Origin: Alkaliphilus pronyensis
Lineage (GTDB): Bacteria; Bacillota; Clostridia; Peptostreptococcales; Natronincolaceae
Length of the DNA stretch: 64,000 bases
Assembly (NCBI RefSeq): GCF_009017275.1
Contig: NZ_WBZC01000025.1
Span: 1 to 64,000 of the forward strand
Direction of reading: 5' to 3'
Shown: piece after piece, positions 1-64,000 of the stretch
Position numbering within the stretch: the stretch's first letter is position 1
How the letters are laid out: the number at the start of each line of letters is the position of its first letter
Notes under the pieces: generated by a model
What the model was told of the DNA's origin: nothing
Databases searched by the model: none
What the model saw: the letters and a program-made list of their open reading frames with translations, nothing else
Position numbers and translations under genes: made by a program

Positions 1-48
1 AGCATTTTGCAAACAACTAAAATGATTATTTTGTAAGGAGGATTCGAT

Positions 49-510
49 ATGGAAGAAAAAAATTTATCATTAAACGAATGGCACAAAAAACAAGCTGTTG
101 AGAGTTTTAATGCTACTTGGGATCTTATCGACAAAAAGGATCGGTCGATTGATGACAACATAAAAATGGTCCACACAGCCCATGCTTCTCGATACCATTG
201 GGAGGTTATTGGTACTGCCCTAGAGTTAGCAAGGGGTGAATGGCAAATTTCAAGGGTTTACTCATTGCTTAATATGGCAGAAAGTGCTTTGTTTCATGCC
301 CACCATTCCTTAAAGCTATGTATCGATAACAATATTGGGGATTTTGACTTAGCCTTTGCCTATGAAGCAGTTACTCGTGCCTATTTTATTGGAAACAACC
401 TTGATTTAATGAAAAAAAACTATGAATTAGCAATGGTGGCATCAAAGCAAATCTCAAAGCCAGAAGATAAGGAGTATTTTCTAACCGAGCTTAATACAAT
501 ACCCCTATAA
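49..510 (+). CDS. Uncharacterised helical protein, possibly TPR-like
   Basis: I do not recognise a named family. The 153-residue product has no signal peptide or membrane segment and reads as a run of amphipathic helices. Its centre (about residues 45-125) alternates small residues and aromatics (ALELARGEWQISRVYSLLNM, then ALFHAHHSLKLC, then AFAYEAVTRAYFIGNN) in a way that resembles two or three degenerate TPR-type helix pairs. A good Shine-Dalgarno site (aaggagg, 35-41) sits seven bases before the ATG. The gene is monocistronic here and ends at a hairpin shared with the convergent gene downstream. A cytoplasmic protein-protein interaction role is only inference. Confidence 0.7.
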   Translation: MEEKNLSLNEWHKKQAVESFNATWDLIDKKDRSIDDNIKMVHTAHASRYHWEVIGTALELARGEWQISRVYSLLNMAESALFHAHHSLKLCIDNNIGDFDLAFAYEAVTRAYFIGNNLDLMKKNYELAMVASKQISKPEDKEYFLTELNTIPL

Positions 511-560
511 ACTTGTCATAAACGTATAAGGATAATTCTGATATAAAAACACATCAGTAA

Positions 561-596
561 GCCATTGTAATGCTTATAAATAGCTATTACAATGGC
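561..596. terminator. Bidirectional hairpin terminator
   Basis: An 11-bp perfect stem (gccattgtaat, 561-571, with attacaatggc, 586-596) lies between two convergent genes and can end transcripts from both sides. Confidence 0.7.
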
Positions 597-620
597 TCTC
601 CTATTTCTAAAGCTACCCAC

Positions 621-2084
621 TTATTCTTTTATAGTAATAGTCACCCTCTTATTAACTCCATCCCATTCTGCCTCACAGCCCAAGTTTTCAACTATAAACC
701 TTAATGGTAGCATGGTTCGACTGCTATCTGATATATATGGGGCAACATCGGTTATTCTTCTTGAACCGTTGACCCTTGCGTTTTTATTTCCAATCCATAG
801 CTCTATCACATTATCATTATAAAATATTGTTACCTTTTGATTCTTTGATTCCCATTCTATATCTCCACCCATAGCCTCTATAACGGCCCTTATGGGAAGG
901 AAGGTTCTCCCGTTTTTAATTATAGGCTCTGTCTTCTTACCTGGGTCTATTTCCCTACGATGTCCATCTACATACATATATCTGCTTCCTATCTCCAGTA
1001 CAATAGTCCTGTAGCTAAGGTTGGATTTTACCTTAACTTCTTCGGAAGGAACTCCTAAGTTTTTATCTTTATATACAGCCCTTAGTATATAATAATAGGT
1101 TGTATCATCTTCAATATTTTTATCTGTATAGCTAGTTTTTTCTATAGGAAAGTCTGTAATGGGTGTTGCAGATTGCTTTCCAGATTTTGTTCCTCTATAG
1201 AGATTATATCCTATGATATTGCTGCTATAATAAGGTTTATGCCATTTTAATGCAATACCATCTTCTACTGCTTCAGCCCTTAACTCTATCTGATGGCTAA
1301 AACTTACCTTTACCTCATTGGAGGCTGAACCAAGTACATTATCTTTATAAACAGGTCTCAGTACATAATAATAGGTTTTATCCATGTCTATATTTTTATC
1401 TATATATGATGTTTCCTTTATGGGGAAATCAGTTATAGGAGTCTTTGATTGCTTTCCTGAAGCCTTTCCCCTGTAGAGGTTATAGCCTATAAGATCTTTG
1501 GTTTTATCAGGCTTAGTCCATGTAAGTTTTATTCCATTATCCTTTTGCTTTGTTGTTAGTGTGCATTTATCATCATCATTATCTTCAAGATCAACTAGCT
1601 TGAAGGTAGAACTGCTTTTAACTCTGCTGTGGTCGGCCTCCAGCTCATTATCATCTAAGGCAACATATTTTCCATTACTAGCCTTTAGGGCCACTTTATT
1701 CTTCCCTAGATGGTATATGGTGAATTTTGTGTATTTACTTATTTTAGTTGCTTTAGCTTCAATTTCTTCATCATCATCGTCCTCTAAATTAAGATACCGT
1801 CCGTTGGTGGTTTTAAAGGCTACTGTATTTCCCTTTACTAAGACTATTTCAAAGGTTTCCCAGCTCCCGATTTTATTTCTGTTTACTACAACTTCTCCAC
1901 CTCCACCATCCTCTGCACAAACATATTTTCCATTAGATGCAAGCAGGGCTATATATTTTAACCCTTCTAAGTCAATATCATCATTTCCATCAGCAACAGC
2001 AGGAAATGAAAAAGCTGATATTAGCACTAAAACTGCTAAGGTGTGAATAGCAAATGATTTAAGTCCAACATTAAATTTCTTCAA
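621..2084 (-). CDS. Exported envelope protein: fascin-like domain, two FnIII repeats, stalk domain
   Basis: The 487-residue precursor starts with a signal peptide (residues 1-31, cleavage near AVADG). About residues 40-165 form a fascin-like beta-trefoil with repeated 'ASNGKYV' and 'TTNGRYL' motifs. Two fibronectin type III repeats follow (about 170-262 and 265-355), both containing 'GYNLYRG' and 'TPITDFPI'. The C-terminus (about 378-487) is a copper-amine-oxidase-N-like stalk domain, recognised by paired 'RTFLPIRAVIEAMGG' and 'RTMLPLRFIVENLGC' motifs. The start is TTG, supported by aaggagg seven bases upstream; no ATG fits. The protein is probably surface-bound, with carbohydrate or matrix adhesion as the likely role (inference). 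Its 5' part and leader were once duplicated (see 3474-3684). Confidence 0.85.
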   Translation of the reverse strand: MKKFNVGLKSFAIHTLAVLVLISAFSFPAVADGNDDIDLEGLKYIALLASNGKYVCAEDGGGGEVVVNRNKIGSWETFEIVLVKGNTVAFKTTNGRYLNLEDDDDEEIEAKATKISKYTKFTIYHLGKNKVALKASNGKYVALDDNELEADHSRVKSSSTFKLVDLEDNDDDKCTLTTKQKDNGIKLTWTKPDKTKDLIGYNLYRGKASGKQSKTPITDFPIKETSYIDKNIDMDKTYYYVLRPVYKDNVLGSASNEVKVSFSHQIELRAEAVEDGIALKWHKPYYSSNIIGYNLYRGTKSGKQSATPITDFPIEKTSYTDKNIEDDTTYYYILRAVYKDKNLGVPSEEVKVKSNLSYRTIVLEIGSRYMYVDGHRREIDPGKKTEPIIKNGRTFLPIRAVIEAMGGDIEWESKNQKVTIFYNDNVIELWIGNKNARVNGSRRITDVAPYISDSSRTMLPLRFIVENLGCEAEWDGVNKRVTITIKE

Positions 2085-2131
2085 ACCAACAACCTCCTTA
2101 ATAATTATTTCTTTATAGTTTGTTAAACAAG

Positions 2132-2155
2132 CCTATATATCTTAAGCTATATAGG
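2132..2155 (-). promoter_or_regulatory. Leader palindrome upstream of the stalk-domain gene
   Basis: The stretch upstream of the TTG start holds an imperfect palindrome with 8-bp arms, cctatata and tatatagg. It recurs in the duplicated leader at 3521-3684, so it was part of the ancestral 5' region. A TATAAT-like hexamer on the minus strand lies just upstream (near 2160-2165), but no convincing -35 is visible. Whether it acts as an operator or an mRNA hairpin cannot be told. Confidence 0.35.
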
Positions 2156-2282
2156 TACATTATATCTAAAAATGTTAATATATTACCTTATTGGCAGAAC
2201 TGTAACTAAAACACAATAATTGTAAAATAGTGTAATACAAGTGCAATAATTGGTTAAAAGTTAACTGTTTTTTTGGATAGAA

Positions 2283-2317
2283 AAAGCGACTGGTGAAACA
2301 TTGTTTCCTGTCGCTTT
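2283..2317 (-). terminator. Rho-independent terminator after the BsuPI-domain gene
   Basis: An 8-bp stem (aaagcgac with gtcgcttt), extended by gaaaca/tgtttc inside, is followed on the minus strand by a run of five T. It separates the 2525-3208 gene from the 621-2084 gene. The rest of 2320-2498 holds no recognisable gene. Confidence 0.65.
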
Positions 2318-2498
2318 AATCTTGTAGTTAAAAATTGTCAACAACCCCGTACTCTCGGCAATAAAAAAGCCTTTTATGATTCGGCAAGTAAGTACTAAAA
2401 AAGGGATTTATGTATAGAGGGTATGATGTCGCTGGAGAAGTTTAAGGCATGACACCAAATATTGAGACTTTTTATAGTCCTCTTTATTTATTAGAAAC

Positions 2499-2520
2499 GG
2501 GGGAGTAAACATTCTCCCGA
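2499..2520 (-). terminator. Hairpin directly after the BsuPI-domain gene
   Basis: The inverted repeat cgggggag / attctcccg lies four bases beyond the stop codon and is followed on the minus strand by tttct. It is a weaker first terminator ahead of the one at 2283-2317. Confidence 0.45.
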
Positions 2521-2524
2521 TCGA

Positions 2525-3208
2525 TCATTCTGTTTGGTGTATAGTCGGAGTCCTAAAATAAGCCTCTTCATATAATTTATACTTTTTATTTTCAGATTTC
2601 ATTTCAAATGAGGCAAAAAAAACAACTTTATAGATTTTATCTCCGATGAATTCTTTGTGATTTAGATCAATTTTACAATTGGTTGTAAATTCCTTACCAC
2701 TTCGTATTTTTTCATTACGAATTAGAGTTGCAGAATCACCATATTCATTAGAATACTTATAAATCTCACATTCATTTTCATCATATATAATAAAATCAAA
2801 ATATGGATAATGCAAAGTAATTGTAATGTCTTCACTAGCCGTATTTTTTAGCTGAAATTCCAATCTTAAGATATTTTCATTGGCATTGGTAATTAATGCT
2901 GTTTTTATATTATCACACTTCGTATAGAAACCATCAACCTTAATCTTTTTATCCATTATATTAATCGTTTTTGTTTTATCATACCACATTACCTCTTTAT
3001 CAAATAATTCTGCAACTTTTCTTAATGGTACATATGTTGTATCGTTATATACAAAATTATCCATATTAACCTTTTCTCCGTTAATCGTAATATTCATATA
3101 ATTAAATAGAACTTGAATATTTAAAGTATCAGATGCATATGCAATACCCGTAAATATTACACTTACGATAAATATTAACAATATAGACAACTTTAAGTTT
3201 CTATTCAA
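2525..3208 (-). CDS. Exported stalk-domain protein with a BsuPI-like C-terminal domain
   Basis: The 227-residue protein begins with a signal peptide or anchor (residues 7-25, ILLIFIVSVIFTGIAYA). Residues 30-95 resemble one copper-amine-oxidase-N stalk unit ('YVPLRKVAELFDKEV'). Residues 95-225 look like a BsuPI-type immunoglobulin-like fold ('LRLEFQLKNTASEDITITL', then 'FDFIIYDENECEIYKYS'). BsuPI was first described as an intracellular proteinase inhibitor, but exported proteins with this fold are common in Clostridia and their role is not settled. The start is TTG after a gggagggg ribosome-binding site. The protein resembles the product of 30718-31623 in its C-terminal domain. Confidence 0.75.
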   Translation of the reverse strand: MNRNLKLSILLIFIVSVIFTGIAYASDTLNIQVLFNYMNITINGEKVNMDNFVYNDTTYVPLRKVAELFDKEVMWYDKTKTINIMDKKIKVDGFYTKCDNIKTALITNANENILRLEFQLKNTASEDITITLHYPYFDFIIYDENECEIYKYSNEYGDSATLIRNEKIRSGKEFTTNCKIDLNHKEFIGDKIYKVVFFASFEMKSENKKYKLYEEAYFRTPTIHQTE

Positions 3209-3473
3209 AATAGCCCCTCCCTATTATTCATATTCTTTAGCTTATTTTATAAGAAAATTTTTCCATCTAATATATAAGACTCTTGACCCGTTTAAAAGGT
3301 TGCATATTTATCTTGTCTCTACCATTATCTTTTGAAAATCATCCATCAGTCCTAAATTAAAATGGGTATTTTTTTCTATTGTTTTTAAAATATTGATTAT
3401 CTATAGTGATTTGTTGCTGTTCACCATGTTTTTGCTCTTATCTCATAAAAAACATAACACAGGATTTTTATGC

Positions 3474-3684
3474 CATTATCATTTAAGGCAACATATTTTC
3501 CATTACTAGCTTTAGAGCCACTTTATAGTTTGTTAAGCAAGCCTATATATCTTAAGCTATATAGGTACATTATATCTAAAATTGTTAATATATTCCCATA
3601 TTGGCAGAACTGTTACTAAAACATAATAATTGTAAAATAGTGTAATACAAGTGCAGTAATTGGTTAAAAGTTAACTGGTTTTTT
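3474..3684 (-). pseudogene. Relic of a duplicated fascin/stalk gene (5' fragment joined to leader)
   Basis: Bases 3474-3526 match the coding region of the intact gene at 1646-1699 with few changes. Bases 3521-3684 match the leader of that gene (2111-2274) almost base for base. The two parts meet at 'ctttat', which occurs at both parental sites (1694-1699 and 2111-2116). About 410 bp between these points has been lost. The coding fragment has no start and carries a one-base deletion, so it is not expressed as protein. No gene was found in 3209-3473. Confidence 0.8.
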
Positions 3685-3699
3685 TGAAAATAAAAGAAG

Positions 3700-3726
3700 A
3701 CCTCATTTGACTAAGTCAAATGAGGT
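3700..3726. terminator. Hairpin with 13-bp stem
   Basis: The sequence is a perfect inverted repeat, acctcatttgac / gtcaaatgaggt, followed by ttcattt. It may terminate the activase operon arriving from the right or residual transcripts of the relic. Confidence 0.5.
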
Positions 3727-3754
3727 TTCATTTATTAAACTATTATACTGTAAG

Positions 3755-3781
3755 AACACAAGGGGACTGTCCCCTTGTGTT
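3755..3781. repeat. REP-like palindrome
   Basis: This is a perfect 13-bp inverted repeat around one base (arms aacacaaggggac and gtccccttgtgtt). G/C-rich palindromes of this kind recur in many clostridial genomes and are often linked to RAYT (Y1) transposases. No RAYT gene is present in this window. It also lies where a terminator for the activase operon would be expected. Confidence 0.6.
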
Positions 3782-3816
3782 TGGGTTGATTTATCTATTA
3801 ATAATCTTTTAACGTT

Positions 3817-4800
3817 TTATGCAAGCTTCTCAATATCATCCTTTACCTTATCACTCCACTTGCAGCATTTATCCCCCCATCTTGCCATTAGTTGACCATC
3901 CCTCATTATTTCCACAACCTCACATAGATTTGAACAGTCTTCACATTCAAAGCCCTTTACTTGATAACCTGAATTTACAATATCAAAGCCTTTGAATTGT
4001 GTTGTGTTTTTCTTTTCGGCTTTTTCTTGGGCTAAAAGACAACAGCCTATAGCTCCCATAACGTTATGATGGGGTGGTACGTATATCTCTTGCTTTAAAG
4101 CTTCTTCAAAGGATTTTTTTATTCCTGCATTGGCAGCAACTCCTCCTTGAAAGACTATAGGTCCAAGAATTTCTTTTCCCTTCCCAAGATTATTTAAAAA
4201 ATTTCTAACCAACGCATCACATAAGCCTTTTATAATATCCTCTTGATTATGACCTAGCTGCTGCTTATGTATCATATCTGACTCTGCAAACACTGCACAC
4301 CTTCCAGCAATTCTAACGGTATTTTTTGATTTTAAAGCTAATTCACCAAACTCTTGTATTTCAATTCCTATTCTGGAGGCCTGTCTATCTAAAAATGAGC
4401 CTGTGCCTGCTGCACAAACAGTATTCATTGCAAAATCACTAATAATACCATCCCTAAGTAGTATTATTTTTGAATCTTGACCGCCTATTTCAAAAATTGT
4501 TTTTACTCCCTTAACAAAGTTAAGGGCGGCAATTCCGTGGGCTGTAATTTCATTTTTTACAACGTCACCACCTACTATCATGGAGGCTAAATGCCGACCA
4601 CTTCCTGTTGTTCCAACGCCTTTAACCTTTATTTCATCTCTAACCTGAGCCTTTATCTCCTTTAAACCTCTTTTAATTGCGTCTATAGGCTTACCTTGTG
4701 TAGATGTATATACCTTGCCAATTATTTCTTTATCATCATTCATTAACACAACATTTGTACTTACTGAGCCTACATCAATTCCTAGATAACAATTTATCAC
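3817..4800 (-). CDS. BcrAD/BadFG-type acyl-CoA dehydratase activase
   Basis: This 327-residue protein belongs to the ASKHA ATPase family whose members inject an electron, driven by ATP, into 2-hydroxyacyl-CoA dehydratases or benzoyl-CoA reductases. The phosphate-binding motif GIDVGSVSTN is at residues 7-16, and GTTGSGR and 'EIGGQDSKI' follow. Two cysteines that in this family bind the dimer-bridging [4Fe-4S] cluster are present ('NTVCAAGTGS' and 'GRCAVFAESD'). The C-terminal tail adds a cysteine cluster (CEDCSNLC, then CC) not typical of the archetype. The start is GTG with gggag upstream. It is the last gene of a three-gene operon, overlapping its neighbour by 26 bases. No dehydratase catalytic subunits lie nearby, so the client enzyme is unknown. 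Confidence 0.85.
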   Translation of the reverse strand: MINCYLGIDVGSVSTNVVLMNDDKEIIGKVYTSTQGKPIDAIKRGLKEIKAQVRDEIKVKGVGTTGSGRHLASMIVGGDVVKNEITAHGIAALNFVKGVKTIFEIGGQDSKIILLRDGIISDFAMNTVCAAGTGSFLDRQASRIGIEIQEFGELALKSKNTVRIAGRCAVFAESDMIHKQQLGHNQEDIIKGLCDALVRNFLNNLGKGKEILGPIVFQGGVAANAGIKKSFEEALKQEIYVPPHHNVMGAIGCCLLAQEKAEKKNTTQFKGFDIVNSGYQVKGFECEDCSNLCEVVEIMRDGQLMARWGDKCCKWSDKVKDDIEKLA

Positions 4801-5884
4801 TTATACCCATCTCCCTTCTTCTAATAAGCAAATCAACAAATGCTTCTAGCCTAGTAGTATATCCAGCTTCTCCTGTCAACTCGTCTACTATTAGGCAAAG
4901 ATATGGAATATCAAAATCCTTTTCTATTGTAGGTAGAATACTTTGGGCAACAATTTCAGGCATACAGGTAAAGGGATATATTTGAATAACGCCATCAAAG
5001 CCTCTTTTTGCATAGTCTATTGCATGACCTATTGTTTCTCTACCATGTCCCCCAATCATTGTCTTTAGATATGGCTTAGCCATATTACGTATTTTTTTCT
5101 CTCCCGTTAGCTTTAAAGGCTGAAGATATAAGTGCTCTGTTAGCCATCTACTAATTTTTAATGACGTGCTTACTTCTACCCCCATATTTCCTAATTTTTT
5201 ATGAATGTTTAAGTTAACAAATGGCTCGATTATTGTATAGATTTCTCCAATAACTCCAATCTTAATGACTTCTCTATTGGGGTCTTCTGGTATGCTTTTT
5301 ATGTTGTTAATGGTTTCTTTAATCAGCTTAGATACTTCCCTATATCCATGGATTTTTCGAACCTTCTTATGGAATCCATCATAATAAATATCTACTTCTC
5401 CTATTTTTTTCTGTCTTGGTCGCTTATAGCAGCTTACTTCTTCCATTTCATCTACTAGGTATAGTACTCTTGTAGCTTTTGCTAAGGCCTTAATTATTTT
5501 GTAGGGGTTTTTTGTGTTTGTCAGCTTAAATATTCTTGCAAAAAAGCTTTTATAGTCCCCCTGTGGTGGGTCCAATAAAATAAAATTAATATTGTGGCCC
5601 ATAGCCTTCATTATTTCTTTTTGTAATATTGAGTAGTATCCAAACCTACAGGGTCCACAGCTGCCTGTCAAAATTATAGTATCTGCCCCTTGCTTTATGC
5701 TCTCAATATAGTTACCAATGTTAACCTTTAGGGGTAAGCAAATAGATTCTGGAGAATGCTGTGTACCAATATCTAATGTATCCTTACTACATTCTGGTGG
5801 TACTATGTTTTCTACCTCCAGCTCGTCTAACAGCACCTTAGTAGCAACATATTGATTACCCATGTGTGGAAAGGTTACCTTCAT
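4775..5884 (-). CDS. Acyl-CoA dehydratase activase-related protein (2-HGDH D-like fold)
   Basis: The 369-residue protein resembles the portion of large clostridial 'CoA activase' proteins related to the 2-hydroxyglutaryl-CoA dehydratase D component. It has cysteines in a 'TGSCGPCRFGYYS' motif (about residues 73-85) and an 'YPFTCMPEIVA' motif (about 302-312), plausible iron-sulfur ligands. A terminal 'DELTGEAGYTTRLEAFVDL' motif is shared with the next protein upstream, so the two are paralogues. It is translationally coupled at both ends by short overlaps. In many Firmicutes these domains are fused into one very large polypeptide; here they are separate. The reaction is not known. Confidence 0.75.
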   Translation of the reverse strand: MKVTFPHMGNQYVATKVLLDELEVENIVPPECSKDTLDIGTQHSPESICLPLKVNIGNYIESIKQGADTIILTGSCGPCRFGYYSILQKEIMKAMGHNINFILLDPPQGDYKSFFARIFKLTNTKNPYKIIKALAKATRVLYLVDEMEEVSCYKRPRQKKIGEVDIYYDGFHKKVRKIHGYREVSKLIKETINNIKSIPEDPNREVIKIGVIGEIYTIIEPFVNLNIHKKLGNMGVEVSTSLKISRWLTEHLYLQPLKLTGEKKIRNMAKPYLKTMIGGHGRETIGHAIDYAKRGFDGVIQIYPFTCMPEIVAQSILPTIEKDFDIPYLCLIVDELTGEAGYTTRLEAFVDLLIRRREMGISDKLLSRN

Positions 5885-6842
5885 TATTTAACCTCCAATC
5901 AATCATATCAATAAATGCCTCAAGTCTAGTATTTATGCCTGCCTCTCCTGTATGCTCATCAACTGTTAATAGCAGGAAGGGTATATTACTTTTTCTTGCC
6001 CACCGCTCAAAAATATCTTCTATAACGGAATCTATTCCACAGCCAAATGAAGATATATATACTATTCCATCTATATCTTTGTTTTTTGTGTAATGTAGTG
6101 CTGTCCCTAGGGTTTTTCGCCCATAGCTCCAAAACATCTTTTTTTCAAGGCTACTAGCAAGATTATTAATAGACTTCATATTTAAAGATTCTGGAATAAC
6201 AACTTCTATGTTCTCCTTTTGTAGCTTCTTTATTAAACTCATAGACCCGTAGCTATCAAACAATTGATAACTATGTCCTATTGCTGCTATACGGGTCTTT
6301 GGCTTTATATTTAATTTGCTTTGATCCTTCTGTAAATATCCATCAATAGGAATGTACCCTGCCTTCATAGCTTCTTTATATTTGTTATACTCTTCTAAGG
6401 CCTTTAAATATGCTGTTCTTATTCTAATTGGGTTTTTGGTAACATAGCTTCCGAATAAATATATAGTTTTTATTAAGCTTTTTCTTGATTTATTAAAATT
6501 AATTTCTATATCAATCATTGGTGGTAAATTGGCAATAGAGTGTTTTACCATCTCTGGCAAGCCACAAAATTTAGGACATATATACTCTTTTTCGTAAACA
6601 CTCATTATTTTCGGAACAAAAATATAATCTACCTTATCCTTTAGGGCTAGAACATGTCCATTAAAAATTTTTACCGGTAGACATGCTTCATCTACAGTAT
6701 TTTTAACACCTTGATTCAGAATGGCTTTATTTGTTATATCTGATACTATAACCTCTGCTCCTAAGGCCTCATAAAAGGTTTTCCATAATGGAAAATAGTC
6801 GTAGAACCATAGCCCCCTTGGTATACCTATTTTAACTGACAT
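5856..6842 (-). CDS. Acyl-CoA dehydratase activase-related protein (DUF2229-like)
   Basis: This 328-residue protein starts with 'VKIGIPRGLWFYDYFPLW' and carries 'VDEACLPVKIFNGHV', typical of the DUF2229 part of CoA-activase proteins. Cysteines in 'CPKFCGLPE' and 'SSFGCGIDSV' could bind an iron-sulfur cluster. The C-terminal 'DEHTGEAGINTRLEAFIDM' motif repeats that of the downstream gene. It is the first gene of the operon and has a strong ribosome-binding site (gggagg). Its last 29 bases overlap the next gene. The set probably assembles as one complex with the BcrAD ATPase (inference). Confidence 0.75.
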   Translation of the reverse strand: MSVKIGIPRGLWFYDYFPLWKTFYEALGAEVIVSDITNKAILNQGVKNTVDEACLPVKIFNGHVLALKDKVDYIFVPKIMSVYEKEYICPKFCGLPEMVKHSIANLPPMIDIEINFNKSRKSLIKTIYLFGSYVTKNPIRIRTAYLKALEEYNKYKEAMKAGYIPIDGYLQKDQSKLNIKPKTRIAAIGHSYQLFDSYGSMSLIKKLQKENIEVVIPESLNMKSINNLASSLEKKMFWSYGRKTLGTALHYTKNKDIDGIVYISSFGCGIDSVIEDIFERWARKSNIPFLLLTVDEHTGEAGINTRLEAFIDMIDWRLNNEGNLSTHG

Positions 6843-6912
6843 ACAATTCCTCCCTTCAGCATTTGTATATTATGTTCAAATGATTTAAGTTCTATTCAAT
6901 AGGTGAAAGGAA

Positions 6913-8415
6913 TTAAGCAAAGGGAGCAATTAAACCTCCTATCCACAGCTTAAGCTTTTCTATAGGTGTTAGTTTTTTAAAGCTGTTATATTCCAGCTCT
7001 TTACTTTTTTCTAAATAGGTAGTAAAAATATCTTCTACTTGTCTACTAGCATCCTCATGATATATTACTGCATTCACCTCGTAATCTAAAAATAAGCTTC
7101 TAGTGTTAAGATTTGCAGAGCCAATAGATACTATCTGATTATCTGTTATTACTATTTTTGAGTGAATAAACCCATCTTCATGGAGAAATATTCTGACCTT
7201 AGCTTTAAGCAGTGTTTCATAAAAGGAGGCATTTGCCCAGCCTACAATAAATACATCTGGTTTTTGGGGAAGAACAATTTTAACATCAACCCCTCTAAGG
7301 GCAGCAGTTTGTAAAGCCTTAATTATGCTATCGTTTAATATTAGGTAGGGTGTAGCTATGTAAACCTTATGCTGTGCGTTAGATATTAGGGAAAAATAAA
7401 GCTGACTAATTTCATTCCAATGGGTATCGAAGCCACTTGTTATCATCTGTATCGGTGTTATGGCTTCAACATTATTTTCGGGGAAATATCTACTGTCTAC
7501 AATAGCTTCTCCTGTTATATAGAACCAATCAGCTAGAAAAATTTTTTGTGCCCAGTTTACTACCTCTCCCTCTACTTTAACGTGCATATCATTCCATTCC
7601 CCAATATTTTCATCTCTGTCTAAATACTCATTTCCAATATTAAAGCCTCCAATAAAGGTTTTCTTTCCGTCAACAATAATAATTTTTCTGTGATCTCTGT
7701 TATTGAGCTTTCCCTTTAATATTGAATGAATTGTACTATTGAATATACCTATTTCTACATTGTTTTTTAGGAGTTTATTTTTAAATGTCTTTGATAGCTT
7801 TCTACTGCCTAATCCGTCAAAGACTAATCTTACTTTTACTCCTTCTCTGGCTTTTTGTATAAGAATATCTTTGAATTTATTGCCAATATCGTCATCTCTA
7901 ATAATGAAAAATTCCACATGTATATGGTCTTTAGCCTTAGAGAACTCCTCAATAATTTCATCAATATATTTGTTTCCAACCGATAGCAACGATACCTTGT
8001 TATTGCTGGTTATTGGTATTCCCGTGTTGTTTTCTATTAGGGTTGAAATGGATTTTTGCATTGTCGATAATTGTATTTTTTTTAATTCATTATATTTTGT
8101 AATTCCCATTAGCTTATCCATATACTCACTTCTTTTAAGCTGGTATCCGTTAATGGGAATAGAGTTTCTAAATATCTGAAAAGCTGTAAATAAAGTAAAT
8201 AATAATATGAAGGATAGAAGACTGTTGCAAATCAGTAATACTATATTATTATTGGAGAAGAGCAATACAATAAAGATTGAACCAAAGCTAAGGGCAATCC
8301 CTATTATGTAAGGATATATTCCAATAATAATTGCGTGGGGAGTTAGCCTAAAAAAATTGTAAAAAAACAAAAATACTATTATAAAAGCAAATATAATTTT
8401 AAAAAAATCTTCCAC
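6913..8415 (-). CDS. cls: Cardiolipin synthase
   Basis: The 500-residue membrane protein condenses two phosphatidylglycerol molecules to cardiolipin and glycerol. Three hydrophobic segments occupy residues 5-80. Two phospholipase-D domains follow, each with its HKD motif: HRKIIIVD (about residue 242) and HSKIVITD (about 418), both followed by the usual Gly/Ser-Asn motif (GGFNIG, GSANLNTRS). The length matches bacterial Cls. The start is GTG with aaggga upstream. The gene stands alone, divergent from the MFS gene across a 189-base promoter region. Confidence 0.93.
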   Translation of the reverse strand: MEDFFKIIFAFIIVFLFFYNFFRLTPHAIIIGIYPYIIGIALSFGSIFIVLLFSNNNIVLLICNSLLSFILLFTLFTAFQIFRNSIPINGYQLKRSEYMDKLMGITKYNELKKIQLSTMQKSISTLIENNTGIPITSNNKVSLLSVGNKYIDEIIEEFSKAKDHIHVEFFIIRDDDIGNKFKDILIQKAREGVKVRLVFDGLGSRKLSKTFKNKLLKNNVEIGIFNSTIHSILKGKLNNRDHRKIIIVDGKKTFIGGFNIGNEYLDRDENIGEWNDMHVKVEGEVVNWAQKIFLADWFYITGEAIVDSRYFPENNVEAITPIQMITSGFDTHWNEISQLYFSLISNAQHKVYIATPYLILNDSIIKALQTAALRGVDVKIVLPQKPDVFIVGWANASFYETLLKAKVRIFLHEDGFIHSKIVITDNQIVSIGSANLNTRSLFLDYEVNAVIYHEDASRQVEDIFTTYLEKSKELEYNSFKKLTPIEKLKLWIGGLIAPFA

Positions 8416-8604
8416 TATACATCAGTCCCTTAGTAAGCTTTTATTATAATAACCCAAACTAGTATTTACTATGTAGTATATGATTTATCTCAGCCGTGCT
8501 ACTAATACTGCTGTAGGCTCCAGCTGAACTAAGTTTTCATTATGGGAGTTAAATATATTATTTTTGCCATACTAAGTTTATAATCCTAGAAAAGGAGAAT
8601 AAAT

Positions 8605-9774
8605 ATGTACGGAATTCCCAACCTAAAGCTTAAAAAAGAGATATGGTTTTTTTTAACCTCTATTTTAATTGTTCATGTTGCTGCATATATAATTGTTCCA
8701 ATATTTCCATTGCTATTGAAAAATGAAAAAGCCTTAGCTACAACTGAAATTGGCTTAATTATAGGGCTAGGCTCATTGTTTATTCAAGTTGGTAGTATTA
8801 TAGCTGGAATAATTTCTGATTCTATAGGGGCTAAGTATACCATGCTAATAGGTAATGGTTGTCAAGCAATGGCCCTTTTAGGCTTAGGCTATTCACAGGC
8901 CCTTTTTCTATTAATTCTATTTTCAATTTTAAATGGAATTGGTACTGGGATATATATACCCACTACAAAGGCTGCAATATCCTACATTGCAGCGGAGGAT
9001 AATAAAACCATTGCCTTTTCCCTTAGATCTGTGGCTTCCCATATAGGTATAAGTACTGCAGGTTTGATAGTGCTTTTTACAGCTACTAATATAAACTTTT
9101 ATTTTGCAGCTATGATTTATGTTTTTCTATTAGCCTTTTCATGGTTTTTACTGCCGGATGATTGTGGTAATCAGCCATGTCCAACAATTCCCTTAAAAAG
9201 CTATATACAAATTTTAAAAAATAAATCTTTTTTGTATTTTAGCTTTATATCAGCCTTAGTATGGTCACTACATACTCAATTGGCATTTTTGCTGCCCTTG
9301 AGGGCTGAGGAAATGTTGAAAAACACTAAGTATATTGGTATTATTTGGACAACCACAAGCATAGCTGTAATTATTTTTCAGCCTATTATTTCAAAGAGGT
9401 TTCTTGAAGTGCAAAATGAAAAGAAGTCAATATACATTGGGACTATATTAATTGGAGCTGGCATAACCCTACTTGGTATAACATACAGCTTCCCTATGTT
9501 TTTAGTCTGTGGATTAATTTTTATTTTAGGGGAAATGTTTATGATGCCAACCCTTGATGGTGTAACCAGCATTATGGCTGACCCTAAAATGCTGGGGGCT
9601 TATTTTGCAATAGCCAACTTTTCAGCGGGAATTGGAGGAGCAGTAGGAACCTTCGCAAGCGGGAGAATTATTGATTTATATGGAATTACAGGGTTTACTA
9701 TTCCTTGGATTATATATGGAGGCTTCACATTGTTGGTTATTTACATATTGAGATACTTAAAAATTTCTAATTAA
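8605..9774 (+). CDS. MFS transporter
   Basis: The 389-residue protein has about twelve hydrophobic helices. The loop between helices 2 and 3 carries 'GIISDSIGAKYTM', the MFS signature region. A second internal repeat begins near residue 200. The overall pattern resembles drug-efflux or YfmO/YceL-like carriers, but the substrate cannot be read from the sequence. A clear ribosome-binding site (aaggag) precedes the ATG. The gene ends ten bases before a dispersed hairpin repeat. Confidence 0.85.
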   Translation: MYGIPNLKLKKEIWFFLTSILIVHVAAYIIVPIFPLLLKNEKALATTEIGLIIGLGSLFIQVGSIIAGIISDSIGAKYTMLIGNGCQAMALLGLGYSQALFLLILFSILNGIGTGIYIPTTKAAISYIAAEDNKTIAFSLRSVASHIGISTAGLIVLFTATNINFYFAAMIYVFLLAFSWFLLPDDCGNQPCPTIPLKSYIQILKNKSFLYFSFISALVWSLHTQLAFLLPLRAEEMLKNTKYIGIIWTTTSIAVIIFQPIISKRFLEVQNEKKSIYIGTILIGAGITLLGITYSFPMFLVCGLIFILGEMFMMPTLDGVTSIMADPKMLGAYFAIANFSAGIGGAVGTFASGRIIDLYGITGFTIPWIIYGGFTLLVIYILRYLKISN

Positions 9775-9784
9775 TAATTTGAAT

Positions 9785-9987
9785 ACTGATGAAAAAGTCT
9801 TAGTTTTGAGGCACAAAAAATCCTAGCGATTGTAGCGTATACTTGAGAAGCTAGAAGTAGGAGGTTGGAGATTAGAAGCTTGAGAAAAATCAAAACTCTA
9901 ATCTCTAGCCTCTTACATCCTGCCTCTAAGCTTTGTAAAAGTGCTAGGATTTTGAAGTAACAAAGAAAATAGGGCTTTTTCATCAGT
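9785..9987. repeat. Dispersed hairpin element, copy 1 (203 bp, longest form)
   Basis: Terminal inverted repeats actgatgaaaaag / ctttttcatcagt enclose a second inverted pair (aaaatcctagc / gctaggatttt). An internal module of this copy (about 9843-9935) folds on itself (gaggttggagattagaag with ctctaatctctagcctc). Related copies lie at 17925-18090 and 24228-24346. All three fill gaps between convergent genes. There is no coding capacity. It is a MITE-like or structured intergenic repeat that could act as a bidirectional terminator. Confidence 0.85.
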
Positions 9988-10007
9988 CTGAAGCTAAGTA
10001 AGTTTTC

Positions 10008-11528
10008 TTAGCCTTTCTTAGACAAGCTAATAATTGCCTCTAAAACCTCTCTACCTATCTCATATTCAGGAGCAACCTCTACAGCTCGTCTTGCATATCT
10101 TTCTGCCTTTTCTAAATCATCTAGGTTTAAATATGTAATTGCAAGGTCAGAGAGGACTATTGGATTATTTAAGTCATAGGCCAATGCCTTTTTAAAGGAT
10201 TTGAGGGCCTCTTCAAAGGCCTCTTCTTGTAAATATTTAGTGCCTAAGCCTTCATATGCTTCAATTATATGAAGCTTTATTTTTTCATTTTTCTTTAGGT
10301 CTGGGCTTCTATTTACAAGATTTTCAAAATATTTTACTGCATTTTCAAATTGATCTTCTTTATTAAGCTTTATACCAGTCCATAGCAATTGATGTACTTC
10401 ATCTTGGATTTTTTCATAATTAATGTTTTCCTTCATTCTTCTATATGGATTATTATTTTTGTTTTTAAGTGATAGCTCAAATAAACGATCTGATAGGGCC
10501 AGCATCTCCTCTAAATTCCTTAGTTTAAAGGTATAGCCCCTTGGAATGTTATTATAGCCTAAGTATGCACCTGCAAAGGATAATGCCATGCTGGAGACAG
10601 TGTCTGTGTCAGTAGAGCTTAAGGAGTCCTTTAAAACCCTCTCAAAATCATTAGGATTCTTTAAAAACAGGAATAGTGCATAGGGAACAGACTCAAGGAC
10701 ATATGCTCCACTGCCCCATTGCTTTTGTATTGTGGAAACATCTGTGTCAGCTTCTATAGCCTCCTTTAAATCTCTACTTATTCGGCTATAAAGATTAACT
10801 ATTTCATTATTTTCCCTTGAGGGATACACCTTTGTTTCAATACCTTTTATGCTTCTTCCTAATATATCAATAAAGTTCAATATATCCTTCTTATCCTTTA
10901 ATGAAAAAGGGGGTTGATTAACTAGGTATGCTATTGCAGTAGCATTTAGTATGCTGGAGGCTATCGCCATTTGGTCCATATGGGTAATTGCTGCCTGCAT
11001 ACCACTAATTAGCTTCAAGGATATAAAGTCGCCATAATTAATCAAGGCACCTGGCCCACACCTCATGGCTGCTCCATTTCCAGCTGATTCTATTCCACTT
11101 CTATACCATTCAATTCGTCTATCCCTATAATTGATTATAAACTCTCTAATTGTATTGCCCATTCTTGAGATAGGCTGTCTTATAAATCTGTTAGAAATAT
11201 CCTCTGGATGAAAGCCTTGAAATATTATAAGGGATTCTGCATACATTATAGTCATCTCTGTATCGTCTGTAATGTCCAGCGACACTGAGCGTTTTTCTCC
11301 CTTTAAAAAGGAGTTAATGTATTCTATTTCCTTTGTGTGTTGTCCTTCTAAATGACTTCCAAAGGCATCACCGATGGCTAAGCCTACCAGTGTTCCTCTT
11401 ACTTTCTCTCTATACTCAATACTGGATATTGGTCTTAAATTAATTGACTCACCATATGACATAAAATCTGGCATATCAACCTTTTCAATTAAAAACTCAT
11501 ATAGTTTTTCTAAAGATATAAAATACAT
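10008..11528 (-). CDS. ADP-ribosylglycohydrolase-family protein fused to TPR repeats
   Basis: Residues about 40-350 form an ADP-ribosylglycohydrolase (DraG/ARH) domain that removes ADP-ribose from proteins or small molecules using two metal ions. The metal motifs are visible: GDAFGSHLEG, DDTEMT and, late in the domain, DTDTVSSMA. Residues about 385-500 form two or three TPR units (AYEGLGTKYLQEEAFEEALK; then 'VLSDLAITYLNLDDLEKAE'), an unusual addition to this enzyme. There is no signal peptide. The gene is monocistronic, and its ribosome-binding site is gaggtg. The TPR part probably recruits the target (inference). Confidence 0.85.
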   Translation of the reverse strand: MYFISLEKLYEFLIEKVDMPDFMSYGESINLRPISSIEYREKVRGTLVGLAIGDAFGSHLEGQHTKEIEYINSFLKGEKRSVSLDITDDTEMTIMYAESLIIFQGFHPEDISNRFIRQPISRMGNTIREFIINYRDRRIEWYRSGIESAGNGAAMRCGPGALINYGDFISLKLISGMQAAITHMDQMAIASSILNATAIAYLVNQPPFSLKDKKDILNFIDILGRSIKGIETKVYPSRENNEIVNLYSRISRDLKEAIEADTDVSTIQKQWGSGAYVLESVPYALFLFLKNPNDFERVLKDSLSSTDTDTVSSMALSFAGAYLGYNNIPRGYTFKLRNLEEMLALSDRLFELSLKNKNNNPYRRMKENINYEKIQDEVHQLLWTGIKLNKEDQFENAVKYFENLVNRSPDLKKNEKIKLHIIEAYEGLGTKYLQEEAFEEALKSFKKALAYDLNNPIVLSDLAITYLNLDDLEKAERYARRAVEVAPEYEIGREVLEAIISLSKKG

Positions 11529-11622
11529 TGATATTGCACCTCTTCATTTTAGTTCTTCCTTCCATATTCTACACTTAGAAATCTTTTTCCTTCTTATAAA
11601 AAAAACAACAAATAAATATTCA

Positions 11623-11651
11623 TTGACATTACCATATAAAAATGATATATT
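11623..11651 (+). promoter_or_regulatory. Promoter of pyrBI
   Basis: The -35 TTGACA (11623-11628) and -10 TATATT (11646-11651) are 17 bp apart, with a TG-extended -10 (11643-11644). The transcript should start near 11658, just before the first PyrR loop. Confidence 0.85.
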
Positions 11652-11669
11652 TTGTTAAAGATAAATATA

Positions 11670-11700
11670 CCTTTAAATCGGTCCCGTGAGACTGAAAAGG
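11670..11700 (+). promoter_or_regulatory. PyrR-binding loop 1 (anti-antiterminator)
   Basis: The RNA would fold with cctttaaatcgg paired to actgaaaagg around the PyrR recognition loop gtcccgtgagact. Its 3' arm (11690-11700, gactgaaaagg) can instead pair with 11747-11757, giving the antiterminator. UMP-bound PyrR on this loop therefore favours the terminator that follows. Confidence 0.8.
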
Positions 11701-11745
11701 ATTATGAATACTGGTTGTGTTCTGGTGTATATATGTATATAAACA

Positions 11746-11780
11746 CCCCTTTAGTCTTACGGATTAAAGGGGTTATTTAT
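11746..11780 (+). terminator. pyr attenuator terminator
   Basis: An 8-bp stem (cccctttagt / attaaagggg) is followed by ttatttatt. It lies between the two PyrR loops and ahead of pyrB. Confidence 0.8.
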
Positions 11781-11782
11781 TG

Positions 11783-11813
11783 CCTTTAATTTGGTCCAGT
11801 GAGGCTAAAAAGG
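11783..11813 (+). promoter_or_regulatory. PyrR-binding loop 2, next to the pyrB start
   Basis: A second, closer match to the PyrR consensus (ggtccagtgaggct) is closed by cctttaa / aaaaagg. No T-rich terminator follows it. A short hairpin (gggagt / actccc, 11812-11826) and the pyrB ribosome-binding site come next. It may add PyrR control at the level of translation (inference). Confidence 0.7.
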
Positions 11814-11853
11814 GAGTTTAGACTCCCATACTAAAAAAGAGGGAGGAATATTT

Positions 11854-12783
11854 ATGGGCTTAAAAGGTCGTCATTTAATTGACCCAAATGATTTTACCAT
11901 TGAAGAAATACAGCACATTATTGATCTTGGTTTAAAGATTTACCAAAATCCAGAAAAATATTCAGAAATATGTAAAGGTAAAATACTAGGGACGCTTTTT
12001 TATGAACCAAGTACACGAACAAGATTAAGCTTTGAATCTGCTATGTTAAAGATGGGTGGAACTGTGTTGGGCTTCTCTGATGCCAACACTAGCTCAGTTA
12101 AGAAGGGCGAAAGCATTGCCGACACAATACGTTGTATGGATGATTATGTAGATATTCTTGTAATGAGGCATCCTAGAGAGGGGGCACCTTTGTTAGCATC
12201 TCAGTTTTCAACTGTCCCATTAATTAACGGAGGAGATGGAGGACATCAGCATCCAACTCAAACCTTAACAGATTTAATTACTATTCAAGAATATAAGCAG
12301 GAAATTAAAAATCTTAAAGTAGCCTTTTGTGGTGATTTACTCTTCGGTAGAACAGTCCATTCTCTACTTAAAACCTTGAGTCGTTTTCCAAATATAAGCT
12401 TTGTTCTAGTTTCTCCTAAAGAGCTTCAAATACCTTATCATTTGAAGCAGGAGCTAATTGAAAAGTACCAGGTTGAAATTACCGAAACATCTTCTTTAGA
12501 GGAATACCTTCCCCATATAGATATTCTATATATGACAAGAATTCAAAAAGAACGCTTTTTTAATGAAGAGGACTACGTAAAGCTTAAGGATAGTTATATT
12601 CTTAGTAGGAATAAGTTGGCTTCTAGTAAAGAGGACTTGCTTATTATGCATCCTCTACCAAGGGTTAATGAGATTAGCTATGATGTTGATGATGATCCGA
12701 GGGCTAAATACTTTGAACAAGCAAAGCTTGGAGTTTATGTAAGAATGGCGTTAATGGCATCTTTATTGGGGGTGAATGAATAA
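11854..12783 (+). CDS. pyrB: Aspartate carbamoyltransferase catalytic subunit
   Basis: The 309-residue enzyme joins carbamoyl phosphate and aspartate to make N-carbamoyl-aspartate, the first committed step of pyrimidine synthesis. The carbamoyl-phosphate motif FYEPSTRTRLSFE is at about residues 49-61, and HPTQTLTDL and 'MHPLPRVNEI' form the rest of the active site. Length and motifs are complete. A gggagg ribosome-binding site precedes the ATG by seven bases. The stop overlaps the pyrI start by one base (TAATG), so the chains are translationally coupled. Expression is controlled by the PyrR attenuator upstream. Confidence 0.97.
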   Translation: MGLKGRHLIDPNDFTIEEIQHIIDLGLKIYQNPEKYSEICKGKILGTLFYEPSTRTRLSFESAMLKMGGTVLGFSDANTSSVKKGESIADTIRCMDDYVDILVMRHPREGAPLLASQFSTVPLINGGDGGHQHPTQTLTDLITIQEYKQEIKNLKVAFCGDLLFGRTVHSLLKTLSRFPNISFVLVSPKELQIPYHLKQELIEKYQVEITETSSLEEYLPHIDILYMTRIQKERFFNEEDYVKLKDSYILSRNKLASSKEDLLIMHPLPRVNEISYDVDDDPRAKYFEQAKLGVYVRMALMASLLGVNE

Positions 12784-13211
12784 TGTTGAAGGTTGCAGGT
12801 ATAGAAAATGGTATTGTTATTGATCACATTACTTCTGGTAATGGTTTAAAGATATTTCAAAAACTAAATTTGGATAAGCTAGATACACCAGTAGTTTTAT
12901 TAATGAATGTATCCAGTGGAAAATTAGGTACTAAGGACATTATTAAAATACAAGATAATTTAGATATCGACTTAACAGTATTAGGATTAATTGACTCAAA
13001 TATAACTATAAATATTATTGAGAATGAAGTTATTAAGGAAAAGAAGGATATAGATATTCCTAAAAGGGTACAAGGGCTTTTTAAATGTAAAAACCCAAGG
13101 TGTATTACCTCTATAGATGATTATGCGGAGGCGGAATTTACCTTGGTACCTAATGGAAAAATTCAATACAGATGCAACTACTGTGAGGAGTTAACTGAGT
13201 ATAAGCTATAA
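12783..13211 (+). CDS. pyrI: Aspartate carbamoyltransferase regulatory subunit
   Basis: The 142-residue chain binds nucleotide effectors in its N-terminal half and links catalytic trimers through a C-terminal zinc domain. The four zinc cysteines are present: CKNPRC (two) and, about 28 residues later, CNYC (two). The N-terminus (GIVIDHITSGNGLKIFQ) matches the allosteric domain. Having both PyrI-type allostery and a PyrR attenuator means this operon is controlled at RNA and enzyme levels. It ends just before a hairpin terminator. Confidence 0.96.
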   Translation: MLKVAGIENGIVIDHITSGNGLKIFQKLNLDKLDTPVVLLMNVSSGKLGTKDIIKIQDNLDIDLTVLGLIDSNITINIIENEVIKEKKDIDIPKRVQGLFKCKNPRCITSIDDYAEAEFTLVPNGKIQYRCNYCEELTEYKL

Positions 13212-13220
13212 GCTGTAGAT

Positions 13221-13246
13221 AAGCTACCTTTAAAATAGGGTAGCTT
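13221..13246. terminator. Terminator between pyrI and the ABC exporter
   Basis: The stem aagctacc / ggtagctt is followed by ttct. It serves the convergent genes on both sides. Confidence 0.65.
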
Positions 13247-13249
13247 TTC

Positions 13250-13966
13250 TTATTTATATCTATAGCTTTTTGTAGTAATTAACAGAATTAAAAGGTAAAT
13301 TATGTTTACAGCCAACGCTGCTACTACTGTAAATAAACTGTAATCTACAATTAATTTAGTTATCCAGTAAAATGGTGTTAAGGAAGCTATTATAGTAAAC
13401 CAGTTTATGTTAAAAATATCTGCCATGGCTATAATACTGAAAACTCCAAAGCCCTTAGCATAGGTTAGTCCTTGAACCTTGTCGGCCGCTAGTGTATATA
13501 ACAGATATCCTATAAGCACTGCCTGTAGACCTGCTACAAAGCTAACAAGTAATAAAGCTAACAGGTCAATTTTATATATATTTATTAATAGGTATGCAAC
13601 TATTGAATACATAAAGCTTCCCACAAATGGTAGCATTAATCTATTGATTACATAGCCCTTATATCCAATGGGGGTTATCTTAATTAGCTCCTGTATTTTA
13701 GAATCTCTTTCATCTATCATTAAGAATCCTGCAACAGATCCCAGCATTAAAGGAGTCATAAGTATACTGAATGAAAGTATGTACCCATAATAATCTACTA
13801 GATTTACCGAAAAATAATCATATATAATAGGTGTAATGATTTTTACCACGATTTTAAACAGTATAGGGTAAAATGCCGGTAGCATGAAAAACATCACTAA
13901 AATTGGATCTCTCATGACCGTCTTTATATCTGCTTTAAAAGAAGTAGATTTGTTTATTATACTCAC
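13250..13966 (-). CDS. ABC exporter permease, second subunit
   Basis: The protein has about six hydrophobic helices and the ABC-2 type pattern of a short cytoplasmic start ('KADIKTVMRDPILVMFF') followed by membrane segments. I chose the GTG at 13966, which overlaps the preceding stop by four bases (GTGA). It gives 238 residues beginning VSIINKSTSF. An upstream ATG at 14041 would overlap the neighbour by 79 bases and add a charged stretch unlike the family. The ribosome-binding site for the GTG is weak, as expected of coupled translation. It is the third gene of an ATPase-permease-permease operon with unknown substrate. Confidence 0.75.
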   Translation of the reverse strand: MSIINKSTSFKADIKTVMRDPILVMFFMLPAFYPILFKIVVKIITPIIYDYFSVNLVDYYGYILSFSILMTPLMLGSVAGFLMIDERDSKIQELIKITPIGYKGYVINRLMLPFVGSFMYSIVAYLLINIYKIDLLALLLVSFVAGLQAVLIGYLLYTLAADKVQGLTYAKGFGVFSIIAMADIFNINWFTIIASLTPFYWITKLIVDYSLFTVVAALAVNIIYLLILLITTKSYRYK

Positions 13967-14652
13967 CCCTTTACCATATTCTTCATAAAGGATTTTTCTA
14001 CCTTTATGAAAAATAGTACATTTAAAGTTACTAAATAGCATATATACATCACTGCCTCAACTAGAGCAATTCCGTTAAATGCACCATAAACCAGATTTAA
14101 TCCAGCTACGCTTGGAACTAACTGTAAAACCCATAAACTGGGTGTGATAAAATATATTATTGTTGGTATCGTTAATATAAGCATGTAGGGTAACATTTTT
14201 ATAAGATATTGATTAATTGAGTTACAGCCATTAGTTGCTATAAATCCATACAATGTGAAAAAAATCGAGGTTAAGAGTATTCCAATAAACAGTAAAGGCC
14301 AGTTAAAGCCTTCTCTATAGGCGACTAGAGTAATAGCAAAGCCAGCAGCCTCTGCTAAAACTGCTAGGGATATAACCTTAGCCAATAAGTACTCTAAAGG
14401 CTGAAGTGGTGTAACAACTAAACATTGTAAAACCCCTTGAACCTTTTCCAGCATAACTAAACCCCCTATAAAAAAGAAGCCCACAAAGGAAGGATCGGTA
14501 AATATAACAATTGGTACTACATATTTGGCATATTCATTAGGTAGCTGACTTATAACAATCATATAAAACAGGGTTAGTATTACATAGACAAAATAGAAAC
14601 CCTGCTTAAATTGAAATTTCATATCTGCCCTTAAGGCATTTAGTATTCTCAT
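13963..14652 (-). CDS. ABC exporter permease, first subunit
   Basis: The 229-residue protein has six predicted membrane helices. 'GVLQCLVVTPLQPLEYLLAK' (about residues 68-87) resembles the coupling-helix region of ABC-2 permeases that follows the first two helices. It overlaps the ATPase gene by four bases upstream and the second permease by four bases downstream. With the partner permease it should form the heterodimeric channel of an exporter for a drug, lantibiotic or lipid; which one cannot be told. Confidence 0.8.
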   Translation of the reverse strand: MRILNALRADMKFQFKQGFYFVYVILTLFYMIVISQLPNEYAKYVVPIVIFTDPSFVGFFFIGGLVMLEKVQGVLQCLVVTPLQPLEYLLAKVISLAVLAEAAGFAITLVAYREGFNWPLLFIGILLTSIFFTLYGFIATNGCNSINQYLIKMLPYMLILTIPTIIYFITPSLWVLQLVPSVAGLNLVYGAFNGIALVEAVMYICYLVTLNVLFFIKVEKSFMKNMVKG

Positions 14653-15503
14653 ACCAGCTCCCTCCCTGTAAGCTTAATGAAAATATCTTCGAGGGTTGCC
14701 TCTTGACTATGAATAGTTTTAATGTCCTTTGTCTTTAAAATATCAAAGACTCTTTGATTATTCTTTATTTCTGTCATATGAAACTCTTCCGTTTTTGTTT
14801 TCTTTCCATCGTAATATTCAATTTTCATAGTATGACTACCGTGCTTAACCTTTAAATCCTTTGGACTATCTATAACAGGTATGTTTCCATCAACAATAAA
14901 GGCTACCTTATCGCATAACTGTTCTGCTACAGTCATGTTATGGGTGGTTAAAAATATGGTTTTTCCTTGAGCCTTTAAATCTATAATCATATCTTTTATA
15001 GTCTTAGCGTTTAGTGGGTCCAACCCTGACGTAGGTTCATCGAAAAACAATAGATCTGGATTATGTAAAATTGACCTTATAAAATTTAGTCGCATTTTCA
15101 TTCCTTTAGAAAAGCCCTCAACCTTTTTGTCCTTATCTGGCAGTAGACCAACCCTCTCTATTAATAAATCTATATTCTCATTCTTATTTTTATAATAGGA
15201 TGAAATCAGCTCAAGATTCTCTTTTGCAGTAAGCTTCAAATAAAGATTAGGAAAATCAAAGGCTACACCAATTCCCTCAAAAAAACTTTGCCCCCAATCT
15301 CTTCTCTCTTTACCCATTACCTCTACACTACCACCATAACCTTGTAAAAGACCAATAATAATTCTTTGGGTAGTAGTTTTTCCCGCTCCACTTGGTCCTA
15401 AAAATCCAAAGATTTCTCCCTTTTTAATATGGAAGTCAATACCTTTTATTACCTTTGTCTTAGTTCCCTCATAAGAAAACTCTAAGCCTGATACCTTTAG
15501 CAT
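14649..15503 (-). CDS. ABC exporter ATP-binding protein
   Basis: The 284-residue ATPase has Walker A GPSGAGKTT (about residue 36), the ABC signature 'GFSKGMKMR' (in place of LSGGQ), Walker B LLFFDEPTSGLD and the switch histidine in FLTTHN. The 'GxSKGM' signature is typical of exporters of the CcmA/DrrA type. The C-terminal 60 residues form the usual extra domain of that group. It heads the three-gene operon, and the ATG lies just downstream of the YczE-like gene on the same strand (75-base gap). Confidence 0.92.
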   Translation of the reverse strand: MLKVSGLEFSYEGTKTKVIKGIDFHIKKGEIFGFLGPSGAGKTTTQRIIIGLLQGYGGSVEVMGKERRDWGQSFFEGIGVAFDFPNLYLKLTAKENLELISSYYKNKNENIDLLIERVGLLPDKDKKVEGFSKGMKMRLNFIRSILHNPDLLFFDEPTSGLDPLNAKTIKDMIIDLKAQGKTIFLTTHNMTVAEQLCDKVAFIVDGNIPVIDSPKDLKVKHGSHTMKIEYYDGKKTKTEEFHMTEIKNNQRVFDILKTKDIKTIHSQEATLEDIFIKLTGRELV

Positions 15504-15578
15504 GCAATTACACCCCTTTAGCTATATTTGGGTCAAGCTATCACTCAGTAATTACTCAAACAATAGTACCACCAGTGG

Positions 15579-16229
15579 TTATTTATTACAAACCTCCTCT
15601 CTTAAAGAAGCACCAGTGAGAGATTTATACAGCAGTACTAAATCTGTATGCACTCCATTTTCAGTATCATACCTTCCAACCCTAAAGGCGAACTCAACTG
15701 AGAAGCCAATGGTTGTTGCGGCTATCAAGGTACCTATACCTACAGGTCCACCTAAAAGGTAACCTATTGTGAGGGCAGTTAATTCTATTACTCCCCTAAT
15801 TAACCATACAGGTTTATTTGTTAGCTTTACCAAGCCCTCCATCAATCCATCACGTGGCCCAGCCCCTAATCTGACCTTAAGATAAAAATAAGTTGCCCAC
15901 CCTGAAATAAAAACTCCAAATGCCAGCATAATTACTCTACCTATTATTGTATTTGGTGTAGAAATTATATTAAGGCTGTCTATTATATCAATAAACACAC
16001 CAATAAAAATCATATTACCTATGCTGCCTACACCTGGAATCACCTTTATGGATAATGACAAAATAAGTATTATAAGCCCAACAAATTGTGTTACTTGCCC
16101 TAGCGTTAAGGGAGTGTGATTAGTGACTCCTACGTGAAAGACTCCCCAAGGACTCATTCCCAACCCTGCATCCCTCATTAACAGTATTCCAATAGCATAT
16201 AAGATAAATCCCAAAAACAGCGAGGGCAT
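15579..16229 (-). CDS. YczE-like membrane protein (start disrupted by an amber codon)
   Basis: The readable frame encodes 216 residues with five hydrophobic helices and the motif 'AGLGMSPWGVFHVG', typical of the YczE/YyaS/YitT membrane family. Function is not established; B. subtilis YczE is linked to surfactin production. The ATG at 16229 has no ribosome-binding site. A well-placed aaggat precedes an in-frame ATG at 16274, but eight codons later the frame meets TAG (16248-16250). The product is therefore either re-initiated at 16229 or not made. The rest of the frame is intact, which suggests a recent change. Confidence 0.7.
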   Translation of the reverse strand: MPSLFLGFILYAIGILLMRDAGLGMSPWGVFHVGVTNHTPLTLGQVTQFVGLIILILSLSIKVIPGVGSIGNMIFIGVFIDIIDSLNIISTPNTIIGRVIMLAFGVFISGWATYFYLKVRLGAGPRDGLMEGLVKLTNKPVWLIRGVIELTALTIGYLLGGPVGIGTLIAATTIGFSVEFAFRVGRYDTENGVHTDLVLLYKSLTGASLREEVCNK

Positions 16230-16274
16230 TTTCTTAAATAGCTTTAACTATTGATTTTTCATTGCTTTATCCAT
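16230..16274 (-). other. Original start of the YczE-like gene, cut by an in-frame TAG
   Basis: Reading from 16274 gives MDKAMKNQ, then TAG (16248-16250), then LKLFKK leading into the ATG at 16229. The start at 16274 has the only good ribosome-binding site (gaaggat). Confidence 0.65.
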
Positions 16275-16480
16275 TACAATCCTTCTTTCTATGATTTTTA
16301 TTATATATAAACATTATATATCTTATATCTATAATTTCAAAGGAGCTAAATAATATATAGATTGTTTTGAATACTTATATAGCTATGTATGCTATAGGTT
16401 TTTTACTGTTTAAGCTTTATTCCAGTGGGTATAAATTTTATGTGTTTAACATAGTATATATAATGAATGGAGGGAATTAA

Positions 16481-16639
16481 ATGAAATATGTTTGTATACC
16501 TTGTGGTTATGTGTATGATCCTGAGTTAGGAGATCCAGATGGTGGTGTAGAGCCTGGTACTTCCTTTGAAGATATTCCAGAGGATTGGGTCTGTCCTATA
16601 TGTGGAGTTGGAAAAGATATGTTTGAGCCACAGGATTAA
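16481..16639 (+). CDS. Rubredoxin
   Basis: The 52-residue protein [17 protein letters not shown]... has the two Cys-x2-Cys pairs that hold a single iron: CIPC at residues 5-8 and CPIC at 38-41. Length and the '[15 protein letters not shown]' ending are those of clostridial rubredoxins, small cytoplasmic electron carriers used in oxygen and peroxide detoxification. A ribosome-binding site (ggaggg) precedes the ATG. It stands alone, followed by a repeat tract and a terminator. Confidence 0.97.
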
Positions 16640-16845
16640 AATTAAAAGTTAAGAGTTAAGAGTTAAAAACATAAAAGAAATGTTGAATGTTGAATGGAAA
16701 AGATTGAAAACATAAAATCTTAAAACCAAAACAAAAAACCAAAAAACAGAATTAAAATTGAAAATGGAAAACAAGAAAACATAATTAAAAGTTAAAAGTG
16801 AAAAATTAAAAATTAAGAGTTAAGAGTTAAGAGTTAAAAACATAA
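16640..16845. repeat. A-rich tract built of gttaaga-type repeats
   Basis: The stretch after rubredoxin has no open frame of interest. Its two ends are direct repeats: aagttaagagttaagagtt then aaaaacata near 16647-16672, and agagttaagagttaagagtt then aaaaacata near 16817-16843. Between them lie variants of gaaaacata and aatgttgaat. It looks like a slipped-strand repeat island. The remaining bases to 17008 hold the terminator and promoter listed separately. Confidence 0.65.
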
Positions 16846-16884
16846 GATCAAAACCTTTTAACCATGAACAAAAACAATACATAT

Positions 16885-16917
16885 AACAAGAGGGAAGATA
16901 AATCTTTCCCTCTTGTT
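16885..16917 (+). terminator. Terminator after rubredoxin
   Basis: The stem aacaagaggga / tccctcttgtt, with a partly paired interior, is followed by tatcttt. Confidence 0.65.
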
Positions 16918-16957
16918 TATCTTTGTTGGTCTTTACCTTCTTTATTAAATACTGCTG

Positions 16958-16966
16958 TGATATAAT
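16958..16966 (+). promoter_or_regulatory. Extended -10 promoter of the DMT transporter gene
   Basis: TG-a-TATAAT (16958-16966) lies 42 bases before the start codon. The -35 is poor (ttcttt), which suits an extended -10 promoter. Confidence 0.5.
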
Positions 16967-17008
16967 AGCTATAGTTAAGTTATCTTTTTTATTAAAGGGG
17001 GCATTATA

Positions 17009-17899
17009 ATGACTAAGCAGTTAAAGGCAGATTTAGCTTTGCTTGGGGTAACAGTTGTTTGGGGATCATCCTTCGTATTAACTAAAGGTGCATTGGATTA
17101 TCTTCCAACCTTTAATTTTTTAGCCATTCGATTTATAATAGCTGCATTTTTATCTTCTATTATTTTTTATAAAAATATGCTTTCGATTAAGGCTGAAACT
17201 TTAAAATATGGGGTTCTTATAGGAGTTGTTCTCTTTGCCGCTTATGCCCTTCAAACTGTAGGGCTAAACTATACATCTGCTTCAAAATCAGGCTTTATAA
17301 CAGGCTTCTCAGTTGTAATTGTGCCTGTGCTTTCAGCACTATTACTTAAGCGACCTCCCCATAAGGAGGCTATTGTAGGTGTAATTCTTGCCATTATTGG
17401 TTTAGGATTTTTAACCATAGACTCCACCTTGCTATTAAACAAAGGAGATTTTTACACCCTTATTGCTGCTATAATGTTTGCTTTACATATTATCACAGTT
17501 GGTAAATACACTGTAATGGTTGATTCCATTGCTATGGCAATTATTCAAATTGCAGTGGTTGGTGTGCTAAGTCTATTTGTAACCCTTTCCGTTGAAAATC
17601 CCATAATACCAAAGGGCTTTGATATATGGTCATCTATATTAATATTGTCGATGTTAGCAACATCAGGAGCCTTCATTATACAAAATGCTATGCAAAAGTT
17701 CACCTCACCAACCCATACTGCTCTTATTTATACAGGTGAACCGGTTTTTTCAGCAATGTTTGCCTACCTATTGTTGGGAGAAAGATTAACTGGGCAGGGG
17801 ATATTTGGTAGTATATTAATTCTTGCTGGTATGTTAATATCAGAGCTGGATTGGAAAAGATTTTTTGCTGTTAATAAAGAAAAAAGTAAAACAGTCTAA
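17009..17899 (+). CDS. EamA/DMT-family transporter
   Basis: The 296-residue protein has ten hydrophobic helices in two repeated halves, the drug/metabolite transporter fold. 'VWGSSFVLTKGALDYLP' near the N-terminus and 'EPVFSAMFAYLLLGERLTGQ' near the C-terminus are typical EamA motifs. These proteins usually export amino acids or other metabolites; the substrate here is unknown. A strong ribosome-binding site (aaaggggg) precedes the ATG. The gene stands alone and ends 26 bases before copy 2 of the dispersed hairpin element. Confidence 0.9.
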   Translation: MTKQLKADLALLGVTVVWGSSFVLTKGALDYLPTFNFLAIRFIIAAFLSSIIFYKNMLSIKAETLKYGVLIGVVLFAAYALQTVGLNYTSASKSGFITGFSVVIVPVLSALLLKRPPHKEAIVGVILAIIGLGFLTIDSTLLLNKGDFYTLIAAIMFALHIITVGKYTVMVDSIAMAIIQIAVVGVLSLFVTLSVENPIIPKGFDIWSSILILSMLATSGAFIIQNAMQKFTSPTHTALIYTGEPVFSAMFAYLLLGERLTGQGIFGSILILAGMLISELDWKRFFAVNKEKSKTV

Positions 17900-17924
17900 A
17901 AAGACAAAGTCTTTAAAACGGTAG

Positions 17925-18090
17925 ACTGATCAAAAAGTCTTAGTTTCGAGACACAAAGGATCCTAGCGATTGCAGCGTATACTTGAGAAAAATCAAAACT
18001 CTAATCTCTAGCCCCTTACATCCTGCCTCTAAGCTTTGTAAAGGTGCTAGGATTTTGAAGCAACAAAGAAAATAGGGCTTTTTCATCGGT
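17925..18090. repeat. Dispersed hairpin element, copy 2 (166 bp)
   Basis: It matches copy 1 along its length but lacks 37 bp of the internal hairpin. The missing segment is bounded in copy 1 by two cttgaga direct repeats. The outer arms are tagactgat and atcggtttg, which pair with G-T wobbles. It lies between a plus-strand transporter gene and minus-strand engB. Confidence 0.85.
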
Positions 18091-18110
18091 TTGAAAGCTT
18101 CAAGGTATTG

Positions 18111-18734
18111 TTACCTTGAAGCTTCTTCAATAGTTATAGGTAATTCTTTTTGTATAAAAAAATTAGTTAATGCACCCCATAGTTGATCTATTCCTTCTTT
18201 TTTTAAGGATGAAATTGGTAGTATTATATCCTCTGGAGCCATCTTTAGCTTCTCTCTTATTACTTTAAATTGCTTATGGGTTTGTGACCTTGAAATTTTA
18301 TCGGACTTTGTAGCTACTACTATTCGTCCAAAGCCATAGTGTTTAATCCAATCATACATAAGCTGATCATCCTTAGTTGGCTGGTGTCTTATATCAACTA
18401 ATAGTATAACCTCATGAAGATTACTTCTTGTTGATAGGTAGGTTTCAATTATTTTTCCCCATGATGCCCTCTCATCTTTAGAAACCTTAGCATACCCATA
18501 GCCAGGTAAATCAACTAAGTAAAACTCTTCATTTATCAAATAAAAGTTAATAGTTCTGGTTTTACCTGGGCTTGAGCTTATTCGAGCAAGCTTCTTTCTA
18601 CACAATAATGTATTAATTGTTGATGACTTTCCAACGTTAGAGCGTCCCACAAATGCAATTTCAGGCAATATACCCTCTGGATACTGTTTTGGACTAACAG
18701 CACTCATAACAATTTCTGAGGTTTTAATTTTCAT
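18111..18734 (-). CDS. engB: Ribosome-biogenesis GTPase EngB/YsxC
   Basis: This 207-residue GTPase acts in assembly of the large ribosomal subunit. The G motifs are complete: G1 GRSNVGKSS (about residue 30), G3 DLPGYG, G4 TKSDK and G5 'SSLKKEG'. Its start lies within the last codons of lon (11-base overlap), with aaggggag as ribosome-binding site. The lon-engB pair is conserved in Bacillus and Clostridia, and co-transcription is very likely. Confidence 0.96.
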
Positions 18735-21087
18735 TTTTATCTCCCCTTATTATAGCATGCTCCAATACTTCATCCATGTGCTCCACTAAAACAAATTCCA
18801 TTTTTCTTTTTATGCTATCTGGAATATCATCTAAATCCTTTTGGTTTCCTATAGGTAATATTACTTTATTTATGCCAGCTCTTCTTGCCGCCAGCACCTT
18901 TTCCTTTACTCCACCAATCGGTAAAACTCTACCCCTTAATGTTATTTCTCCCGTCATAGCTATATCCTTGTAAACTGCTACATTCAATAGAGCAGAAATT
19001 ACAGCAGTTGCCATAGATATTCCCGCTGAAGGACCATCCTTAGGTGTTGCCCCTTCAGGTATATGAATATGTATATCAAGCTTGTTGTGAAAGTCTTTAT
19101 CAATTTTAAACCTATCTGCTCTTGAACGAATATAGCTTATTCCTGCTTTAGCAGATTCCTTCATTACATCTCCTAGCTGGCCTGTTAAAACCAGCTTTCC
19201 AGTACCCTCCATTGGTGTAACCTCAATTGATAAGGTATCTCCTCCTACTGGAGTCCATGCTAATCCTCTTACAACACCAACCTCATCTTTTTGATTTGCT
19301 AGCTCATATCTAAAAACTGGATTTCCTAGGTATCTTCTTAGGCTTTGAGGATTAACCCTTACTAGCTTTACTTTTTCCTCAATAATCCTTTTGGCTGTTT
19401 TTCTACAAACATTAGCAATTTGTCTTTCAAGATTTCTTACGCCTGATTCACGTGTATAATAGTTTATTATATCTCTTACTGCCTTCTCGGATATTTGCAG
19501 CTGTGATTTTTTTAATCCATGCTCCTTTATTTGCTTAGGAAGCAAGTATTTCTGAGCAATATTTAGCTTCTCCTCTTCTGTATAACCAGGAATTCTTAGA
19601 ACCTCCATTCTATCTAACAATGGACGTGGAATTGTCTCTAATGAATTGGCTGTTGTCACAAACATCACTTTAGATAGGCTAAAGGGTATTTCTAAGTAGT
19701 GATCAGTAAAGCTATTGTTTTGCTCAGGATCCAGTACCTCCAATAGGGCGGCTGCTGGATCGCCCCTAAAGTCGCTGGCCAGCTTATCAATCTCGTCCAA
19801 GAGGAAAACAGGATTATTACTTCCTACTTGCCTCATGGCAGAGATGATTCTACCTGGAATAGCACCAACATAGGTTCTACGATGTCCTCGTATTTCTGCT
19901 TCATCTCTAACCCCACCTAAAGACATTCTAACGAATTTTCTATTAAGTGCCCGGGCAATTGATTTTGCTATTGAGGTTTTACCTACCCCTGGTGGACCAA
20001 CTAAGCAAAGGATTGGACCCTTCATGGATTTAGCCAACTGTCTTATGGCTAAATATTCTAATATTCTATCCTTAACCTTTTCTAGCCCATAATGATCTTC
20101 GTCTAGTATTCTTGCCGATTCCTTAAGATTTAGCTTGTCTTTGGTTTCCTTATTCCACGGTAAATGCAATATCCAGTCTACATAGTTCCTAATAACTCCT
20201 GTCTCAGCTGATGCTGGAGATAGCCTTGACAAACGATCTATTTCTCTTTCTATCTTTTCAGTTATTTCCTTTGGCAGTTTTAATTTTTTAAGTTTCTGTC
20301 TAAACTCATCAACTTCCTCAACAACAGCTTCATCTTCCCCTAGTTCCTTTTGAATTGCCTTAAGCTGCTCCCTTAAATAATACTCCTTCTGTACCTTATT
20401 TATTTGCTTTTTTACTCTATTGTTTATCTTCTGCTCTATTTCCAAAATCTCTATTTCTTCCAGCAATATTTTATAAAGGGTTTCTAGCCTAGATTTAGGC
20501 TCAAATGCTTCTAATATTTCTTGCTTTTGTGTTTGCTTAAGTGCAATATTAGCAGCTATGGTGTCTGCTAATCTACCTGGTATATCTATTTCAGATACAG
20601 TTAATAGTATTTCTGGCGATATCTTATTGCTTACTTCTATGTATTGTTCAAAGGCTTCAAGAACACTTCTCATTAAGGCTTCAATGCTTTTATCTGTAAT
20701 AACCTCTTTAGTGTGATGCTCCTCCTCAATATCTACCATGAAGTATGGTTCTTCCTGAGTGACCTCCTTAATCCTTCCTCTTGTTATTCCTTCAACCAAT
20801 ACTCTTATAGTATCACCTGGCAGCTTTAACATCTGTTTTATTTTAGAAACCGTTCCAACTTGATAAAAATCCTTTGGGGTAGGTAGGTTTACTTCTACTT
20901 CCTTTTGTGAAGCTAAAAATACCATTTGATCATTTACCATAGCCTCTTCAAGGGCATTGATTGAGCGTTCCCTTCCAACATCAAAGTGTAGTACCATATA
21001 GGGAAAAACAGTTAATCCCCTTAGAGGTATTAATGGTAAACTACGCTTAAGCATTATGGTGTCTCTATTCTCTTCTTTACGCTCCAT
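18724..21087 (-). CDS. lon: ATP-dependent protease Lon (LonA type)
   Basis: The 787-residue soluble protease degrades misfolded and regulatory proteins. The N-terminal substrate-binding domain covers about residues 1-205 ('[19 protein letters not shown]') and is followed by a coiled linker. The AAA+ module has Walker [10 protein letters not shown] (about 357) and Walker [10 protein letters not shown]. The protease domain has the catalytic Ser in DGPSAGIS and the Lys in '[10 protein letters not shown]'. The length is standard. A consensus promoter is found about 80 bases upstream of the ATG. Confidence 0.97.
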
Positions 21088-21165
21088 AAAACCACTCCTT
21101 AATAGTATCTATTTAATATTCAATGTAGTTATATTTAAATATAAGTAATTAGACAATCGACTATA

Positions 21166-21194
21166 ATTATATACATTAATTTAACATTTTTCAA
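21166..21194 (-). promoter_or_regulatory. Promoter of lon-engB
   Basis: On the minus strand TTGAAA (21194-21189) and TATAAT (21171-21166) are 17 bp apart. The transcript should start near 21158. No clear CtsR or CIRCE operator was seen. Confidence 0.75.
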
Positions 21195-21250
21195 TATTTT
21201 ACCCTAATTTATATTAGTCTATCAATTAAAATTAGGTATTTATCTTAAAA

Positions 21251-21276
21251 AAGTAGCCGATAATCATCGACTACTT
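21251..21276 (-). terminator. Terminator of lonB
   Basis: The stem aagtagccga / tcgactactt has one G-T pair and lies directly after the lonB stop. It is followed on the minus strand by a run of T. Confidence 0.75.
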
Positions 21277-21278
21277 CT

Positions 21279-22964
21279 TTATTTCTTTATCTGATTACCT
21301 AGGGCTGCTACATAATTTAGGGCTTCAGTAGTTGTTACCTTTTTATCCTGTTTGTCTTTTAGCTTTAGTGCATTATCAATTACCTCTTCAATAGTGCTTA
21401 CAGCTATAACCTCAATTGGGTAGTCTTTAAAGCGTTCTTGATAGTTTTCAGCAGGTACAATTGCCCTTGAACATCCAGCCTTTATGGCTGCATCTAGCTT
21501 TGCTGCTACACCTCCAACAGCCTTAACCTTACCTCTAATTGATACTTCACCTGTCATTGCTAATTTGTGGTCTATGGGCTGCTTAGTAATTGCAGAATAT
21601 ATGGCAGTTACCATGGTTATACCTGCAGATGGTCCATCAATGGGTATTCCTCCTGGAAAATTAAGATGTATATCATAGTCTCTTGTATCTATACCTAAAA
21701 AGTTCTTTATTACAGTCAATACATTGTCAACCGAATCGGAGGCTGTGCTCCTTCTTTTCAAGGTTTTACCTGTAGTGTTGGTTTCTTCTGAGTCAACAAT
21801 TCCAGTTACTATAATTCTACCTTTGCCTTTTCTTGGTATTTTGATTGCAGAGGCCTCTATTTCTAAAAGCATTCCAATATTAGCACCGTATACACCTAAA
21901 CCATTTACATAGCCAACACTTGGTTGATTCTCGATTCTTTTTTCAGGTCTAGGATGATAATTTCCACTTTCAATAACCCATTCTACATCCTCAAGGGTAA
22001 TACTTTTCTTATTGTTCATTAGGGCTAAGCCACTACTTATTTGAATAATATTTACTGCTTCCCTACCATTTGTGGCATATTTTTTTATCTCTTCAACTGC
22101 CCTTTCATTAATAGTAAAGCCACTTTTTTCTGTAGCATTTTTAGCTATTTTTCCTACTTCCTCTTGGGACAATGGTTTAAAATATATTTCAACACACCTT
22201 GATCTTAGTGCTTGGGGTAACTCAGACGAGGATCTTGTTGTTGCTGCCACAAGCCTAAAGTCTGCCGGTAATCCCCTTTTAAATATTTCGTGAATATGTT
22301 CAGGTATATTTTTATCCTCTTCGCTATAATATGCACTTTCTAAAAAGACCTTTCTATCCTCCAATACCTTTAAAAGCTTATTCATTTGTACCCCATGCAG
22401 CTCTCCTATCTCATCAAGGAAAAGAATACCTCCATGGGCTTTAGTTACTGCACCAGGCTTAGGCTGTGGTATGCCAGCTTGTCCCATTGCTCCTGCTCCC
22501 TGGTAAATTGGGTCATGGACAGATCCCATTAATGGATCGGCAATACCTCTATCGTCAAATCTTAGTATAGTGGCATCCATTTCCATAAACTTAGATTCTT
22601 TATTGAAGGGTGATATATGACTATTTTTAGCTTCTTCTAATACAACCCGTGCAGCAGCAGTTTTTCCTACACCTGGTGGACCATAAATAATTACATGCTG
22701 GGGATTAGTACTGCATAATGCTGCCCTTAGAGCCTTTAATCCATCATTTTGTCCAATTATTTCAGAGAAGGATGTAGGTCTAGTGTACTCTGATAAGGGT
22801 ATTGTTAAAGAAAGCTGTCTCATTTTCCTTAGCTTATCTAATTCTTTCTTAGATTCCTTTTCTATTGCTACCTTACTTCCCTGCTGACCCTTTAAAAGGC
22901 TTAGGAAGTATAATCCAATTACTATAGCGAAAAAGAATTGTACAAGAAAAAAAATATCTGGCAA
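21279..22964 (-). CDS. lonB: Membrane-linked protease LonB
   Basis: The 561-residue protein matches the Bacillus/Clostridium LonB family. It has an N-terminal membrane segment (about residues 4-24) and no LonA-type N-domain. The AAA+ module has Walker [12 protein letters not shown] and 'FLDEIGELHGVQMNKLL'. The protease domain has Ser in DGPSAGIT and Lys in 'GGVAAKLDAA'. In Bacillus LonB is a sporulation protease. The start is TTG, set by an aaaggagg site seven bases upstream. It precedes lon on the same strand, but a terminator and a new promoter separate them. Confidence 0.93.
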   Translation of the reverse strand: MPDIFFLVQFFFAIVIGLYFLSLLKGQQGSKVAIEKESKKELDKLRKMRQLSLTIPLSEYTRPTSFSEIIGQNDGLKALRAALCSTNPQHVIIYGPPGVGKTAAARVVLEEAKNSHISPFNKESKFMEMDATILRFDDRGIADPLMGSVHDPIYQGAGAMGQAGIPQPKPGAVTKAHGGILFLDEIGELHGVQMNKLLKVLEDRKVFLESAYYSEEDKNIPEHIHEIFKRGLPADFRLVAATTRSSSELPQALRSRCVEIYFKPLSQEEVGKIAKNATEKSGFTINERAVEEIKKYATNGREAVNIIQISSGLALMNNKKSITLEDVEWVIESGNYHPRPEKRIENQPSVGYVNGLGVYGANIGMLLEIEASAIKIPRKGKGRIIVTGIVDSEETNTTGKTLKRRSTASDSVDNVLTVIKNFLGIDTRDYDIHLNFPGGIPIDGPSAGITMVTAIYSAITKQPIDHKLAMTGEVSIRGKVKAVGGVAAKLDAAIKAGCSRAIVPAENYQERFKDYPIEVIAVSTIEEVIDNALKLKDKQDKKVTTTEALNYVAALGNQIKK

Positions 22965-23150
22965 TATTTAACCTCCTTTCAATAAGGATGTATTAATAGT
23001 ATGTACTGACCAAATCATTTTATCCTGCTGAAAAAAACCTTCCTACATAAGCAACAATAGGAAAGCATTAATTATTAAATATATTTTTTAATAGTATGTT
23101 ATAATATTAGATATTGAAAAATTCTATATTATTAATCAGGAGTGAGCAAT

Positions 23151-23702
23151 TTGGATACATATTTAAAGCTCTTTTGGATTTTTTTTCGAGTTGGTGCCTT
23201 TACCTTTGGCGGTGGTTATGCCATGGTTCCTATAATTCAAAAAGAAATAGTGGAAAAAAAAGGCTTAATTTCTGAAACTGAGTTCCTTGATATCATAGCT
23301 GTAGCTCAGAGCCTACCAGGTGCCATTGCAGTTAATACCTCAGTATTTGTTGGCTATAAAACAGTAGGTGTTTTAGGTTCAGTATTTGCATTATTAGGAA
23401 CTGTTTTGCCATCATTATTTATTATTATTGTTTTAGCTATTTTCTATAATTACATAAAGGATATAAATTCAATACAGTTATTTTTTAAAGGTGTGAGACC
23501 TGCTATTGTAGCACTTATCTTTATGTCTGCAGTAAAGCTGGCAAAAGCAATAGATAAAACTAAGTTTAATTATTTTATAATCACAGCTGCCTTTTTAGCC
23601 ATTGCTGTATTAGATATACACCCTATTTTAGTGGTAATTGCATGTGCTTGTACTGGCTTGATATATACAGCTAGGGGGAAAAAAGAAAATGATGTATCTT
23701 GA
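23151..23702 (+). CDS. Chromate transporter family protein, first half
   Basis: The 183-residue protein is a single chromate-transport (CHR) domain with 'FRVGAFTFGGGYAMVPIIQ' near the start and 'AVAQSLPGAIAVNTSVFVG'. I chose the TTG at 23151 because aggag lies eight bases before it; a GTG at 23142 would overlap that site. Short CHR proteins work as pairs, and the second half follows with a 14-base overlap. Chromate or sulfate export is the family role, but many clostridial members are uncharacterised. Confidence 0.88.
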   Translation: MDTYLKLFWIFFRVGAFTFGGGYAMVPIIQKEIVEKKGLISETEFLDIIAVAQSLPGAIAVNTSVFVGYKTVGVLGSVFALLGTVLPSLFIIIVLAIFYNYIKDINSIQLFFKGVRPAIVALIFMSAVKLAKAIDKTKFNYFIITAAFLAIAVLDIHPILVVIACACTGLIYTARGKKENDVS

Positions 23703-24213
23703 GTTGTTTTTAACCTTCCTTAAAATTGGTGGTTTTAGCTTCGGTGGTGGATATGCCATGCTACCCCTAATAGAGGAGGAAATTGTATATATACACCAAT
23801 GGTTAAGTCAACAGGAGTTTATAGATATTATTGCTATATCACAAATGTCACCAGGGCCAATAGCAGTTAATGCCGCAACCTTTGTTGGATTTAAACATGT
23901 TGGTATATTAGGCTCTATAGTTGCAACCTTTGGTGTGGTTTTTACTTCCTTTATTTTAGTTACTACTCTTGCAAAGGTTATAATTAAACACTATAAATCA
24001 ACTGTTGTTACAGGCATTTTTACTGGTATACGTCCAGCTGTAATTGGTTTGATAGGAGCAGCCTGTGTTTCATTATTCAAGACATCCATTGTTGATTACA
24101 AAAGCCTATTAATAGGCTTTACTATGCTAATATTACTCAGTAAAACAAGGTTACATCCCATTAGCATAATAATGATTTCTGGAATTATGGGTGTAGTTGT
24201 TTTTTCAATATAA
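23689..24213 (+). CDS. Chromate transporter family protein, second half
   Basis: The 174-residue CHR-domain protein is a paralogue of its upstream neighbour, sharing 'GGFSFGGGYAMLPLIEEEI' and 'AISQMSPGPIAVNAATFVG'. It has about five membrane helices, probably in the opposite orientation to its partner, as is known for paired short CHR proteins. The ribosome-binding site (aggggg) lies inside the end of the first gene. Copy 3 of the hairpin element follows the stop. Confidence 0.88.
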   Translation: MMYLELFLTFLKIGGFSFGGGYAMLPLIEEEIVYIHQWLSQQEFIDIIAISQMSPGPIAVNAATFVGFKHVGILGSIVATFGVVFTSFILVTTLAKVIIKHYKSTVVTGIFTGIRPAVIGLIGAACVSLFKTSIVDYKSLLIGFTMLILLSKTRLHPISIIMISGIMGVVVFSI

Positions 24214-24227
24214 CTAACAAAAGGTAG

Positions 24228-24346
24228 ATTGATCAAAAAGTCTTAGTTTCGAGGCGCAAAAAATCCTAGCGATTGCAGCGTATACAATAATACGTAAAAG
24301 TGCTAGGATTTTGAAGCAACAAAGAAAATAGGGCTTTTTCATCAAT
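24228..24346. repeat. Dispersed hairpin element, copy 3 (119 bp, shortest form)
   Basis: It keeps the outer arms, which here pair as tagattgat / atcaatcta, and the inner aaaaatcctagc / gctaggatttt stem. The central module of copies 1 and 2 is replaced by about 20 bases. It lies between the plus-strand chromate transporter gene and minus-strand clpX. Confidence 0.85.
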
Positions 24347-24383
24347 CTAAAGGGTAGAAGCTTAGCTTCTACCCTATTATTAT

Positions 24384-25652
24384 TTATGATGCTGTTTCTT
24401 CAGACTTCTTCTTTGATGCTTTAGATTTTTTATTTATAATTGTTGGAGGTACGTTATCTGTTACTGTTCCCTCTGTTATAATTACCTTTTCAATGGTATT
24501 ATTAGATGGTATTTCATACATTATATCCATCATTAAGCCCTCCATTATTCCTCTAAGACCACGGGCTCCAGTTTTTCTTTCTATAGCTTTTTTAGCTATT
24601 AATCCTAGGGCCTCCTGTTGAAACTCAAGAAGCACACCATCAATTTCAAATAGTTTGTTGTACTGCTTTATTAAAGCATTCTTTGGCTCAGACAGAATTT
24701 GGATAAGTGCCGCTTCATCAAGCTGGTCTAGGGTTACTACTACTGGTAGCCTTCCAACAAATTCTGGAATTAAACCAAACTTTAATAAATCTTCTGGTTG
24801 AATTAGCTTTAAAAGACTTCCAATATCTTTAACCTGTTTACTTTTAATATCTGCACCAAATCCCATTGAAGTTTTACCAATACGTTTTTCTATTATCTTC
24901 TCTACTCCATCAAAGGCACCACCACAGATAAATAGAATATTTGTTGTATCTATCTGAATAAACTCTTGATGGGGATGCTTTCTACCCCCTTGTGGAGGTA
25001 CACTGGCAACTGTTCCCTCTAATATTTTTAAGAGGGCCTGCTGTACTCCTTCGCCACTGACATCTCTAGTTATAGATGGATTTTCTGATTTACGGGCAAT
25101 TTTATCAACCTCATCAATGTATATTATACCCTTCTCAGCCTTTTCTATATCATAATCAGCCGCTTGTATCAGCTTTAACAGAATGTTTTCAACATCTTCT
25201 CCTACGTAGCCTGCCTCTGTTAATGAAGTTGCATCAGCAATGGCAAAGGGAACATTTAATATTTTCGCCAATGTTTGAGCAAGTAATGTTTTTCCAGAGC
25301 CAGTTGGTCCAATCATAACTATATTGCTCTTTTGAAGCTCAACATCATCAGCCTTTATATCTGCATTAATTCTTTTGTAGTGATTATATACTGCTACAGC
25401 TAGTGCCTTTTTTGCTTCCTCTTGTCCTATCACATATTGATTAAGAATATCCCTTATCTCTTTAGGCTTTGGCAAATTCATTAAGTCAATATCTATATTC
25501 TCATCAAACTCCTCTTGAATAATTTCTTGACACAGCTCAATACACTCATCACATATATAAACATTTGGACCTGCAATTAGTCTTCTTACTTGATCTTGGG
25601 ATTTACCGCAGAAGGAACATTTTAATTGCTTTTTATCCTCAAATCTTGACAT
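24384..25652 (-). CDS. clpX: ATP-dependent Clp protease ATP-binding subunit ClpX
   Basis: The 422-residue AAA+ unfoldase feeds tagged proteins to ClpP. An N-terminal zinc domain has CSFCGK and CDECIELC. Walker A is GPTGSGKT (about residue 118), and Walker B is [10 protein letters not shown]. The 'GFGADIKSK' and '[11 protein letters not shown]' segments are present as in other ClpX proteins, and an 'IGF'-type ClpP-docking loop is expected just before the former ([10 protein letters not shown]). It lies 24 bases after clpP in the tig-clpP-clpX operon. Confidence 0.97.
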
Positions 25653-25676
25653 TTCTACACCTCTTTCGATACACTG

Positions 25677-26261
25677 TTATTTCCTTAAGACCATCACTTC
25701 GTCAATTATACCATATTCCTTTGCTTCCCCGGGCTCCATAAAGAAGTCCCTATCTGTATCCCTTTGTATTCTCTCTAGTGGCTGACCTGTTCTTTCAGAC
25801 AATATTTTATTTATATTTTCTCTCATTTTTAGTAATCTTTCAGTCTGAATTCTAATGTCTTCTGCCTGACCACGAGTTCCACCTAATGGTTGATGTATCA
25901 TAATTTCAGCATTTGGTAAAGCAAATCTCTTGCCTTTTTTTCCTGCTGCCAATAGAAACGCTCCCATACTGGCTGCCATACCTATACATATTGTTGATAC
26001 ATCAGGCTTAACATAATTCATAGTATCATATATTGCCATACCTGCAGTTATTGATCCACCTGGGCTATTAATATAAATTTGAATATCCTTATCTGGATCA
26101 TCTGCTTCAAGGAACAGTAATTGAGCAACAACTAAGCTAGCTGTAACATCATTTACCTCATCACCAAGAAAAATAATTCTTTCCTTTAATAACCTTGAAT
26201 AAATATCGTAGGATCTTTCACCACGATTTGTTTGTTCAACAACAACTGGAACTAATGCCAT
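25677..26261 (-). CDS. clpP: ATP-dependent Clp protease proteolytic subunit ClpP
   Basis: The 194-residue serine protease forms the barrel of the Clp complex. The catalytic triad is visible: Ser in GMAASMGAF, His in 'MIHQPLGG' and Asp in 'RDTDRDFFM'. I placed the start at the ATG at 26261 ([10 protein letters not shown]), which has ggaggag at the right distance. A longer frame to 26315 would add 18 residues not found in ClpP. It follows tig by 28 bases. Confidence 0.97.
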
Positions 26262-26289
26262 ACTTATCTCCTCCCAATCTTTAAATAAT

Positions 26290-27576
26290 TTAAGATATCT
26301 TGGCATTCTCAACAAGTAAGTCGATGGTTTTTTTAATTATAATATTCTCTTTAAAATAATTTAGGTCTTCTTCTCGTAGGGTTGATTTAAACTTATCTAG
26401 TTCTTGATTATATTGCTTTGCAATCTTCTCAAGCTCACCCTGTAGCTCTTCCTCTGTTGCATCGATTTTCTCAACCTCTGCAATCTTTTCTAGTACAAGT
26501 TGAGATTTTAATCTATTAATTGCATCATCCCTCATTTGATTCCTTATATCTTCCTCTTTAGTACCTGACATCTGATAGTAATACTCTAAATTTAACCCTT
26601 GATAGCTCAACTGATACTCAAAATCCTTTAGCATGGAATCTATTTGTCTTTCTACAAGAACATCTGGTAAACTAATTTCTACTTTACTAACAACATTTTC
26701 TACTACAGAGTTTCTTAGTTCCTTTTCAGCTTTATTGTTTGCTTGTTCTTCAAGCTTATTCTTAATATCTACCCTTAATTCCTCCAATGTATCAAATTCC
26801 GATACATCTTTTGCAAATTCATCATCTATAACTGGAAGCTCTTTTTCTTTAATTTCATGGATGGTTACATTAAAGGTTGCAGCTTTACCTGCTAGATTTT
26901 CAGCCTTATATTCTTCTGGAAAAGTAACTTTTACTTCAACCTCTTCTCCTATGTTCTTACCCACTAACTGCTCTTCGAAGCCAGGTATAAATTGTCCTGA
27001 GCCTATTGTTAATGATTGCTTTTCAGCACTTCCACCTTCAAAGGCTTCACCATCAACAAAGCCTTTGTAGTCAATGATAACTAAATCATCTACCTTTACA
27101 GGTCTATCATTTACTTCTATCATTCTTGCATTTTTATCTTGCATTGACTTTAGTTGATTTTCTATGTCCTCTTCTTGTACATTATACTCTTTTTTCTCGA
27201 CTTCTATACCTTTGTAGTTATCTACTATAAATTCAGGCATTACTTCAACAATTGCTGTAAATACAACATCTTCACCCTTGTTTATTTCTTCTATATCAAT
27301 TTCTGGTCTATCTATAGGGTCTATTTTTAACTCTTGTAGTGCTTCTTCATAGGCATCTGGAAAACACTGATTTATTGCTTCTTCATAAAACACTCCAACA
27401 CCATAATGGGTTTCAATAATTTTTCTTGGTGCTTTTCCTTTTCTAAAGCCTGGAATATTAAATCTTGACTTCATCTTATTATATGCTTTATTAATTGATT
27501 TTTCGAATTCCTCTGCCTCCACAACTAGTTTTAAGGTAATTTTATTTTCTTCCTGTTTTATTATTTCTGAATTCAT
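26290..27576 (-). CDS. tig: Trigger factor
   Basis: The 428-residue chaperone and peptidyl-prolyl isomerase binds the ribosome near the exit tunnel. The ribosome-binding signature '[13 protein letters not shown]' is at about residues 43-55. The FKBP-type domain covers about 150-235 ('[20 protein letters not shown]'), and the C-terminal helical arms complete the usual length. The ATG at 27576 has gaggagg upstream; a start at 27606 would add ten residues absent from the family. It is the first gene of the tig-clpP-clpX operon. Confidence 0.96.
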
Positions 27577-27737
27577 TAATGCTCCTCCTCTATTTAATTT
27601 TACCATTTTTTAGTATAATGGGTAAAACTTTTAAAACTCATTATGTATCAAGTGCTCCTTAAAAGGATTAACAACTTGATTGTTTTTAAACCCCCATATC
27701 ATTGAAATTATAAGCATAACTTCTTAGATATTAAAAA

Positions 27738-27757
27738 ACATCCATATAATTGGATGT
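27738..27757 (-). terminator. Terminator of the antiporter operon
   Basis: A 7-bp stem (acatcca / tggatgt) is followed by six T on the minus strand, about 100 bases beyond the trigger-factor side of the gap. Its orientation would also suit transcripts that read toward it from the right. Confidence 0.4.
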
Positions 27758-27855
27758 CTTAAAGTATTACATTTATCATATCATATTAATACTACCGAAT
27801 TTAAGTATTATTGTCAACAGATAGCTATTCTTTAGCATCAATTTTTTTGGTTTTT

Positions 27856-29016
27856 TTATTGTATTTCACCAGTGTTTTTTAATGCCCTTTTTACTAATAG
27901 TGGTCCAACTATTTCAAAAAAGATTACACCGCTTAGTACTATACCAGTTATCAAGCCGTTGGAGTGGGGCAATTTCTGCTCAGCTATGGTGCTTAAGCCT
28001 ATTGCAACACCCGCCTGTGGTGTTAAAGCCATACCTATGTTTTTTCTTGATAAGGGCTTTAGTGAAGTAATATTTGCAACAAGCATACTTCCTCCTATTT
28101 TTCCAATTAGTCTTCCCATAATATATGCAATACCCACCAAGCCAACTGTACCCATTATGGATATGTCTAGTTTAGCTCCTGCCAAGGTTAGAAAAACAAC
28201 AAATATTGGCAATTCAACCCTTTCTAGGGTGGTTACAAGTATATGCTTTCTATTAATAAGATTTGTGATTACGGCTCCCGTTGTCATATTAAGTAAAATA
28301 GCTGATAAATTAAGTGCAATGGCGATTCCAGTATTTAAAAGAATAACTCCTATAAGTAAAACTAAGTAGTTACTATTATTGGGTTTTTTCTTTATAATGT
28401 ATGCATTAACTATTCCAGCTATTGACCCAAATAATATTGCTAAGCCCATTTCTCTAGTAAGTGAAAGGGCTAAATTAACACCACTTAAATTGGCATTTTG
28501 TAAACCCTGCAATACAGCACTTACTATACCAAACAATAAAATACAGTTTAAGTTTTCTATCGCCACTAGGGCCATAACATTTTTGGCAAAGCTACCCTTG
28601 GCTCTATATTCTTTAATAATAGAAAGAACACCAGAGGGTGATACGGTTTGGGCAAGCACACCTAGTATTATTGCAAATTCTATCGGTACCCCTAAAAAAT
28701 AGGTGCTGGCGGCTACTAGACCAAAGGTTATTAAGCCATCACCTAATGCCAACAAAAATAAGTCTCCTCCAAACTTAAAGAAAACATACCTATGGAGCTC
28801 AGACCCTATAGAAAAGGCTAATATACCTAATGCCAGATGGTTGACAAACTGTAGGGATTTTATCATTTCTTTGGAAATCACATTTAAAAATGATGGGCCA
28901 ATGAATAAGCCTAGTATTATATAACCTGTCACTGAAGGAAGCTTAAATTTAGAGGCTATCTTTCCTCCCAACAAGCCTAATATCAATAATATGCCTACGT
29001 AAAATGGATAATTCAT
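27856..29016 (-). CDS. CPA2-type cation/proton antiporter
   Basis: The protein (386 residues from the ATG at 29016) has about twelve hydrophobic helices. It carries the CPA2 motif 'PSVTGYIILGLFIGPSFLN' (about residues 28-46) and 'LALTPQAGVAIGLS' in the second half. It lacks the C-terminal RCK/TrkA-N domain of KefB-type proteins. The ATG overlaps the stop of the PII-like gene by four bases (ATGA); a GTG two codons earlier is an alternative start. Its likely job is Na+ or K+ exchange for H+, with the PII-like partner as regulator (inference). Confidence 0.85.
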   Translation of the reverse strand: MNYPFYVGILLILGLLGGKIASKFKLPSVTGYIILGLFIGPSFLNVISKEMIKSLQFVNHLALGILAFSIGSELHRYVFFKFGGDLFLLALGDGLITFGLVAASTYFLGVPIEFAIILGVLAQTVSPSGVLSIIKEYRAKGSFAKNVMALVAIENLNCILLFGIVSAVLQGLQNANLSGVNLALSLTREMGLAILFGSIAGIVNAYIIKKKPNNSNYLVLLIGVILLNTGIAIALNLSAILLNMTTGAVITNLINRKHILVTTLERVELPIFVVFLTLAGAKLDISIMGTVGLVGIAYIMGRLIGKIGGSMLVANITSLKPLSRKNIGMALTPQAGVAIGLSTIAEQKLPHSNGLITGIVLSGVIFFEIVGPLLVKRALKNTGEIQ

Positions 29017-29363
29017 TGACACTCACCGCACCCTTTTATTGCAAGACCTTTAACAATATTCACAGGCACACTAAATAAAAACACTGTATCTGGCTCATTA
29101 ATATCTCCAATTATGTCTTCAACCAGCTCTATAGCTTTATCCCTTTCGCAGCAGTTAACTACTGTAAAAATAGTCTTACTGTTATTTTTTTCTGTAGCCT
29201 CTATTTCAGCAAATTGAGCTAAAAAAGGAATATGGTCTGCAATTATATGCCCCATTCCTGCGCTGTCTATAACAGTTGCTCCCCTTATTCCTATATCAAT
29301 GAATCCATCTAAAATCCCTCTCAAATACTCTGTTTTGTTTAACACTATTACTAAAAGCTCCAA
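29013..29363 (-). CDS. PII-like small regulatory protein
   Basis: The 116-residue protein has the length and beta-alpha-beta rhythm of PII-superfamily proteins. It begins 'LLVIVLNKTEYLRGILDGF', followed by 'GIRGATVIDSAGMGHI' where the T-loop would be, and ends in a Cys-x2-Cys (CGEC). The classical GlnB T-loop tyrosine motif is absent. The start is TTG with gggagg upstream. It is translationally coupled to the antiporter gene, which suggests that it binds and gates the transporter in response to a small ligand (inference). Confidence 0.75.
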   Translation of the reverse strand: MELLVIVLNKTEYLRGILDGFIDIGIRGATVIDSAGMGHIIADHIPFLAQFAEIEATEKNNSKTIFTVVNCCERDKAIELVEDIIGDINEPDTVFLFSVPVNIVKGLAIKGCGECQ

Positions 29364-29379
29364 CTTAAAAATCCTCCCT

Positions 29380-30567
29380 TTATAAATTTTTCCTTTCCAT
29401 TAGCTTAACAACTAACTCACATAGCTCTCCCCTTGTTATAAAATCTTTGGGTCTAAGCTCCTTGTTTTCTTCATCCTCTAACACTCCTAAAGCTATTAGA
29501 TAGGCAGTTGCTTTCACCCTTTTAGGGCAGAGCTGCTGGCTATCCTTATACTTAATAGGTATAGCTAAAGGCTCCTTTTCATTAAATTCTTTACCTATCC
29601 CATTAACAAGCATACCTATAGCTTCTTCTCGCATTATAGCCTCTTTGGGATTTATATTATTATTGTCATCTGTTGCTATTAAGCTTTTTTCATGTGCTGT
29701 AGTCATATAGCCTACAGCCCACTGTGAAACATCCTGCCAGTCATTTGAAACTGCTCTTTCTTTCCTTAACTCTATTTTTAAAGCATCAATTATAATTTTA
29801 ACTGCCTGTTCTTTGGTTATATATTCATCTGGCTTAAAGGTATCATTTCCTACACCCTTTACAATACCCATTTCATATAATGCTTCAATGTATTGTTTTT
29901 TAGGGTGACCTATTGTATCTTTAAATACAGCTTTATGGTCCTCATTTAAATCTCCAAAATGATGTATCTCTGGTGTTGGCAGCTTAAGGCTCCCCTTCGG
30001 CAGTCCCTTACACGGAAGTAGTCCAGCATCTATAGAGGTTATTGGCTGCTGATATTTTTCTCTAATAAGCTGAAATATTTCCTCTTGATAAGCTTTTTTT
30101 CCCGAAACATTAGGGTTGTTTTTACTAACCCAGCTATTATAACCCCATAGTGGAAAGTACCAATGCTCTAACACATTTGGATTCATATCCCCGATGGTAG
30201 GATATACTGTACCGGTTGCATTCCACCTACCCAACAGTATATCAGCACCTGCTTCTATATTATATTTTATGTTGTGTTTTAACTTATCTTGGTCTAAGTG
30301 TTTATGTACTTTATTTACCTGCATAATTCCAGTATTACCTGCAACAATTAGAGGTTGTCCATTTTCATCGAATTGTCTATAGTTGCTTTCCTTCCAAGCA
30401 ATTGCCTTTAAAATAACCGACGGAATGTTTTTTTCTTTAGCAACCTCTTCAATGATTTTTTCAACTTCCTCATAGCTTAGGTTCTCATTGCTAAAGCCTT
30501 CAGTTATTTGAGAGCTTAAAAGCAGCATAATTACTGAAATAAATATAATAAGTCTTTTCTTTAGCAT
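29380..30567 (-). CDS. Exported lytic transglycosylase-like protein with SLH domains
   Basis: The 395-residue precursor has a signal peptide (residues 1-24). About residues 35-175 form an SLT/lysozyme-like domain with 'VILKAIAWKESNYRQF', where the Glu is the expected catalytic acid, and 'GNTGIMQVNK'. Two or three S-layer homology units follow ('MGIVKGVGNDTFKPDEYIT', then 'MREEAIGMLVNG', then 'ALGVLEDEENKELRP'). The protein should sit on the cell wall and cleave or remodel peptidoglycan. A strong ribosome-binding site (aggagg) sets the ATG. It is 16 bases upstream of the PII-like gene, so read-through into the antiporter pair is possible. Confidence 0.85.
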   Translation of the reverse strand: MLKKRLIIFISVIMLLLSSQITEGFSNENLSYEEVEKIIEEVAKEKNIPSVILKAIAWKESNYRQFDENGQPLIVAGNTGIMQVNKVHKHLDQDKLKHNIKYNIEAGADILLGRWNATGTVYPTIGDMNPNVLEHWYFPLWGYNSWVSKNNPNVSGKKAYQEEIFQLIREKYQQPITSIDAGLLPCKGLPKGSLKLPTPEIHHFGDLNEDHKAVFKDTIGHPKKQYIEALYEMGIVKGVGNDTFKPDEYITKEQAVKIIIDALKIELRKERAVSNDWQDVSQWAVGYMTTAHEKSLIATDDNNNINPKEAIMREEAIGMLVNGIGKEFNEKEPLAIPIKYKDSQQLCPKRVKATAYLIALGVLEDEENKELRPKDFITRGELCELVVKLMERKNL

Positions 30568-30695
30568 AAAATACCTCCTGTAAACTGTGTTATAACATCA
30601 CTTACTACCAATAACTAATTACTATTTTCTAACTATTATACCACATATGTAGTAAACCATTTGTAATTACTATATTACTTTTTTGTTACAAGAAA

Positions 30696-30717
30696 AAATC
30701 CTAAATATTTAGGATTT
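30696..30717 (-). terminator. Terminator of the SLH/BsuPI gene
   Basis: The palindrome aaatcctaaatatttaggatt is followed on the minus strand by a run of T. It starts directly at the stop codon of the gene. Confidence 0.75.
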
Positions 30718-31623
30718 TTATAGGGTAAAATCAAATTGTATTTTTAATGCTTCCTTTGAGTTTCCTAATCTTTCAAGGTTTTTTGCTAAAACATCAATTG
30801 TTACTGTAAAGCTTCCCTTTTCTAATAGGTTTCCATTCTTATCTTTTTTGTCCCAAGTATCTGACCATCCAATACTAGCCTGTGGATTTAATTCTTCATA
30901 TATTAAAGCCATAGTAAAAAACTTTCCATCTGAGTACCGGTATACCTCATTACCATCTTCGTCCTGTATGACTACCTCAAATTGTTGTCCTGATGAAAAC
31001 TCTAATGTTTGTGCTGTACTACTATTATTGGTTAACTCGAAGTTAAATTTTACACCATCATCATTAACCTGATGGGTGGAATTCACTTCCAACACCTTAC
31101 CCTCCTTAGCTTCAGTAGTTATATTCCTTAATCTACTCAAAAGGGTATAGGCTTCTGCATAAGTAACCTTAGCTTTAGGTGCAAAGTATCCATTTTTCCC
31201 CTGTACCAAGCCTTGTGAATATGCTATAAGTACATTCCATCTATATTTTTCATCTATGGTGTCCTCATCTGGAAAGACTATTAATTTTGGAAGTGCTATT
31301 TCATCTAAGGATTTATTAGTAATTTCACTCCAGATTTTTACGAATTCGTTTACTACAGCCTCCCGGGTTGTATTCTCCAATTGTAATTGATTATCATAGG
31401 ATAAAAACACATTAACCAATTTATTAAGTTCTTCAACATTTATAGGTTTTTCAAGCTCCTTTACCTTAAAGTCAAAGTCAACTGTTTCCCGTAGATCCTC
31501 TATATAGGGGGATGCCCAGTGCTTTTCTGCTTCTACAACACCCATTCCAAATACTAAAGTATTACTAAAAAGCATTATAGCTAAGGTAACACAGGCTATA
31601 AAAACTGTAGATTTGCTTTTCAT
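30718..31623 (-). CDS. Exported protein with SLH-like and BsuPI domains
   Basis: The 301-residue precursor begins with a signal peptide (MKSKSTVFIACVTLAIML, cleavage near residue 30). About residues 35-160 resemble SLH units ('HWASPYIEDLRETVDF', 'AYSQGLVQGKNGYFAPKAKV'). About residues 180-300 form a BsuPI-type domain ('VKFNFELTNNSSTAQTLEF', 'FEVVIQDEDGNEVYRYSDG'). I used the ATG at 31623, which has aaagga eight bases upstream; an ATG at 31641 is less well placed. The protein is probably anchored at the cell surface. Its BsuPI part is the second of two in this window. Confidence 0.75.
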   Translation of the reverse strand: MKSKSTVFIACVTLAIMLFSNTLVFGMGVVEAEKHWASPYIEDLRETVDFDFKVKELEKPINVEELNKLVNVFLSYDNQLQLENTTREAVVNEFVKIWSEITNKSLDEIALPKLIVFPDEDTIDEKYRWNVLIAYSQGLVQGKNGYFAPKAKVTYAEAYTLLSRLRNITTEAKEGKVLEVNSTHQVNDDGVKFNFELTNNSSTAQTLEFSSGQQFEVVIQDEDGNEVYRYSDGKFFTMALIYEELNPQASIGWSDTWDKKDKNGNLLEKGSFTVTIDVLAKNLERLGNSKEALKIQFDFTL

Positions 31624-31693
31624 GAAAATCATCCTTTCCATCTTTACAAATATAGACGAAGAATTAATACAAATTGTTCCACTATAATAAAGC

Positions 31694-32683
31694 TTAACTG
31701 CTTTCTCTTTCTATTAGGCTATAATTTAGTAAAACTTTATTTGTATCTATTGGTTCATCCTTTAATATTTTTGTCAACACCCTCATTCCTATAGCCCCCA
31801 TTTCATACATTGGCTGAGCAACGGTGGTTAATGCTGGATAGAACTTTTGTGACATATCTATATTATCAAAGCCAATTATAGCTAAATCCTCTGGAACTTT
31901 TATGTTCATTTCTAAGGCAAGTCTGGTTACACCTAATGCCATTTCATCATTAGCAACAAATATAGCTGTTGGTTTGTTTTCTAACTCCAATAGCCTTTTT
32001 GCAGCTTCATAACCACTTTTAAATCTATATCCACCTTCAATAATCAATTCTTCATCAAACAGTAGCCCCGACTCCTTTAATGCGTCTTTATATCCCTTTA
32101 GTCTGGTTACACCCGTGACAGGGTCATGTTTTTTTCCAGTAATCATGCCTATTCTCTTATGTCCCTTTTCAATCAAATATTTTACAACTGTATAGGCTGC
32201 CTCTGTATTGTTAATTGTAACAGAGGGTAAATCCTCATAGTCTGCCCCTATAAGAACCAGCGGGATATTATAAAATTTTATTTTTGAGTATAGTTCCTCC
32301 GAGACAATGTTTCCCATAAAAATAATTCCATCTACTTGCTTTTCTGCTAAAGCATCAAAATATTGCATTTCTTTTTCATCATCTAGGTCTGTATTACAAA
32401 GAAAAATATTATAGTTATACATATTGGCTATATCCTCTACACCTCTTACAACCTCTGGATAGAACTGGTTAGATATATCAGGTATCATAATTCCAATTGT
32501 TTTAGTATTCTTAACCTTTAAGCTTCTGGCAATTGCGTTTGGCTTATACCCCAATTCTTCAATTGCCTTAATCACTTTTTTTTGAGTTTCTGGTCTAACC
32601 ACTTTACTTTCATTTATTACTCTTGATACTGTAGATATTGAAACCTCAGCTTTTTTTGCAACGTCTTTTATATTGAATTTCAT
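31694..32683 (-). CDS. LacI-family transcriptional regulator
   Basis: The 329-residue protein has an N-terminal helix-turn-helix 'NIKDVAKKAEVSISTVSRVI' with the following hinge helix 'NAIARSLK', then a periplasmic-binding-protein-like effector domain. It resembles sugar-responsive CcpA/RbsR/DegA-type repressors. The ATG at 32683 was chosen; two GTG codons just before it are possible starts. No sugar genes lie beside it, so its targets are elsewhere or include its own promoter. No convincing operator palindrome was found in the gap to the chemoreceptor gene. Confidence 0.92.
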   Translation of the reverse strand: MKFNIKDVAKKAEVSISTVSRVINESKVVRPETQKKVIKAIEELGYKPNAIARSLKVKNTKTIGIMIPDISNQFYPEVVRGVEDIANMYNYNIFLCNTDLDDEKEMQYFDALAEKQVDGIIFMGNIVSEELYSKIKFYNIPLVLIGADYEDLPSVTINNTEAAYTVVKYLIEKGHKRIGMITGKKHDPVTGVTRLKGYKDALKESGLLFDEELIIEGGYRFKSGYEAAKRLLELENKPTAIFVANDEMALGVTRLALEMNIKVPEDLAIIGFDNIDMSQKFYPALTTVAQPMYEMGAIGMRVLTKILKDEPIDTNKVLLNYSLIERESS

Positions 32684-32925
32684 ATTCACCACACTCCAAT
32701 CACTACTTAATATTAGTTTATAATTCTATAATACAAAAGCAAATTTGTCAATATTTTGAATCTAATGAAAAAACACTAGATTGTGTAAAAGTAAAGGCTT
32801 AGTTAACATTTAGTTAAAAATCTTCATATGGAACATTTATTTGGTTTTTCTAAAGGTATTTGTCATATTTTATCGAATATTTCACTAGTATTATTTAATA
32901 AACTTTTATAATTAGGAGGTGCGCA

Positions 32926-34431
32926 ATGTCAAAGAATAGCTTAGTAAAATACGATTTTACAAAGGTTAGCAGATTTAATGTAATATTAATACTTATTTTT
33001 TCATCGTTATTGATAGCTCAAGGCTACTTTGTTGGAGGTATCCCTCATGCCATAAAGGTGGCAACAGCAACCCTATCAACCACTTTTATTGCCTTTATTA
33101 TGTTTTTGTTAATCAGAAGGCAGCTAATAAACATTACTATAGGTGGTATAATAATATGCTTTGCACCTATAGTATCTGCATTGTCTTTATTATATTTCAA
33201 TGAAGGCTCAATAGCCAAAAGTGTATTTTTAGTTTTTTGTATAGCTATATGTCAAGTAGCTTTATATTTTAGAAGCAAAATGATTTTATACTATGCTATT
33301 ATTTTTAACCTGACTATTTCCCTTTATTACTACAGATTTCCAGATATTTTAATGGGTGGTAGCAACCATTCCATTAGGGATTTAATTACAAGAATGATTA
33401 TACTGAACTGTATGTTTTTAGTTCTTTATTTCCTTGCTAAATGGGGTAATGAATACATAGCAACTGCTGTAGAAAAGGAGAAACAAGGCAGTGAACTGCT
33501 GGAAAAGCTAAATAATACAATGGAAAAGCTTAAGGGGGGAATTGTGATACTTAATGGAAGTATTACAAAGTCTAGTGAAGGTATAGAGGATATCAAAGAG
33601 GCTAGTGGTAACATTACAGTATCAATAAATGAGATTTCTAAGGGAGTTGAAGAGGAGGCTTCAGAGGTGTATAGCATTTCCAATTCAATGAACAGTGCAA
33701 CTGTATCAATAGCTGAGGTAAAGCAGCTATCTAAGGATATCAAGTCAATTTCTGATACTATAATTAATATAGTTTCACAAAACTCAGACGAAATAAACAA
33801 AATGAATGATCAAATGAATACAATTAGAAGCTCAGTTAGCTCCTCCCTTTCAACAGTAATTGAGTTACAGGATAACATGAATAATATTAATTCCTTCCTA
33901 ACAGGAATTACTGATATAGCTGAGCAAACAAACCTCTTGGCCTTAAATGCTGCAATTGAAGCAGCAAGGGCAGGTGAGGCCGGTAAGGGCTTTGCTGTAG
34001 TAGCTGATGAGGTTAGAAAGCTTGCAGAGCAGAGCAGCAAGACTGCAAATGAAATATATGACATTATTTTAAAAACTCAAGAGAAGACAAAAACTGCCCT
34101 AGAGAGGGCTCAAGAGGGTAATAGAGCTGTTGAAATTGGCACCGGGGTAGTAAAGGAGGTACACCAGGGCTTCGAAACCATCAAGAACTCATTTAACTCA
34201 ATGGGTAAAAAAATTGAGAATGAGGACAGTATGATAGAGGAGATTACTGATACCTTTGCCATGGTACAGGAAAAGCTTGAATCCATTGCAGCTATATCAG
34301 AAGAGCATGCGGCTGCTTCAGAAGAAATATTAGCATCAATTGAAAATGAAAACAGTAGAATAATTGATCTTGCTGAAGAAACGAAAACCATTAGAAACCT
34401 CAGCAATGATTTAGAAAATTTATGTAAATAA
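32926..34431 (+). CDS. Methyl-accepting chemotaxis protein with a multi-helix membrane part
   Basis: The 501-residue receptor has about six hydrophobic helices in residues 17-180 and no extracytoplasmic sensor domain or clear HAMP. The cytoplasmic signalling domain spans about 195-500. The conserved hairpin tip '[20 protein letters not shown]' is at about residues 330-349. The membrane part may itself sense membrane or energy state (inference). A good ribosome-binding site (aggaggt) precedes the ATG. It is a single gene followed by a terminator. Confidence 0.92.
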
Positions 34432-34434
34432 AAT

Positions 34435-34490
34435 AAACCTCCTAAAGTAGACATCAGTATTTCCTTTAATATAGTCACTTTAGGGGGTTT
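34435..34490. terminator. Bidirectional terminator
   Basis: A 14-bp stem with one mismatch (aaacctcctaaagt / actttagggggttt) lies between convergent genes and is followed by tgatattttt. Confidence 0.75.
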
Positions 34491-34511
34491 TGATATTTTT
34501 TCCTTTATAGT

Positions 34512-35942
34512 TTACTGGTACCTTATTACCTCAAAGCGATATAATTTCACCTCATCATTCTGCAAAATTCCTGCCTTCTCTTTAGCTATATTCACCTGCT
34601 GTTGTGGGGTGGTAACCCCTTCTATATCTGGCAGCAATATTCCTTGCTTATCTTTACTCACCACCACTACTCCATATTTTTTAACATCTAAATCTTCAAT
34701 ATCACATATTGGTTGAAGCTCTCCTAGAACATCTACTTTAATTTCTAAATCCTCTAGTTCATTTCTTCTTATGGGATAAAATCTAGAGTCTTCTGAGGCT
34801 GCATCAACAGCATTATTTATTATTTCATCTGCTAGGTTTTCTTGAGCTGGGTAAAATGTTCCAATACATCCCCTCAGGTTACCATTATTATGGATAGACA
34901 CAAAGGCACCTGCCCTTTGCTTCTCTAACTCCTCTAGGGCATCTGTTGGTAAAATAATTTCTTTATATACTTCCCAATCTAAGCATTTACCCTTTTTTAC
35001 CCATTCTTCAATTGAAGCTCTGGCCAATGCAACATAAATATTTTCGGTTCTTTTTTTCAAATCGTAAATATCCCTTTTTTCATTAGTATGTTTTTTTAAT
35101 ATGCTGACTTTGTCCTTTTTATTAGCTTTAATAAAGGTGTTCATATATCCAACTCCGAAGGGTCCTTCGTAGGAAAAAACCTCTGTAGTAGTTGAGTAGC
35201 CGTCAAGAGTACCTAAGCCCATAATTATTGGCTTAAGTCCACATTCTGCTGCTGCAGTATAGCTTTCACTATTGATATTAAGTAGTTCTTCAAAGCGTTG
35301 GTCCTCCATAATTGATACAATAGTATTATCAAAAGCCCTTCCTTCTGGATTGTAGCTATAGGGACTTTCCTTAGTTAGACAATGGGATAAGTCACCACTA
35401 ACTAAAACCATAGCCTGTTTATCACTTAGCATAATGGTATCACCAATTAGTTTTCCAATTCTATACAGCTCTAAATGCTTCAACATACCAATGGTTATAT
35501 GCAGTATTTTGTAATTATTATATTTTTTATCTATAAAGCTAAGGGGTACAATTACTCCATGATCTAGCTCTACCTTAAGGTTATATTCCTTTGCAATGTT
35601 CTCATCAAGGAAAACACTAGGTATTTCTTCCTCCTGAAGGGCATCTATTAAGTAGTCATTGAAGTCTATATCTATAGCCTTTTCCATGCTTATTTCAGGA
35701 TGCCCAAAGCTTTTAAGATTACCAGTAGCATATTCATCATTTAGAATACATATACCATCTGAGAAAACGTTTCCATGGGGGGTAATACAAATGATAACTT
35801 CAGGCTTATTCTCCAATACTATTTCGGCTATCTTATTTAAGCCCTCTATGGTTTTTTGTGCTTTTCTTTCCTCTCCCCCTCCTATTTCCTTTAGAATTAT
35901 AGGGGGATGAGGGCTAATTGCAACTCCTATCAGATTACCCAT
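34512..35942 (-). CDS. MEMO-like / AMMECR1 fusion protein (AmmeMemoRadiSam A+B type)
   Basis: The 476-residue protein joins two domains. About residues 1-260 are a MEMO/LigB-type fold ('AISPHPPIILKEIGGGEE', 'VSGDLSHCL', 'LGTLDGYSTT'). About residues 290-475 are an AMMECR1 domain with the hallmark 'LRGCIGTFYP'. These are the A and B parts of the AmmeMemoRadiSam group, whose third member is a radical SAM enzyme. That partner is not adjacent here. The reaction is still unclear. I used the ATG at 35942 (MGNLIGVAIS), which has ttggaggt upstream; an earlier ATG at 35981 has none. The 352-base gap upstream holds no recognisable gene. Confidence 0.88.
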   Translation of the reverse strand: MGNLIGVAISPHPPIILKEIGGGEERKAQKTIEGLNKIAEIVLENKPEVIICITPHGNVFSDGICILNDEYATGNLKSFGHPEISMEKAIDIDFNDYLIDALQEEEIPSVFLDENIAKEYNLKVELDHGVIVPLSFIDKKYNNYKILHITIGMLKHLELYRIGKLIGDTIMLSDKQAMVLVSGDLSHCLTKESPYSYNPEGRAFDNTIVSIMEDQRFEELLNINSESYTAAAECGLKPIIMGLGTLDGYSTTTEVFSYEGPFGVGYMNTFIKANKKDKVSILKKHTNEKRDIYDLKKRTENIYVALARASIEEWVKKGKCLDWEVYKEIILPTDALEELEKQRAGAFVSIHNNGNLRGCIGTFYPAQENLADEIINNAVDAASEDSRFYPIRRNELEDLEIKVDVLGELQPICDIEDLDVKKYGVVVVSKDKQGILLPDIEGVTTPQQQVNIAKEKAGILQNDEVKLYRFEVIRYQ

Positions 35943-36294
35943 ATGACACCTCCAAAAACTTCTATATATTAACATTCCCAAAATACCTTTGCTTTAATAT
36001 TACTTTTAAAATATTTTTAAGCTTATTTGTATGTCTCCTTATAGTTTAGCATATAAAGCTCTATATTTGTTATATATCTATGTATTAATAATCTTATTTC
36101 AGTAAATTTAGCTATAATAACCTAAGTAAAAGGATATATAATACTAATAACTGTTATTTGCTGTTGGTGGAAAGTATGCACCCGCTATATTAAGTTAGTA
36201 AAAAATAATTAACATAATTAACACAGAATTTATTTACTAAAAGAAGGATTTTAGTTTATTTTTATTAATTAGTATAATAGAGGGAGGGATAGCT

Positions 36295-37071
36295 ATGAAT
36301 ACTACAAAAATCATTGCCCATAGGGGCGCAAGTGGATATGCCCCTGAAAACACCATCAGTGCCTTTCAAAAAGCCCTTGAGTTTAATGTCCATGGTATTG
36401 AATTGGATGTGCATATGAGTTATGATGGCTACTTAATTGTTTGTCATGATGAAGGTGTGGATAGAACTACTAATGGTAAGGGACTAATTAAAGATTTAAC
36501 CCTTAATGAAATAAAGTCGTTGGATGCAGGCGGTTGGTTTAGCAAGAAATATTCAGGTCAAAGAATCCCAACCCTACAGGAGGTTTTAGACCTTATAGGG
36601 AATAAAGGCATATTCCTAAACATTGAGTTGAAAAGTGGACCAATTATCTATCCTAATATTGAAAGGGAAGTAATTAATGTAATTGAGGATTACGGTTTAT
36701 CTGGAAATACTATAATATCCTCCTTTAACCATTACTCCTTATTAGAGGTTAAAAGAATTAAGAAAACCATTAAAACTGCCCCTCTTTATATGGCTGGTAT
36801 TGTTTCTCCTTGGAAATATGCAAGAGATATAGGTGCAGATGGAATACATCCCTATTTTTACAATGTTACTCCCCAATTAGTTAAGCTCTCTTCAGATAAT
36901 GGAATCTTTGTCAATACCTTCACTGTTGATGATCCTAACTATATAAAATATGTTATAGGCTGCGGAGTAGCTGGAGTTATGACTAATTATCCCGATAGAG
37001 GCTTTTCAGCATTAGAGGAAATACAATCAAATAATTTTGAAAGGGAGTATATTAATGAAGTTAAATTATAG
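36295..37071 (+). CDS. Glycerophosphodiester phosphodiesterase
   Basis: The 258-residue cytoplasmic enzyme hydrolyses glycerophosphodiesters to glycerol-3-phosphate and an alcohol. Catalytic motifs are complete: HRGASGYAPENT (about residue 9), 'GIELDVHMSYDG' and 'VCHDEGVDRTTNG', with 'LNIELK' in the barrel. It has no signal peptide, so it works on imported or internal substrates. It overlaps the following carrier gene by 17 bases, which suggests that the carrier brings in its substrate or exports a product. Confidence 0.95.
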   Translation: MNTTKIIAHRGASGYAPENTISAFQKALEFNVHGIELDVHMSYDGYLIVCHDEGVDRTTNGKGLIKDLTLNEIKSLDAGGWFSKKYSGQRIPTLQEVLDLIGNKGIFLNIELKSGPIIYPNIEREVINVIEDYGLSGNTIISSFNHYSLLEVKRIKKTIKTAPLYMAGIVSPWKYARDIGADGIHPYFYNVTPQLVKLSSDNGIFVNTFTVDDPNYIKYVIGCGVAGVMTNYPDRGFSALEEIQSNNFEREYINEVKL

Positions 37072-38302
37072 TAAAACCTTTATTCTTGGTTTAGGTTTCT
37101 TTTGCATTAGTTTGGTGTGGCCCCTATATAACTTTTACATACCACTTTTTCTAAAGAACTATATTAATAGTCAGCTATGGATAAATACAATTATGACCTT
37201 CGACAACATTTTAGCCATATCTTTAATCCCCTACTTTGCCAGCTTAAGTGATAGAACCCGTACCACTGTAGGAAGAAGAATGCCTTTTTTAATAGTTGGT
37301 ATACCTATTTCAGCAATACTATTTATTATATTACCTAGATACACTAGCTTTTTAAGCTTAGTTATAATTTTATTCTTTTTTAATTTATCAATGTCTATAT
37401 ATAGGGCACCTACAGTTGCCCTTATGCCTGATATTACCCCTGCACCCCTAAGAAGTAAGGCAAATGGAATTATAAATTTTATGGGAGGATTGGCCTCTGT
37501 ATTAGTTTTATCTGTTGGAGCCTACTTATATAGCTGGAATCCTAACGCTCCATTTATTGGTACTGCTATTTTAATGATTATAGCTTTAGCAGTGTTGTTC
37601 TTTACTATTAAAGAGCCAAATGTAGGAGTAAATACAGCAGAGGAAGAAAAGGTAAATATAACGGGAACCCTAAGGGAAATAGTTAAGTCTGAGGATAAAA
37701 CAGTAATGTATGTATTGATGGCAATATTTTTCTGGTTTGTCGGTTATCAAGGCATTGAGGCAACCTTTAGTAATTATAGTGTTTATTTTCTTGATATAGG
37801 AGAAAAAATGGGCTCATTAATTTTAAGCAGCTTTGCTGGAGCCTTTTTAGTATTTGCAATTCCCAGTGGATTTGTAGCTACAAAGTTTGGTAAGGTTAGA
37901 ACAATTAAAATAGGTATAGTAGGCTTAATGACGGTATTTGCACTTTTAGGTTTTATTAGAGCCACCACTACAATAGCAAACATTCCCTACAATGTAATAA
38001 TGATGCTATTATTTGCAGTAGGAGGCTTCTGTTGGGCCTGTATTAATATTAACTCCTATCCAATGGTTGTTGAAAATACCTGCAAAGAGAAGATAGGTAC
38101 CTATACTGGTCTTTACTATTTCTTTTCTTCAATGGCTGCTATTTCTGGCCCCTTAATATTCGGATTTTTTGTTGATGTTTTCGGTTTTAAGGTTATGTTT
38201 TTTATTGGCTCAGCAGCATTAGCATTAGCCTTTATTTGTATACTAAAAATTAAAGACACCAAGGCTACTATCCCATTAAATAAAGCTGGCAACCCTATGT
38301 AG
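37055..38302 (+). CDS. MFS/GPH-like transporter linked to the glycerophosphodiesterase
   Basis: The 415-residue protein has twelve hydrophobic helices. The loop 'YFASLSDRTRTTVGRRMPF' (about residues 57-75) is typical of the GPH and SLC45-like sugar-cation symporters within MFS. I chose the ATG at 37055, with aaggga eight bases upstream inside the previous gene; an ATG-like start at 37037 overlaps that site. Coupling to the phosphodiesterase suggests uptake of a glycerophosphodiester or sugar. The specificity is not readable from sequence. Confidence 0.82.
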   Translation: MKLNYSKTFILGLGFFCISLVWPLYNFYIPLFLKNYINSQLWINTIMTFDNILAISLIPYFASLSDRTRTTVGRRMPFLIVGIPISAILFIILPRYTSFLSLVIILFFFNLSMSIYRAPTVALMPDITPAPLRSKANGIINFMGGLASVLVLSVGAYLYSWNPNAPFIGTAILMIIALAVLFFTIKEPNVGVNTAEEEKVNITGTLREIVKSEDKTVMYVLMAIFFWFVGYQGIEATFSNYSVYFLDIGEKMGSLILSSFAGAFLVFAIPSGFVATKFGKVRTIKIGIVGLMTVFALLGFIRATTTIANIPYNVIMMLLFAVGGFCWACININSYPMVVENTCKEKIGTYTGLYYFFSSMAAISGPLIFGFFVDVFGFKVMFFIGSAALALAFICILKIKDTKATIPLNKAGNPM

Positions 38303-38315
38303 GGTTACCAGCTTT
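38282..38315. terminator. Bidirectional terminator overlapping the carrier gene's end
   Basis: The 15-bp stem aaagctggcaaccct / agggttaccagcttt has one mismatch. It spans the stop codon and reaches the convergent gene. Confidence 0.75.
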
Positions 38316-38316
38316 A

Positions 38317-38643
38317 TTATAACTCATCAATTTTTGCAGCTAAAACAAAATCTGCTTCACTTAAACCATTTATTTTATGGGTGTACAGAGTAATTCTTAC
38401 TTTAGCCCACGAAAGGTAAATATCTGGATGATGACCTTCTTTTTCTGCTAATTTTGCAACTTTATTAGTAAACTTTAGTGCTTCTGTAAAATCCCTAAAC
38501 CTATAGGATTTTTCTAGCCTATTGTTTTCTGTAACGGTCCATCCTCCCTCCAACTGATTATAGTATTCCTTTATCTCTTCTTGACTTAATGGCGGTGTTC
38601 CAAGACTGCAGGGAATACAATGTTGGTTTGCAAGTTTGCTCAT
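38317..38643 (-). CDS. Pterin-4a-carbinolamine dehydratase
   Basis: The 108-residue protein matches 4a-hydroxytetrahydrobiopterin dehydratase, which recycles pterin cofactor or acts in related pterin chemistry. The signature 'EKEGHHPDIYLSWAKVRI' carries the two active-site histidines, followed by 'LYTHKINGLSEADFVLAAKI'. No aromatic amino acid hydroxylase is nearby, so the role in this anaerobe may concern molybdopterin or folate-like pterins (inference). The ribosome-binding site is aggagag. The gene lies 123 bases beyond ileS on the same strand. Confidence 0.9.
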   Translation of the reverse strand: MSKLANQHCIPCSLGTPPLSQEEIKEYYNQLEGGWTVTENNRLEKSYRFRDFTEALKFTNKVAKLAEKEGHHPDIYLSWAKVRITLYTHKINGLSEADFVLAAKIDEL

Positions 38644-38702
38644 ATAAAAAACTCCTCTCCTATTAATTTATTTATGTAATGTAGCTTTTTTGTCTTTAAT
38701 TA

Positions 38703-38747
38703 TTAATACCCTAAAATAACTTATTAAAAAATATTTTAGGGTATTAA
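38703..38747 (-). terminator. Perfect 16-bp stem after ileS
   Basis: The arms ttaataccctaaaata and tattttagggtattaa are exactly complementary, around a 13-base loop, in the gap between ileS and the pterin dehydratase gene. No T run follows on the minus strand, so it may stabilise the ileS mRNA end or slow polymerase more than terminate. Confidence 0.5.
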
Positions 38748-38766
38748 TATAATTATATAGGTTTTT

Positions 38767-41700
38767 TTATATTTTTTCTACTTTTATACCAGTATCATGA
38801 TCGTTTAGGTTTTGCTTTTCTATGGTATGGTCCTGTATTCTTTCAATTGAAACTGCCAACGTTTCTAGTTTGATATAGTCCTTATGAACTTCTATAGCAT
38901 TGGCTATCTCGTCATCTCCATCAAAGTACACTTTTATATTATCGGTAACATCAAAGTCATTGTTCTTTCTAAGCTGTTGTACCTTTGAAATGAACTCTCG
39001 TGCAAAGCCTTCATCTATAAGCTCTTGGGTTAAGGTTGTATCTAGTATTACAAATAGGTTGTTCTCTGTTTCTACTGTGAAGCCTTCCTTTGCCACTATT
39101 GCAATTTGCACATAGTCCTTTATTATTTCAACCCTTTCTCCCTCAAGCTCAACAAATATGCTTTCTCCAGCTTCAAGCCTTTCAGCTGTAGAGGCGGCAT
39201 CTAAGCCAGCCAGTGCTTTTCCAAGAGATTTAATTTTTGAGCCTAGTATTGAACCTGCAGCTCTAAAGTTTGGCTTTAAATTAAAGTCCATATACTTTTT
39301 TAGGTTATTTTCAAATACTACAGCCTTAACATTTAGCTCTTCTTGAATTAACGGTACTAAATCAGATATTAAGGATTCATATTTTCCATCAACAAGAATC
39401 ATCTGTAATGGCTGTCGCACCTTGATTTTGGCTTGAGCCCTTGCTGCTCTTCCTAATCCTACTAAGCTTCTAGTTAAATCCATTTTTTCTTCAACCTTTT
39501 TATCTATTAAGCTATTATCTACAACAGGATAATCTGCCAGGTGTACAGATAACTCATTTGTCAGCTTTTGATACATTTCGTCTGAAAGGAATGGTGCAAA
39601 GGGTGCCACCAGCTTAGCCACTCCTGTTAATATTTCATATGTTGTATTATAAACCGCTTTTTTGTCTTCTGTTAGCTCTGTAGCCCAAAAACGACGTCTT
39701 GCCCTTCTTATATACCAGTTTGAAAGGTCTTCGTTGACAAACTCCTGTATTTTTCTAACAGACTTTGTTAAGTCAAATGCCTTCATATCTTCTGTAACAG
39801 CTACAATAAGACTATTAAACTTTGAAAGTATCCATCTGTCTAGCTCAGGTCTTTTATTATATTCTACAAAAAAGTCTGCTGCATTAATATTATCTGTGTT
39901 GGCATATAGGGTAAAGAAGGTATATACATTTTGAATAGTTAAGAAAAACTTGCTTTGAACCTCTTTTAGTCCATCAATATCGAAACGTGTAGGTGTCCAT
40001 GCTGGTGAAACATACAGTAGATACCATCTCAAAACATCTGCCCCATATTCATCAAATAGCTTAAATGGGTCAACTGTATTTCCCTTTGATTTAGACATCT
40101 TTCTGCCTTCTTTATCAAGTATTAAATCATTTACTAAAACATTTTTGTATGGAGCAACTCCTTTAACAAAGGTAGAAATAGCCAATAATGAGTAAAACCA
40201 ACCACGGGTTTGGTCTATACCCTCACAAATATAATCGGCTGGGAATAGCTCATCAAAGTTTTCGAAGTTCTCAAAGGGATAATGATGTTGGGCAAATGGC
40301 ATAGCTCCACTATCAAACCAACAATCTATTACCTCAGGTACTCTAGTCATATGCCCTTCACATTTTTCACAATGTAAATGAACATCGTCAACATATGGTC
40401 GGTGTAATTCAATGGTTTCATCAATTTCTTCAACTGCCCTCTCAATTAATTCTCTTCTTGAACCAACTGAAGTTGTTTCTCCGCATTCACATCTCCATAT
40501 ATTAAGTGGTGTACCCCAATATCTATTTCGTGATAATGCCCAATCATTCAAGTTTTCTAACCAGTTGCCAAATCTTTTTTCACCTACATAATCTGGATAC
40601 CATGAAACCGATTTATTATTTGCAATTAGCTGATCCTTCATTTTGGTTACTTCAATATACCAGCTTGGTTTTCCATAGTATAATAAGGGTGTAGAGCATC
40701 TCCAACAGTGGGGATAGTTATGGTCCATCTTTTCCTTCTTAAATAATTTGTTTTCTGCATGAAGCCATTTTATAATATCTACATCACAGTCCATTACAAA
40801 GCGACCTTCCCAGGGGGTAGCAGTATATTTTCCACCTTCATCTACTGGCTGTAATACTGGTAAATCATATTTTCTTCCAACCTGATAGTCATCCTCTCCA
40901 AAGGCTGGAGCCATATGAACAATTCCTGTACCATCATCAGTTGTTACAAAATCAGCTACTGTCACAAAGAATGCCTTTTTATCTGGCTTTACAAAGGGCA
41001 TTAGCTGTTCGTATTCAACATATTCTAAATCACGTCCCTTTACCTCACTTAATACCTCATAATCCTCCCCTAAAACCTTATCGGCAAGCTTATCTACAAC
41101 GTAATATATTTTGTCTTGATACTTGACCCTCAAATAGGTTTCATCTGGGTGTACTGCAATTGCAACATTTGATGCTAATGTCCAGGGTGTAGTAGTCCAT
41201 ACCAGAAAGTATTCATCCTTATCCTTTAGCTTAAGGGGTGCAATCACTGTATTAGACTTTATTTCCTTATAGCCCTGTGATACTTCATGGGACGCAAGAC
41301 CTGTTCCACATCTTGGACAGTAGGGTAGAATTTTATGACCTTCATATATATAATTTTCCTTAAAGAATTTATCAAGAATCCACCATACTGATTCTATATA
41401 GTTATTATCTAGTGTTATATAGGGGTTATCTAAATCTATAGAGTATCCCATCCTCTTTGTCATATCTCTCCAAAGCTTTTCGTAGGTAAACACCGACTCT
41501 CTACATTTTTCATTAAACTTATCTAGTCCATAGTTTTCTATTTCCTGCTTGCTTGATAGCTTTAATTGCTTTTCTACCTCAATTTCTACTGGTAGTCCGT
41601 GGGTATCCCACCCTGCCTTACGCTTTACTTCATACCCTGTCATTGCCTTATATCTACAGACTGAATCCTTTAATGTTCTTGAAATAACATGGTGTATTCC

Positions 41701-41868
41701 AGGTCGGCCATTGGCTGTAGGTGGTCCTTCATAAAATACAAAGGACTTTTTACCTTTTCGATTTTCAATGCTTTTATCGAGAATTTTGTTTTGATCCCAA
41801 TGATCTGCCGTTATGCCTTCACGTTCAGCAACTGGTAGATTAGATAATGCTTGATACTTTTCCATCAT
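38767..41868 (-). CDS. ileS: Isoleucyl-tRNA synthetase, type 2
   Basis: The 1033-residue class I synthetase charges tRNA-Ile. The nucleotide-binding motif reads 'GPPTANGRPGIHHVI' (HIGH equivalent at about residue 57), and the second motif is KMSKSKGN (about 593). Length and the 'GIHHVIS' variant match the eukaryote-like type-2 enzyme, which in other bacteria is naturally resistant to mupirocin. Zinc-type cysteine pairs (CPRCGTG, CEKCEG) are present. The ribosome-binding site is gagg seven bases before the ATG. The gene is preceded by a T-box leader and a consensus promoter. Confidence 0.96.
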   Translation of the reverse strand: MMEKYQALSNLPVAEREGITADHWDQNKILDKSIENRKGKKSFVFYEGPPTANGRPGIHHVISRTLKDSVCRYKAMTGYEVKRKAGWDTHGLPVEIEVEKQLKLSSKQEIENYGLDKFNEKCRESVFTYEKLWRDMTKRMGYSIDLDNPYITLDNNYIESVWWILDKFFKENYIYEGHKILPYCPRCGTGLASHEVSQGYKEIKSNTVIAPLKLKDKDEYFLVWTTTPWTLASNVAIAVHPDETYLRVKYQDKIYYVVDKLADKVLGEDYEVLSEVKGRDLEYVEYEQLMPFVKPDKKAFFVTVADFVTTDDGTGIVHMAPAFGEDDYQVGRKYDLPVLQPVDEGGKYTATPWEGRFVMDCDVDIIKWLHAENKLFKKEKMDHNYPHCWRCSTPLLYYGKPSWYIEVTKMKDQLIANNKSVSWYPDYVGEKRFGNWLENLNDWALSRNRYWGTPLNIWRCECGETTSVGSRRELIERAVEEIDETIELHRPYVDDVHLHCEKCEGHMTRVPEVIDCWFDSGAMPFAQHHYPFENFENFDELFPADYICEGIDQTRGWFYSLLAISTFVKGVAPYKNVLVNDLILDKEGRKMSKSKGNTVDPFKLFDEYGADVLRWYLLYVSPAWTPTRFDIDGLKEVQSKFFLTIQNVYTFFTLYANTDNINAADFFVEYNKRPELDRWILSKFNSLIVAVTEDMKAFDLTKSVRKIQEFVNEDLSNWYIRRARRRFWATELTEDKKAVYNTTYEILTGVAKLVAPFAPFLSDEMYQKLTNELSVHLADYPVVDNSLIDKKVEEKMDLTRSLVGLGRAARAQAKIKVRQPLQMILVDGKYESLISDLVPLIQEELNVKAVVFENNLKKYMDFNLKPNFRAAGSILGSKIKSLGKALAGLDAASTAERLEAGESIFVELEGERVEIIKDYVQIAIVAKEGFTVETENNLFVILDTTLTQELIDEGFAREFISKVQQLRKNNDFDVTDNIKVYFDGDDEIANAIEVHKDYIKLETLAVSIERIQDHTIEKQNLNDHDTGIKVEKI

Positions 41869-41910
41869 AAATCTTCCTCTCTTTAGTGTTATTAAAAATT
41901 TAAAAATAAA

Positions 41911-42150
41911 AATCCCTAAGTATAAAACTTAGGGACGATCAAAATCGCGGTACCACCCTGATTACAGAAGAAAGCTTCTGTCGCTCAAAGGATTTTAACG
42001 TGTGCCTACGGGAATCACTACTATTACCTTCACAATTCCAGCTCTGGGGTGATTTTCATACAATACCTTATCATAATCTCTCAGCTAATGATTATGTCTC
42101 TGTAATTCCAGTAGTGTACTACTGTCCCCTTCATTGCCAATGTATCTACT
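41911..42150 (-). promoter_or_regulatory. T-box riboswitch of ileS
   Basis: The minus strand contains the T-box sequence agggtggtaccgcg (41958-41945), which pairs with the tRNA acceptor end. The terminator stem ccctaagt / acttaggg plus a T run (41914-41935) follows. Stem I lies upstream, and a likely specifier codon ATC (42053-42051) is followed by acc as in other T-boxes. Uncharged tRNA-Ile would open the terminator and raise ileS expression. Confidence 0.9.
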
Positions 42151-42164
42151 TTAATTTAAATAAA

Positions 42165-42194
42165 ATTATAACTCTTATGCAATATTAGTGTCAA
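42165..42194 (-). promoter_or_regulatory. Promoter of ileS
   Basis: The -35 TTGACA (42194-42189) and -10 TATAAT (42170-42165) are both consensus, separated by 18 bp. Transcription should start near 42157, at the head of the T-box. Nothing else was recognised between 42195 and 42379. Confidence 0.9.
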
Positions 42195-42379
42195 GGCAAT
42201 ATTCAATAATTAACAGATTATTTATATATAATTATTGTCCTTTGGGATTTTCTTATACAATATAATTTAAAACAACTTATAATTTAATACTATGGATTTG
42301 TTAAGATGACAACACTCTAATCTATGATGAAACTTTTAAAGAAACATAAGCGTAATTATAACCTATAACAATATTACTA

Positions 42380-43000
42380 TCATTTGCTGCTGTCTAATTT
42401 ATTATATATTTTATTATGGTCTTCGGCTAATGGTGTCTCTTTAATTTTATTTAGATACTCTTTTAATAAATCTTCTGTTATACCTTCTTTTTTATAATCC
42501 TCCATAGTATGAGTAGCTAGCCACCTAGAAGTATAAATCTTATCATTAACAAGCAGTGCAAACTCATTTACAAAGGCTTTATTAATGAGCTTTTGATCAT
42601 TTGAGTAGATAGCTTCTATTTGCTCCTTTGTATAAGTCCATTTCCCTGCTTCTTCAAAAGCTTCTCTGGATACATCTAGTTCTTTAACTGCATTAACTAT
42701 AGTAAGCTCTGACACGTCGCGTCCTTTTGGATTTTCTAAACTTTCGAATTGACTTACCCATTCTTCTACTTTTTCTCTACCAGCAATATCGAATAGGAAA
42801 GTGTCTACTCCATAATATATAAGCACATAAGGATCGCTATATTCACTAACAGGTCCCCCAATATCATACACATAAGGATTACCCTTAGTTAAATTTTCAG
42901 AAATAGTATCATTTTCTATTGGTTTATTTGATGCAGCTTCACATCCTAAAAGTGATATTAAGCAGAAAATTGTTAAAATAACTATAAATATCTTTTTCAT
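42380..43000 (-). CDS. Putative lipoprotein of unknown function
   Basis: The 206-residue precursor starts at the ATG at 43000, with aaaggaagg upstream. It has a lipoprotein signal peptide ending in the lipobox LLGC (Cys about residue 20). The mature part is acidic and probably helical ('REKVEEWVSQFESLENP', 'TYTKEQIEAIYSNDQ'); residues 'GDYDPYVLIYYG'-like segments resemble no domain that I can name. A longer frame to 43078 lacks a ribosome-binding site and would bury the signal peptide. Function is unknown; it should be anchored on the outer face of the membrane. Confidence 0.75.
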   Translation of the reverse strand: MKKIFIVILTIFCLISLLGCEAASNKPIENDTISENLTKGNPYVYDIGGPVSEYSDPYVLIYYGVDTFLFDIAGREKVEEWVSQFESLENPKGRDVSELTIVNAVKELDVSREAFEEAGKWTYTKEQIEAIYSNDQKLINKAFVNEFALLVNDKIYTSRWLATHTMEDYKKEGITEDLLKEYLNKIKETPLAEDHNKIYNKLDSSK

Positions 43001-43207
43001 GTTTACCTTCCTTTCTATATTAATGAGAACTAAGCTTTCTTCATGTTTTTTCTTACGTATTAGGTGAAGTAAAACCATGCATTATACTGACTTTTGATAT
43101 TTTACTAAGGGACTTGTCCTATAGCCTAATAAAAGTATATCATGTAATATTTATTTGCTATGTCATATTTTGTAATTTTAAATATTTCATTTGTGTTACA
43201 CATAAAA

Positions 43208-43245
43208 ACCCCTAAAACCCACTTTTTATAGTAGGTTTAAGGGGT
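43208..43245 (-). terminator. Terminator of the symporter-racemase operon
   Basis: The stem acccctaaaacc / ggtttaaggggt has one mismatch and is followed on the minus strand by tttttatg. Confidence 0.75.
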
Positions 43246-43286
43246 GTGTCCTTTGGGATTATTTATATATAATAGTTATTAGTCTG

Positions 43287-43994
43287 CTAAAGCTTTGCAT
43301 ATTCAACAGATTTTTTCGCCAATAGTAATGTGGTATCAATATATCTATAATTGAATGCTGCAATGTCTTCATCCTTTTCTATAGCATTAAATAGCAAGGG
43401 TAATTCTGTGCATCCCAGAATGACTATTTCAATAGATTTTTCATTTAACTCCTTTAGAAAATTAATAAGCTCACTTTTATGATTTTGCTTGTTTCCCTTC
43501 TTTATTTTATATATAATTTCCTGTAGTTTTTTTTGATTCTCTTTTTTTAGTGCTATAACCTCTATGTTGTTATGGGCAAAATAATTTTCATATATTTTAG
43601 AGGAATAGGTACCCATTGTTGCCAGTAGCCCCACTTGCTTTGTGTTTTTGTAGTTGTTTTTTATAAAGTCGGCTGTAATTTGTACCATGTTTAAAATTGG
43701 AATATCTAGATATTCCTTTATATCTTCGTAAAAGCAGTGGGCAGTATTACAGGGCATTACAATAAAATCTGCCCCCATTAATTCTAACACTATAGCCGAC
43801 TTTATTAGATATTTCAAGGGACTAGGTCCATTTCCCAATAAATATTCTGTTCTATCTGGAATTAAAACATTGTTTTCAATTATTATTGGTATATGCTCTT
43901 GATCTGAACTACCATTGGTTAAATGAATTACTTTATTAAAGAAATTTGCAGTAGCCTCTGGTCCCATTCCACCAAGTATTCCAATTTTTTTCAT
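43287..43994 (-). CDS. Aspartate/glutamate racemase family protein
   Basis: The 235-residue protein has both catalytic cysteines of the PLP-independent racemase family: 'MPCNTAHCF' (about residue 83) and 'LGCTELPLL' (about 195). The N-terminus 'GILGGMGPEATANFF' is the family signature. It most resembles aspartate racemases of the YgeA/RacD type; substrate assignment between Asp, Glu and hydantoins is uncertain. It follows the dicarboxylate/amino acid symporter gene by 24 bases, so uptake and racemisation of an acidic amino acid are probably coupled. Confidence 0.88.
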   Translation of the reverse strand: MKKIGILGGMGPEATANFFNKVIHLTNGSSDQEHIPIIIENNVLIPDRTEYLLGNGPSPLKYLIKSAIVLELMGADFIVMPCNTAHCFYEDIKEYLDIPILNMVQITADFIKNNYKNTKQVGLLATMGTYSSKIYENYFAHNNIEVIALKKENQKKLQEIIYKIKKGNKQNHKSELINFLKELNEKSIEIVILGCTELPLLFNAIEKDEDIAAFNYRYIDTTLLLAKKSVEYAKL

Positions 43995-44018
43995 GCTTAT
44001 CCCCTTTAAAATATTAGT

Positions 44019-45248
44019 TTATGCTGAGGCCTCACTCTCATCTAAATCAGTAAGGTCATTTTCAGTAGCGGCAATAGCAACTGCAACCGCCGAATCACCT
44101 ACTACATTTACTGTAGTTCTAGCCATATCAAGAATTCTGTCTATACCAGCAATAAGTGCTGAGCCCTCTAAAGGTAATCCTACGGATGTTAAAACCATTG
44201 TTAGCATGATGAAGCCTGCTCCTGGTACACCTGCTGTGCCAATAGAGGCTAGGGTAGCTGTTAGAATAATAGACACCTGCTGTGCAATTGATAAATCTAA
44301 GCCATAGATTTGGGCAACGAACAATGCGCATACTCCTTGATATAGTGCTGTTCCATCCATATTTATGGTTGCCCCTAAGGGTAGTACAAAGCTGGAAACA
44401 GACTTAGAAACACCAAGATTATCTCTACAGGATTTTATTGTAACTGGTAGTGTGCCAGCACTGCTGCAGGTACTAAAGGCAACCGCCGCAGCCGGTAAAA
44501 CACCTTTGAAAAACTTAAGTGGATTCATCTTAGCAAATACCTTAACAATAGATGAATATACTATAACACTGTGTAGAAGTGCTCCAATATATACTGCAGC
44601 AATAACCTTAGCTAGTGGAAATAATACAGCAGGTCCATTCTGTGCCACTACAGGAGTTATTAATGCAAAAACACCAAAGGGTGCTAAATACATAATAAAT
44701 GCAGTAATCTTATACATTATTTCTGCTAAGCTATCAAAAAAGTTAAACACAGCCTTACCCTTTTCACCAATTGTTGTTATGGTAATTCCTAAGAATAGGG
44801 CAAAGGTAATAATCTGAAGCATATTACCGTTAACTAAACCCTGTAACGGATTTGTTGGTATAATTGCCAATAGGGTTTCAACTAATGGTGGTGCATTTCT
44901 GGCTTCTACTGTTACACCTTCTAATATCACCAAACCACTTCCAGGCTGAAACAAGTTACCCAGCACCAGGCCAATTGTAACAGCAACAGCTGTAGTTACG
45001 AGATAAAAAGCTACGGTTTTTCCTCCAACTCTCCCCAGCTTTTTAACATCACCTATACTTGCAGCACCTACAATTAAAGAGGAAAATACAAGAGGTACAA
45101 TAATCATCTTAATTAGATTTAAGAAAAGCTTACCAAAGGGTGCAATAAACTTTGTAGCAATTTCTGGGCTACCCCCCAAAATTAAACCAGCAATAATACC
45201 TAAAACTAAACCTATCAAGATCCTTGTTGTCAGTCTCATTTTTGCCAT
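44019..45248 (-). CDS. Dicarboxylate/amino acid:cation symporter (DAACS family)
   Basis: The 409-residue membrane protein has the Glt fold. The serine-rich motif is 'STCSSAGTLPVT' (hairpin 1), helix 7 carries 'NMDGTALYQGV', and hairpin 2 has 'GTAGVPGAGFIML'. These form the binding sites for glutamate/aspartate or C4-dicarboxylate and sodium or protons. An Arg in helix 8 is expected for amino acid binding; 'IDRILDMARTTVNVVGD' contains it. A strong ribosome-binding site (ggagg) precedes the ATG. It heads the operon with the racemase. Confidence 0.93.
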   Translation of the reverse strand: MAKMRLTTRILIGLVLGIIAGLILGGSPEIATKFIAPFGKLFLNLIKMIIVPLVFSSLIVGAASIGDVKKLGRVGGKTVAFYLVTTAVAVTIGLVLGNLFQPGSGLVILEGVTVEARNAPPLVETLLAIIPTNPLQGLVNGNMLQIITFALFLGITITTIGEKGKAVFNFFDSLAEIMYKITAFIMYLAPFGVFALITPVVAQNGPAVLFPLAKVIAAVYIGALLHSVIVYSSIVKVFAKMNPLKFFKGVLPAAAVAFSTCSSAGTLPVTIKSCRDNLGVSKSVSSFVLPLGATINMDGTALYQGVCALFVAQIYGLDLSIAQQVSIILTATLASIGTAGVPGAGFIMLTMVLTSVGLPLEGSALIAGIDRILDMARTTVNVVGDSAVAVAIAATENDLTDLDESEASA

Positions 45249-45441
45249 AATTTTTCTCCTCCCTCCATTTTTTTAATTAATTGTATAAATATATTATACA
45301 AGAATGCTGTTGTTTTCTTAATATTTTTTATTTTTTTAATATTTAATTTATTATTATTCTTTTACTATTTTTATGTTGTAGAAGATAGCATTATAACCTT
45401 TATCTTATTGGTGCTGGCTTCTTCTGATTAATCCAATCAAA

Positions 45442-45474
45442 AAAAAGGCTAATATCATTGTATTAACCTTTTTT
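45442..45474 (-). terminator. Terminator after the PC4-like gene
   Basis: The stem aaaggctaat / attaaccttt is followed by a long T run on the minus strand. Confidence 0.75.
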
Positions 45475-45482
45475 TATTAATT

Positions 45483-45704
45483 CTAAATATCTATAGTGTT
45501 TAATATCTCCTTTAATGCCTTTAGCTCTTCCTTTGATAGGGTTACTCCCTTTCCCATTTTTTCATTATTAGGGTCCCATTCTCTAATATCATATTTAGGG
45601 TCCCTATTATTCCAGCTTACTAAATTTAACTGCTTCCTCCATCCTTTAGTGGATTCAGATAGAGTGCCAAAGCTTTGCTGTATTTCGAATTTTATTTCTG
45701 CCAT
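45483..45704 (-). CDS. YdbC-like PC4 single-strand DNA-binding protein
   Basis: The 73-residue protein matches the bacterial YdbC/PC4 family, small dimers that bind single-stranded DNA with a beta-sheet. Typical features are the N-terminal 'IKFEIQQSFGTLS' strand, 'GWRKQLNLVSWNNRDPKYDI' and the C-terminal helix 'LSKEELKALKEILN'. A role in transcription or DNA repair is assumed from the eukaryotic PC4 coactivator. It has its own ribosome-binding site (gaaggga) and lies 31 bases after the radical SAM gene on the same strand. Confidence 0.9.
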   Translation of the reverse strand: MAEIKFEIQQSFGTLSESTKGWRKQLNLVSWNNRDPKYDIREWDPNNEKMGKGVTLSKEELKALKEILNTIDI

Positions 45705-45735
45705 TAGGTTTTTCTCCCTTCATCTTTATGTATTA

Positions 45736-46599
45736 CTATAGGCTTCTTAAATAATCCTCCCTATAATTGTCCTCATTAATTGCCTTCTCCACTGTCTTTA
45801 TCAAAGCTTCACGGTCTTTGTTAAGTACCCCTTTTAAGGTTAAATAATTTGATGCATGATTCATCCTAAAAACAGTACTATTAAGATTTAGTTCCTTTAA
45901 AAACAAAAGAGTTTCCTCTAATACATCTCTAGGTAATAGGGAAGTATAGCCGTAGGCTTTATTTAATTCTTCCTCAACTCCATTATCCTCAATAAGAAGA
46001 GTCAGTAGACTTAAAAAGTCTGGTTGAATTCTATTTATAGCCTCTGCTGAGTGCTTTGCATGCTGTTTATATAGCTTTTGTCCCCCTAAGCCAGATATCA
46101 GCATTACAGATAGGCTAAAGCCTACTTTTTTAGCCTTTAAGCAGCCTTCAATAATTTCTTCTTTTGTTACACCTTTGTCTACTCCTGAAAGTATTGTGTC
46201 ATCTCCACTTTCTATACCTACATAAAGCATAGTTAGTCCTGCATTATATATAGCTTGTAGCTCTTCAATAGATTTTCTCAACAGATCCTTTGGTCCTGCG
46301 TAGGAGGATATACGCTTTAGGTTTGGAAGCTCAGCCCTCACCCTATTTATTATTTCCAATAGTTTATTGGTTTTCAAGCAAAGCACATTTCCATCTGCAA
46401 GAAAAACCCTATCACCAGCTTTGGAAAAGGTCTTTAATTGGTGTAGCTGTTTGTTTATTTCATCCATACCATTAACCTTAAAATCCTTAGTTTTATACAT
46501 TGTACAAAACCTGCATCTATTATGGGAGCAACCCTCTGTCACTTGTAATATTAAACTCTTGGCCTCACTTGGAGGTCTAAATAAGGGATAATTGTACAT
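45736..46599 (-). CDS. Radical SAM protein with CX4CX2C cluster motif
   Basis: The 287-residue protein has a radical SAM barrel. The cluster-binding motif near residue 19 reads C-SHNR-C-RF-C, with four rather than three residues between the first two cysteines. It is followed by 'TMYKTKDF'. Other family marks are 'VFLADGNVLCL', 'LYVGIESGDDTIL' and 'SVMLISGLGG'. There are no added cysteine clusters and no B12 domain. I know of similar clostridial proteins with this spacing but no assigned reaction. It lies 32 bases downstream of the MTH1187-like gene, and the three small genes may be co-transcribed. Confidence 0.85.
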   Translation of the reverse strand: MYNYPLFRPPSEAKSLILQVTEGCSHNRCRFCTMYKTKDFKVNGMDEINKQLHQLKTFSKAGDRVFLADGNVLCLKTNKLLEIINRVRAELPNLKRISSYAGPKDLLRKSIEELQAIYNAGLTMLYVGIESGDDTILSGVDKGVTKEEIIEGCLKAKKVGFSLSVMLISGLGGQKLYKQHAKHSAEAINRIQPDFLSLLTLLIEDNGVEEELNKAYGYTSLLPRDVLEETLLFLKELNLNSTVFRMNHASNYLTLKGVLNKDREALIKTVEKAINEDNYREDYLRSL

Positions 46600-46631
46600 A
46601 TATAAACTCCTATATCTTTTGGGTTTTTTGG

Positions 46632-46931
46632 TTACTCTAGTTTATCTTCAACTGATTTTATTTTTTCCTCTATTGAACCTTTTTTGTCTCTGCGATCATC
46701 AATTTTTATTGAAGTGGATACCCTCATTGCTCCTTCATTAAAAGGAACCTCATGGATTTTTCTAATTACCATTAGTATTTCATCTAAGTCACCTTCAAAT
46801 ACTGTTCCCATTGGAGTTAATTGATATTTTACCTTTTCTTCCTTCAAAAGCCTATGACACTTGGCCACATAGCTACTAATACTTGTGCTTCCTGTACCTA
46901 AGGGTACTATTGTTACTTCAACAATTGCCAT
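46632..46931 (-). CDS. MTH1187/YqgV-family protein (DUF77, thiamine-binding type)
   Basis: The 99-residue protein has the ferredoxin-like fold of the MTH1187/YkoF-related family: 'AIVEVTIVPLGTGSTSIS', 'YQLTPMGTVFEGDLDEIL' and 'VPFNEGAMRVSTSIKIDDR'. Members bind thiamine or its hydroxypyrimidine part and may deliver it. I started it at the ATG at 46931, seven bases after gggaggt; an upstream ATG at 46946 would add five residues before that site is used. It probably leads the small operon with the radical SAM gene. Confidence 0.88.
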   Translation of the reverse strand: MAIVEVTIVPLGTGSTSISSYVAKCHRLLKEEKVKYQLTPMGTVFEGDLDEILMVIRKIHEVPFNEGAMRVSTSIKIDDRRDKKGSIEEKIKSVEDKLE

Positions 46932-47027
46932 ATAAACACCTCCCATTTTTCTTTATCTTATCCTAAAAATGCTACAATAAACAATTGATTTAGCCCTTTA
47001 ACTGTATTCCCATTGTCTTACAGGATT

Positions 47028-47708
47028 CTACTTTGATTTATCTGGTAAAAAAGCAAATAATTCTCCTGCCATATTCTGAATTGGCATTGTCTGAAGCCAT
47101 ACCTTACCTGGTCCAGTTAGAGTTGTTAAGAACAAGCCTTCACCACCAAATAATATATTACTAAAGCCCTTAATCATTTCAATATTCATTGTCACAGATG
47201 ATTCATACATACCAACTGCACCTGTATCCACCTTAATTGATTCACCTGCCTTAAGCTGTAGCTCTACACATTCTCCATCAATTTCTATGAAAGCCATTCC
47301 ACTCCCCTTTAATTCCTGCATAATAAAGCCCTCACCACCAAAAAAGCCTGTTCCTATCTTCTTCTGAAATACTATCTCTACATTAACATCATTTGTAGAG
47401 CATAAAAATGATCTCTTTTGGCAAACAAGTGATTGCTTGTCAACTTGAACAGGAATAATATGTCCTGGAAAAGTGTGGCCAAATGCAATTCTATCTCCAT
47501 CATTTAAAGCTTCAAAATAGTTTAAAAACCCACTTTCACCCATAAATTTTCTCTTTAGAAAGCCTCCAACCCCACCATCCATACTTGTCTTCATTTCAAC
47601 TGAGCTATCCATCCATTTCATAGCTCCAGCCTGTGATTTAATGACTTCTCCCCTTTTCAATGTAAGCTGTAAAAGGGGCATTGTTGTTCCAATTATCTTA
47701 TACTCCAT
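47028..47708 (-). CDS. AIM24 / TIGR00266-family protein
   Basis: The 226-residue protein is of the AIM24 (DUF124) family of beta-helical/TRAP-like proteins. It carries 'VIKSQAGAMKWMDSSVEM', 'GGVGGFLKRKFMGESGFLN' and 'FFGGEGFIMQELKGSGMAF', all typical. There is no signal peptide. The function in bacteria is unknown; yeast AIM24 affects mitochondrial inner-membrane organisation. A clear aaggagg site sets the start. Confidence 0.9.
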   Translation of the reverse strand: MEYKIIGTTMPLLQLTLKRGEVIKSQAGAMKWMDSSVEMKTSMDGGVGGFLKRKFMGESGFLNYFEALNDGDRIAFGHTFPGHIIPVQVDKQSLVCQKRSFLCSTNDVNVEIVFQKKIGTGFFGGEGFIMQELKGSGMAFIEIDGECVELQLKAGESIKVDTGAVGMYESSVTMNIEMIKGFSNILFGGEGLFLTTLTGPGKVWLQTMPIQNMAGELFAFLPDKSK

Positions 47709-47825
47709 TTTTAAAAGCCTCCTTAAATATATAAAATTACTTCTAAATAAATTATAATATAATTCGCTTCGAAAACACTACCTTTTTTTGTAAATTGCTG
47801 TTTAAATGATCATTATAATAAAAAA

Positions 47826-47868
47826 CACTATATTAAAGGTAGCTAACATCAATACCTTTAATATAGTG
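47826..47868 (-). terminator. Terminator of the lyase/hydroxylase operon
   Basis: A perfect 16-bp stem (cactatattaaaggta / tacctttaatatagtg) is followed on the minus strand by six T. Confidence 0.85.
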
Positions 47869-47883
47869 GAGGGGATACTTCAT

Positions 47884-49407
47884 TTATTCACTTATTGCCT
47901 CTCTAACCCTTTCTAACAGCTCTTGAGATTTAATTATGTTGTAAGCCTTTTTAATATCAATTGATAGGTTTCTGTCTTTATCTAAAAATGGTATCTCTTC
48001 TCTTATAACCTCATAGGCAGCCTTTGTACCTTTCCCCAGCTTAGTTGCCTTTCTTAAATCTATAGCTTGAGCTGCGTGCATAGCCTCTATACCTAAGATA
48101 TAGCGTAGATTATCTACAATTTTACTTGTTTTCTTAACTACATAGGGTGTATTATTTGCATGATCCTCTATATCTCCTGCAAGTGAAAAATAATCGGCTG
48201 TAGCAGGATTTGATAAATGCCTTATTTCAGTATCTAATGAGGTGAAGGTTTTTTGTATTGTACCATAGGCAATTACTCGAGCATCTGATGGAGTTAAGAA
48301 CCGAGACAGACCCGTAAATCTTGCATTACCCAGCTTAATAGTTCTATGACATGAGTTTCTTGAAAGATGACTTAGTGCTATTCCTATCATCTCAAAGCCT
48401 AAAGCTAAGCTTGTAACCTCATAATTGGAGCAGGATATTATCCTCTTTTCATCTAATAAAACACAGGGATTATCGTCTGAGGAGTTTAGTTGTATATTCA
48501 TATATTTTTTAACATAATCTAATGCATCCCTCACCGACCCATGTAAATGACATGAACCCCTTAAACACAGCGGATCCTGTAGGGAGTCAGTTACCCCTGG
48601 TAGCCACAAATAGCTCCCCTCTAAATAAGCTCTAACCATTTGAGAGCTATAGGCTTGCCCTGGTAATGGTCTTACTTCATAGGCTTTAGGGTCTAAAGGT
48701 GTAACGTTTCCTCTATAGCCTTCTAGGGTAAGGGCATATATTATATCAGCAGTTTCTATTAAGTCTTGAATATCCTTTAAGACTAATGCACCGGGCCCTG
48801 CAGCTAAAGCATTAGAGGAAACTATTGCTAAGCCATCCTTCGGCCCCAAAACTATTGGTTTTAAACTAGCCCTTTCTAATGCTTCTTTTGCTGTCATTCT
48901 TATACCATTATAGTGTACTTCCCCTTCCCCTATCATTGCTAAGCCTATATGGGAAAGACATGCTATATCTCCTTCTCCGATTGATCCTCTTTCGGGTATT
49001 ACTGGGTGTATTCTATAATTAAGCATATCCTTATACATAGTTACTATTGCCGGTTGAATTCCAGTACAGCCTAGAAGTAATGTATTTAGCCTTGCTAGCA
49101 AGATTGCCCTTACATCCTCCTCACTTGCCTCTGGCTCTACTGCTACACAGTGGGCGTATATTAAATTTCTATTATATTCCTCATAGTATTTAGCGACAAC
49201 TTCTCTATCCTTGTTTAGTCCTACTCCCCTATTAAATCCATATACAGGTGTATCACTATTAGCAAGCTCATAAACCAGTGCTCTGGAGGCCTCCACAGTT
49301 CTCATAGCTTCCTCTGTTATCTCTACCAAAGCCCCATTCCTAGCTACATTATTAACATCCTGTATAGATAGAGTTTTTCCATTAAGTATAACCTTTGACC
49401 CTTTCAT
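47884..49407 (-). CDS. Histidine-ammonia-lyase homologue lacking the MIO triad
   Basis: The 507-residue protein aligns throughout with the HAL/PAL family ('VYGFNRGVGLNKDREVV', 'NSSDDNPCVL', 'LQDPLCLRG'). In true HAL the motif GSVGASGDLAPLAH supplies Ala-Ser-Gly for the MIO electrophile. Here that site (about residues 140-153) reads GSIGEGDIACLSH: one residue shorter, with no Ala-Ser-Gly. The active-site Tyr of QDPYSLR is Leu. The frame is clean and the length normal, so this is not decay. It follows the molybdenum-hydroxylase large subunit by seven bases and ends at a strong terminator. The product is probably an elimination enzyme of altered chemistry (inference). Confidence 0.85.
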   Translation of the reverse strand: MKGSKVILNGKTLSIQDVNNVARNGALVEITEEAMRTVEASRALVYELANSDTPVYGFNRGVGLNKDREVVAKYYEEYNRNLIYAHCVAVEPEASEEDVRAILLARLNTLLLGCTGIQPAIVTMYKDMLNYRIHPVIPERGSIGEGDIACLSHIGLAMIGEGEVHYNGIRMTAKEALERASLKPIVLGPKDGLAIVSSNALAAGPGALVLKDIQDLIETADIIYALTLEGYRGNVTPLDPKAYEVRPLPGQAYSSQMVRAYLEGSYLWLPGVTDSLQDPLCLRGSCHLHGSVRDALDYVKKYMNIQLNSSDDNPCVLLDEKRIISCSNYEVTSLALGFEMIGIALSHLSRNSCHRTIKLGNARFTGLSRFLTPSDARVIAYGTIQKTFTSLDTEIRHLSNPATADYFSLAGDIEDHANNTPYVVKKTSKIVDNLRYILGIEAMHAAQAIDLRKATKLGKGTKAAYEVIREEIPFLDKDRNLSIDIKKAYNIIKSQELLERVREAISE

Positions 49408-49414
49408 TGGTATG

Positions 49415-51688
49415 CTAACCCCCTATTAGATTTTTCTTATTATTAAGTGCAGCTAATATTTTCTCTGGTGTAGCAGGTAATGAAGTAATGTTAATATCTA
49501 GTGCATGGTTTATTCCATTAATTATTGCTGGTGCTATTGGTACTGTACTGACTTCTCCTACGCTTTTTGCGCCGAATGGTCCAAATTCTTCTCCTGCTTC
49601 AATTAGATGTACCTTTACATCTGGCATATCAGGTGCATTAATTACATGATACTTACTAAAATTATTTGATTTAACATTACCCTTATTATCAATTACTATC
49701 TCCTCTGTTAAGGCAAAGCCAATTCCCATTTGTATTGCACCCTGCACCTGACCTTCTACAAATACAGGATTAATTGCCTTTCCTATATCATGGACTGCTA
49801 CAATGTCTATAACCCTGACTAATCCTGTGTAGGTATCTATTTCCACCTCAGCAAAGTTGACACCATATACAGCTGGATTAGCTGGTGACTTATAGGTATA
49901 TGAAACACTTATGTCCTCCTTTAAGCTGGTTTGAATCAGCATAACCATATCACCATAGGAGACCATGGCTTGGGGATTATTCTTATTTAATATAAATCCA
50001 TCCTTATATAAAATATCATCTATATTGCACTTTAATATATCGGCTGAATGTTTGGTAAACTTTTCCTTCACTAGTTCTGCTGTTTTCTTAGCTGCAGCTC
50101 CACATACAAATGTTACTCTACTGGCTTGAGTACCAGCAGAATCAAAGGGACTTACTAAAGTATCGGCTTCTGGCACCAGAATCTTATCTGGATTAATATC
50201 AAGGACCTCTGCAACAATTTGCTTAATAGTTACAATAGTTCCACAGCCTAAATCATGTAAACTGGCCTTTAATATTGCCTCTCCATCCTCTGTAACTCTT
50301 AAATCCATGGTAATAAAGTCGGGGTAGGCATTGTAGTAACCGCTTCCGTGGGTTGCACAGGCCATTCCAACACCCTTTACAAATCTACCTGTAGCCTTTG
50401 GCCTATTATACTTGCTTTTCCAATCAAAAACCTCCATACCCTTTAGTAGGCAATCTATCACCCTTGCATTGCCTAGTTCTGGTCCCCCCGTTGGATCCTT
50501 TGCATAGGGTTTTACTAAATTTTTTAATCTAAACTCTACTGGATCAAGTCCTAGCTTTTTGGCTGTATTATCTATGTTTATTTCTGTTAAAGCATGTATT
50601 TGTGGTGAGCCATAGCCTCTACAGGCTCCAGCTATTGGTGTATTTGTATATACTGCTGTTCCTTTATATGTTTGGTTCTTTATATCATATAGCCTAAATG
50701 CCTTTTTACCCATTGCTATTGTAACGGCTTCGCCATTGGTAAAGTAAGCACCGGCATCTACCAGTACATCTATATCTCTTGCTAGAATATTTCCTTCTTT
50801 ATCTACAGCTGTTTTTACTCTACCTATGGTTGCATTTCTAGTTCTTGTAGAGGAAATGGTTTCTGCTCTGTCCAGCTGAAGCTTCACTGGTACTCCAAGA
50901 TCGTAGGTGAAGTAGGCGCAAACAGGCTCTAAAATTGGTTGACCCTTTCCTCCAAAGGACCCTCCAACTGTTGTTTTTATTGCCCTTATTCTATTTAGGG
51001 ATAGGCCTAAGGCTTCTGCCACAATTAGTCGAACTTGGAAAACCACCTGACATGGTGTCCATATAGTTAACAGTCCATTAGTTGAGTCGATTGCAGTCAT
51101 ACATATATGGGGCTCCATTGCAGCATGGTGAACCTTTTGAGTATCTACAAAATCCTCAACAACTATGGGGGCATTTTCCATGGCTTCATTTACATTGCCT
51201 ACACTTATTTCCTTCTCCATAATTACATTTCCGTGATCATGTATCTTTATGGTTTCTTCCATTAAAGCCTCTTCTGGATCTAGCACTATAGGTAGCTCTT
51301 GATACTGAACCTCTATTAGCTCTATTGCCTTTTCAGCTATCGATTTGTCCTTTGCAACTACTGCAGCTACCCTATCTCCCACGAATCGAACCTTATCTGT
51401 AAAAAGTCTTTCATCCTTAACCACCTCTAACCCAACGTGCCATTTTTGGGAATTATATAGATTTTGAGGTGTATTTTTATATGTATAAACCTTTACTACT
51501 CCAGGTAATGCTTCTGCCTTTGTAACATCTATACTTTTTATAACTCCATGGGCAATAGGACTTAGTAATAGCTTAGCATGTAGCATACCATCCATCTCCA
51601 TATCAGCAACGTATTGTAGCTTACCCTTAACCTTTTCATAAGCATCATGAATTGGTATATACTTACCTACATACTTTAACTCTGTCAT
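49415..51688 (-). CDS. Molybdenum hydroxylase (xanthine dehydrogenase family), large subunit
   Basis: The 757-residue chain holds the molybdopterin site. The N-terminal domain starts 'YIPIHDAYEKVKGKLQYVAD'. Cofactor and substrate motifs include 'GGSFGGKGQ', 'GACRGYGSPQ' (Arg as in XDH) and 'GPFGAKSVGEVST', whose Glu is the expected catalytic base. These enzymes hydroxylate N-heterocycles or aldehydes with water as the oxygen source; xanthine is only the archetype. Its start overlaps the FAD-subunit stop by four bases (ATGA). Downstream is the HAL-like lyase. Confidence 0.9.
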   Translation of the reverse strand: MTELKYVGKYIPIHDAYEKVKGKLQYVADMEMDGMLHAKLLLSPIAHGVIKSIDVTKAEALPGVVKVYTYKNTPQNLYNSQKWHVGLEVVKDERLFTDKVRFVGDRVAAVVAKDKSIAEKAIELIEVQYQELPIVLDPEEALMEETIKIHDHGNVIMEKEISVGNVNEAMENAPIVVEDFVDTQKVHHAAMEPHICMTAIDSTNGLLTIWTPCQVVFQVRLIVAEALGLSLNRIRAIKTTVGGSFGGKGQPILEPVCAYFTYDLGVPVKLQLDRAETISSTRTRNATIGRVKTAVDKEGNILARDIDVLVDAGAYFTNGEAVTIAMGKKAFRLYDIKNQTYKGTAVYTNTPIAGACRGYGSPQIHALTEINIDNTAKKLGLDPVEFRLKNLVKPYAKDPTGGPELGNARVIDCLLKGMEVFDWKSKYNRPKATGRFVKGVGMACATHGSGYYNAYPDFITMDLRVTEDGEAILKASLHDLGCGTIVTIKQIVAEVLDINPDKILVPEADTLVSPFDSAGTQASRVTFVCGAAAKKTAELVKEKFTKHSADILKCNIDDILYKDGFILNKNNPQAMVSYGDMVMLIQTSLKEDISVSYTYKSPANPAVYGVNFAEVEIDTYTGLVRVIDIVAVHDIGKAINPVFVEGQVQGAIQMGIGFALTEEIVIDNKGNVKSNNFSKYHVINAPDMPDVKVHLIEAGEEFGPFGAKSVGEVSTVPIAPAIINGINHALDINITSLPATPEKILAALNNKKNLIGG

Positions 51689-52566
51689 GATAATTCACCA
51701 CCAGTCATAATTTGTGGAAACATCCTTTTCATAATATCGTCGGCTAAGCCTCTAATAGCTTCTCTTTTATATGGATGGGAGGCCCTTCCCAATATAGCTT
51801 CATCCACCTGTTTTTGAAGTGTTTCTTCAAATAGATATATAAATTGCGTATTAATTTTCTTATTTAGTAATGAATTAGCCACCGTCGATGAATTAAAGGC
51901 CTTTGGTCCAATAGCACCTATGACTACCATTGCTTCATTTATAACCATTTCATGATTATACTTAAATGTCACAGCCATATTTAATTTCGATATTGTTACA
52001 GCTGTTCTACTGCCGATTTTACCAAAGGATGATCTTGCTTCTAAATCTATTGGTATATTAACTTCTATTATTACTTCATCCCTTTTTAATGAGTTTTTCT
52101 CAGAGCCTAACACTATGTCATCTACTTTTTTTTCATAAATTTCGCCACTGCCGTTGATTATTTTAACCTTTGCACTTAAGGCCATTAGAGCTGTTACTGT
52201 ATCTGCACAGGGAGCTGAGTTTGCAATATTTCCTGCAAGTGTTGCCGCATTCCTTATCTGTGTAGAGCCTACTTTTCCAGTGGCCTCCTTTAGTGCAGTA
52301 GCATATTTATCTACGATGGAGCTACAGGATATTTCTGTAAGGGTAGTAATTCCACCAATTTTTACATAATCCTCTGTATTAGTGATGTAGTTTAGCTCCT
52401 TTAGGTCTTTCAAATTAATAATAGTTCCATTATTTATTTTTTCTCTTCTCATTTTAATGATAAAGTCTGTACCACCACTTAACATATATGTGTTATTGTC
52501 GGCTACTGCTAAAATTTGTACCAGTTCCTTTAAGGTGGTTGGACTCTTAATAACAATCTCATTCAT
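51685..52566 (-). CDS. Molybdenum hydroxylase, FAD-binding subunit
   Basis: The 293-residue subunit has the FAD motifs 'YMLSGGTDFIIKMR' (about residue 28) and 'TQIRNAATLAGNIANSAPCAD' split around residue 105, with the usual C-terminal CO-dehydrogenase-type flavoprotein domain. It passes electrons from the iron-sulfur subunit to NAD+ or another acceptor. It lies 25 bases after the [2Fe-2S] subunit and overlaps the large subunit by four bases. Confidence 0.92.
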   Translation of the reverse strand: MNEIVIKSPTTLKELVQILAVADNNTYMLSGGTDFIIKMRREKINNGTIINLKDLKELNYITNTEDYVKIGGITTLTEISCSSIVDKYATALKEATGKVGSTQIRNAATLAGNIANSAPCADTVTALMALSAKVKIINGSGEIYEKKVDDIVLGSEKNSLKRDEVIIEVNIPIDLEARSSFGKIGSRTAVTISKLNMAVTFKYNHEMVINEAMVVIGAIGPKAFNSSTVANSLLNKKINTQFIYLFEETLQKQVDEAILGRASHPYKREAIRGLADDIMKRMFPQIMTGGELS

Positions 52567-52591
52567 GGAGGTATCTCCCTTCTTTACATTT

Positions 52592-53050
52592 CTAAATGTC
52601 TTTTACAGCCTCTTTTACTGCTTTTATTATTTTGGTGTAGCCGGTACATCTGCATAAATTACCTTCAATAGCTGTTTTTATTTCCTCTTCTGTAGGAGCT
52701 GGGTTCTTCATTAATAGTGCTTTACAGGACATAAGCATACCTGGAGTGCAATATCCACATTGCACAGCACCATTATTAATAAAGGCCTTTTGTAATCGAT
52801 CCAGCTCCCCATCTTTTTCCAAAGATTCTATGGTTAGAATCTCTCTTCCAGCTGCCTGAGCTGCTAAAACTATACATGAGTTTATTGCTACTCCGTCTAA
52901 TATTATAGTACAGGCACCACATTCTCCTTCTCCGCAGCCTTCCTTGGCACCTGTCAATTTCAGTTTATTCCTTAGGACATCCAATAGTCGCTCCATTGGA
53001 TCCACCTCTAGTATATGCTTTATTCCATTTACATTAAATTCCATTTCCAT
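52592..53050 (-). CDS. Molybdenum hydroxylase, [2Fe-2S] subunit
   Basis: The 152-residue subunit carries two [2Fe-2S] clusters. The plant-type ferredoxin motif is CGEGECGACT plus a later Cys ('AINSCIV'). The second, C-terminal motif is CGYCTPGM ... CRCTGY. This is the full set for the family. A ggagg site lies eight bases before the first ATG. It leads the hydroxylase genes, 85 bases downstream of the chemoreceptor-OpuAC fusion. No terminator was found in that gap, so linked transcription is possible. Confidence 0.95.
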   Translation of the reverse strand: MEMEFNVNGIKHILEVDPMERLLDVLRNKLKLTGAKEGCGEGECGACTIILDGVAINSCIVLAAQAAGREILTIESLEKDGELDRLQKAFINNGAVQCGYCTPGMLMSCKALLMKNPAPTEEEIKTAIEGNLCRCTGYTKIIKAVKEAVKDI

Positions 53051-53135
53051 AATGCTTGCCTCCTAACTTAACAGACCATTAATGATTCTTTAAAAGCATT
53101 TTATCAAAAGAACGACAATAAAAAGTCAAATTACC

Positions 53136-55115
53136 CTATATTTCAACATCTTCGAAGTTTTTCAAATATTCCCTTGCAGCTTCCTTATAGGTTAATCCAT
53201 TATGGACTTTATTTAAAGCTATATTTACATCCCTTACATTTAATCTAAAGCTCTTTATTAGGCTGTATAGTTCAGGGTTAGTATTCCTCAGCCCTTTAGC
53301 CACTAAAGTTGTACAGTATTCCTCTTCTCCAAAAACCATTTTATCATCATCAAGAAATTTCAAATCATATTTCCCAAACATCCAATGGGGCTGCCAGCCT
53401 GTTATAATTACCCATTCTCTCTTTTCAATTTTTTTCTTTAATATTTCCAGCATGGTTTCTTCATCACTATAGTCAACATCTAATCCAGCTAATGAGTATT
53501 GATTTAATACTTCTGATACTAGTCCACCAACAGCTGTTCGTCTTTGAACCGAGTATACTTTACTATTAAATTTTTTTAAGTTATTTTTTATTTCTCTAAT
53601 ACTGTTTATTTCTACATAGGAAGGTACTACAAATCCATACCTACAGCCCTTTAAATTAGCCCCTATTTCTTCTAGCTTAGCTCCATATTTTTTTGAGAAG
53701 CCTTTACAGGAGTAGGGCATCCAAGGAGAAACCGTTGCATCAACCATTCCTTCTGCAACACTACGCCATAGCTCCATACTGGGTACTAAAATCCCCTCGA
53801 GTGCTAAGCCTAGCCTTCGTCCCACTAGCTCCTTTAAAATTTCCATCTGTAATATTGATTCACTATATTCTGTATGGGCCAGCTTAACATATTTAAAGAC
53901 CTTAAGCTCTTTGCTAATATTTCCCACTATATTAATTAACTCACTTACTCTTTCATTAACTAGTGCAATAGCACCAGCTTGCTGTTGGGTGCTTGCACTT
54001 ACCTGCTGTGAGCTGGCAGCAGCCTCCTCAGTGACTGCCGATATATCTGAAACAATACTGTTTACATCCTCACTAAACCTAGTTAAGGTGTTTGTTTTGT
54101 TGTATATGTTATCCATCTGTTTATTAACTGATAGTACAGATGTGTTTATGAGATTAAAGGTTTCTTTTGTATAGCCTAAAGCCCTTCTTTGATCCTCAAC
54201 TACTTCATTACCCTTTGACACCTCTTGTACGATTGATTGTATTTCCTGTTGTATAGCTTCTACCAATTGATTTACCTGCTGTGCATAGTTTTTTGTGTTA
54301 TCTGCCAGCTTTCTAATCTCATCAGCTACAACCGCAAAGCCCTTTCCTGCTTCACCTGCCCGTGCTGCCTCGATAGCAGCATTTAATGCCAACAGATTTG
54401 TTTGCTCCGATACTGCATAAATGGTGTTTACTACAGTGTTTATTTCTAAAGAGGATTCTTCTAATTGGCTTACTCTTCCATTAATGTTCCGAAACATCAT
54501 AACATTATTTGCTATTTTAACATCTTGATCCTCTACTGCAATTTTTCCATTATCTGTTGCTTTTATAGATTCATCCACTAGTCTACGGATATTACCCACA
54601 TCATTATTAATGTCTTTGACTAAGCTATTAGTGTCAAAGGTTTTATTTGATATGTCACTTATCATATCTACTATATGAGCGTTTCCCTTTGCAACCTCCT
54701 CTACAGCAATACTTATTTGTGTTGCTGAGTTTTCTATGGAAAAAATATTATCCTGTACCATTAATCCCGTACATTCTGTTGTTCTAGTTATACCATGTAT
54801 TTTAGCAATAAGACTTCTAATTTTATCAGTTAATGCTATAATATTAGAATTTTGATGGTTACCATCATTACCTATAAGCTGTAGATCATTGTTTACAAGT
54901 TTTTGAATTATTTGTGCATCTTTATTTTTATTGATATTAACAAGTAGCAGTATACATAATATTGATAATCCTTGACTTAGCCCATATATAGACAAAACTT
55001 TAAGGCTAAATTTATCCACTAAAAATCCGTAGCTAATTCCATTAATTAAAAGTAAAAGCGATATTCCTAAAACTATTTTTATATTTTTGTATTTACTAAT
55101 AGTATTTTTTCCCAT
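53136..55115 (-). CDS. Chemoreceptor fused to a C-terminal glycine-betaine-binding (OpuAC-like) domain
   Basis: The 659-residue protein has two membrane helices (about residues 12-33 and 40-58) joined by only a few residues, so there is almost no outside domain. The methyl-accepting signalling region covers about 100-390, with the tip motif '[20 protein letters not shown]' near 232. From about 395 to the end it becomes an OpuAC-like substrate-binding domain: '[19 protein letters not shown]', 'ATVSPWMPY' and '[18 protein letters not shown]', with aromatic residues typical of the betaine cage. This places the ligand domain in the cytoplasm. The BCCT transporter gene is directly upstream. Confidence 0.88.
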
Positions 55116-55153
55116 GCTTTAACCCCCATATAATTAATGTAAATATTTGAACA

Positions 55154-55175
55154 AGCCTATCTAACCAGATAGGCT
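55154..55175 (-). terminator. Hairpin after the BCCT gene
   Basis: The stem agcctatct / agataggct has a four-base loop and is followed on the minus strand by tgttcaaat. It is a weak terminator that may allow read-through to the chemoreceptor gene. Confidence 0.5.
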
Positions 55176-55203
55176 CATTCATTAACTTTATCTATGTGAT
55201 ATA

Positions 55204-56808
55204 CTAATTAGTTTCAGAAGCTGTTTCTTTAACGATTACTTCTTCGTCTATTTCTGCTGTTTCAGGACAGTTTACAACGTCGTATTTACCTTGTTTAATA
55301 ATCATATACATTGTTGTTCCACTTAATAGTATCATAAAGAATAGTATTGGGAACCCTGCTACAGTTGCAATTTGCTTCGTTGCATCAATACCACTAATTT
55401 CTGTACCTGCACTCAATATGTTTATGATAGCCATAGAGGACATAACTGCTCCCCAGAATAATTTCACCTTTGTAGGTGGCTCTGATCCTTCTGATAGGTT
55501 GGCTGTGGTTGACAAGGATGCAACTGTACTGGTCATTGAATCTGCCAAAGTAACAATTGACACAAATATTGCTAAAATAAATATTGCACTCAACAAGCCC
55601 GACATTGGGAAGTTACTGAGGAAGGCAAACACCGATACCTCTAATCCCGATTGCTGTATGGACTCCCATATACCAGCTCCATTTAACTCAAGGTGAATAG
55701 CTGAGCCTCCAAACACTGAGAACCAAAGTAATCCAAAGGTAGCAGGAACAATAACATTAACAAGCATAAACTGCTTAATGGTACGACCCTTTGAAAGTCT
55801 TGCCAAGAACATTCCTATTAGCGGTGCATATGCCAGCCATATTGCCCAATAGTAAATAGGCCACCATCTTGGCCAAGCTGAACCTTCTATAGGACTTAAG
55901 TAGTGGGTTCTAACAAAGAAGTTTTGAATGAAGTCCCCCACCGATTGGGTTCCAAAGGATAGGATAAACTGAGTAGGACCAACAATAAATATAAATACCA
56001 TCATGGCTAAAAACAGCTTTGAATTTTTATCTGATAGCCAACGAATTCCTTTATTTAATCCAGTATAACTAGAAATTACATAGGTGATAACTATTGCTAC
56101 AAGAATACCAACCCATAGACCTTTTCCTGCAGTTACACCTGTTAATACATTTAATCCACTACCTATTTGCATAGTTCCAACACCTAAAACTGCTGCAACT
56201 GCACCTGCCATTGCAAATAAGCATACGTTATCAACTATATCTCCAACGTATCCCCTTATTCTTTTTCCAAAGATGGGATAAAGGGTTGAGCTTACTTGAT
56301 ATGGAAGCCTCATGTTATATACTGCATATGCAATACCTATACCTGCAATTCCGTACATAGCATAGGGTATGTAGGTCCAATGGATGAAGGTTGTTGTCAT
56401 AGAAAACATTGCTGCTGCCTCTGACATTGGCTCTAATCCCAATGGGGGTGACATGAAGTGAGTAATAGGCTCTGCAATCCCCCAGAATAAAATACCAGTT
56501 GCAATACCCGCACATAGGGAAATTGCAAACCAGTTCCAGTTGCTTAGCTCTGGCTTTGCATCTTTTCCCCCAAGCTTAATATCTCCATATTTAGAAAACA
56601 TTAAATAAAGACACATCGCAAGGAAGATATTACCTGAAATTTGGAACAGCCAACCAAAGTTTACAAATGCAAATTCAACTATAGCATTCATACCCTGTAA
56701 AAATTTTGCCGGTGCCACTAATCCTACAATAATTGCTGAAAGAAAGATAAATGACATTGGTACAAAAATTGCCATTCTTAACTTAGCGTTACCATTTGTA
56801 GCTTTCAT
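55204..56808 (-). CDS. BCCT-family betaine/carnitine/choline transporter
   Basis: The 534-residue protein has about twelve hydrophobic helices. The family signature in helix 8 is visible ('RWWPIYYWAIWLAYAPLIG' then 'MFLARLSKGRTIKQF'), along with 'FIHWTYIPYAMYG' in the helix that forms the aromatic box. These carriers take up quaternary ammonium compounds with Na+ or H+ or by exchange. I used the ATG at 56808, seven bases after gggagg; a start at 56823 would overlap that site. The C-terminal tail is short and acidic, without the long osmosensing extension of BetP, suggesting a nutritional role. Confidence 0.92.
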   Translation of the reverse strand: MKATNGNAKLRMAIFVPMSFIFLSAIIVGLVAPAKFLQGMNAIVEFAFVNFGWLFQISGNIFLAMCLYLMFSKYGDIKLGGKDAKPELSNWNWFAISLCAGIATGILFWGIAEPITHFMSPPLGLEPMSEAAAMFSMTTTFIHWTYIPYAMYGIAGIGIAYAVYNMRLPYQVSSTLYPIFGKRIRGYVGDIVDNVCLFAMAGAVAAVLGVGTMQIGSGLNVLTGVTAGKGLWVGILVAIVITYVISSYTGLNKGIRWLSDKNSKLFLAMMVFIFIVGPTQFILSFGTQSVGDFIQNFFVRTHYLSPIEGSAWPRWWPIYYWAIWLAYAPLIGMFLARLSKGRTIKQFMLVNVIVPATFGLLWFSVFGGSAIHLELNGAGIWESIQQSGLEVSVFAFLSNFPMSGLLSAIFILAIFVSIVTLADSMTSTVASLSTTANLSEGSEPPTKVKLFWGAVMSSMAIINILSAGTEISGIDATKQIATVAGFPILFFMILLSGTTMYMIIKQGKYDVVNCPETAEIDEEVIVKETASETN

Positions 56809-56971
56809 TTTATTCCCTCCCAATCCAATTTTAAAACTAAAAATCTGAAAACCCTATCAATAATTAATTGTAGCTGAAATTTGTTTGTGTTACAAACGTT
56901 TTCATATTTGTGAATTTTCAAAATTTATTAGTTTGTATATATATTAACAGCATACCGTCCATAAAAAGTCG

Positions 56972-56996
56972 AAACCAGTAGAACTTGTACTGGTTT
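56972..56996 (-). terminator. Terminator of the regulator gene
   Basis: The stem aaaccagta / tactggttt lies just after the regulator's stop codon and is followed on the minus strand by cgacttttt. Confidence 0.65.
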
Positions 56997-57013
56997 TAAA
57001 AATATATATTGCG

Positions 57014-60000
57014 TTACTGCTTCTTTAGCTGATTTAAAAGGTTTACCTCATAGTATCCCCTTAGTTCTTTTAATATAGCTATACCTTCATTACAATAATG
57101 CTCATGGCTTTTTTCTATATAGGGAGCAAATATCCCCCTTAGTGCTTTGTTTTTGTCCATTTCCTTAGCTATCTCCCCCTTCACCCTAAGAACCAATGCA
57201 ATTTCATAGGGGCTTTTTAGTTTTTGGGAGTCGGCCTCTGCCTTCATTAAGGATTTTAACCCCTCTTCATACCTTTCCTCTTTAATTAATAGCAATGCTA
57301 AATGACCATATGCCATTGATCTTCCCCATAGATAGTCTATCTCTTTATATATTTTTAGTGCCCTATTGAAATATAGCTTTGCATTCACATAGTCTTTATC
57401 TGCGTAGCATGCCAAGCCAGCATTAGTATGAAAAATAGCTAAGCCCCTTAAAATCTTCTTATCATTACATATTGAAATAGCCCTCTTGTAATAATCAATT
57501 GCCTCTTTAAAATTTTGACTGTGTCTTTTACTTTCCCCAATGTAATTATATATTGCAGCAATATGAAGCAAGTATTTTTCTGGATATGGCAGGGTGTTAA
57601 ATATGTTTATGGATTCCTTTAGTATTGCTTCTCCCTCACTGTAAAGCCCCTGCATAATTTTTAAAGCACCCTTTAATCTATATAGTATAGCAGTTTCTTC
57701 TTTTTCGTCGCTTTCCTTTGCAATTAATAATGCATTTTCTATTAGCTCCTCCATTAGCACTATGTTTTGTGTGTTAATACAGTAATATATCATTTGTCTA
57801 TAGCCCTTAAGTGCTAATGCATATTCTTTAGATTCTATTGATCTACTAATGACCTTTTTTATATTTTTAATACCTTCATCGTAGTCACCTTGTATTATCA
57901 AAAATCTACCCGTCATTAAAAAGTAGGTTATTTGTATTTTGCTTACTTCCTCACCATATCCATTTATTACTATTACTTTGTCTATCAGCTGATGTATTTC
58001 CTTTAGCTTTTTTTTCACCTGTTCTTTACTTAAGTATAATAAGTCCTCAATTTTTCCGCTCATGGTGTTTATTACAGGGAATATTTCATGATTAAAGTCA
58101 AGATATTCTTCTAAATTTTTTATGTTGTATTTCAGAGCGGCTATCCAATTGCCACCATTATAGAAGTGATGGATTAGCTTTGAATATAAGAAAATATCTC
58201 TTTTATCTTTTTTTAGTTTCCCTTCTAGTAAATTTCCTATTTTTTGATGAAGTAGCTTTCTTCTTGATAGGGATAGTTGCATATATAGATATTCCCTAAG
58301 CTTTTGATGAGTGAAGGCTAATTCAACGTCTTGTGAGCCCTTTGACTCCTTTAGAATGTTTTTATTCTTTAACTCATCAATAATATCGATTATTTCTAAA
58401 TCATTTTTACCGCTTAATTTTTGTAGGTCTTCCAACTGAACACTGTCGAAATACACTGAGATAATATTTAATAGTTTTTTTGCTTCTTCAGAGATATTGA
58501 CAAACCTGCCTTTAAGAATGTCCTCCATATTGGAGGTTATATGTGTACTTTTATTGTTTTTTAGGTTATTAAGAAACTCCATTAGAAAAAAAGCATTACC
58601 TTCAGTTTCTGAGTATATTGTCTCCTGAAGTCCCCTATTGAACTGATAGTTAGGCAAAAGCTTCTTTGCAAACTCTATTGTTTCTTGCTTTTTAAAGCGT
58701 TCAATCATTAATTTCTTTAGTAAATTATGTCTGCCTAGCTGCAACATAAATGCCTCTGTATCTTTTCTGTGCTCGTTGCGGCTCGTTGCAAGTACAAGTA
58801 TAGTATTGTTTTTGTTTTTAAATATAAGATTTTTTAATAGGGTTATTGTCATTGTATCTGCCCATTGTATATCTTCGAAAACCAAAAACAGCTTTTTATC
58901 CTTAGAAACCCTTTCTAATATTTCAATTAGTGCATTCTCCAGAACTTGACACTTTAAATTATATAAATCTTCTTCAATATTAATAGAGCTATCGGTTGTA
59001 TAGCTTGAAAATGAGGGAAATATATGTCCAACTATCTTATTTAATCCCTTAGAAATAGGTATACTTTCTTCTTTAATTATAGCTGCTATTTGAGAAAAAA
59101 TTTCATTCCATGGCTTTAGAAAATAGTTTTCTTCTGCTTGGTAGCAATTTACAGTCATAAAGATGTTTTTGTTATCATTTTTGGTCTTTATAAAATATTC
59201 TAATAATTTGCTTTTACCGATTCCTGCTTCTCCAATTAATAACATCGATTGTGCTTCTCCATTTGAAATAAAGCTTTCATAATTTTCCTCTAAAAACAGA
59301 AGCTCTCTATTTCTACCATAGAAGAATTCGTCCTCTTTTTTGTTTATTGCCTCCCTTTGGAGCTTTTCTTTAATAATTGCATCATATACTTCAGTAGTTT
59401 TTTTATCCGGTGTAATCGATAACTCTTTTTTCAACAATTTAAGCAGCCTATTATATATATCAATTCCTTGATTAAACTTTCCCTGAGCTCTATAGGTCTT
59501 CATTAGCCTTCTATATGCTCTTTCATCAAACTCATCAATACTTATTAGTTGCTTGCAATATTCCTCTGTTTTATTAAAATTATTATTTTTAAAGGCTTTT
59601 TCAATTTCTAAATATATTTTATTTATATATATGTCTTTATGTTTGTCCCTTAAGGTGTACATCCACTCTTCAAATGCCTCTGCGTCTTTAATTAGGAAGC
59701 CCTCAAGTAGCTCTCCAGTATAATTAAACAGTGAATTGTCATCCTTGTGCCAGTTAAATTCATCAACGTCAATTTTAAATTGTATATCTGGATTAAGTGT
59801 TATAATTGATCTTTGTGGGGATATCAAAACATCCTCATTAAATATTTTTCTTATCATATATACAGCATTTCTCAAGTTTTTCTTTGCAATCTCTTCAGAA
59901 ACATCTCCCCAAAATAGATTAACTAAGGTTTCTCTCGAAGCACGTTTTTCTAATAATAGATAATAAAAAAGTGCCTCTGCTTTTTTATATGGGAAAATAA

Positions 60001-60061
60001 TATCTTCATCATTTTTCAATACCCTTGGATTTCCAAACAGCTTGGCAGTTATTAGAATCAC
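57014..60061 (-). CDS. Large BTAD / ATPase / TPR transcriptional regulator
   Basis: The 1015-residue protein has the build of SARP/MalT-like activators. Residues 1-95 form a winged-helix-like DNA-binding part ('KAEALFYYLLLEKRASRETL'), and about 95-245 the bacterial transcriptional activation domain with TPR-like helices. An NTPase follows (Walker A GEAGIGKSKLLEYF, about residue 277; 'LFLVFEDIQWAD' as Walker B). The last 350 residues contain TPR repeats ('AIYNYIGESKRHSQNFKEA', 'FHTNAGLACYADKDYVNAK'). The start is GTG after aaggggtg. It lies 205 bases upstream of the BCCT gene on the same strand and is a good candidate regulator of that cluster (inference). Confidence 0.88.
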   Translation of the reverse strand: MILITAKLFGNPRVLKNDEDIIFPYKKAEALFYYLLLEKRASRETLVNLFWGDVSEEIAKKNLRNAVYMIRKIFNEDVLISPQRSIITLNPDIQFKIDVDEFNWHKDDNSLFNYTGELLEGFLIKDAEAFEEWMYTLRDKHKDIYINKIYLEIEKAFKNNNFNKTEEYCKQLISIDEFDERAYRRLMKTYRAQGKFNQGIDIYNRLLKLLKKELSITPDKKTTEVYDAIIKEKLQREAINKKEDEFFYGRNRELLFLEENYESFISNGEAQSMLLIGEAGIGKSKLLEYFIKTKNDNKNIFMTVNCYQAEENYFLKPWNEIFSQIAAIIKEESIPISKGLNKIVGHIFPSFSSYTTDSSINIEEDLYNLKCQVLENALIEILERVSKDKKLFLVFEDIQWADTMTITLLKNLIFKNKNNTILVLATSRNEHRKDTEAFMLQLGRHNLLKKLMIERFKKQETIEFAKKLLPNYQFNRGLQETIYSETEGNAFFLMEFLNNLKNNKSTHITSNMEDILKGRFVNISEEAKKLLNIISVYFDSVQLEDLQKLSGKNDLEIIDIIDELKNKNILKESKGSQDVELAFTHQKLREYLYMQLSLSRRKLLHQKIGNLLEGKLKKDKRDIFLYSKLIHHFYNGGNWIAALKYNIKNLEEYLDFNHEIFPVINTMSGKIEDLLYLSKEQVKKKLKEIHQLIDKVIVINGYGEEVSKIQITYFLMTGRFLIIQGDYDEGIKNIKKVISRSIESKEYALALKGYRQMIYYCINTQNIVLMEELIENALLIAKESDEKEETAILYRLKGALKIMQGLYSEGEAILKESINIFNTLPYPEKYLLHIAAIYNYIGESKRHSQNFKEAIDYYKRAISICNDKKILRGLAIFHTNAGLACYADKDYVNAKLYFNRALKIYKEIDYLWGRSMAYGHLALLLIKEERYEEGLKSLMKAEADSQKLKSPYEIALVLRVKGEIAKEMDKNKALRGIFAPYIEKSHEHYCNEGIAILKELRGYYEVNLLNQLKKQ

Positions 60062-60219
60062 ATTATCACCCCTTAATCACCTAGTTAAACAAAAATATAT
60101 ATTAACCTTGATTTAACAATTAACTTAATTATAAAACATATTTAATATATATTAAAGGTTAAACAATAAAGTTGTTTATCCAATTATGATTAAGAAGCCC
60201 TAGCTTTTGCCTTTAAAAG

Positions 60220-60246
60220 GCTCTATACCCTTAAAGAGTATAGAGC
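60220..60246 (-). terminator. Terminator of the ATP-grasp fusion gene
   Basis: A perfect 9-bp stem (gctctatac / gtatagagc) is followed on the minus strand by cctttt. Confidence 0.8.
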
Positions 60247-60268
60247 TACATTACAAATGCTTCGGTAT

Positions 60269-62413
60269 TTAATTTTCTAGTATATACATGGATAATAATA
60301 ATGTTCTTTCAATCAGCTCTCTTCTGTGTATTGCCTCATTGGGAGTATATAAACCTTTACTGGAGGGAGCAAAGCCACATACTACAGGGATTTTATTATT
60401 TATTTCACCAGCAGCCGTTGCAAGTAGGCTAGATTCTACTCCAAAGGGTATATTCCACTTTTCTGCAATAGTCTTAACCTTATTGATTATTTTATTATTA
60501 TTGCTTTGAATAAAGGGAGGGCGTTCCACCATTTTTTCAATATATGACTGTATTCCTTTAGAATTTGACTTAAATATTTTGGAAATCTGCTTTTCAGCTT
60601 CATTTGCTAATTTCTCGTCTACGAATGTAATGTACAGGGTTGCACGTACCCTATGGGGCAGAAGTACGCTATACCTTTCGGAGTGTACATCCTGTATAGC
60701 AACTGTCAACTTTTTGTCCCAACTGCTTATATCCTTTAGCATTTCTGCTTTTTTTATGAAGTAGCTTAACACGTCCATTTGGCTAGAGCGATAGCCTACC
60801 CTCAGTGAATCCCCTTCAACAATTACGCTGTATTTCTTTGAGCCACGTCGTTGATGTACCACCTTTCCCCCCTTAAAGCCTGGTTGGAGAACTATTACCT
60901 CCTTTACATTTTGAGACAGTTTTTTTAATACTCCATTACTATATCTCATTCCTCTACCTTCATCTGAATAGAGGAAAATAGCAATTTTCTTTTTATCTAG
61001 GTTGTTTATTTCCTTTAATGCATCTAAAGCACTTAATAAAGTAACTAGTCCTCCCCTGCTGACTGCTATGCCTTCGCCATATATCCACTCCTGTTCAGTT
61101 CTATATGGAATTGGAAAACCAGATCTATTACCTGGTATATCAATAGGCAGCACCAATAACAAGCCATCCTTTAGCCCTGCCTCTGTTTCCCATGTCCAAG
61201 CTGAATTATTATTGGTATAATCCTCCACCAGCCTTAAGCCCATTTGCTTTAGCCTATCCTCCAGCCTTCTTAATACAGTGCTGATACCAACATAGTCCTC
61301 TGTCCAGCTGGGGATATTTGTCCATGTTTTTAGCTCAGCTTCTATTTTATCTCTATTTTGGGTTATTATATTGAATAAATCCATTGTTTTATCTGGTACA
61401 TCCTCGCTAATATTGTCTATTATATACGGTCCAAAGTATCTTTCACAGGCTACCTCTACTAGTTTATTCATGAGATCAACATAGTTTAAGCCTATTTGCT
61501 TTGCAGCAAAAACAAAGGATCCATCGGCTCCTAAGCTTGCCATTGAATTTACTTCTAAAATATATGGGTTACCGTCCTTGTCTATTCTAAAATCCACCCT
61601 TGCACTATCGTAGCAGCCTAAAGCCTCGAAGGTATCAATAGCCAGCCTTTGAATACCTTGAGTTTCCTCCTGGGATAAAGGTGCAGGACATATTTTTTCT
61701 ACTTTTCTTCCACTTATATTCTTTTTATCCTCATAGGTATACACCTGTGGTCCGTCTCCAAAAACCAATTCTACTGGTGGTAAAGCCTGGACGGGATTAT
61801 TCCCTAATAAAGCTACGTTAACTTCTCTACCTTCAATAAACTCCTCAACTAGAGTTGATGAATTAAAGGTGTCATAAATTGTTTTTACTCCCTCCCTTAA
61901 TTCTTCTTCATTATGTACTATTCTTAGTCCAAAAGAAACAGCCTCAGCTTTTGGCTTAACAATAAGTGGATATCTTAAATTATCTGTAATATCTGAATCT
62001 GGCTTATCCATTACTGTAAATTTAGGAGTAGGTAATCCTTTTTGAATTAAAATCATTTTAGTTACGATTTTATCTAATGCAATGGCATGGGTTTCAGGAC
62101 CAGAGCCAACATATGGTATTCCCAGCATCTCAAGTATCCCTGGTACATGCATATATCTACCCTTCCCCTGTATCCCATAGCTAAGATTCAGTACAAGACC
62201 AGGTCTTTCTCCCGATATAACCGATGGCATAAACTTCTCAAGCTTAGATATAATATTTTTATCTCCTTCAAAGGTTTTAACCTGGTGTCCACCAGCTGTT
62301 AAAGCCTCCTTTATGTTCTTAATAGTCTCCAATCCATATTTTTCACGGTTTAAGGTGCCAAAAAGATTAATAACTGCTTGGCTTTCTCTGTTATAAACAA
62401 TGGCAATTTTCAT
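60269..62413 (-). CDS. ATP-grasp (D-Ala-D-Ala ligase-like) protein fused to a metal-less M20 peptidase fold
   Basis: The 714-residue protein has two parts. Residues 1-330 are an ATP-grasp ligase like D-alanine-D-alanine ligase ('YVGSGPETHAIALDKIVTK', 'YPLIVKPKAEAVSFG', 'ARVDFRIDKDGNPYILEVN'). Residues about 350-714 follow the CPG2-like M20 carboxypeptidase fold, including the small lid domain. All five metal-ligand positions are changed: the HxD site reads LPID, the bridging Asp site GIAVSRGG, the DEE site SDEGRG, the fourth ligand LQPG, and the last His site GLYTPNE. It probably makes an amide bond and uses the second domain for binding only (inference). No linked peptide-biosynthesis genes are visible. 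Confidence 0.85.
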   Translation of the reverse strand: MKIAIVYNRESQAVINLFGTLNREKYGLETIKNIKEALTAGGHQVKTFEGDKNIISKLEKFMPSVISGERPGLVLNLSYGIQGKGRYMHVPGILEMLGIPYVGSGPETHAIALDKIVTKMILIQKGLPTPKFTVMDKPDSDITDNLRYPLIVKPKAEAVSFGLRIVHNEEELREGVKTIYDTFNSSTLVEEFIEGREVNVALLGNNPVQALPPVELVFGDGPQVYTYEDKKNISGRKVEKICPAPLSQEETQGIQRLAIDTFEALGCYDSARVDFRIDKDGNPYILEVNSMASLGADGSFVFAAKQIGLNYVDLMNKLVEVACERYFGPYIIDNISEDVPDKTMDLFNIITQNRDKIEAELKTWTNIPSWTEDYVGISTVLRRLEDRLKQMGLRLVEDYTNNNSAWTWETEAGLKDGLLLVLPIDIPGNRSGFPIPYRTEQEWIYGEGIAVSRGGLVTLLSALDALKEINNLDKKKIAIFLYSDEGRGMRYSNGVLKKLSQNVKEVIVLQPGFKGGKVVHQRRGSKKYSVIVEGDSLRVGYRSSQMDVLSYFIKKAEMLKDISSWDKKLTVAIQDVHSERYSVLLPHRVRATLYITFVDEKLANEAEKQISKIFKSNSKGIQSYIEKMVERPPFIQSNNNKIINKVKTIAEKWNIPFGVESSLLATAAGEINNKIPVVCGFAPSSKGLYTPNEAIHRRELIERTLLLSMYILEN

Positions 62414-62587
62414 TTAATACCACTCTCTTTCCATATAGTAAGTAGTCAACACTATTATAATTATAGCCTATTTATAGTTAACACATATATTAATACTTCT
62501 TTAAGATTTAAACAAAAAAATGATTTATTAAGGCTAATAAATAAAGAAAGCTTAAGTATTTTGTTACTTATATTTATAACGAAAAAA

Positions 62588-62618
62588 AACCTTAGGCTAG
62601 TTTACAATAGCTAAGGTT
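62588..62618 (-). terminator. Hairpin with T8 on the minus strand
   Basis: The stem aaccttag / ctaaggtt is followed on the minus strand by eight T. It faces transcripts coming from the right. The only minus-strand gene there is the WG-repeat gene beyond the IS remnant, so the IS may have inserted between that gene and its terminator. Confidence 0.6.
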
Positions 62619-62664
62619 AATAATCATTTAAACATAAGGCTCTGTACACGATACATGTTGTTGA

Positions 62665-63560
62665 TATGGGCATACTATTGATATAAAGTGTTCTCATTGT
62701 AAATCCTTAGTGGTAATTAAAAATGGCAATATTAAGGACAAGCAAAGATATCGTTGCAAAGAGTGTACCAAGACCTTTTCTGATACAACCCTCACCCCTT
62801 TTGCATATAGTAAAAAAGCTTTTCTAAGTGGGAAGAATATGCCAATTGTTTTGTTGAAGGGTATTCACTTAGAAAAACAGCTATGATTGTCGGTATTAGC
62901 TTTAAACAGCCTTTATTTGGCGACATAAAATTCTTGATGCAATCAGACTAAGTGGGCGTGATTATCTTAGCGGAATAGTGGAAGCTGATGAAACTTTATT
63001 CCTAGAATCCTTTAATGTCAATCACAAGAAAAGCAAGACATTTACAATGCCTAGACCACCAAGAAAGGGTGGTGGAAAGTCAAATTATAGAGGCATAAGC
63101 CATGAACAAATATGTGTCCTTTTTGCAATGGATAGAAAATCGAGTGATTGGAGAACCTGCTTGCAAAGGGCGTATTTCTCATGAGCAAATTAATGATATC
63201 CTTAATGGACACATAAGCTTTACCTCTATCCTTTGCACAGATAAACATAGAAGCTATATAGGGTTTGCTAAAAAGGTAGGTCTTGACCTAAAACAAGTAA
63301 AGTCAGCTGCTAAAGTAAATGGGATATACCATATTCAACACATAAATTCTTTGCACAGCAGACTAAAGGGTTGGATGAGGGATTTTAAAGGAGTATCTAC
63401 AAAGTATCTAATTAACTATCTATACTGGTTTATATTTCTTGAAAGCATCAAGAAAAGCGATATGGAGAGTCAAATTAATCAACTTTTTAAAGCGTGTTCT
63501 GAATTTGACTTTAGAGAGACTACCAAAACCCTTAGAAAGCGCCCTCATAGTATTGCATAA
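62665..63560 (+). pseudogene. Frameshifted IS1595-family (ISXO2-like) transposase
   Basis: Joining frames restores a transposase with an N-terminal zinc ribbon (CSHC ... CKEC, from 62689), a helix-turn-helix ('GYSLRKTAMIVGISFKTAF') and the DDE-type start 'GIVEADETLFLE' (about 62970). The later part reads 'TSILCTDKHRSYIGFAKK', and the end is 'TLRKRPHSIA'. Three breaks are visible: near 62822, near 62908 (one A lost in a run of A) and near 63143. No ATG fits the 5' end. Clear terminal inverted repeats were not found. The element is dead. Confidence 0.85.
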
Positions 63561-63572
63561 ATTTGAATACAA

Positions 63573-63596
63573 AAAAGAAGACATAAGTCTTCTTTT
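63573..63596 (+). terminator. Hairpin after the transposase remnant
   Basis: A perfect 10-bp stem (aaaagaagac / gtcttctttt) lies 12 bases after the transposase stop. Beyond it, 63597-63939 holds no convincing gene. Confidence 0.6.
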
Positions 63597-63939
63597 AGAA
63601 TGTTCTTCAGTAAGCTTTGGCTATTTGTTAAGGTTTATTTGTGTCGCCTAAAAAAGATTATGCTTCTTAACTGCAAATATCGATTATGCTAATAATATGT
63701 GGTAATGAAAACTAAAATCAATTTCTTGTTTTCTTTTCGCTATAAGAAAAACAAAGCAATCCAAACAAATACAATCGGTGAGGTTGAACCCATTCTAGAA
63801 GTGATTGCCGAAAGACTGCAAATAGAATTGCTGATATATAAAATACAATTTTCTCCATGAAATTTTCTTCAAAAATAAATAATCCATGCTACACATAATC
63901 CATCTAGTCCGTCAAAAAAATAGTGTGAAGAAACACCCT

Positions 63940-64000
63940 CTATAATACTTTCTTCCCTGTCTTATCGATATATCCCCATTTATCATCAACTTTTACTGGG
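63940..64000 (-). CDS. WG-repeat protein, C-terminal end (partial)
   Basis: The last 19 codons before the stop at 63940-63942 read PVKVDDKWGYIDKTGKKVL. The 'KWGYIDKTGK' core is the hallmark of WG (KWG) beta-rich repeats, found in tandem in surface or cytoplasmic clostridial proteins of unknown role. The gene continues beyond the window. Confidence 0.8.
   Translation of the reverse strand, partial: PVKVDDKWGYIDKTGKKVL

Follow-up and report, generated by a model that had tools for sequence, protein, structure and literature searches.

Solute-binding domains normally occur outside the cell. A chemoreceptor gene of Alkaliphilus pronyensis, found in the 64,000-nucleotide stretch of DNA analyzed here (the window), carries such a domain behind its signaling hairpin, raising the questions of which side of the membrane the domain occupies, what it binds, and what the receptor would report to the cell.

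Architecture of the receptor

The initial annotation described a protein in which membrane helices, signaling hairpin and OpuAC-like domain follow one another in the reverse of the usual order. The features concerned are:

53136..55115, minus strand: MCP-OpuAC chemoreceptor, 659 aa, with ten more clade members known
54936..55076, minus strand: two N-terminal transmembrane helices, at about residues 14-34 and 40-60, separated by a short loop (hydropathy)
53904..54857, minus strand: MCP signaling hairpin, residues 87-404 (Pfam MCPsignal; long helices in AlphaFold)
53151..53903, minus strand: C-terminal OpuAC-type domain, residues 405-655, joined straight onto the end of the hairpin (Pfam, AlphaFold)

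The open reading frame starts with ATG and contains no internal stop. Pfam places MCPsignal (PF00015) at residues 208-362 (E 1.6e-36, 126.2 bits against a cut-off of 34.6) and OpuAC (PF04069) at residues 410-653 (E 1.9e-41, 142.8 bits against a cut-off of 21.2), and the presence of the signaling hairpin with its conserved tip makes the protein a member of the MCP family. Hydropathy reveals hydrophobic windows at residues 6-38 and 38-62 and nothing membrane-like beyond residue 100; AlphaFold models the N-terminal helices at 3-36 and 40-58, with low confidence in that region. In the full-length model the two long helices of the hairpin span residues 87-252 and 254-404 and lead straight into the OpuAC domain, but at a pTM of 0.54 the placement and angle of that domain relative to the hairpin are not interpreted. 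Modeled in isolation, the domain has a mean pLDDT of 94.4 and belongs to the OpuAC family by both fold and sequence, matching Lactococcus lactis OpuAC (3l6g) with a Z score of 32.2 and 32% identity. Its GWQPHWMF motif occupies residues 573-580.

The reversed order of helices, hairpin and OpuAC is thus confirmed by Pfam and hydropathy on one intact reading frame. Chance or a frame error fusing two genes can be ruled out, since the same domain order and a near-equal length are found in ten other genes of the clade, all from other genomes. The window also contains a second MCP gene (32926-34431), which has no OpuAC domain.

Relatives of the receptor

The domain search for other MCP-OpuAC proteins that the initial annotation had called for proved productive. 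Searching 84,980 genomes with exact peptide patterns only gave 141 OpuAC relatives, and nine genes among the best 80 of these 141 are MCP fusions. Four more, L167, L209, L210 and L211, came from samples of the order, class and phylum. All told, the window-type clade has eleven members: the window's receptor and ten others (L044-L051, L167 and L209), L209 being assigned by its pocket signature and absent from the tree. Outside the clade lie three further MCP-OpuAC proteins, L053 from the Halanaerobiaceae and L210 and L211 from another class.

In a tree without L209, the ten window-type proteins then known cluster together at 100/100. Three of them, L044 and L046 (both linked to a second lyase, see below) and L049, form a separate branch at 100/97. 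These receptors branch apart according to the enzyme next door, which indicates that they track the neighboring chemistry. The record title of L048 (JAJGRE010000001), Calditrichales, would suggest transfer across phyla; no such transfer is claimed, as the title may be wrong and a contig of equal length, G445:C7, comes from a genome of the window's class.

Position of the OpuAC domain

The MCP hairpin acts on CheA and CheW, both of which are cytoplasmic. Because the hairpin stands ahead of the OpuAC domain and no later membrane helix follows, the domain is expected on the same side of the membrane, and two clade members without membrane helices make this almost certain. L051 (616 aa, from the metagenome-assembled genome UBA6806) and L209 (609 aa) have zero membrane helices and retain both the hairpin and the OpuAC domain; a membrane helix encoded in frame just upstream of L051 was looked for and not found. 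The receptor itself has no signal peptide, so that the extracytoplasmic location typical of glycine betaine-binding OpuAC is lacking. The cytoplasmic domain envisaged by the initial annotation is therefore upheld, by the two-helix topology with both termini inside as well as by the helix-free relatives. The same genome encodes CheW domains in three genes, one of them CheA-sized, and two flagellins.

The ligand pocket

The OpuAC domain of L. lactis holds glycine betaine by W330, W377, W484, a histidine, and the backbone of G437/V438 (PMC2861598). The histidine, which binds the carboxylate, is printed as H392 in that paper, but the chain sequence gives 382, five residues after W377. Four pocket features stand out in the receptor:

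53865..53867, minus strand: Tyr417, occupying the first cage site, a Trp in OpuAC (W330 in L. lactis OpuA; pocket alignment)
53706..53708, minus strand: Cys470, at the position of the carboxylate-binding His of OpuAC (pocket alignment)
53541..53543, minus strand: Arg525, invariant in the clade, where OpuAC has the GAG loop for binding the carboxylate of glycine betaine (pocket alignment)
53385..53396, minus strand: W574-Q-P-H577, the retained cage motif (pocket alignment)

In full, W330 corresponds to Y417, W377 to W465, W484 to W574, the His to C470, G437/V438 to A528/V529, and P434 to R525. Where a glycine betaine-binding OpuAC has three Trp, a His and the GAG loop, the receptor has Y-W-W, a Cys and the loop QRRT-A-V with its invariant Arg. 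The earlier observation that the cage motif GWQPHWMF is kept is correct, but the motif covers only part of the pocket; elsewhere the glycine betaine site is not conserved.

The same holds across the clade. No member has Trp at the first site (0/11) or the His (0/11), while all eleven have an Arg in the GAG loop and Cys491; among plain OpuAC proteins the first-site Trp is found in 60 of 62 and the His in 59 of 63, and the GAG-loop Arg in none. The fusions outside the clade resemble the plain proteins, L210 and L211 keeping W, W, H and AGV, and L053 keeping the His and the AGV loop. Since all of these largely retain the original residues, only in the clade linked to catabolic genes has the glycine betaine site been broken up. 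The most conserved positions of the domain include the pocket-lining R525, W574, P576, H577 and C491. Two members depart from the pattern: L051, whose first cage site is not aromatic, and L049, which lacks the second Trp.

Cys491 (53643-53645) lies on the hinge strand and is absent from plain OpuAC proteins; it is possibly close to a ligand sulfur. In L210 (L210:9776-11761) and L211 (L211:2312-4294), GWIPE replaces GWxPH, and there are no betaine genes nearby. In EgtU, too, an Arg binds the carboxylate of ergothioneine (PMC9732360), a parallel with Arg525 that may be taken as analogy only, EgtU being a different branch of the fold.

The operon and its recurrence in other genomes

The receptor gene lies within a run of genes on one strand:

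55204..56823, minus strand: BCCT transporter that presumably imports the ligand (Pfam BCCT)
52592..53050, minus strand: Fe-S subunit of a xanthine-dehydrogenase-like molybdenum hydroxylase (profile matches)
51685..52566, minus strand: FAD subunit of this hydroxylase (profile matches)
49415..51688, minus strand: molybdenum-binding subunit of this hydroxylase (profile matches)
47884..49407, minus strand: enzyme resembling ergothionase (ergothioneine trimethylamine-lyase) but lacking the MIO motif of related lyases (homology to 6s7j)
57014..60061, minus strand: SARP/AfsR-like regulator, BTAD-AAA-TPR (Pfam; conserved in ergothionase clusters)

From BCCT through the receptor and the three hydroxylase genes to the lyase, the gaps are 88, 85, 25, -4 and 7 bases. 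A promoter scan of the operon yielded sites no more numerous than in shuffled sequence, and the terminator-like sites (10 against 6.0 expected) are not interpreted. The BCCT protein scores 422.5 bits against the 650 of NF047988, below the NCBI cut-off for the glycine betaine equivalog.

The lyase matches ergothionase 6s7j at 549 bits and 52% identity, the next solved relative reaching 240 bits and 31%. It carries GSIGEGDIACLSH where MIO enzymes have G-ASG, without any Ala-Ser-Gly; HutH of the same genome keeps the MIO motif (GSLGASGDLAPLSH). Ala-Ser-Gly is likewise absent from nearly all orthologues of the lyase, one of which gave no motif match. Ergothionase has been reported to lack MIO (PMC13405746), and the lyase is a putative ergothionase, its substrate being predicted from homology.

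Twenty-five ergothionase loci were viewed. The combination of BCCT, molybdenum enzyme and lyase recurs in almost all of them and the SARP-like regulator in most, although the cluster of G. subterraneus has no BCCT gene nearby. Genes for maturation of the molybdenum cofactor come after the cluster in two genomes (L150 and L153). An intact receptor is present in six of the 25 loci (the window, G084, G121, G178, G401 and G445), and that of G103 has decayed, its GWQPHWMF region being interrupted by a stop in frame. The G103 remnant (L153:9992-10326) contains stops and lies between the ergothionase and BCCT genes, at a locus from which the molybdenum enzyme has also been lost. These surveys suggest that ergothionase-like enzymes are commoner in Clostridia than a single-sequence BLAST survey indicated; bacterial breakdown of ergothioneine to trimethylamine is itself under debate (PMC13405746).

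Seen from the side of the receptor, genes for quaternary-amine transport or breakdown adjoin ten of the eleven clade members. L044 and L046 each lie beside BCCT, a ferredoxin protein and a lyase of a second MIO-less kind; L049 adjoins BCCT, DUF1638 proteins and a RACo-type corrinoid activator; and L209 adjoins two MttB-family methyltransferases and an MtgC-like corrinoid protein. The only exception, L050 (L050:8780-10756), has as neighbors aconitase X, an octopine-dehydrogenase-like gene, a glutamate symporter and a double nitrilase. The link to BCCT pointed out at the start thus extends beyond the adjoining gene of the window to the ergothionase clusters and to L044, L046 and L049. Among the best 80 of the 141 relatives, a lyase neighbor is found at six of nine fusion loci against none of 71 plain OpuAC loci (Fisher p 2.8e-7, a value inflated by shared ancestry, as the six lyase-linked loci represent four genomes).

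The second aromatic-lyase family (L038:6632-8182, L042:10198-11805, L151:15036-16586 and a fragment, L036, in the window's own genome) has GSVGYLSPEAH at the MIO position and is found with BCCT and, in complete loci, with a 4Fe-4S protein. It scores 526 against an NCBI histidine ammonia-lyase subfamily cut-off of 524, a name that is probably wrong for it; the family is a candidate for a trimethylamine-lyase acting on hercynine or some other betaine.

What the receptor may sense

Ergothioneine is the betaine of trimethyl-thiohistidine, a mushroom-derived antioxidant obtained through the diet. The reading we favor, with rather more confidence than doubt, is that the receptor senses a quaternary-ammonium nutrient after its uptake, most likely ergothioneine in this operon. 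The BCCT protein would import the compound; the OpuAC domain, fixed on the cytoplasmic side at the membrane-proximal end of the hairpin, would close on it; closure would alter CheA activity through the signaling hairpin; and the neighboring lyase and molybdenum hydroxylase would then degrade the compound. The architecture, the gene linkage, the altered pocket and the presence of CheA, CheW and flagellin genes can be read from the sequence; we infer the ligand, its transport by BCCT, the coupling of closure to CheA, whether the response is positive or negative, and what reaction the molybdenum enzyme carries out.

That the ligand is a quaternary amine being catabolized appears quite probable. 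The choice of ergothioneine for the window's copy, a somewhat better than even call, is favored because the lyase is nearest to a solved ergothionase and lacks MIO, and because the operon of BCCT, molybdenum enzyme and lyase recurs. It is weakened by a fold nearest that of glycine betaine-binding OpuAC (Z 32) rather than EgtU (Z 20-21), by the absence of a receptor from most ergothionase clusters, and by the one cluster, in G. subterraneus, without a nearby BCCT gene. Moreover, the pocket signature is also found beside the MttB genes of L209 and at L050, and hence is not specific to ergothioneine but denotes a wider group of ligands. A pocket common to three kinds of neighborhood suggests a shared quaternary-amine site with a variable remainder.

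This variation gives some room to another member of the pathway, such as hercynine or thiourocanate, or to a different aromatic betaine: with a second MIO-less lyase beside L044 and L046 and MttB beside L209, ligands would differ within the clade. Such a ligand is nonetheless rather unlikely for the window's receptor, as the retained Trp cage points to a quaternary ammonium group, absent from thiourocanate, and the adjoining enzyme is of the ergothionase type. Clearly more doubtful is the idea that the receptor responds, for osmotic or nutritional purposes, to glycine betaine, a common osmolyte, inside the cell. The OpuAC ancestry, the two cage Trp with GWQPHWMF and the BCCT neighbor would all accommodate it, but no clade member keeps the first cage Trp or the carboxylate-binding His, and all have gained an Arg in the GAG loop, at sites where plain OpuAC, L053 and L210/L211 largely keep the glycine betaine residues, and the operon partners are an ergothionase and a molybdenum enzyme. 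The proposal that the receptor reports the internal betaine level accordingly survives for an internal betaine-type compound; it is not supported for glycine betaine, given only two Trp, the Tyr, Cys and Arg replacements, and a BCCT gene that travels with ergothionase and not with osmolyte genes.

It is very improbable that the domain binds no small molecule, whether as a structural leftover or as a reporter of BCCT activity by contact. The incomplete cages of L051 and L049 might be read in this way, yet R525, W574, P576, H577 and C491 are among the most conserved residues of the domain, and the soluble relatives away from the membrane (L051 and L209) keep it.

Should the favored reading of a catabolized quaternary amine sensed after uptake be true, the receptor would offer a clean and directly testable case of cells steering by what they take up instead of by the concentration outside, and the first known behavioral response to ergothioneine. 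Chances are about even that these proteins form a receptor class in which a solute-binding domain has been moved into the cytoplasm and re-tuned to steer by uptake of a catabolized quaternary amine, with the window's member the first ergothioneine chemoreceptor. The open-access literature, within which the search was made (subscription papers being outside its scope), holds no earlier report of an MCP-OpuAC receptor or of ergothioneine chemotaxis.

Comparison with known systems

The OpuAC domains of L. lactis (3L6G/3L6H) and B. subtilis share with the receptor their fold, two of the three cage tryptophans and GW-x-PH. The OpuAC of OpuA is tethered to its transporter outside the cell, whereas that of the receptor lies behind a cytoplasmic MCP hairpin and has its carboxylate site and first Trp replaced. 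EgtU of the EgtUV system is alike in using a type II solute-binding fold for a quaternary amine and an Arg for its carboxylate (PMC9732360). It belongs, however, to the other branch, is extracellular and serves uptake rather than signaling, with about 15% identity and a Z score of 20-21 to the receptor domain; the Tyr/Phe pentagon cage of EgtU is not found in the receptor, whose domain is nearest to the Trp-cage OpuAC branch.

TlpD, HemAT and McpB (for ethanol) likewise read their signal inside the cell, but with other sensor domains, and we know of no cytoplasmic-sensing chemoreceptor of this type that uses a solute-binding-protein fold. Chemoreceptors that have repurposed a solute-binding domain are already known, and the receptor is a variant of that kind. 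With chemoreceptors that have extracytoplasmic ligand domains or rely on separate solute-binding proteins it has the MCP hairpin in common, and coupling to CheA and CheW is expected; those receptors meet their ligand outside the cytoplasm, whereas here the solute-binding domain is built in, C-terminal, and inside.

Follow-up and report, generated by a model that had tools for sequence, protein, structure and literature searches.

An ATP-grasp ligase fused to an M20-like pseudo-peptidase that lacks its metal ligands is found across several bacterial phyla, often beside GGT- and N-formylglutamate-amidohydrolase-family genes

Introduction

NAGGN-type systems bring together an ATP-grasp/GNAT ligase, an AsnO-like amidotransferase and an M42 peptidase, and their product is a peptide osmolyte. 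These systems thus offer a genetic link, in bacteria under salt stress, between an ATP-grasp ligase and an enzyme that cleaves amides. Carnosine synthase and carnosinase are separate proteins that act on dipeptides, and the M20 member of the pair is active. The gene contexts of amidoligases were reportedly surveyed by Iyer et al. in 2009.

Here we describe a gene from Alkaliphilus pronyensis in which a Ddl-like ATP-grasp ligase and an M20-like pseudo-peptidase form a single protein. It lies in a 64,000-nucleotide stretch of DNA, which was analysed as a whole and is referred to below as the window. Neither the domain families nor the concept of a pseudo-enzyme is new, but the open-access literature yielded no account of this fusion or its operon; subscription papers lay largely outside the search, and an earlier account may exist there. 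Likewise, no open-access paper was found that ties NAGGN, ATP-grasp enzymes and a peptidase together. A term search of a 2024 review of pseudo-metallopeptidases (PMC11266112) returned "M20" only in the DOI strings of the reference list, with no M20 pseudo-peptidase.

Results

Both halves of the fusion are predicted to be complete folds

The fusion gene (60269..62413, minus strand) is one open frame of 714 codons with an ATG start. Residues 1-328 form the ligase half (61430..62413, minus strand), as delimited by Pfam, alignment A3 and structure matching, and residues 338-714 form the M20-like half (60272..61402, minus strand), for which Pfam, the structural model, structure matching and hhalign all indicated a CPG2 fold with its lid domain. 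In Pfam searches, Dala_Dala_lig_C matched residues 124-320 (1e-38) and Peptidase_M20 matched residues 429-709 (5.4e-10; 39.9 bits against a curated cut-off of 24.6). The dimerisation domain in the second half was detected only below threshold.

An AlphaFold2 model of the full-length protein, built from an alignment of 68 sequences, had a mean pLDDT of 88.4 and a pTM of 0.79. Foldseek ranked carboxypeptidase G2 first and Pseudomonas aeruginosa Ddl next for this model, and human CN1 and CN2 were among the structural matches. Using VIA-align, residues 339-714 matched 1cg2 with a Z-score of 38.7 (369 aligned residues, rmsd 4.4), and residues 1-324 on DdlB (8evz) with a Z-score of 33.5 (293 aligned residues, rmsd 2.3). 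These matches show that both halves, as predicted models, are complete folds. The initial annotation, made from the sequence alone, had described an ATP-grasp ligase fused in an intact frame to an M20 peptidase fold of CPG2-like architecture, and this description holds at the fold level in every part.

The ligase half is probably active, but probably not toward D-alanine

Nine residues of the ligase half (K153, S160, E190, E197, K230, R272, D274, E287 and N289) are invariant in alignment A3. By equivalence to E. coli DdlB, we take them to be putative ATP-, magnesium- and oxyanion-interacting residues, and they align with the residues that bind these groups in solved Ddl enzymes, including PaDdlA. 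However, the best NCBIfam model, NF002378, scored 184.2 bits against a curated cut-off of 243, and the first 90 residues, corresponding to the N-terminal substrate lobe, aligned poorly with Ddl. In the HMM alignment to PaDdlA, other residues stand opposite the acceptor loop PGMTATS, and the YEHKY motif lacks its Tyr. Judging from these residue patterns, the ligase half is probably an active ligase and probably does not make D-Ala-D-Ala. The window genome also carries a separate 382-aa Ddl-like frame (G000:C1).

Ligases of this kind also occur without the M20 half. Genome G741 has a member of this subfamily, 330 aa long, as a free-standing ligase (L196:7994-8986; 551 bits to the fusion profile) next to a radical-SAM protein (PF08497). 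The existence of such a protein indicates that the ligase can function by itself. Four loci (L039, L041, L042 and L013) hold Ddl-like ligases that also stand alone but are more remote, with about 35-40% identity, each adjoining a further protein and an octopine-dehydrogenase-family protein, which was assigned by Pfam at L039 and by eye at the other three. These loci appear, in part by eye, to form a recurrent three-gene set; at L039 the further protein, of 636 aa, had no Pfam match. Another stand-alone Ddl-like ligase adjoins a peptidase S58 (DmpA-type) gene in L010, as assigned by Pfam, and a similar frame was seen by eye in L012.

All five metal ligands of the M20 half are replaced

We take the metal ligands of CPG2 to be H112, D141, E176, E200 and H385, with D114 and the general base E175 as neighbours. 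An HMM alignment to CPG2 placed H112, D114, D141, E175, E176 and E200 opposite P423, D425, V451, E485, G486 and Q510 of the window protein. H385 was placed opposite Y689 by hhalign against five ordinary M20 proteins of the same taxonomic order, with an unchanged register (probability 99.7 over 356 columns). The ligands His112, Asp141 (the bridging ligand), Glu176, Glu200 and His385 are thus replaced by P423 (61145..61147), V451 (61061..61063), G486 (60956..60958), Q510 (60884..60886) and Y689 (60347..60349), all on the minus strand. The equivalents of D114 and of the general base E175 are kept as D425 (61139..61141, minus strand) and E485 (60959..60961, minus strand). The lid His, found in 19/19 ordinary M20 proteins, is replaced by Arg538.

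We compared 18 of the 68 fusions in A3 with 19 ordinary M20 proteins in a joint MAFFT alignment. The ordinary proteins had H/D/E/E-or-D/H at the five ligand columns in all 19 cases, and none of the 18 fusions had D at 451, E at 486 or E/D at 510. The idea that the metal ligands persist at shifted positions found no support at the sequence-profile level, as neither MAFFT nor hhalign gave any other register. The intact controls and the unchanged register indicate that the initial annotation was right about exactly these five substitutions (His to Pro, Asp to Val, Glu to Gly, Glu to Gln and His to Tyr).

Ligand loss is a trait of the whole fusion family

The state of the site was then followed in 83 full-length rows, made up of the window protein and 82 of 91 examined loci (78 distinct sequences; short or interrupted loci were excluded). 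None of the five ligands was kept in 56 of these rows, one was kept in 24 and two in 3, and no row kept more than two. Asp451 and Glu486 are absent from all 83, and so is E/D at 510. Position 486 is almost always Gly (G 81, S 2). His remains at 423 in 25 rows (P 52, H 25, S 4, A 1, Q 1) and at 689 in 5 rows (Y 60, F 11, H 5, G 5, N 1, D 1). The named-genome loci were the best 80 of 121 from a profile of the M20 half, and the collection patterns included DEGxGMRYS, which favours G at 486. Glu486 and Asp451 were likewise absent from all 14 fusions obtained by profile searches without this bias. Two of these came from an order search (both from genome G187, and both already counted in the 83 rows) and 12 from a phylum search, some of which may come from the same genomes as named loci; L179 was removed by a start-motif filter, and L187 is truncated.

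Three of the 14 profile-search fusions form a sister clade (L197-L199) with E451, D485, W or T486, and K or Q510. Since the site is degenerate in this clade through other residues, its loss is general and the replacement residues are clade-specific. The clade may reflect ligand loss at an earlier stage or along a path of its own. Its members also keep Lys453, have D679 as in some ordinary M20 proteins, and have N or A at 587.

Loss of the metal site is a family trait, neither chance nor a local accident. The fusion itself is an old family across several phyla, which adds to the initial annotation; that annotation had proposed a search for the same fusion elsewhere and for the state of its ligands.

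The M20 half is under purifying selection, and its conserved positions are concentrated in the old pocket loops

We next considered whether the M20 half is maintained. Its dN/dS was 0.04-0.16 in 8 of 12 close pairs, those for which it was computable; in the remaining pairs, including window-L043, synonymous sites were saturated and gave no dN/dS. The M20 half is under purifying selection, and its frame is full length in 82/91 examined loci, the rest being cut or interrupted. The half diverges faster than the ligase half, with a median identity to the window protein of 49% versus 69%. A decaying remnant, in which the M20 half drifts after loss of function, would match the loss of five of five ligands and a window genome that lost or never had operon partners, but it is highly improbable given the intact frames, the low dN/dS, the high model confidence and the fusion-specific invariant residues.

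Conservation within the M20 half is unevenly placed. We chose 60 of its 377 residues as the old active-site loops, and 14 of the 26 positions conserved at >=97% fall within them (p 3e-6). Among these 14, E447, Y482, G486, C679, G680 and R697 are uncommon in ordinary M20 proteins. D425, E485, C679 (60377..60379, minus strand), E693 and R697 (60323..60325, minus strand) are invariant in the 83 rows. Outside the counted loops, R523 and the lid-domain residue H587 (60653..60655, minus strand; 82/83) are also fusion-specific. C679, H587, R523 and R697 are missing from the 19 ordinary M20 proteins, 17 of which have D or N in place of C679. This pattern fits a rebuilt binding pocket and not a drifting remnant.

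With its metal site gone family-wide and its full-length half folded in the model and under purifying selection, the protein bears out the earlier reading of a pseudo-enzyme. The accompanying proposal that the half serves for binding gains indirect support from the crowding of conserved positions in the old active-site loops.

The main rival to a binding-only M20 half is that the old pocket has been rebuilt as a new catalytic or single-metal site, putatively formed by D425, E485, C679 and H587 with R522/R523/R697. Such a site might carry out, for example, a thiol-dependent acyl transfer or an amidase step on the ligase product. The near-complete conservation of D425, E485, C679 and H587, the absence of four of the fusion-specific residues from ordinary M20 proteins and the exchange of the usual D/N for C679 all speak for it. 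In the three rows of the sister clade, however, residue 679 is Asp and residue 587 is Asn or Ala, so that not every branch of the wider family needs the residue set. On these residue patterns, we consider a rebuilt site possible but unlikely.

The M20 half could also be a structural scaffold alone, serving ligase dimerisation and stability and holding no ligand. Pseudo-peptidases often act via protein-protein contacts (PMC11266112), and the faster divergence of this half would suit such a role. A scaffold accounts poorly, however, for conservation that crowds the old pocket loops and for the invariance of the charged residues D425, E485, E693 and R697, and we regard it as a doubtful explanation. 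A half that binds a ligand in the old pocket is the reading that we prefer.

The fusion gene is often accompanied by GGT- and FGase-family genes

Among the best 80 of 121 loci, a GGT-family gene on the same strand was found at 64 and an N-formylglutamate-amidohydrolase (FGase)-family gene at 57. Both partners were present at 52 of these 80 loci, at least one at 69 and neither at 11. Partners were searched for in the fetched stretch around each locus and were usually directly adjacent; because several loci end at contig ends, the counts are lower bounds. The order GGT-fusion-FGase was seen in many Bacillota. Outside Bacillota, most loci have the order fusion-GGT-FGase, which a single group of Bacillota shares. 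The partners were assigned by Pfam to PF01019 (2.5e-120) and PF05013 (5e-35).

In alignments, both partners retain their likely catalytic residues. The nucleophile Thr347 of the GGT-like proteins, which aligns with the start of the small subunit in solved GGTs, is present in 60/60, and H15, D40, H137 and E234 of the FGase-like proteins are each conserved in >=97% of 58. No solved relative of the FGase partner was found by sequence at E 1. We take N411 and D433 of E. coli GGT to be gamma-glutamyl-binding residues. In the GGT-like partner, the first corresponds to E367 in 60/60 and the second to A389 in 58/60. A gamma-glutamyl product is therefore not implied, and the deduction of such a product from the GGT partner was dropped. 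Since the start of the protein also shows no obvious signal peptide by eye, the GGT-like partner is likely a cytoplasmic amidase of other specificity.

Co-occurrence was also examined across the phylum, in 398 genomes. Of these, 15 have the fusion; we found a close GGT in 7 (5 shared with the fusion) and a close FGase in 9 (5 shared), giving Fisher p-values of 7e-7 for GGT and 4e-6 for FGase, with cut-offs of 600 bits (GGT) and 250 bits (FGase) that were placed at gaps in the score lists after inspection. The fusion count excludes G741, which has the ligase alone, and includes G545, in which the frame is cut by the contig end. The close GGT type is missing in 10/15 fusion genomes. Conversely, GGT-like and FGase-like genes lie side by side in genome G626 (L205:5946-8384), in which no fusion gene was found genome-wide at E 1e-100. 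The window gene has no adjacent GGT or FGase partner within the window, no FGase was found in the window genome, and the sole GGT homologue of that genome is distant (29% identity) and on another contig. The linkage of the fusion to GGT and FGase is strong, though not obligatory.

Hosts and surroundings of the fusion gene

Counted by hand, 25 of the best 80 of 121 loci carry the sample codes CSSed, T1Sed, T3Sed, B1Sed or CSBr. In PMC6146748, CSSed10, CSSed11, T3Sed10, B1Sed10 and T1Sed designate soda-lake samples. The 2016 sample codes were taken as soda-lake from the same naming. By the same hand count of the best 80 of 121, 25/80 loci belong to named genera that are alkaliphilic, halophilic or marine, namely Alkaliphilus, Evansella, Salipaludibacillus, Alkalicoccus, Alkalihalobacterium, Litchfieldia, Heliorestis, Anaerotalea, Desulfoluna, Desulfonema and Thiohalocapsa. 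A link of the fusion to haloalkaliphilic hosts is suggestive only, as the host counts come from matched loci alone.

In the window, the fusion gene lies near a BCCT betaine-type transporter (55204-56823), which is beside a chemoreceptor (53136-55115; Pfam match) whose MCP signalling domain is followed by an OpuAC domain of the glycine-betaine-binding kind. The chemoreceptor is possibly a cytoplasmic osmolyte sensor. This neighbourhood agrees with a salt-related role of the fusion but proves nothing.

Directly downstream of the fusion gene, on the same strand, is a gene for a 1015-aa BTAD/AAA/TPR regulator (57014-60061). In another genome (L200), a 913-aa frame adjoining the fusion resembles, by eye, a MalT/LuxR-type regulator. 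Just upstream of the window gene, positions 62640-63560 hold several short plus-strand frames, the longest at 63102-63560, which look by eye like the remains of a broken insertion-sequence transposase; the frame starting at 63102 had no Pfam match at 1e-5. Elsewhere in the window, an Asp/Glu/hydantoin racemase-family gene (43287-43994) stands beside a 409-aa frame (44019-45248) that resembles, by eye, a dicarboxylate/amino-acid symporter.

Discussion

We propose, with a probability of about 0.6, that the fusion combines an active amide ligase with an M20 half that is a binding-only pseudo-peptidase. The ligase half, of the Ddl type, would activate a carboxylate with ATP and join it to an amine, which is probably not D-alanine. 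The M20 half would no longer cut, but would hold a peptide or a building block in its old pocket, and may act either as a sensor of the product or as a module that delivers substrate or dimerises the enzyme. Where present, the GGT- and FGase-family partners may trim or recycle the ligase product. The folds (in predicted models), the lost metal site, the selection and the gene neighbourhood were observed; what the enzyme ligates, the binding of product or substrate in the pocket, and recycling by the partners are inferred.

Because the fusion is met repeatedly among bacteria that favour salt or alkali, in many cases with two amide-cleaving enzymes next to it, we think that its dead half probably serves a purpose and is not a remnant in decay. 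Because the hosts among the named matches are mostly salt- or alkali-loving, it is suggested that the product could be a peptide made under such conditions, and it might be an osmolyte with glutamate or glutamine in it. The idea of a stress-related peptide in haloalkaliphiles is no more than a lead. In its widest form, the proposal would be a cross-phylum, mainly haloalkaliphilic peptide system. The ligase would make a small amide for use under salt/alkali stress, the fused ex-peptidase would bind it in a pocket rebuilt around D425/E485/C679/H587/R697 and tune or complete its synthesis, and the cytoplasmic GGT- and FGase-family amidases would recycle it. We offer this combined picture tentatively, as one that is less probable than its failure.

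The fusion combines textbook families in such a way that a peptidase is built permanently into an enzyme that makes peptides. Should the dead half bind the product, the protein would be a natural model of a degradative fold turned into a sensor for the reverse reaction. If the cross-phylum system exists as outlined, it would provide an M20 pseudo-peptidase that has taken on a regulatory task or a new catalytic one, together with an undescribed solute pathway. The three-gene neighbourhood, which occurs in named Evansella, Salipaludibacillus and Alkalicoccus strains, offers immediate genetic access to a possibly undescribed metabolite of bacteria that favour salt and alkali.

The fusion can be set against four known systems. 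With Ddl (PF07478; NCBIfam NF002378/TIGR01205), it shares the ATP-grasp fold and the nine putative ATP-, magnesium- and oxyanion-interacting residues, but it differs in its sub-cut-off score, its poor fit in the N-terminal lobe, its acceptor loop as aligned and the added M20 half. With CPG2 and the M20 metallopeptidases (PF01546; nearest NCBIfam NF005602, PRK07338), it shares a complete fold with the lid and the equivalents of D114 and E175, whereas the window protein has 0/5 metal ligands and Arg538 in place of the lid His. Like the NAGGN systems described above, the fusion locus joins an ATP-grasp ligase to an amide-cleaving partner, but the ligase subfamily and the partner families differ, and no recurrent AsnO-like amidotransferase or GNAT neighbour was seen by eye among the largest neighbour clusters. 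Carnosine synthase and carnosinase likewise bring together an ATP-grasp ligase and an M20 protein; in the fusion, the two are joined in a single chain and the M20 half is predicted to be dead.
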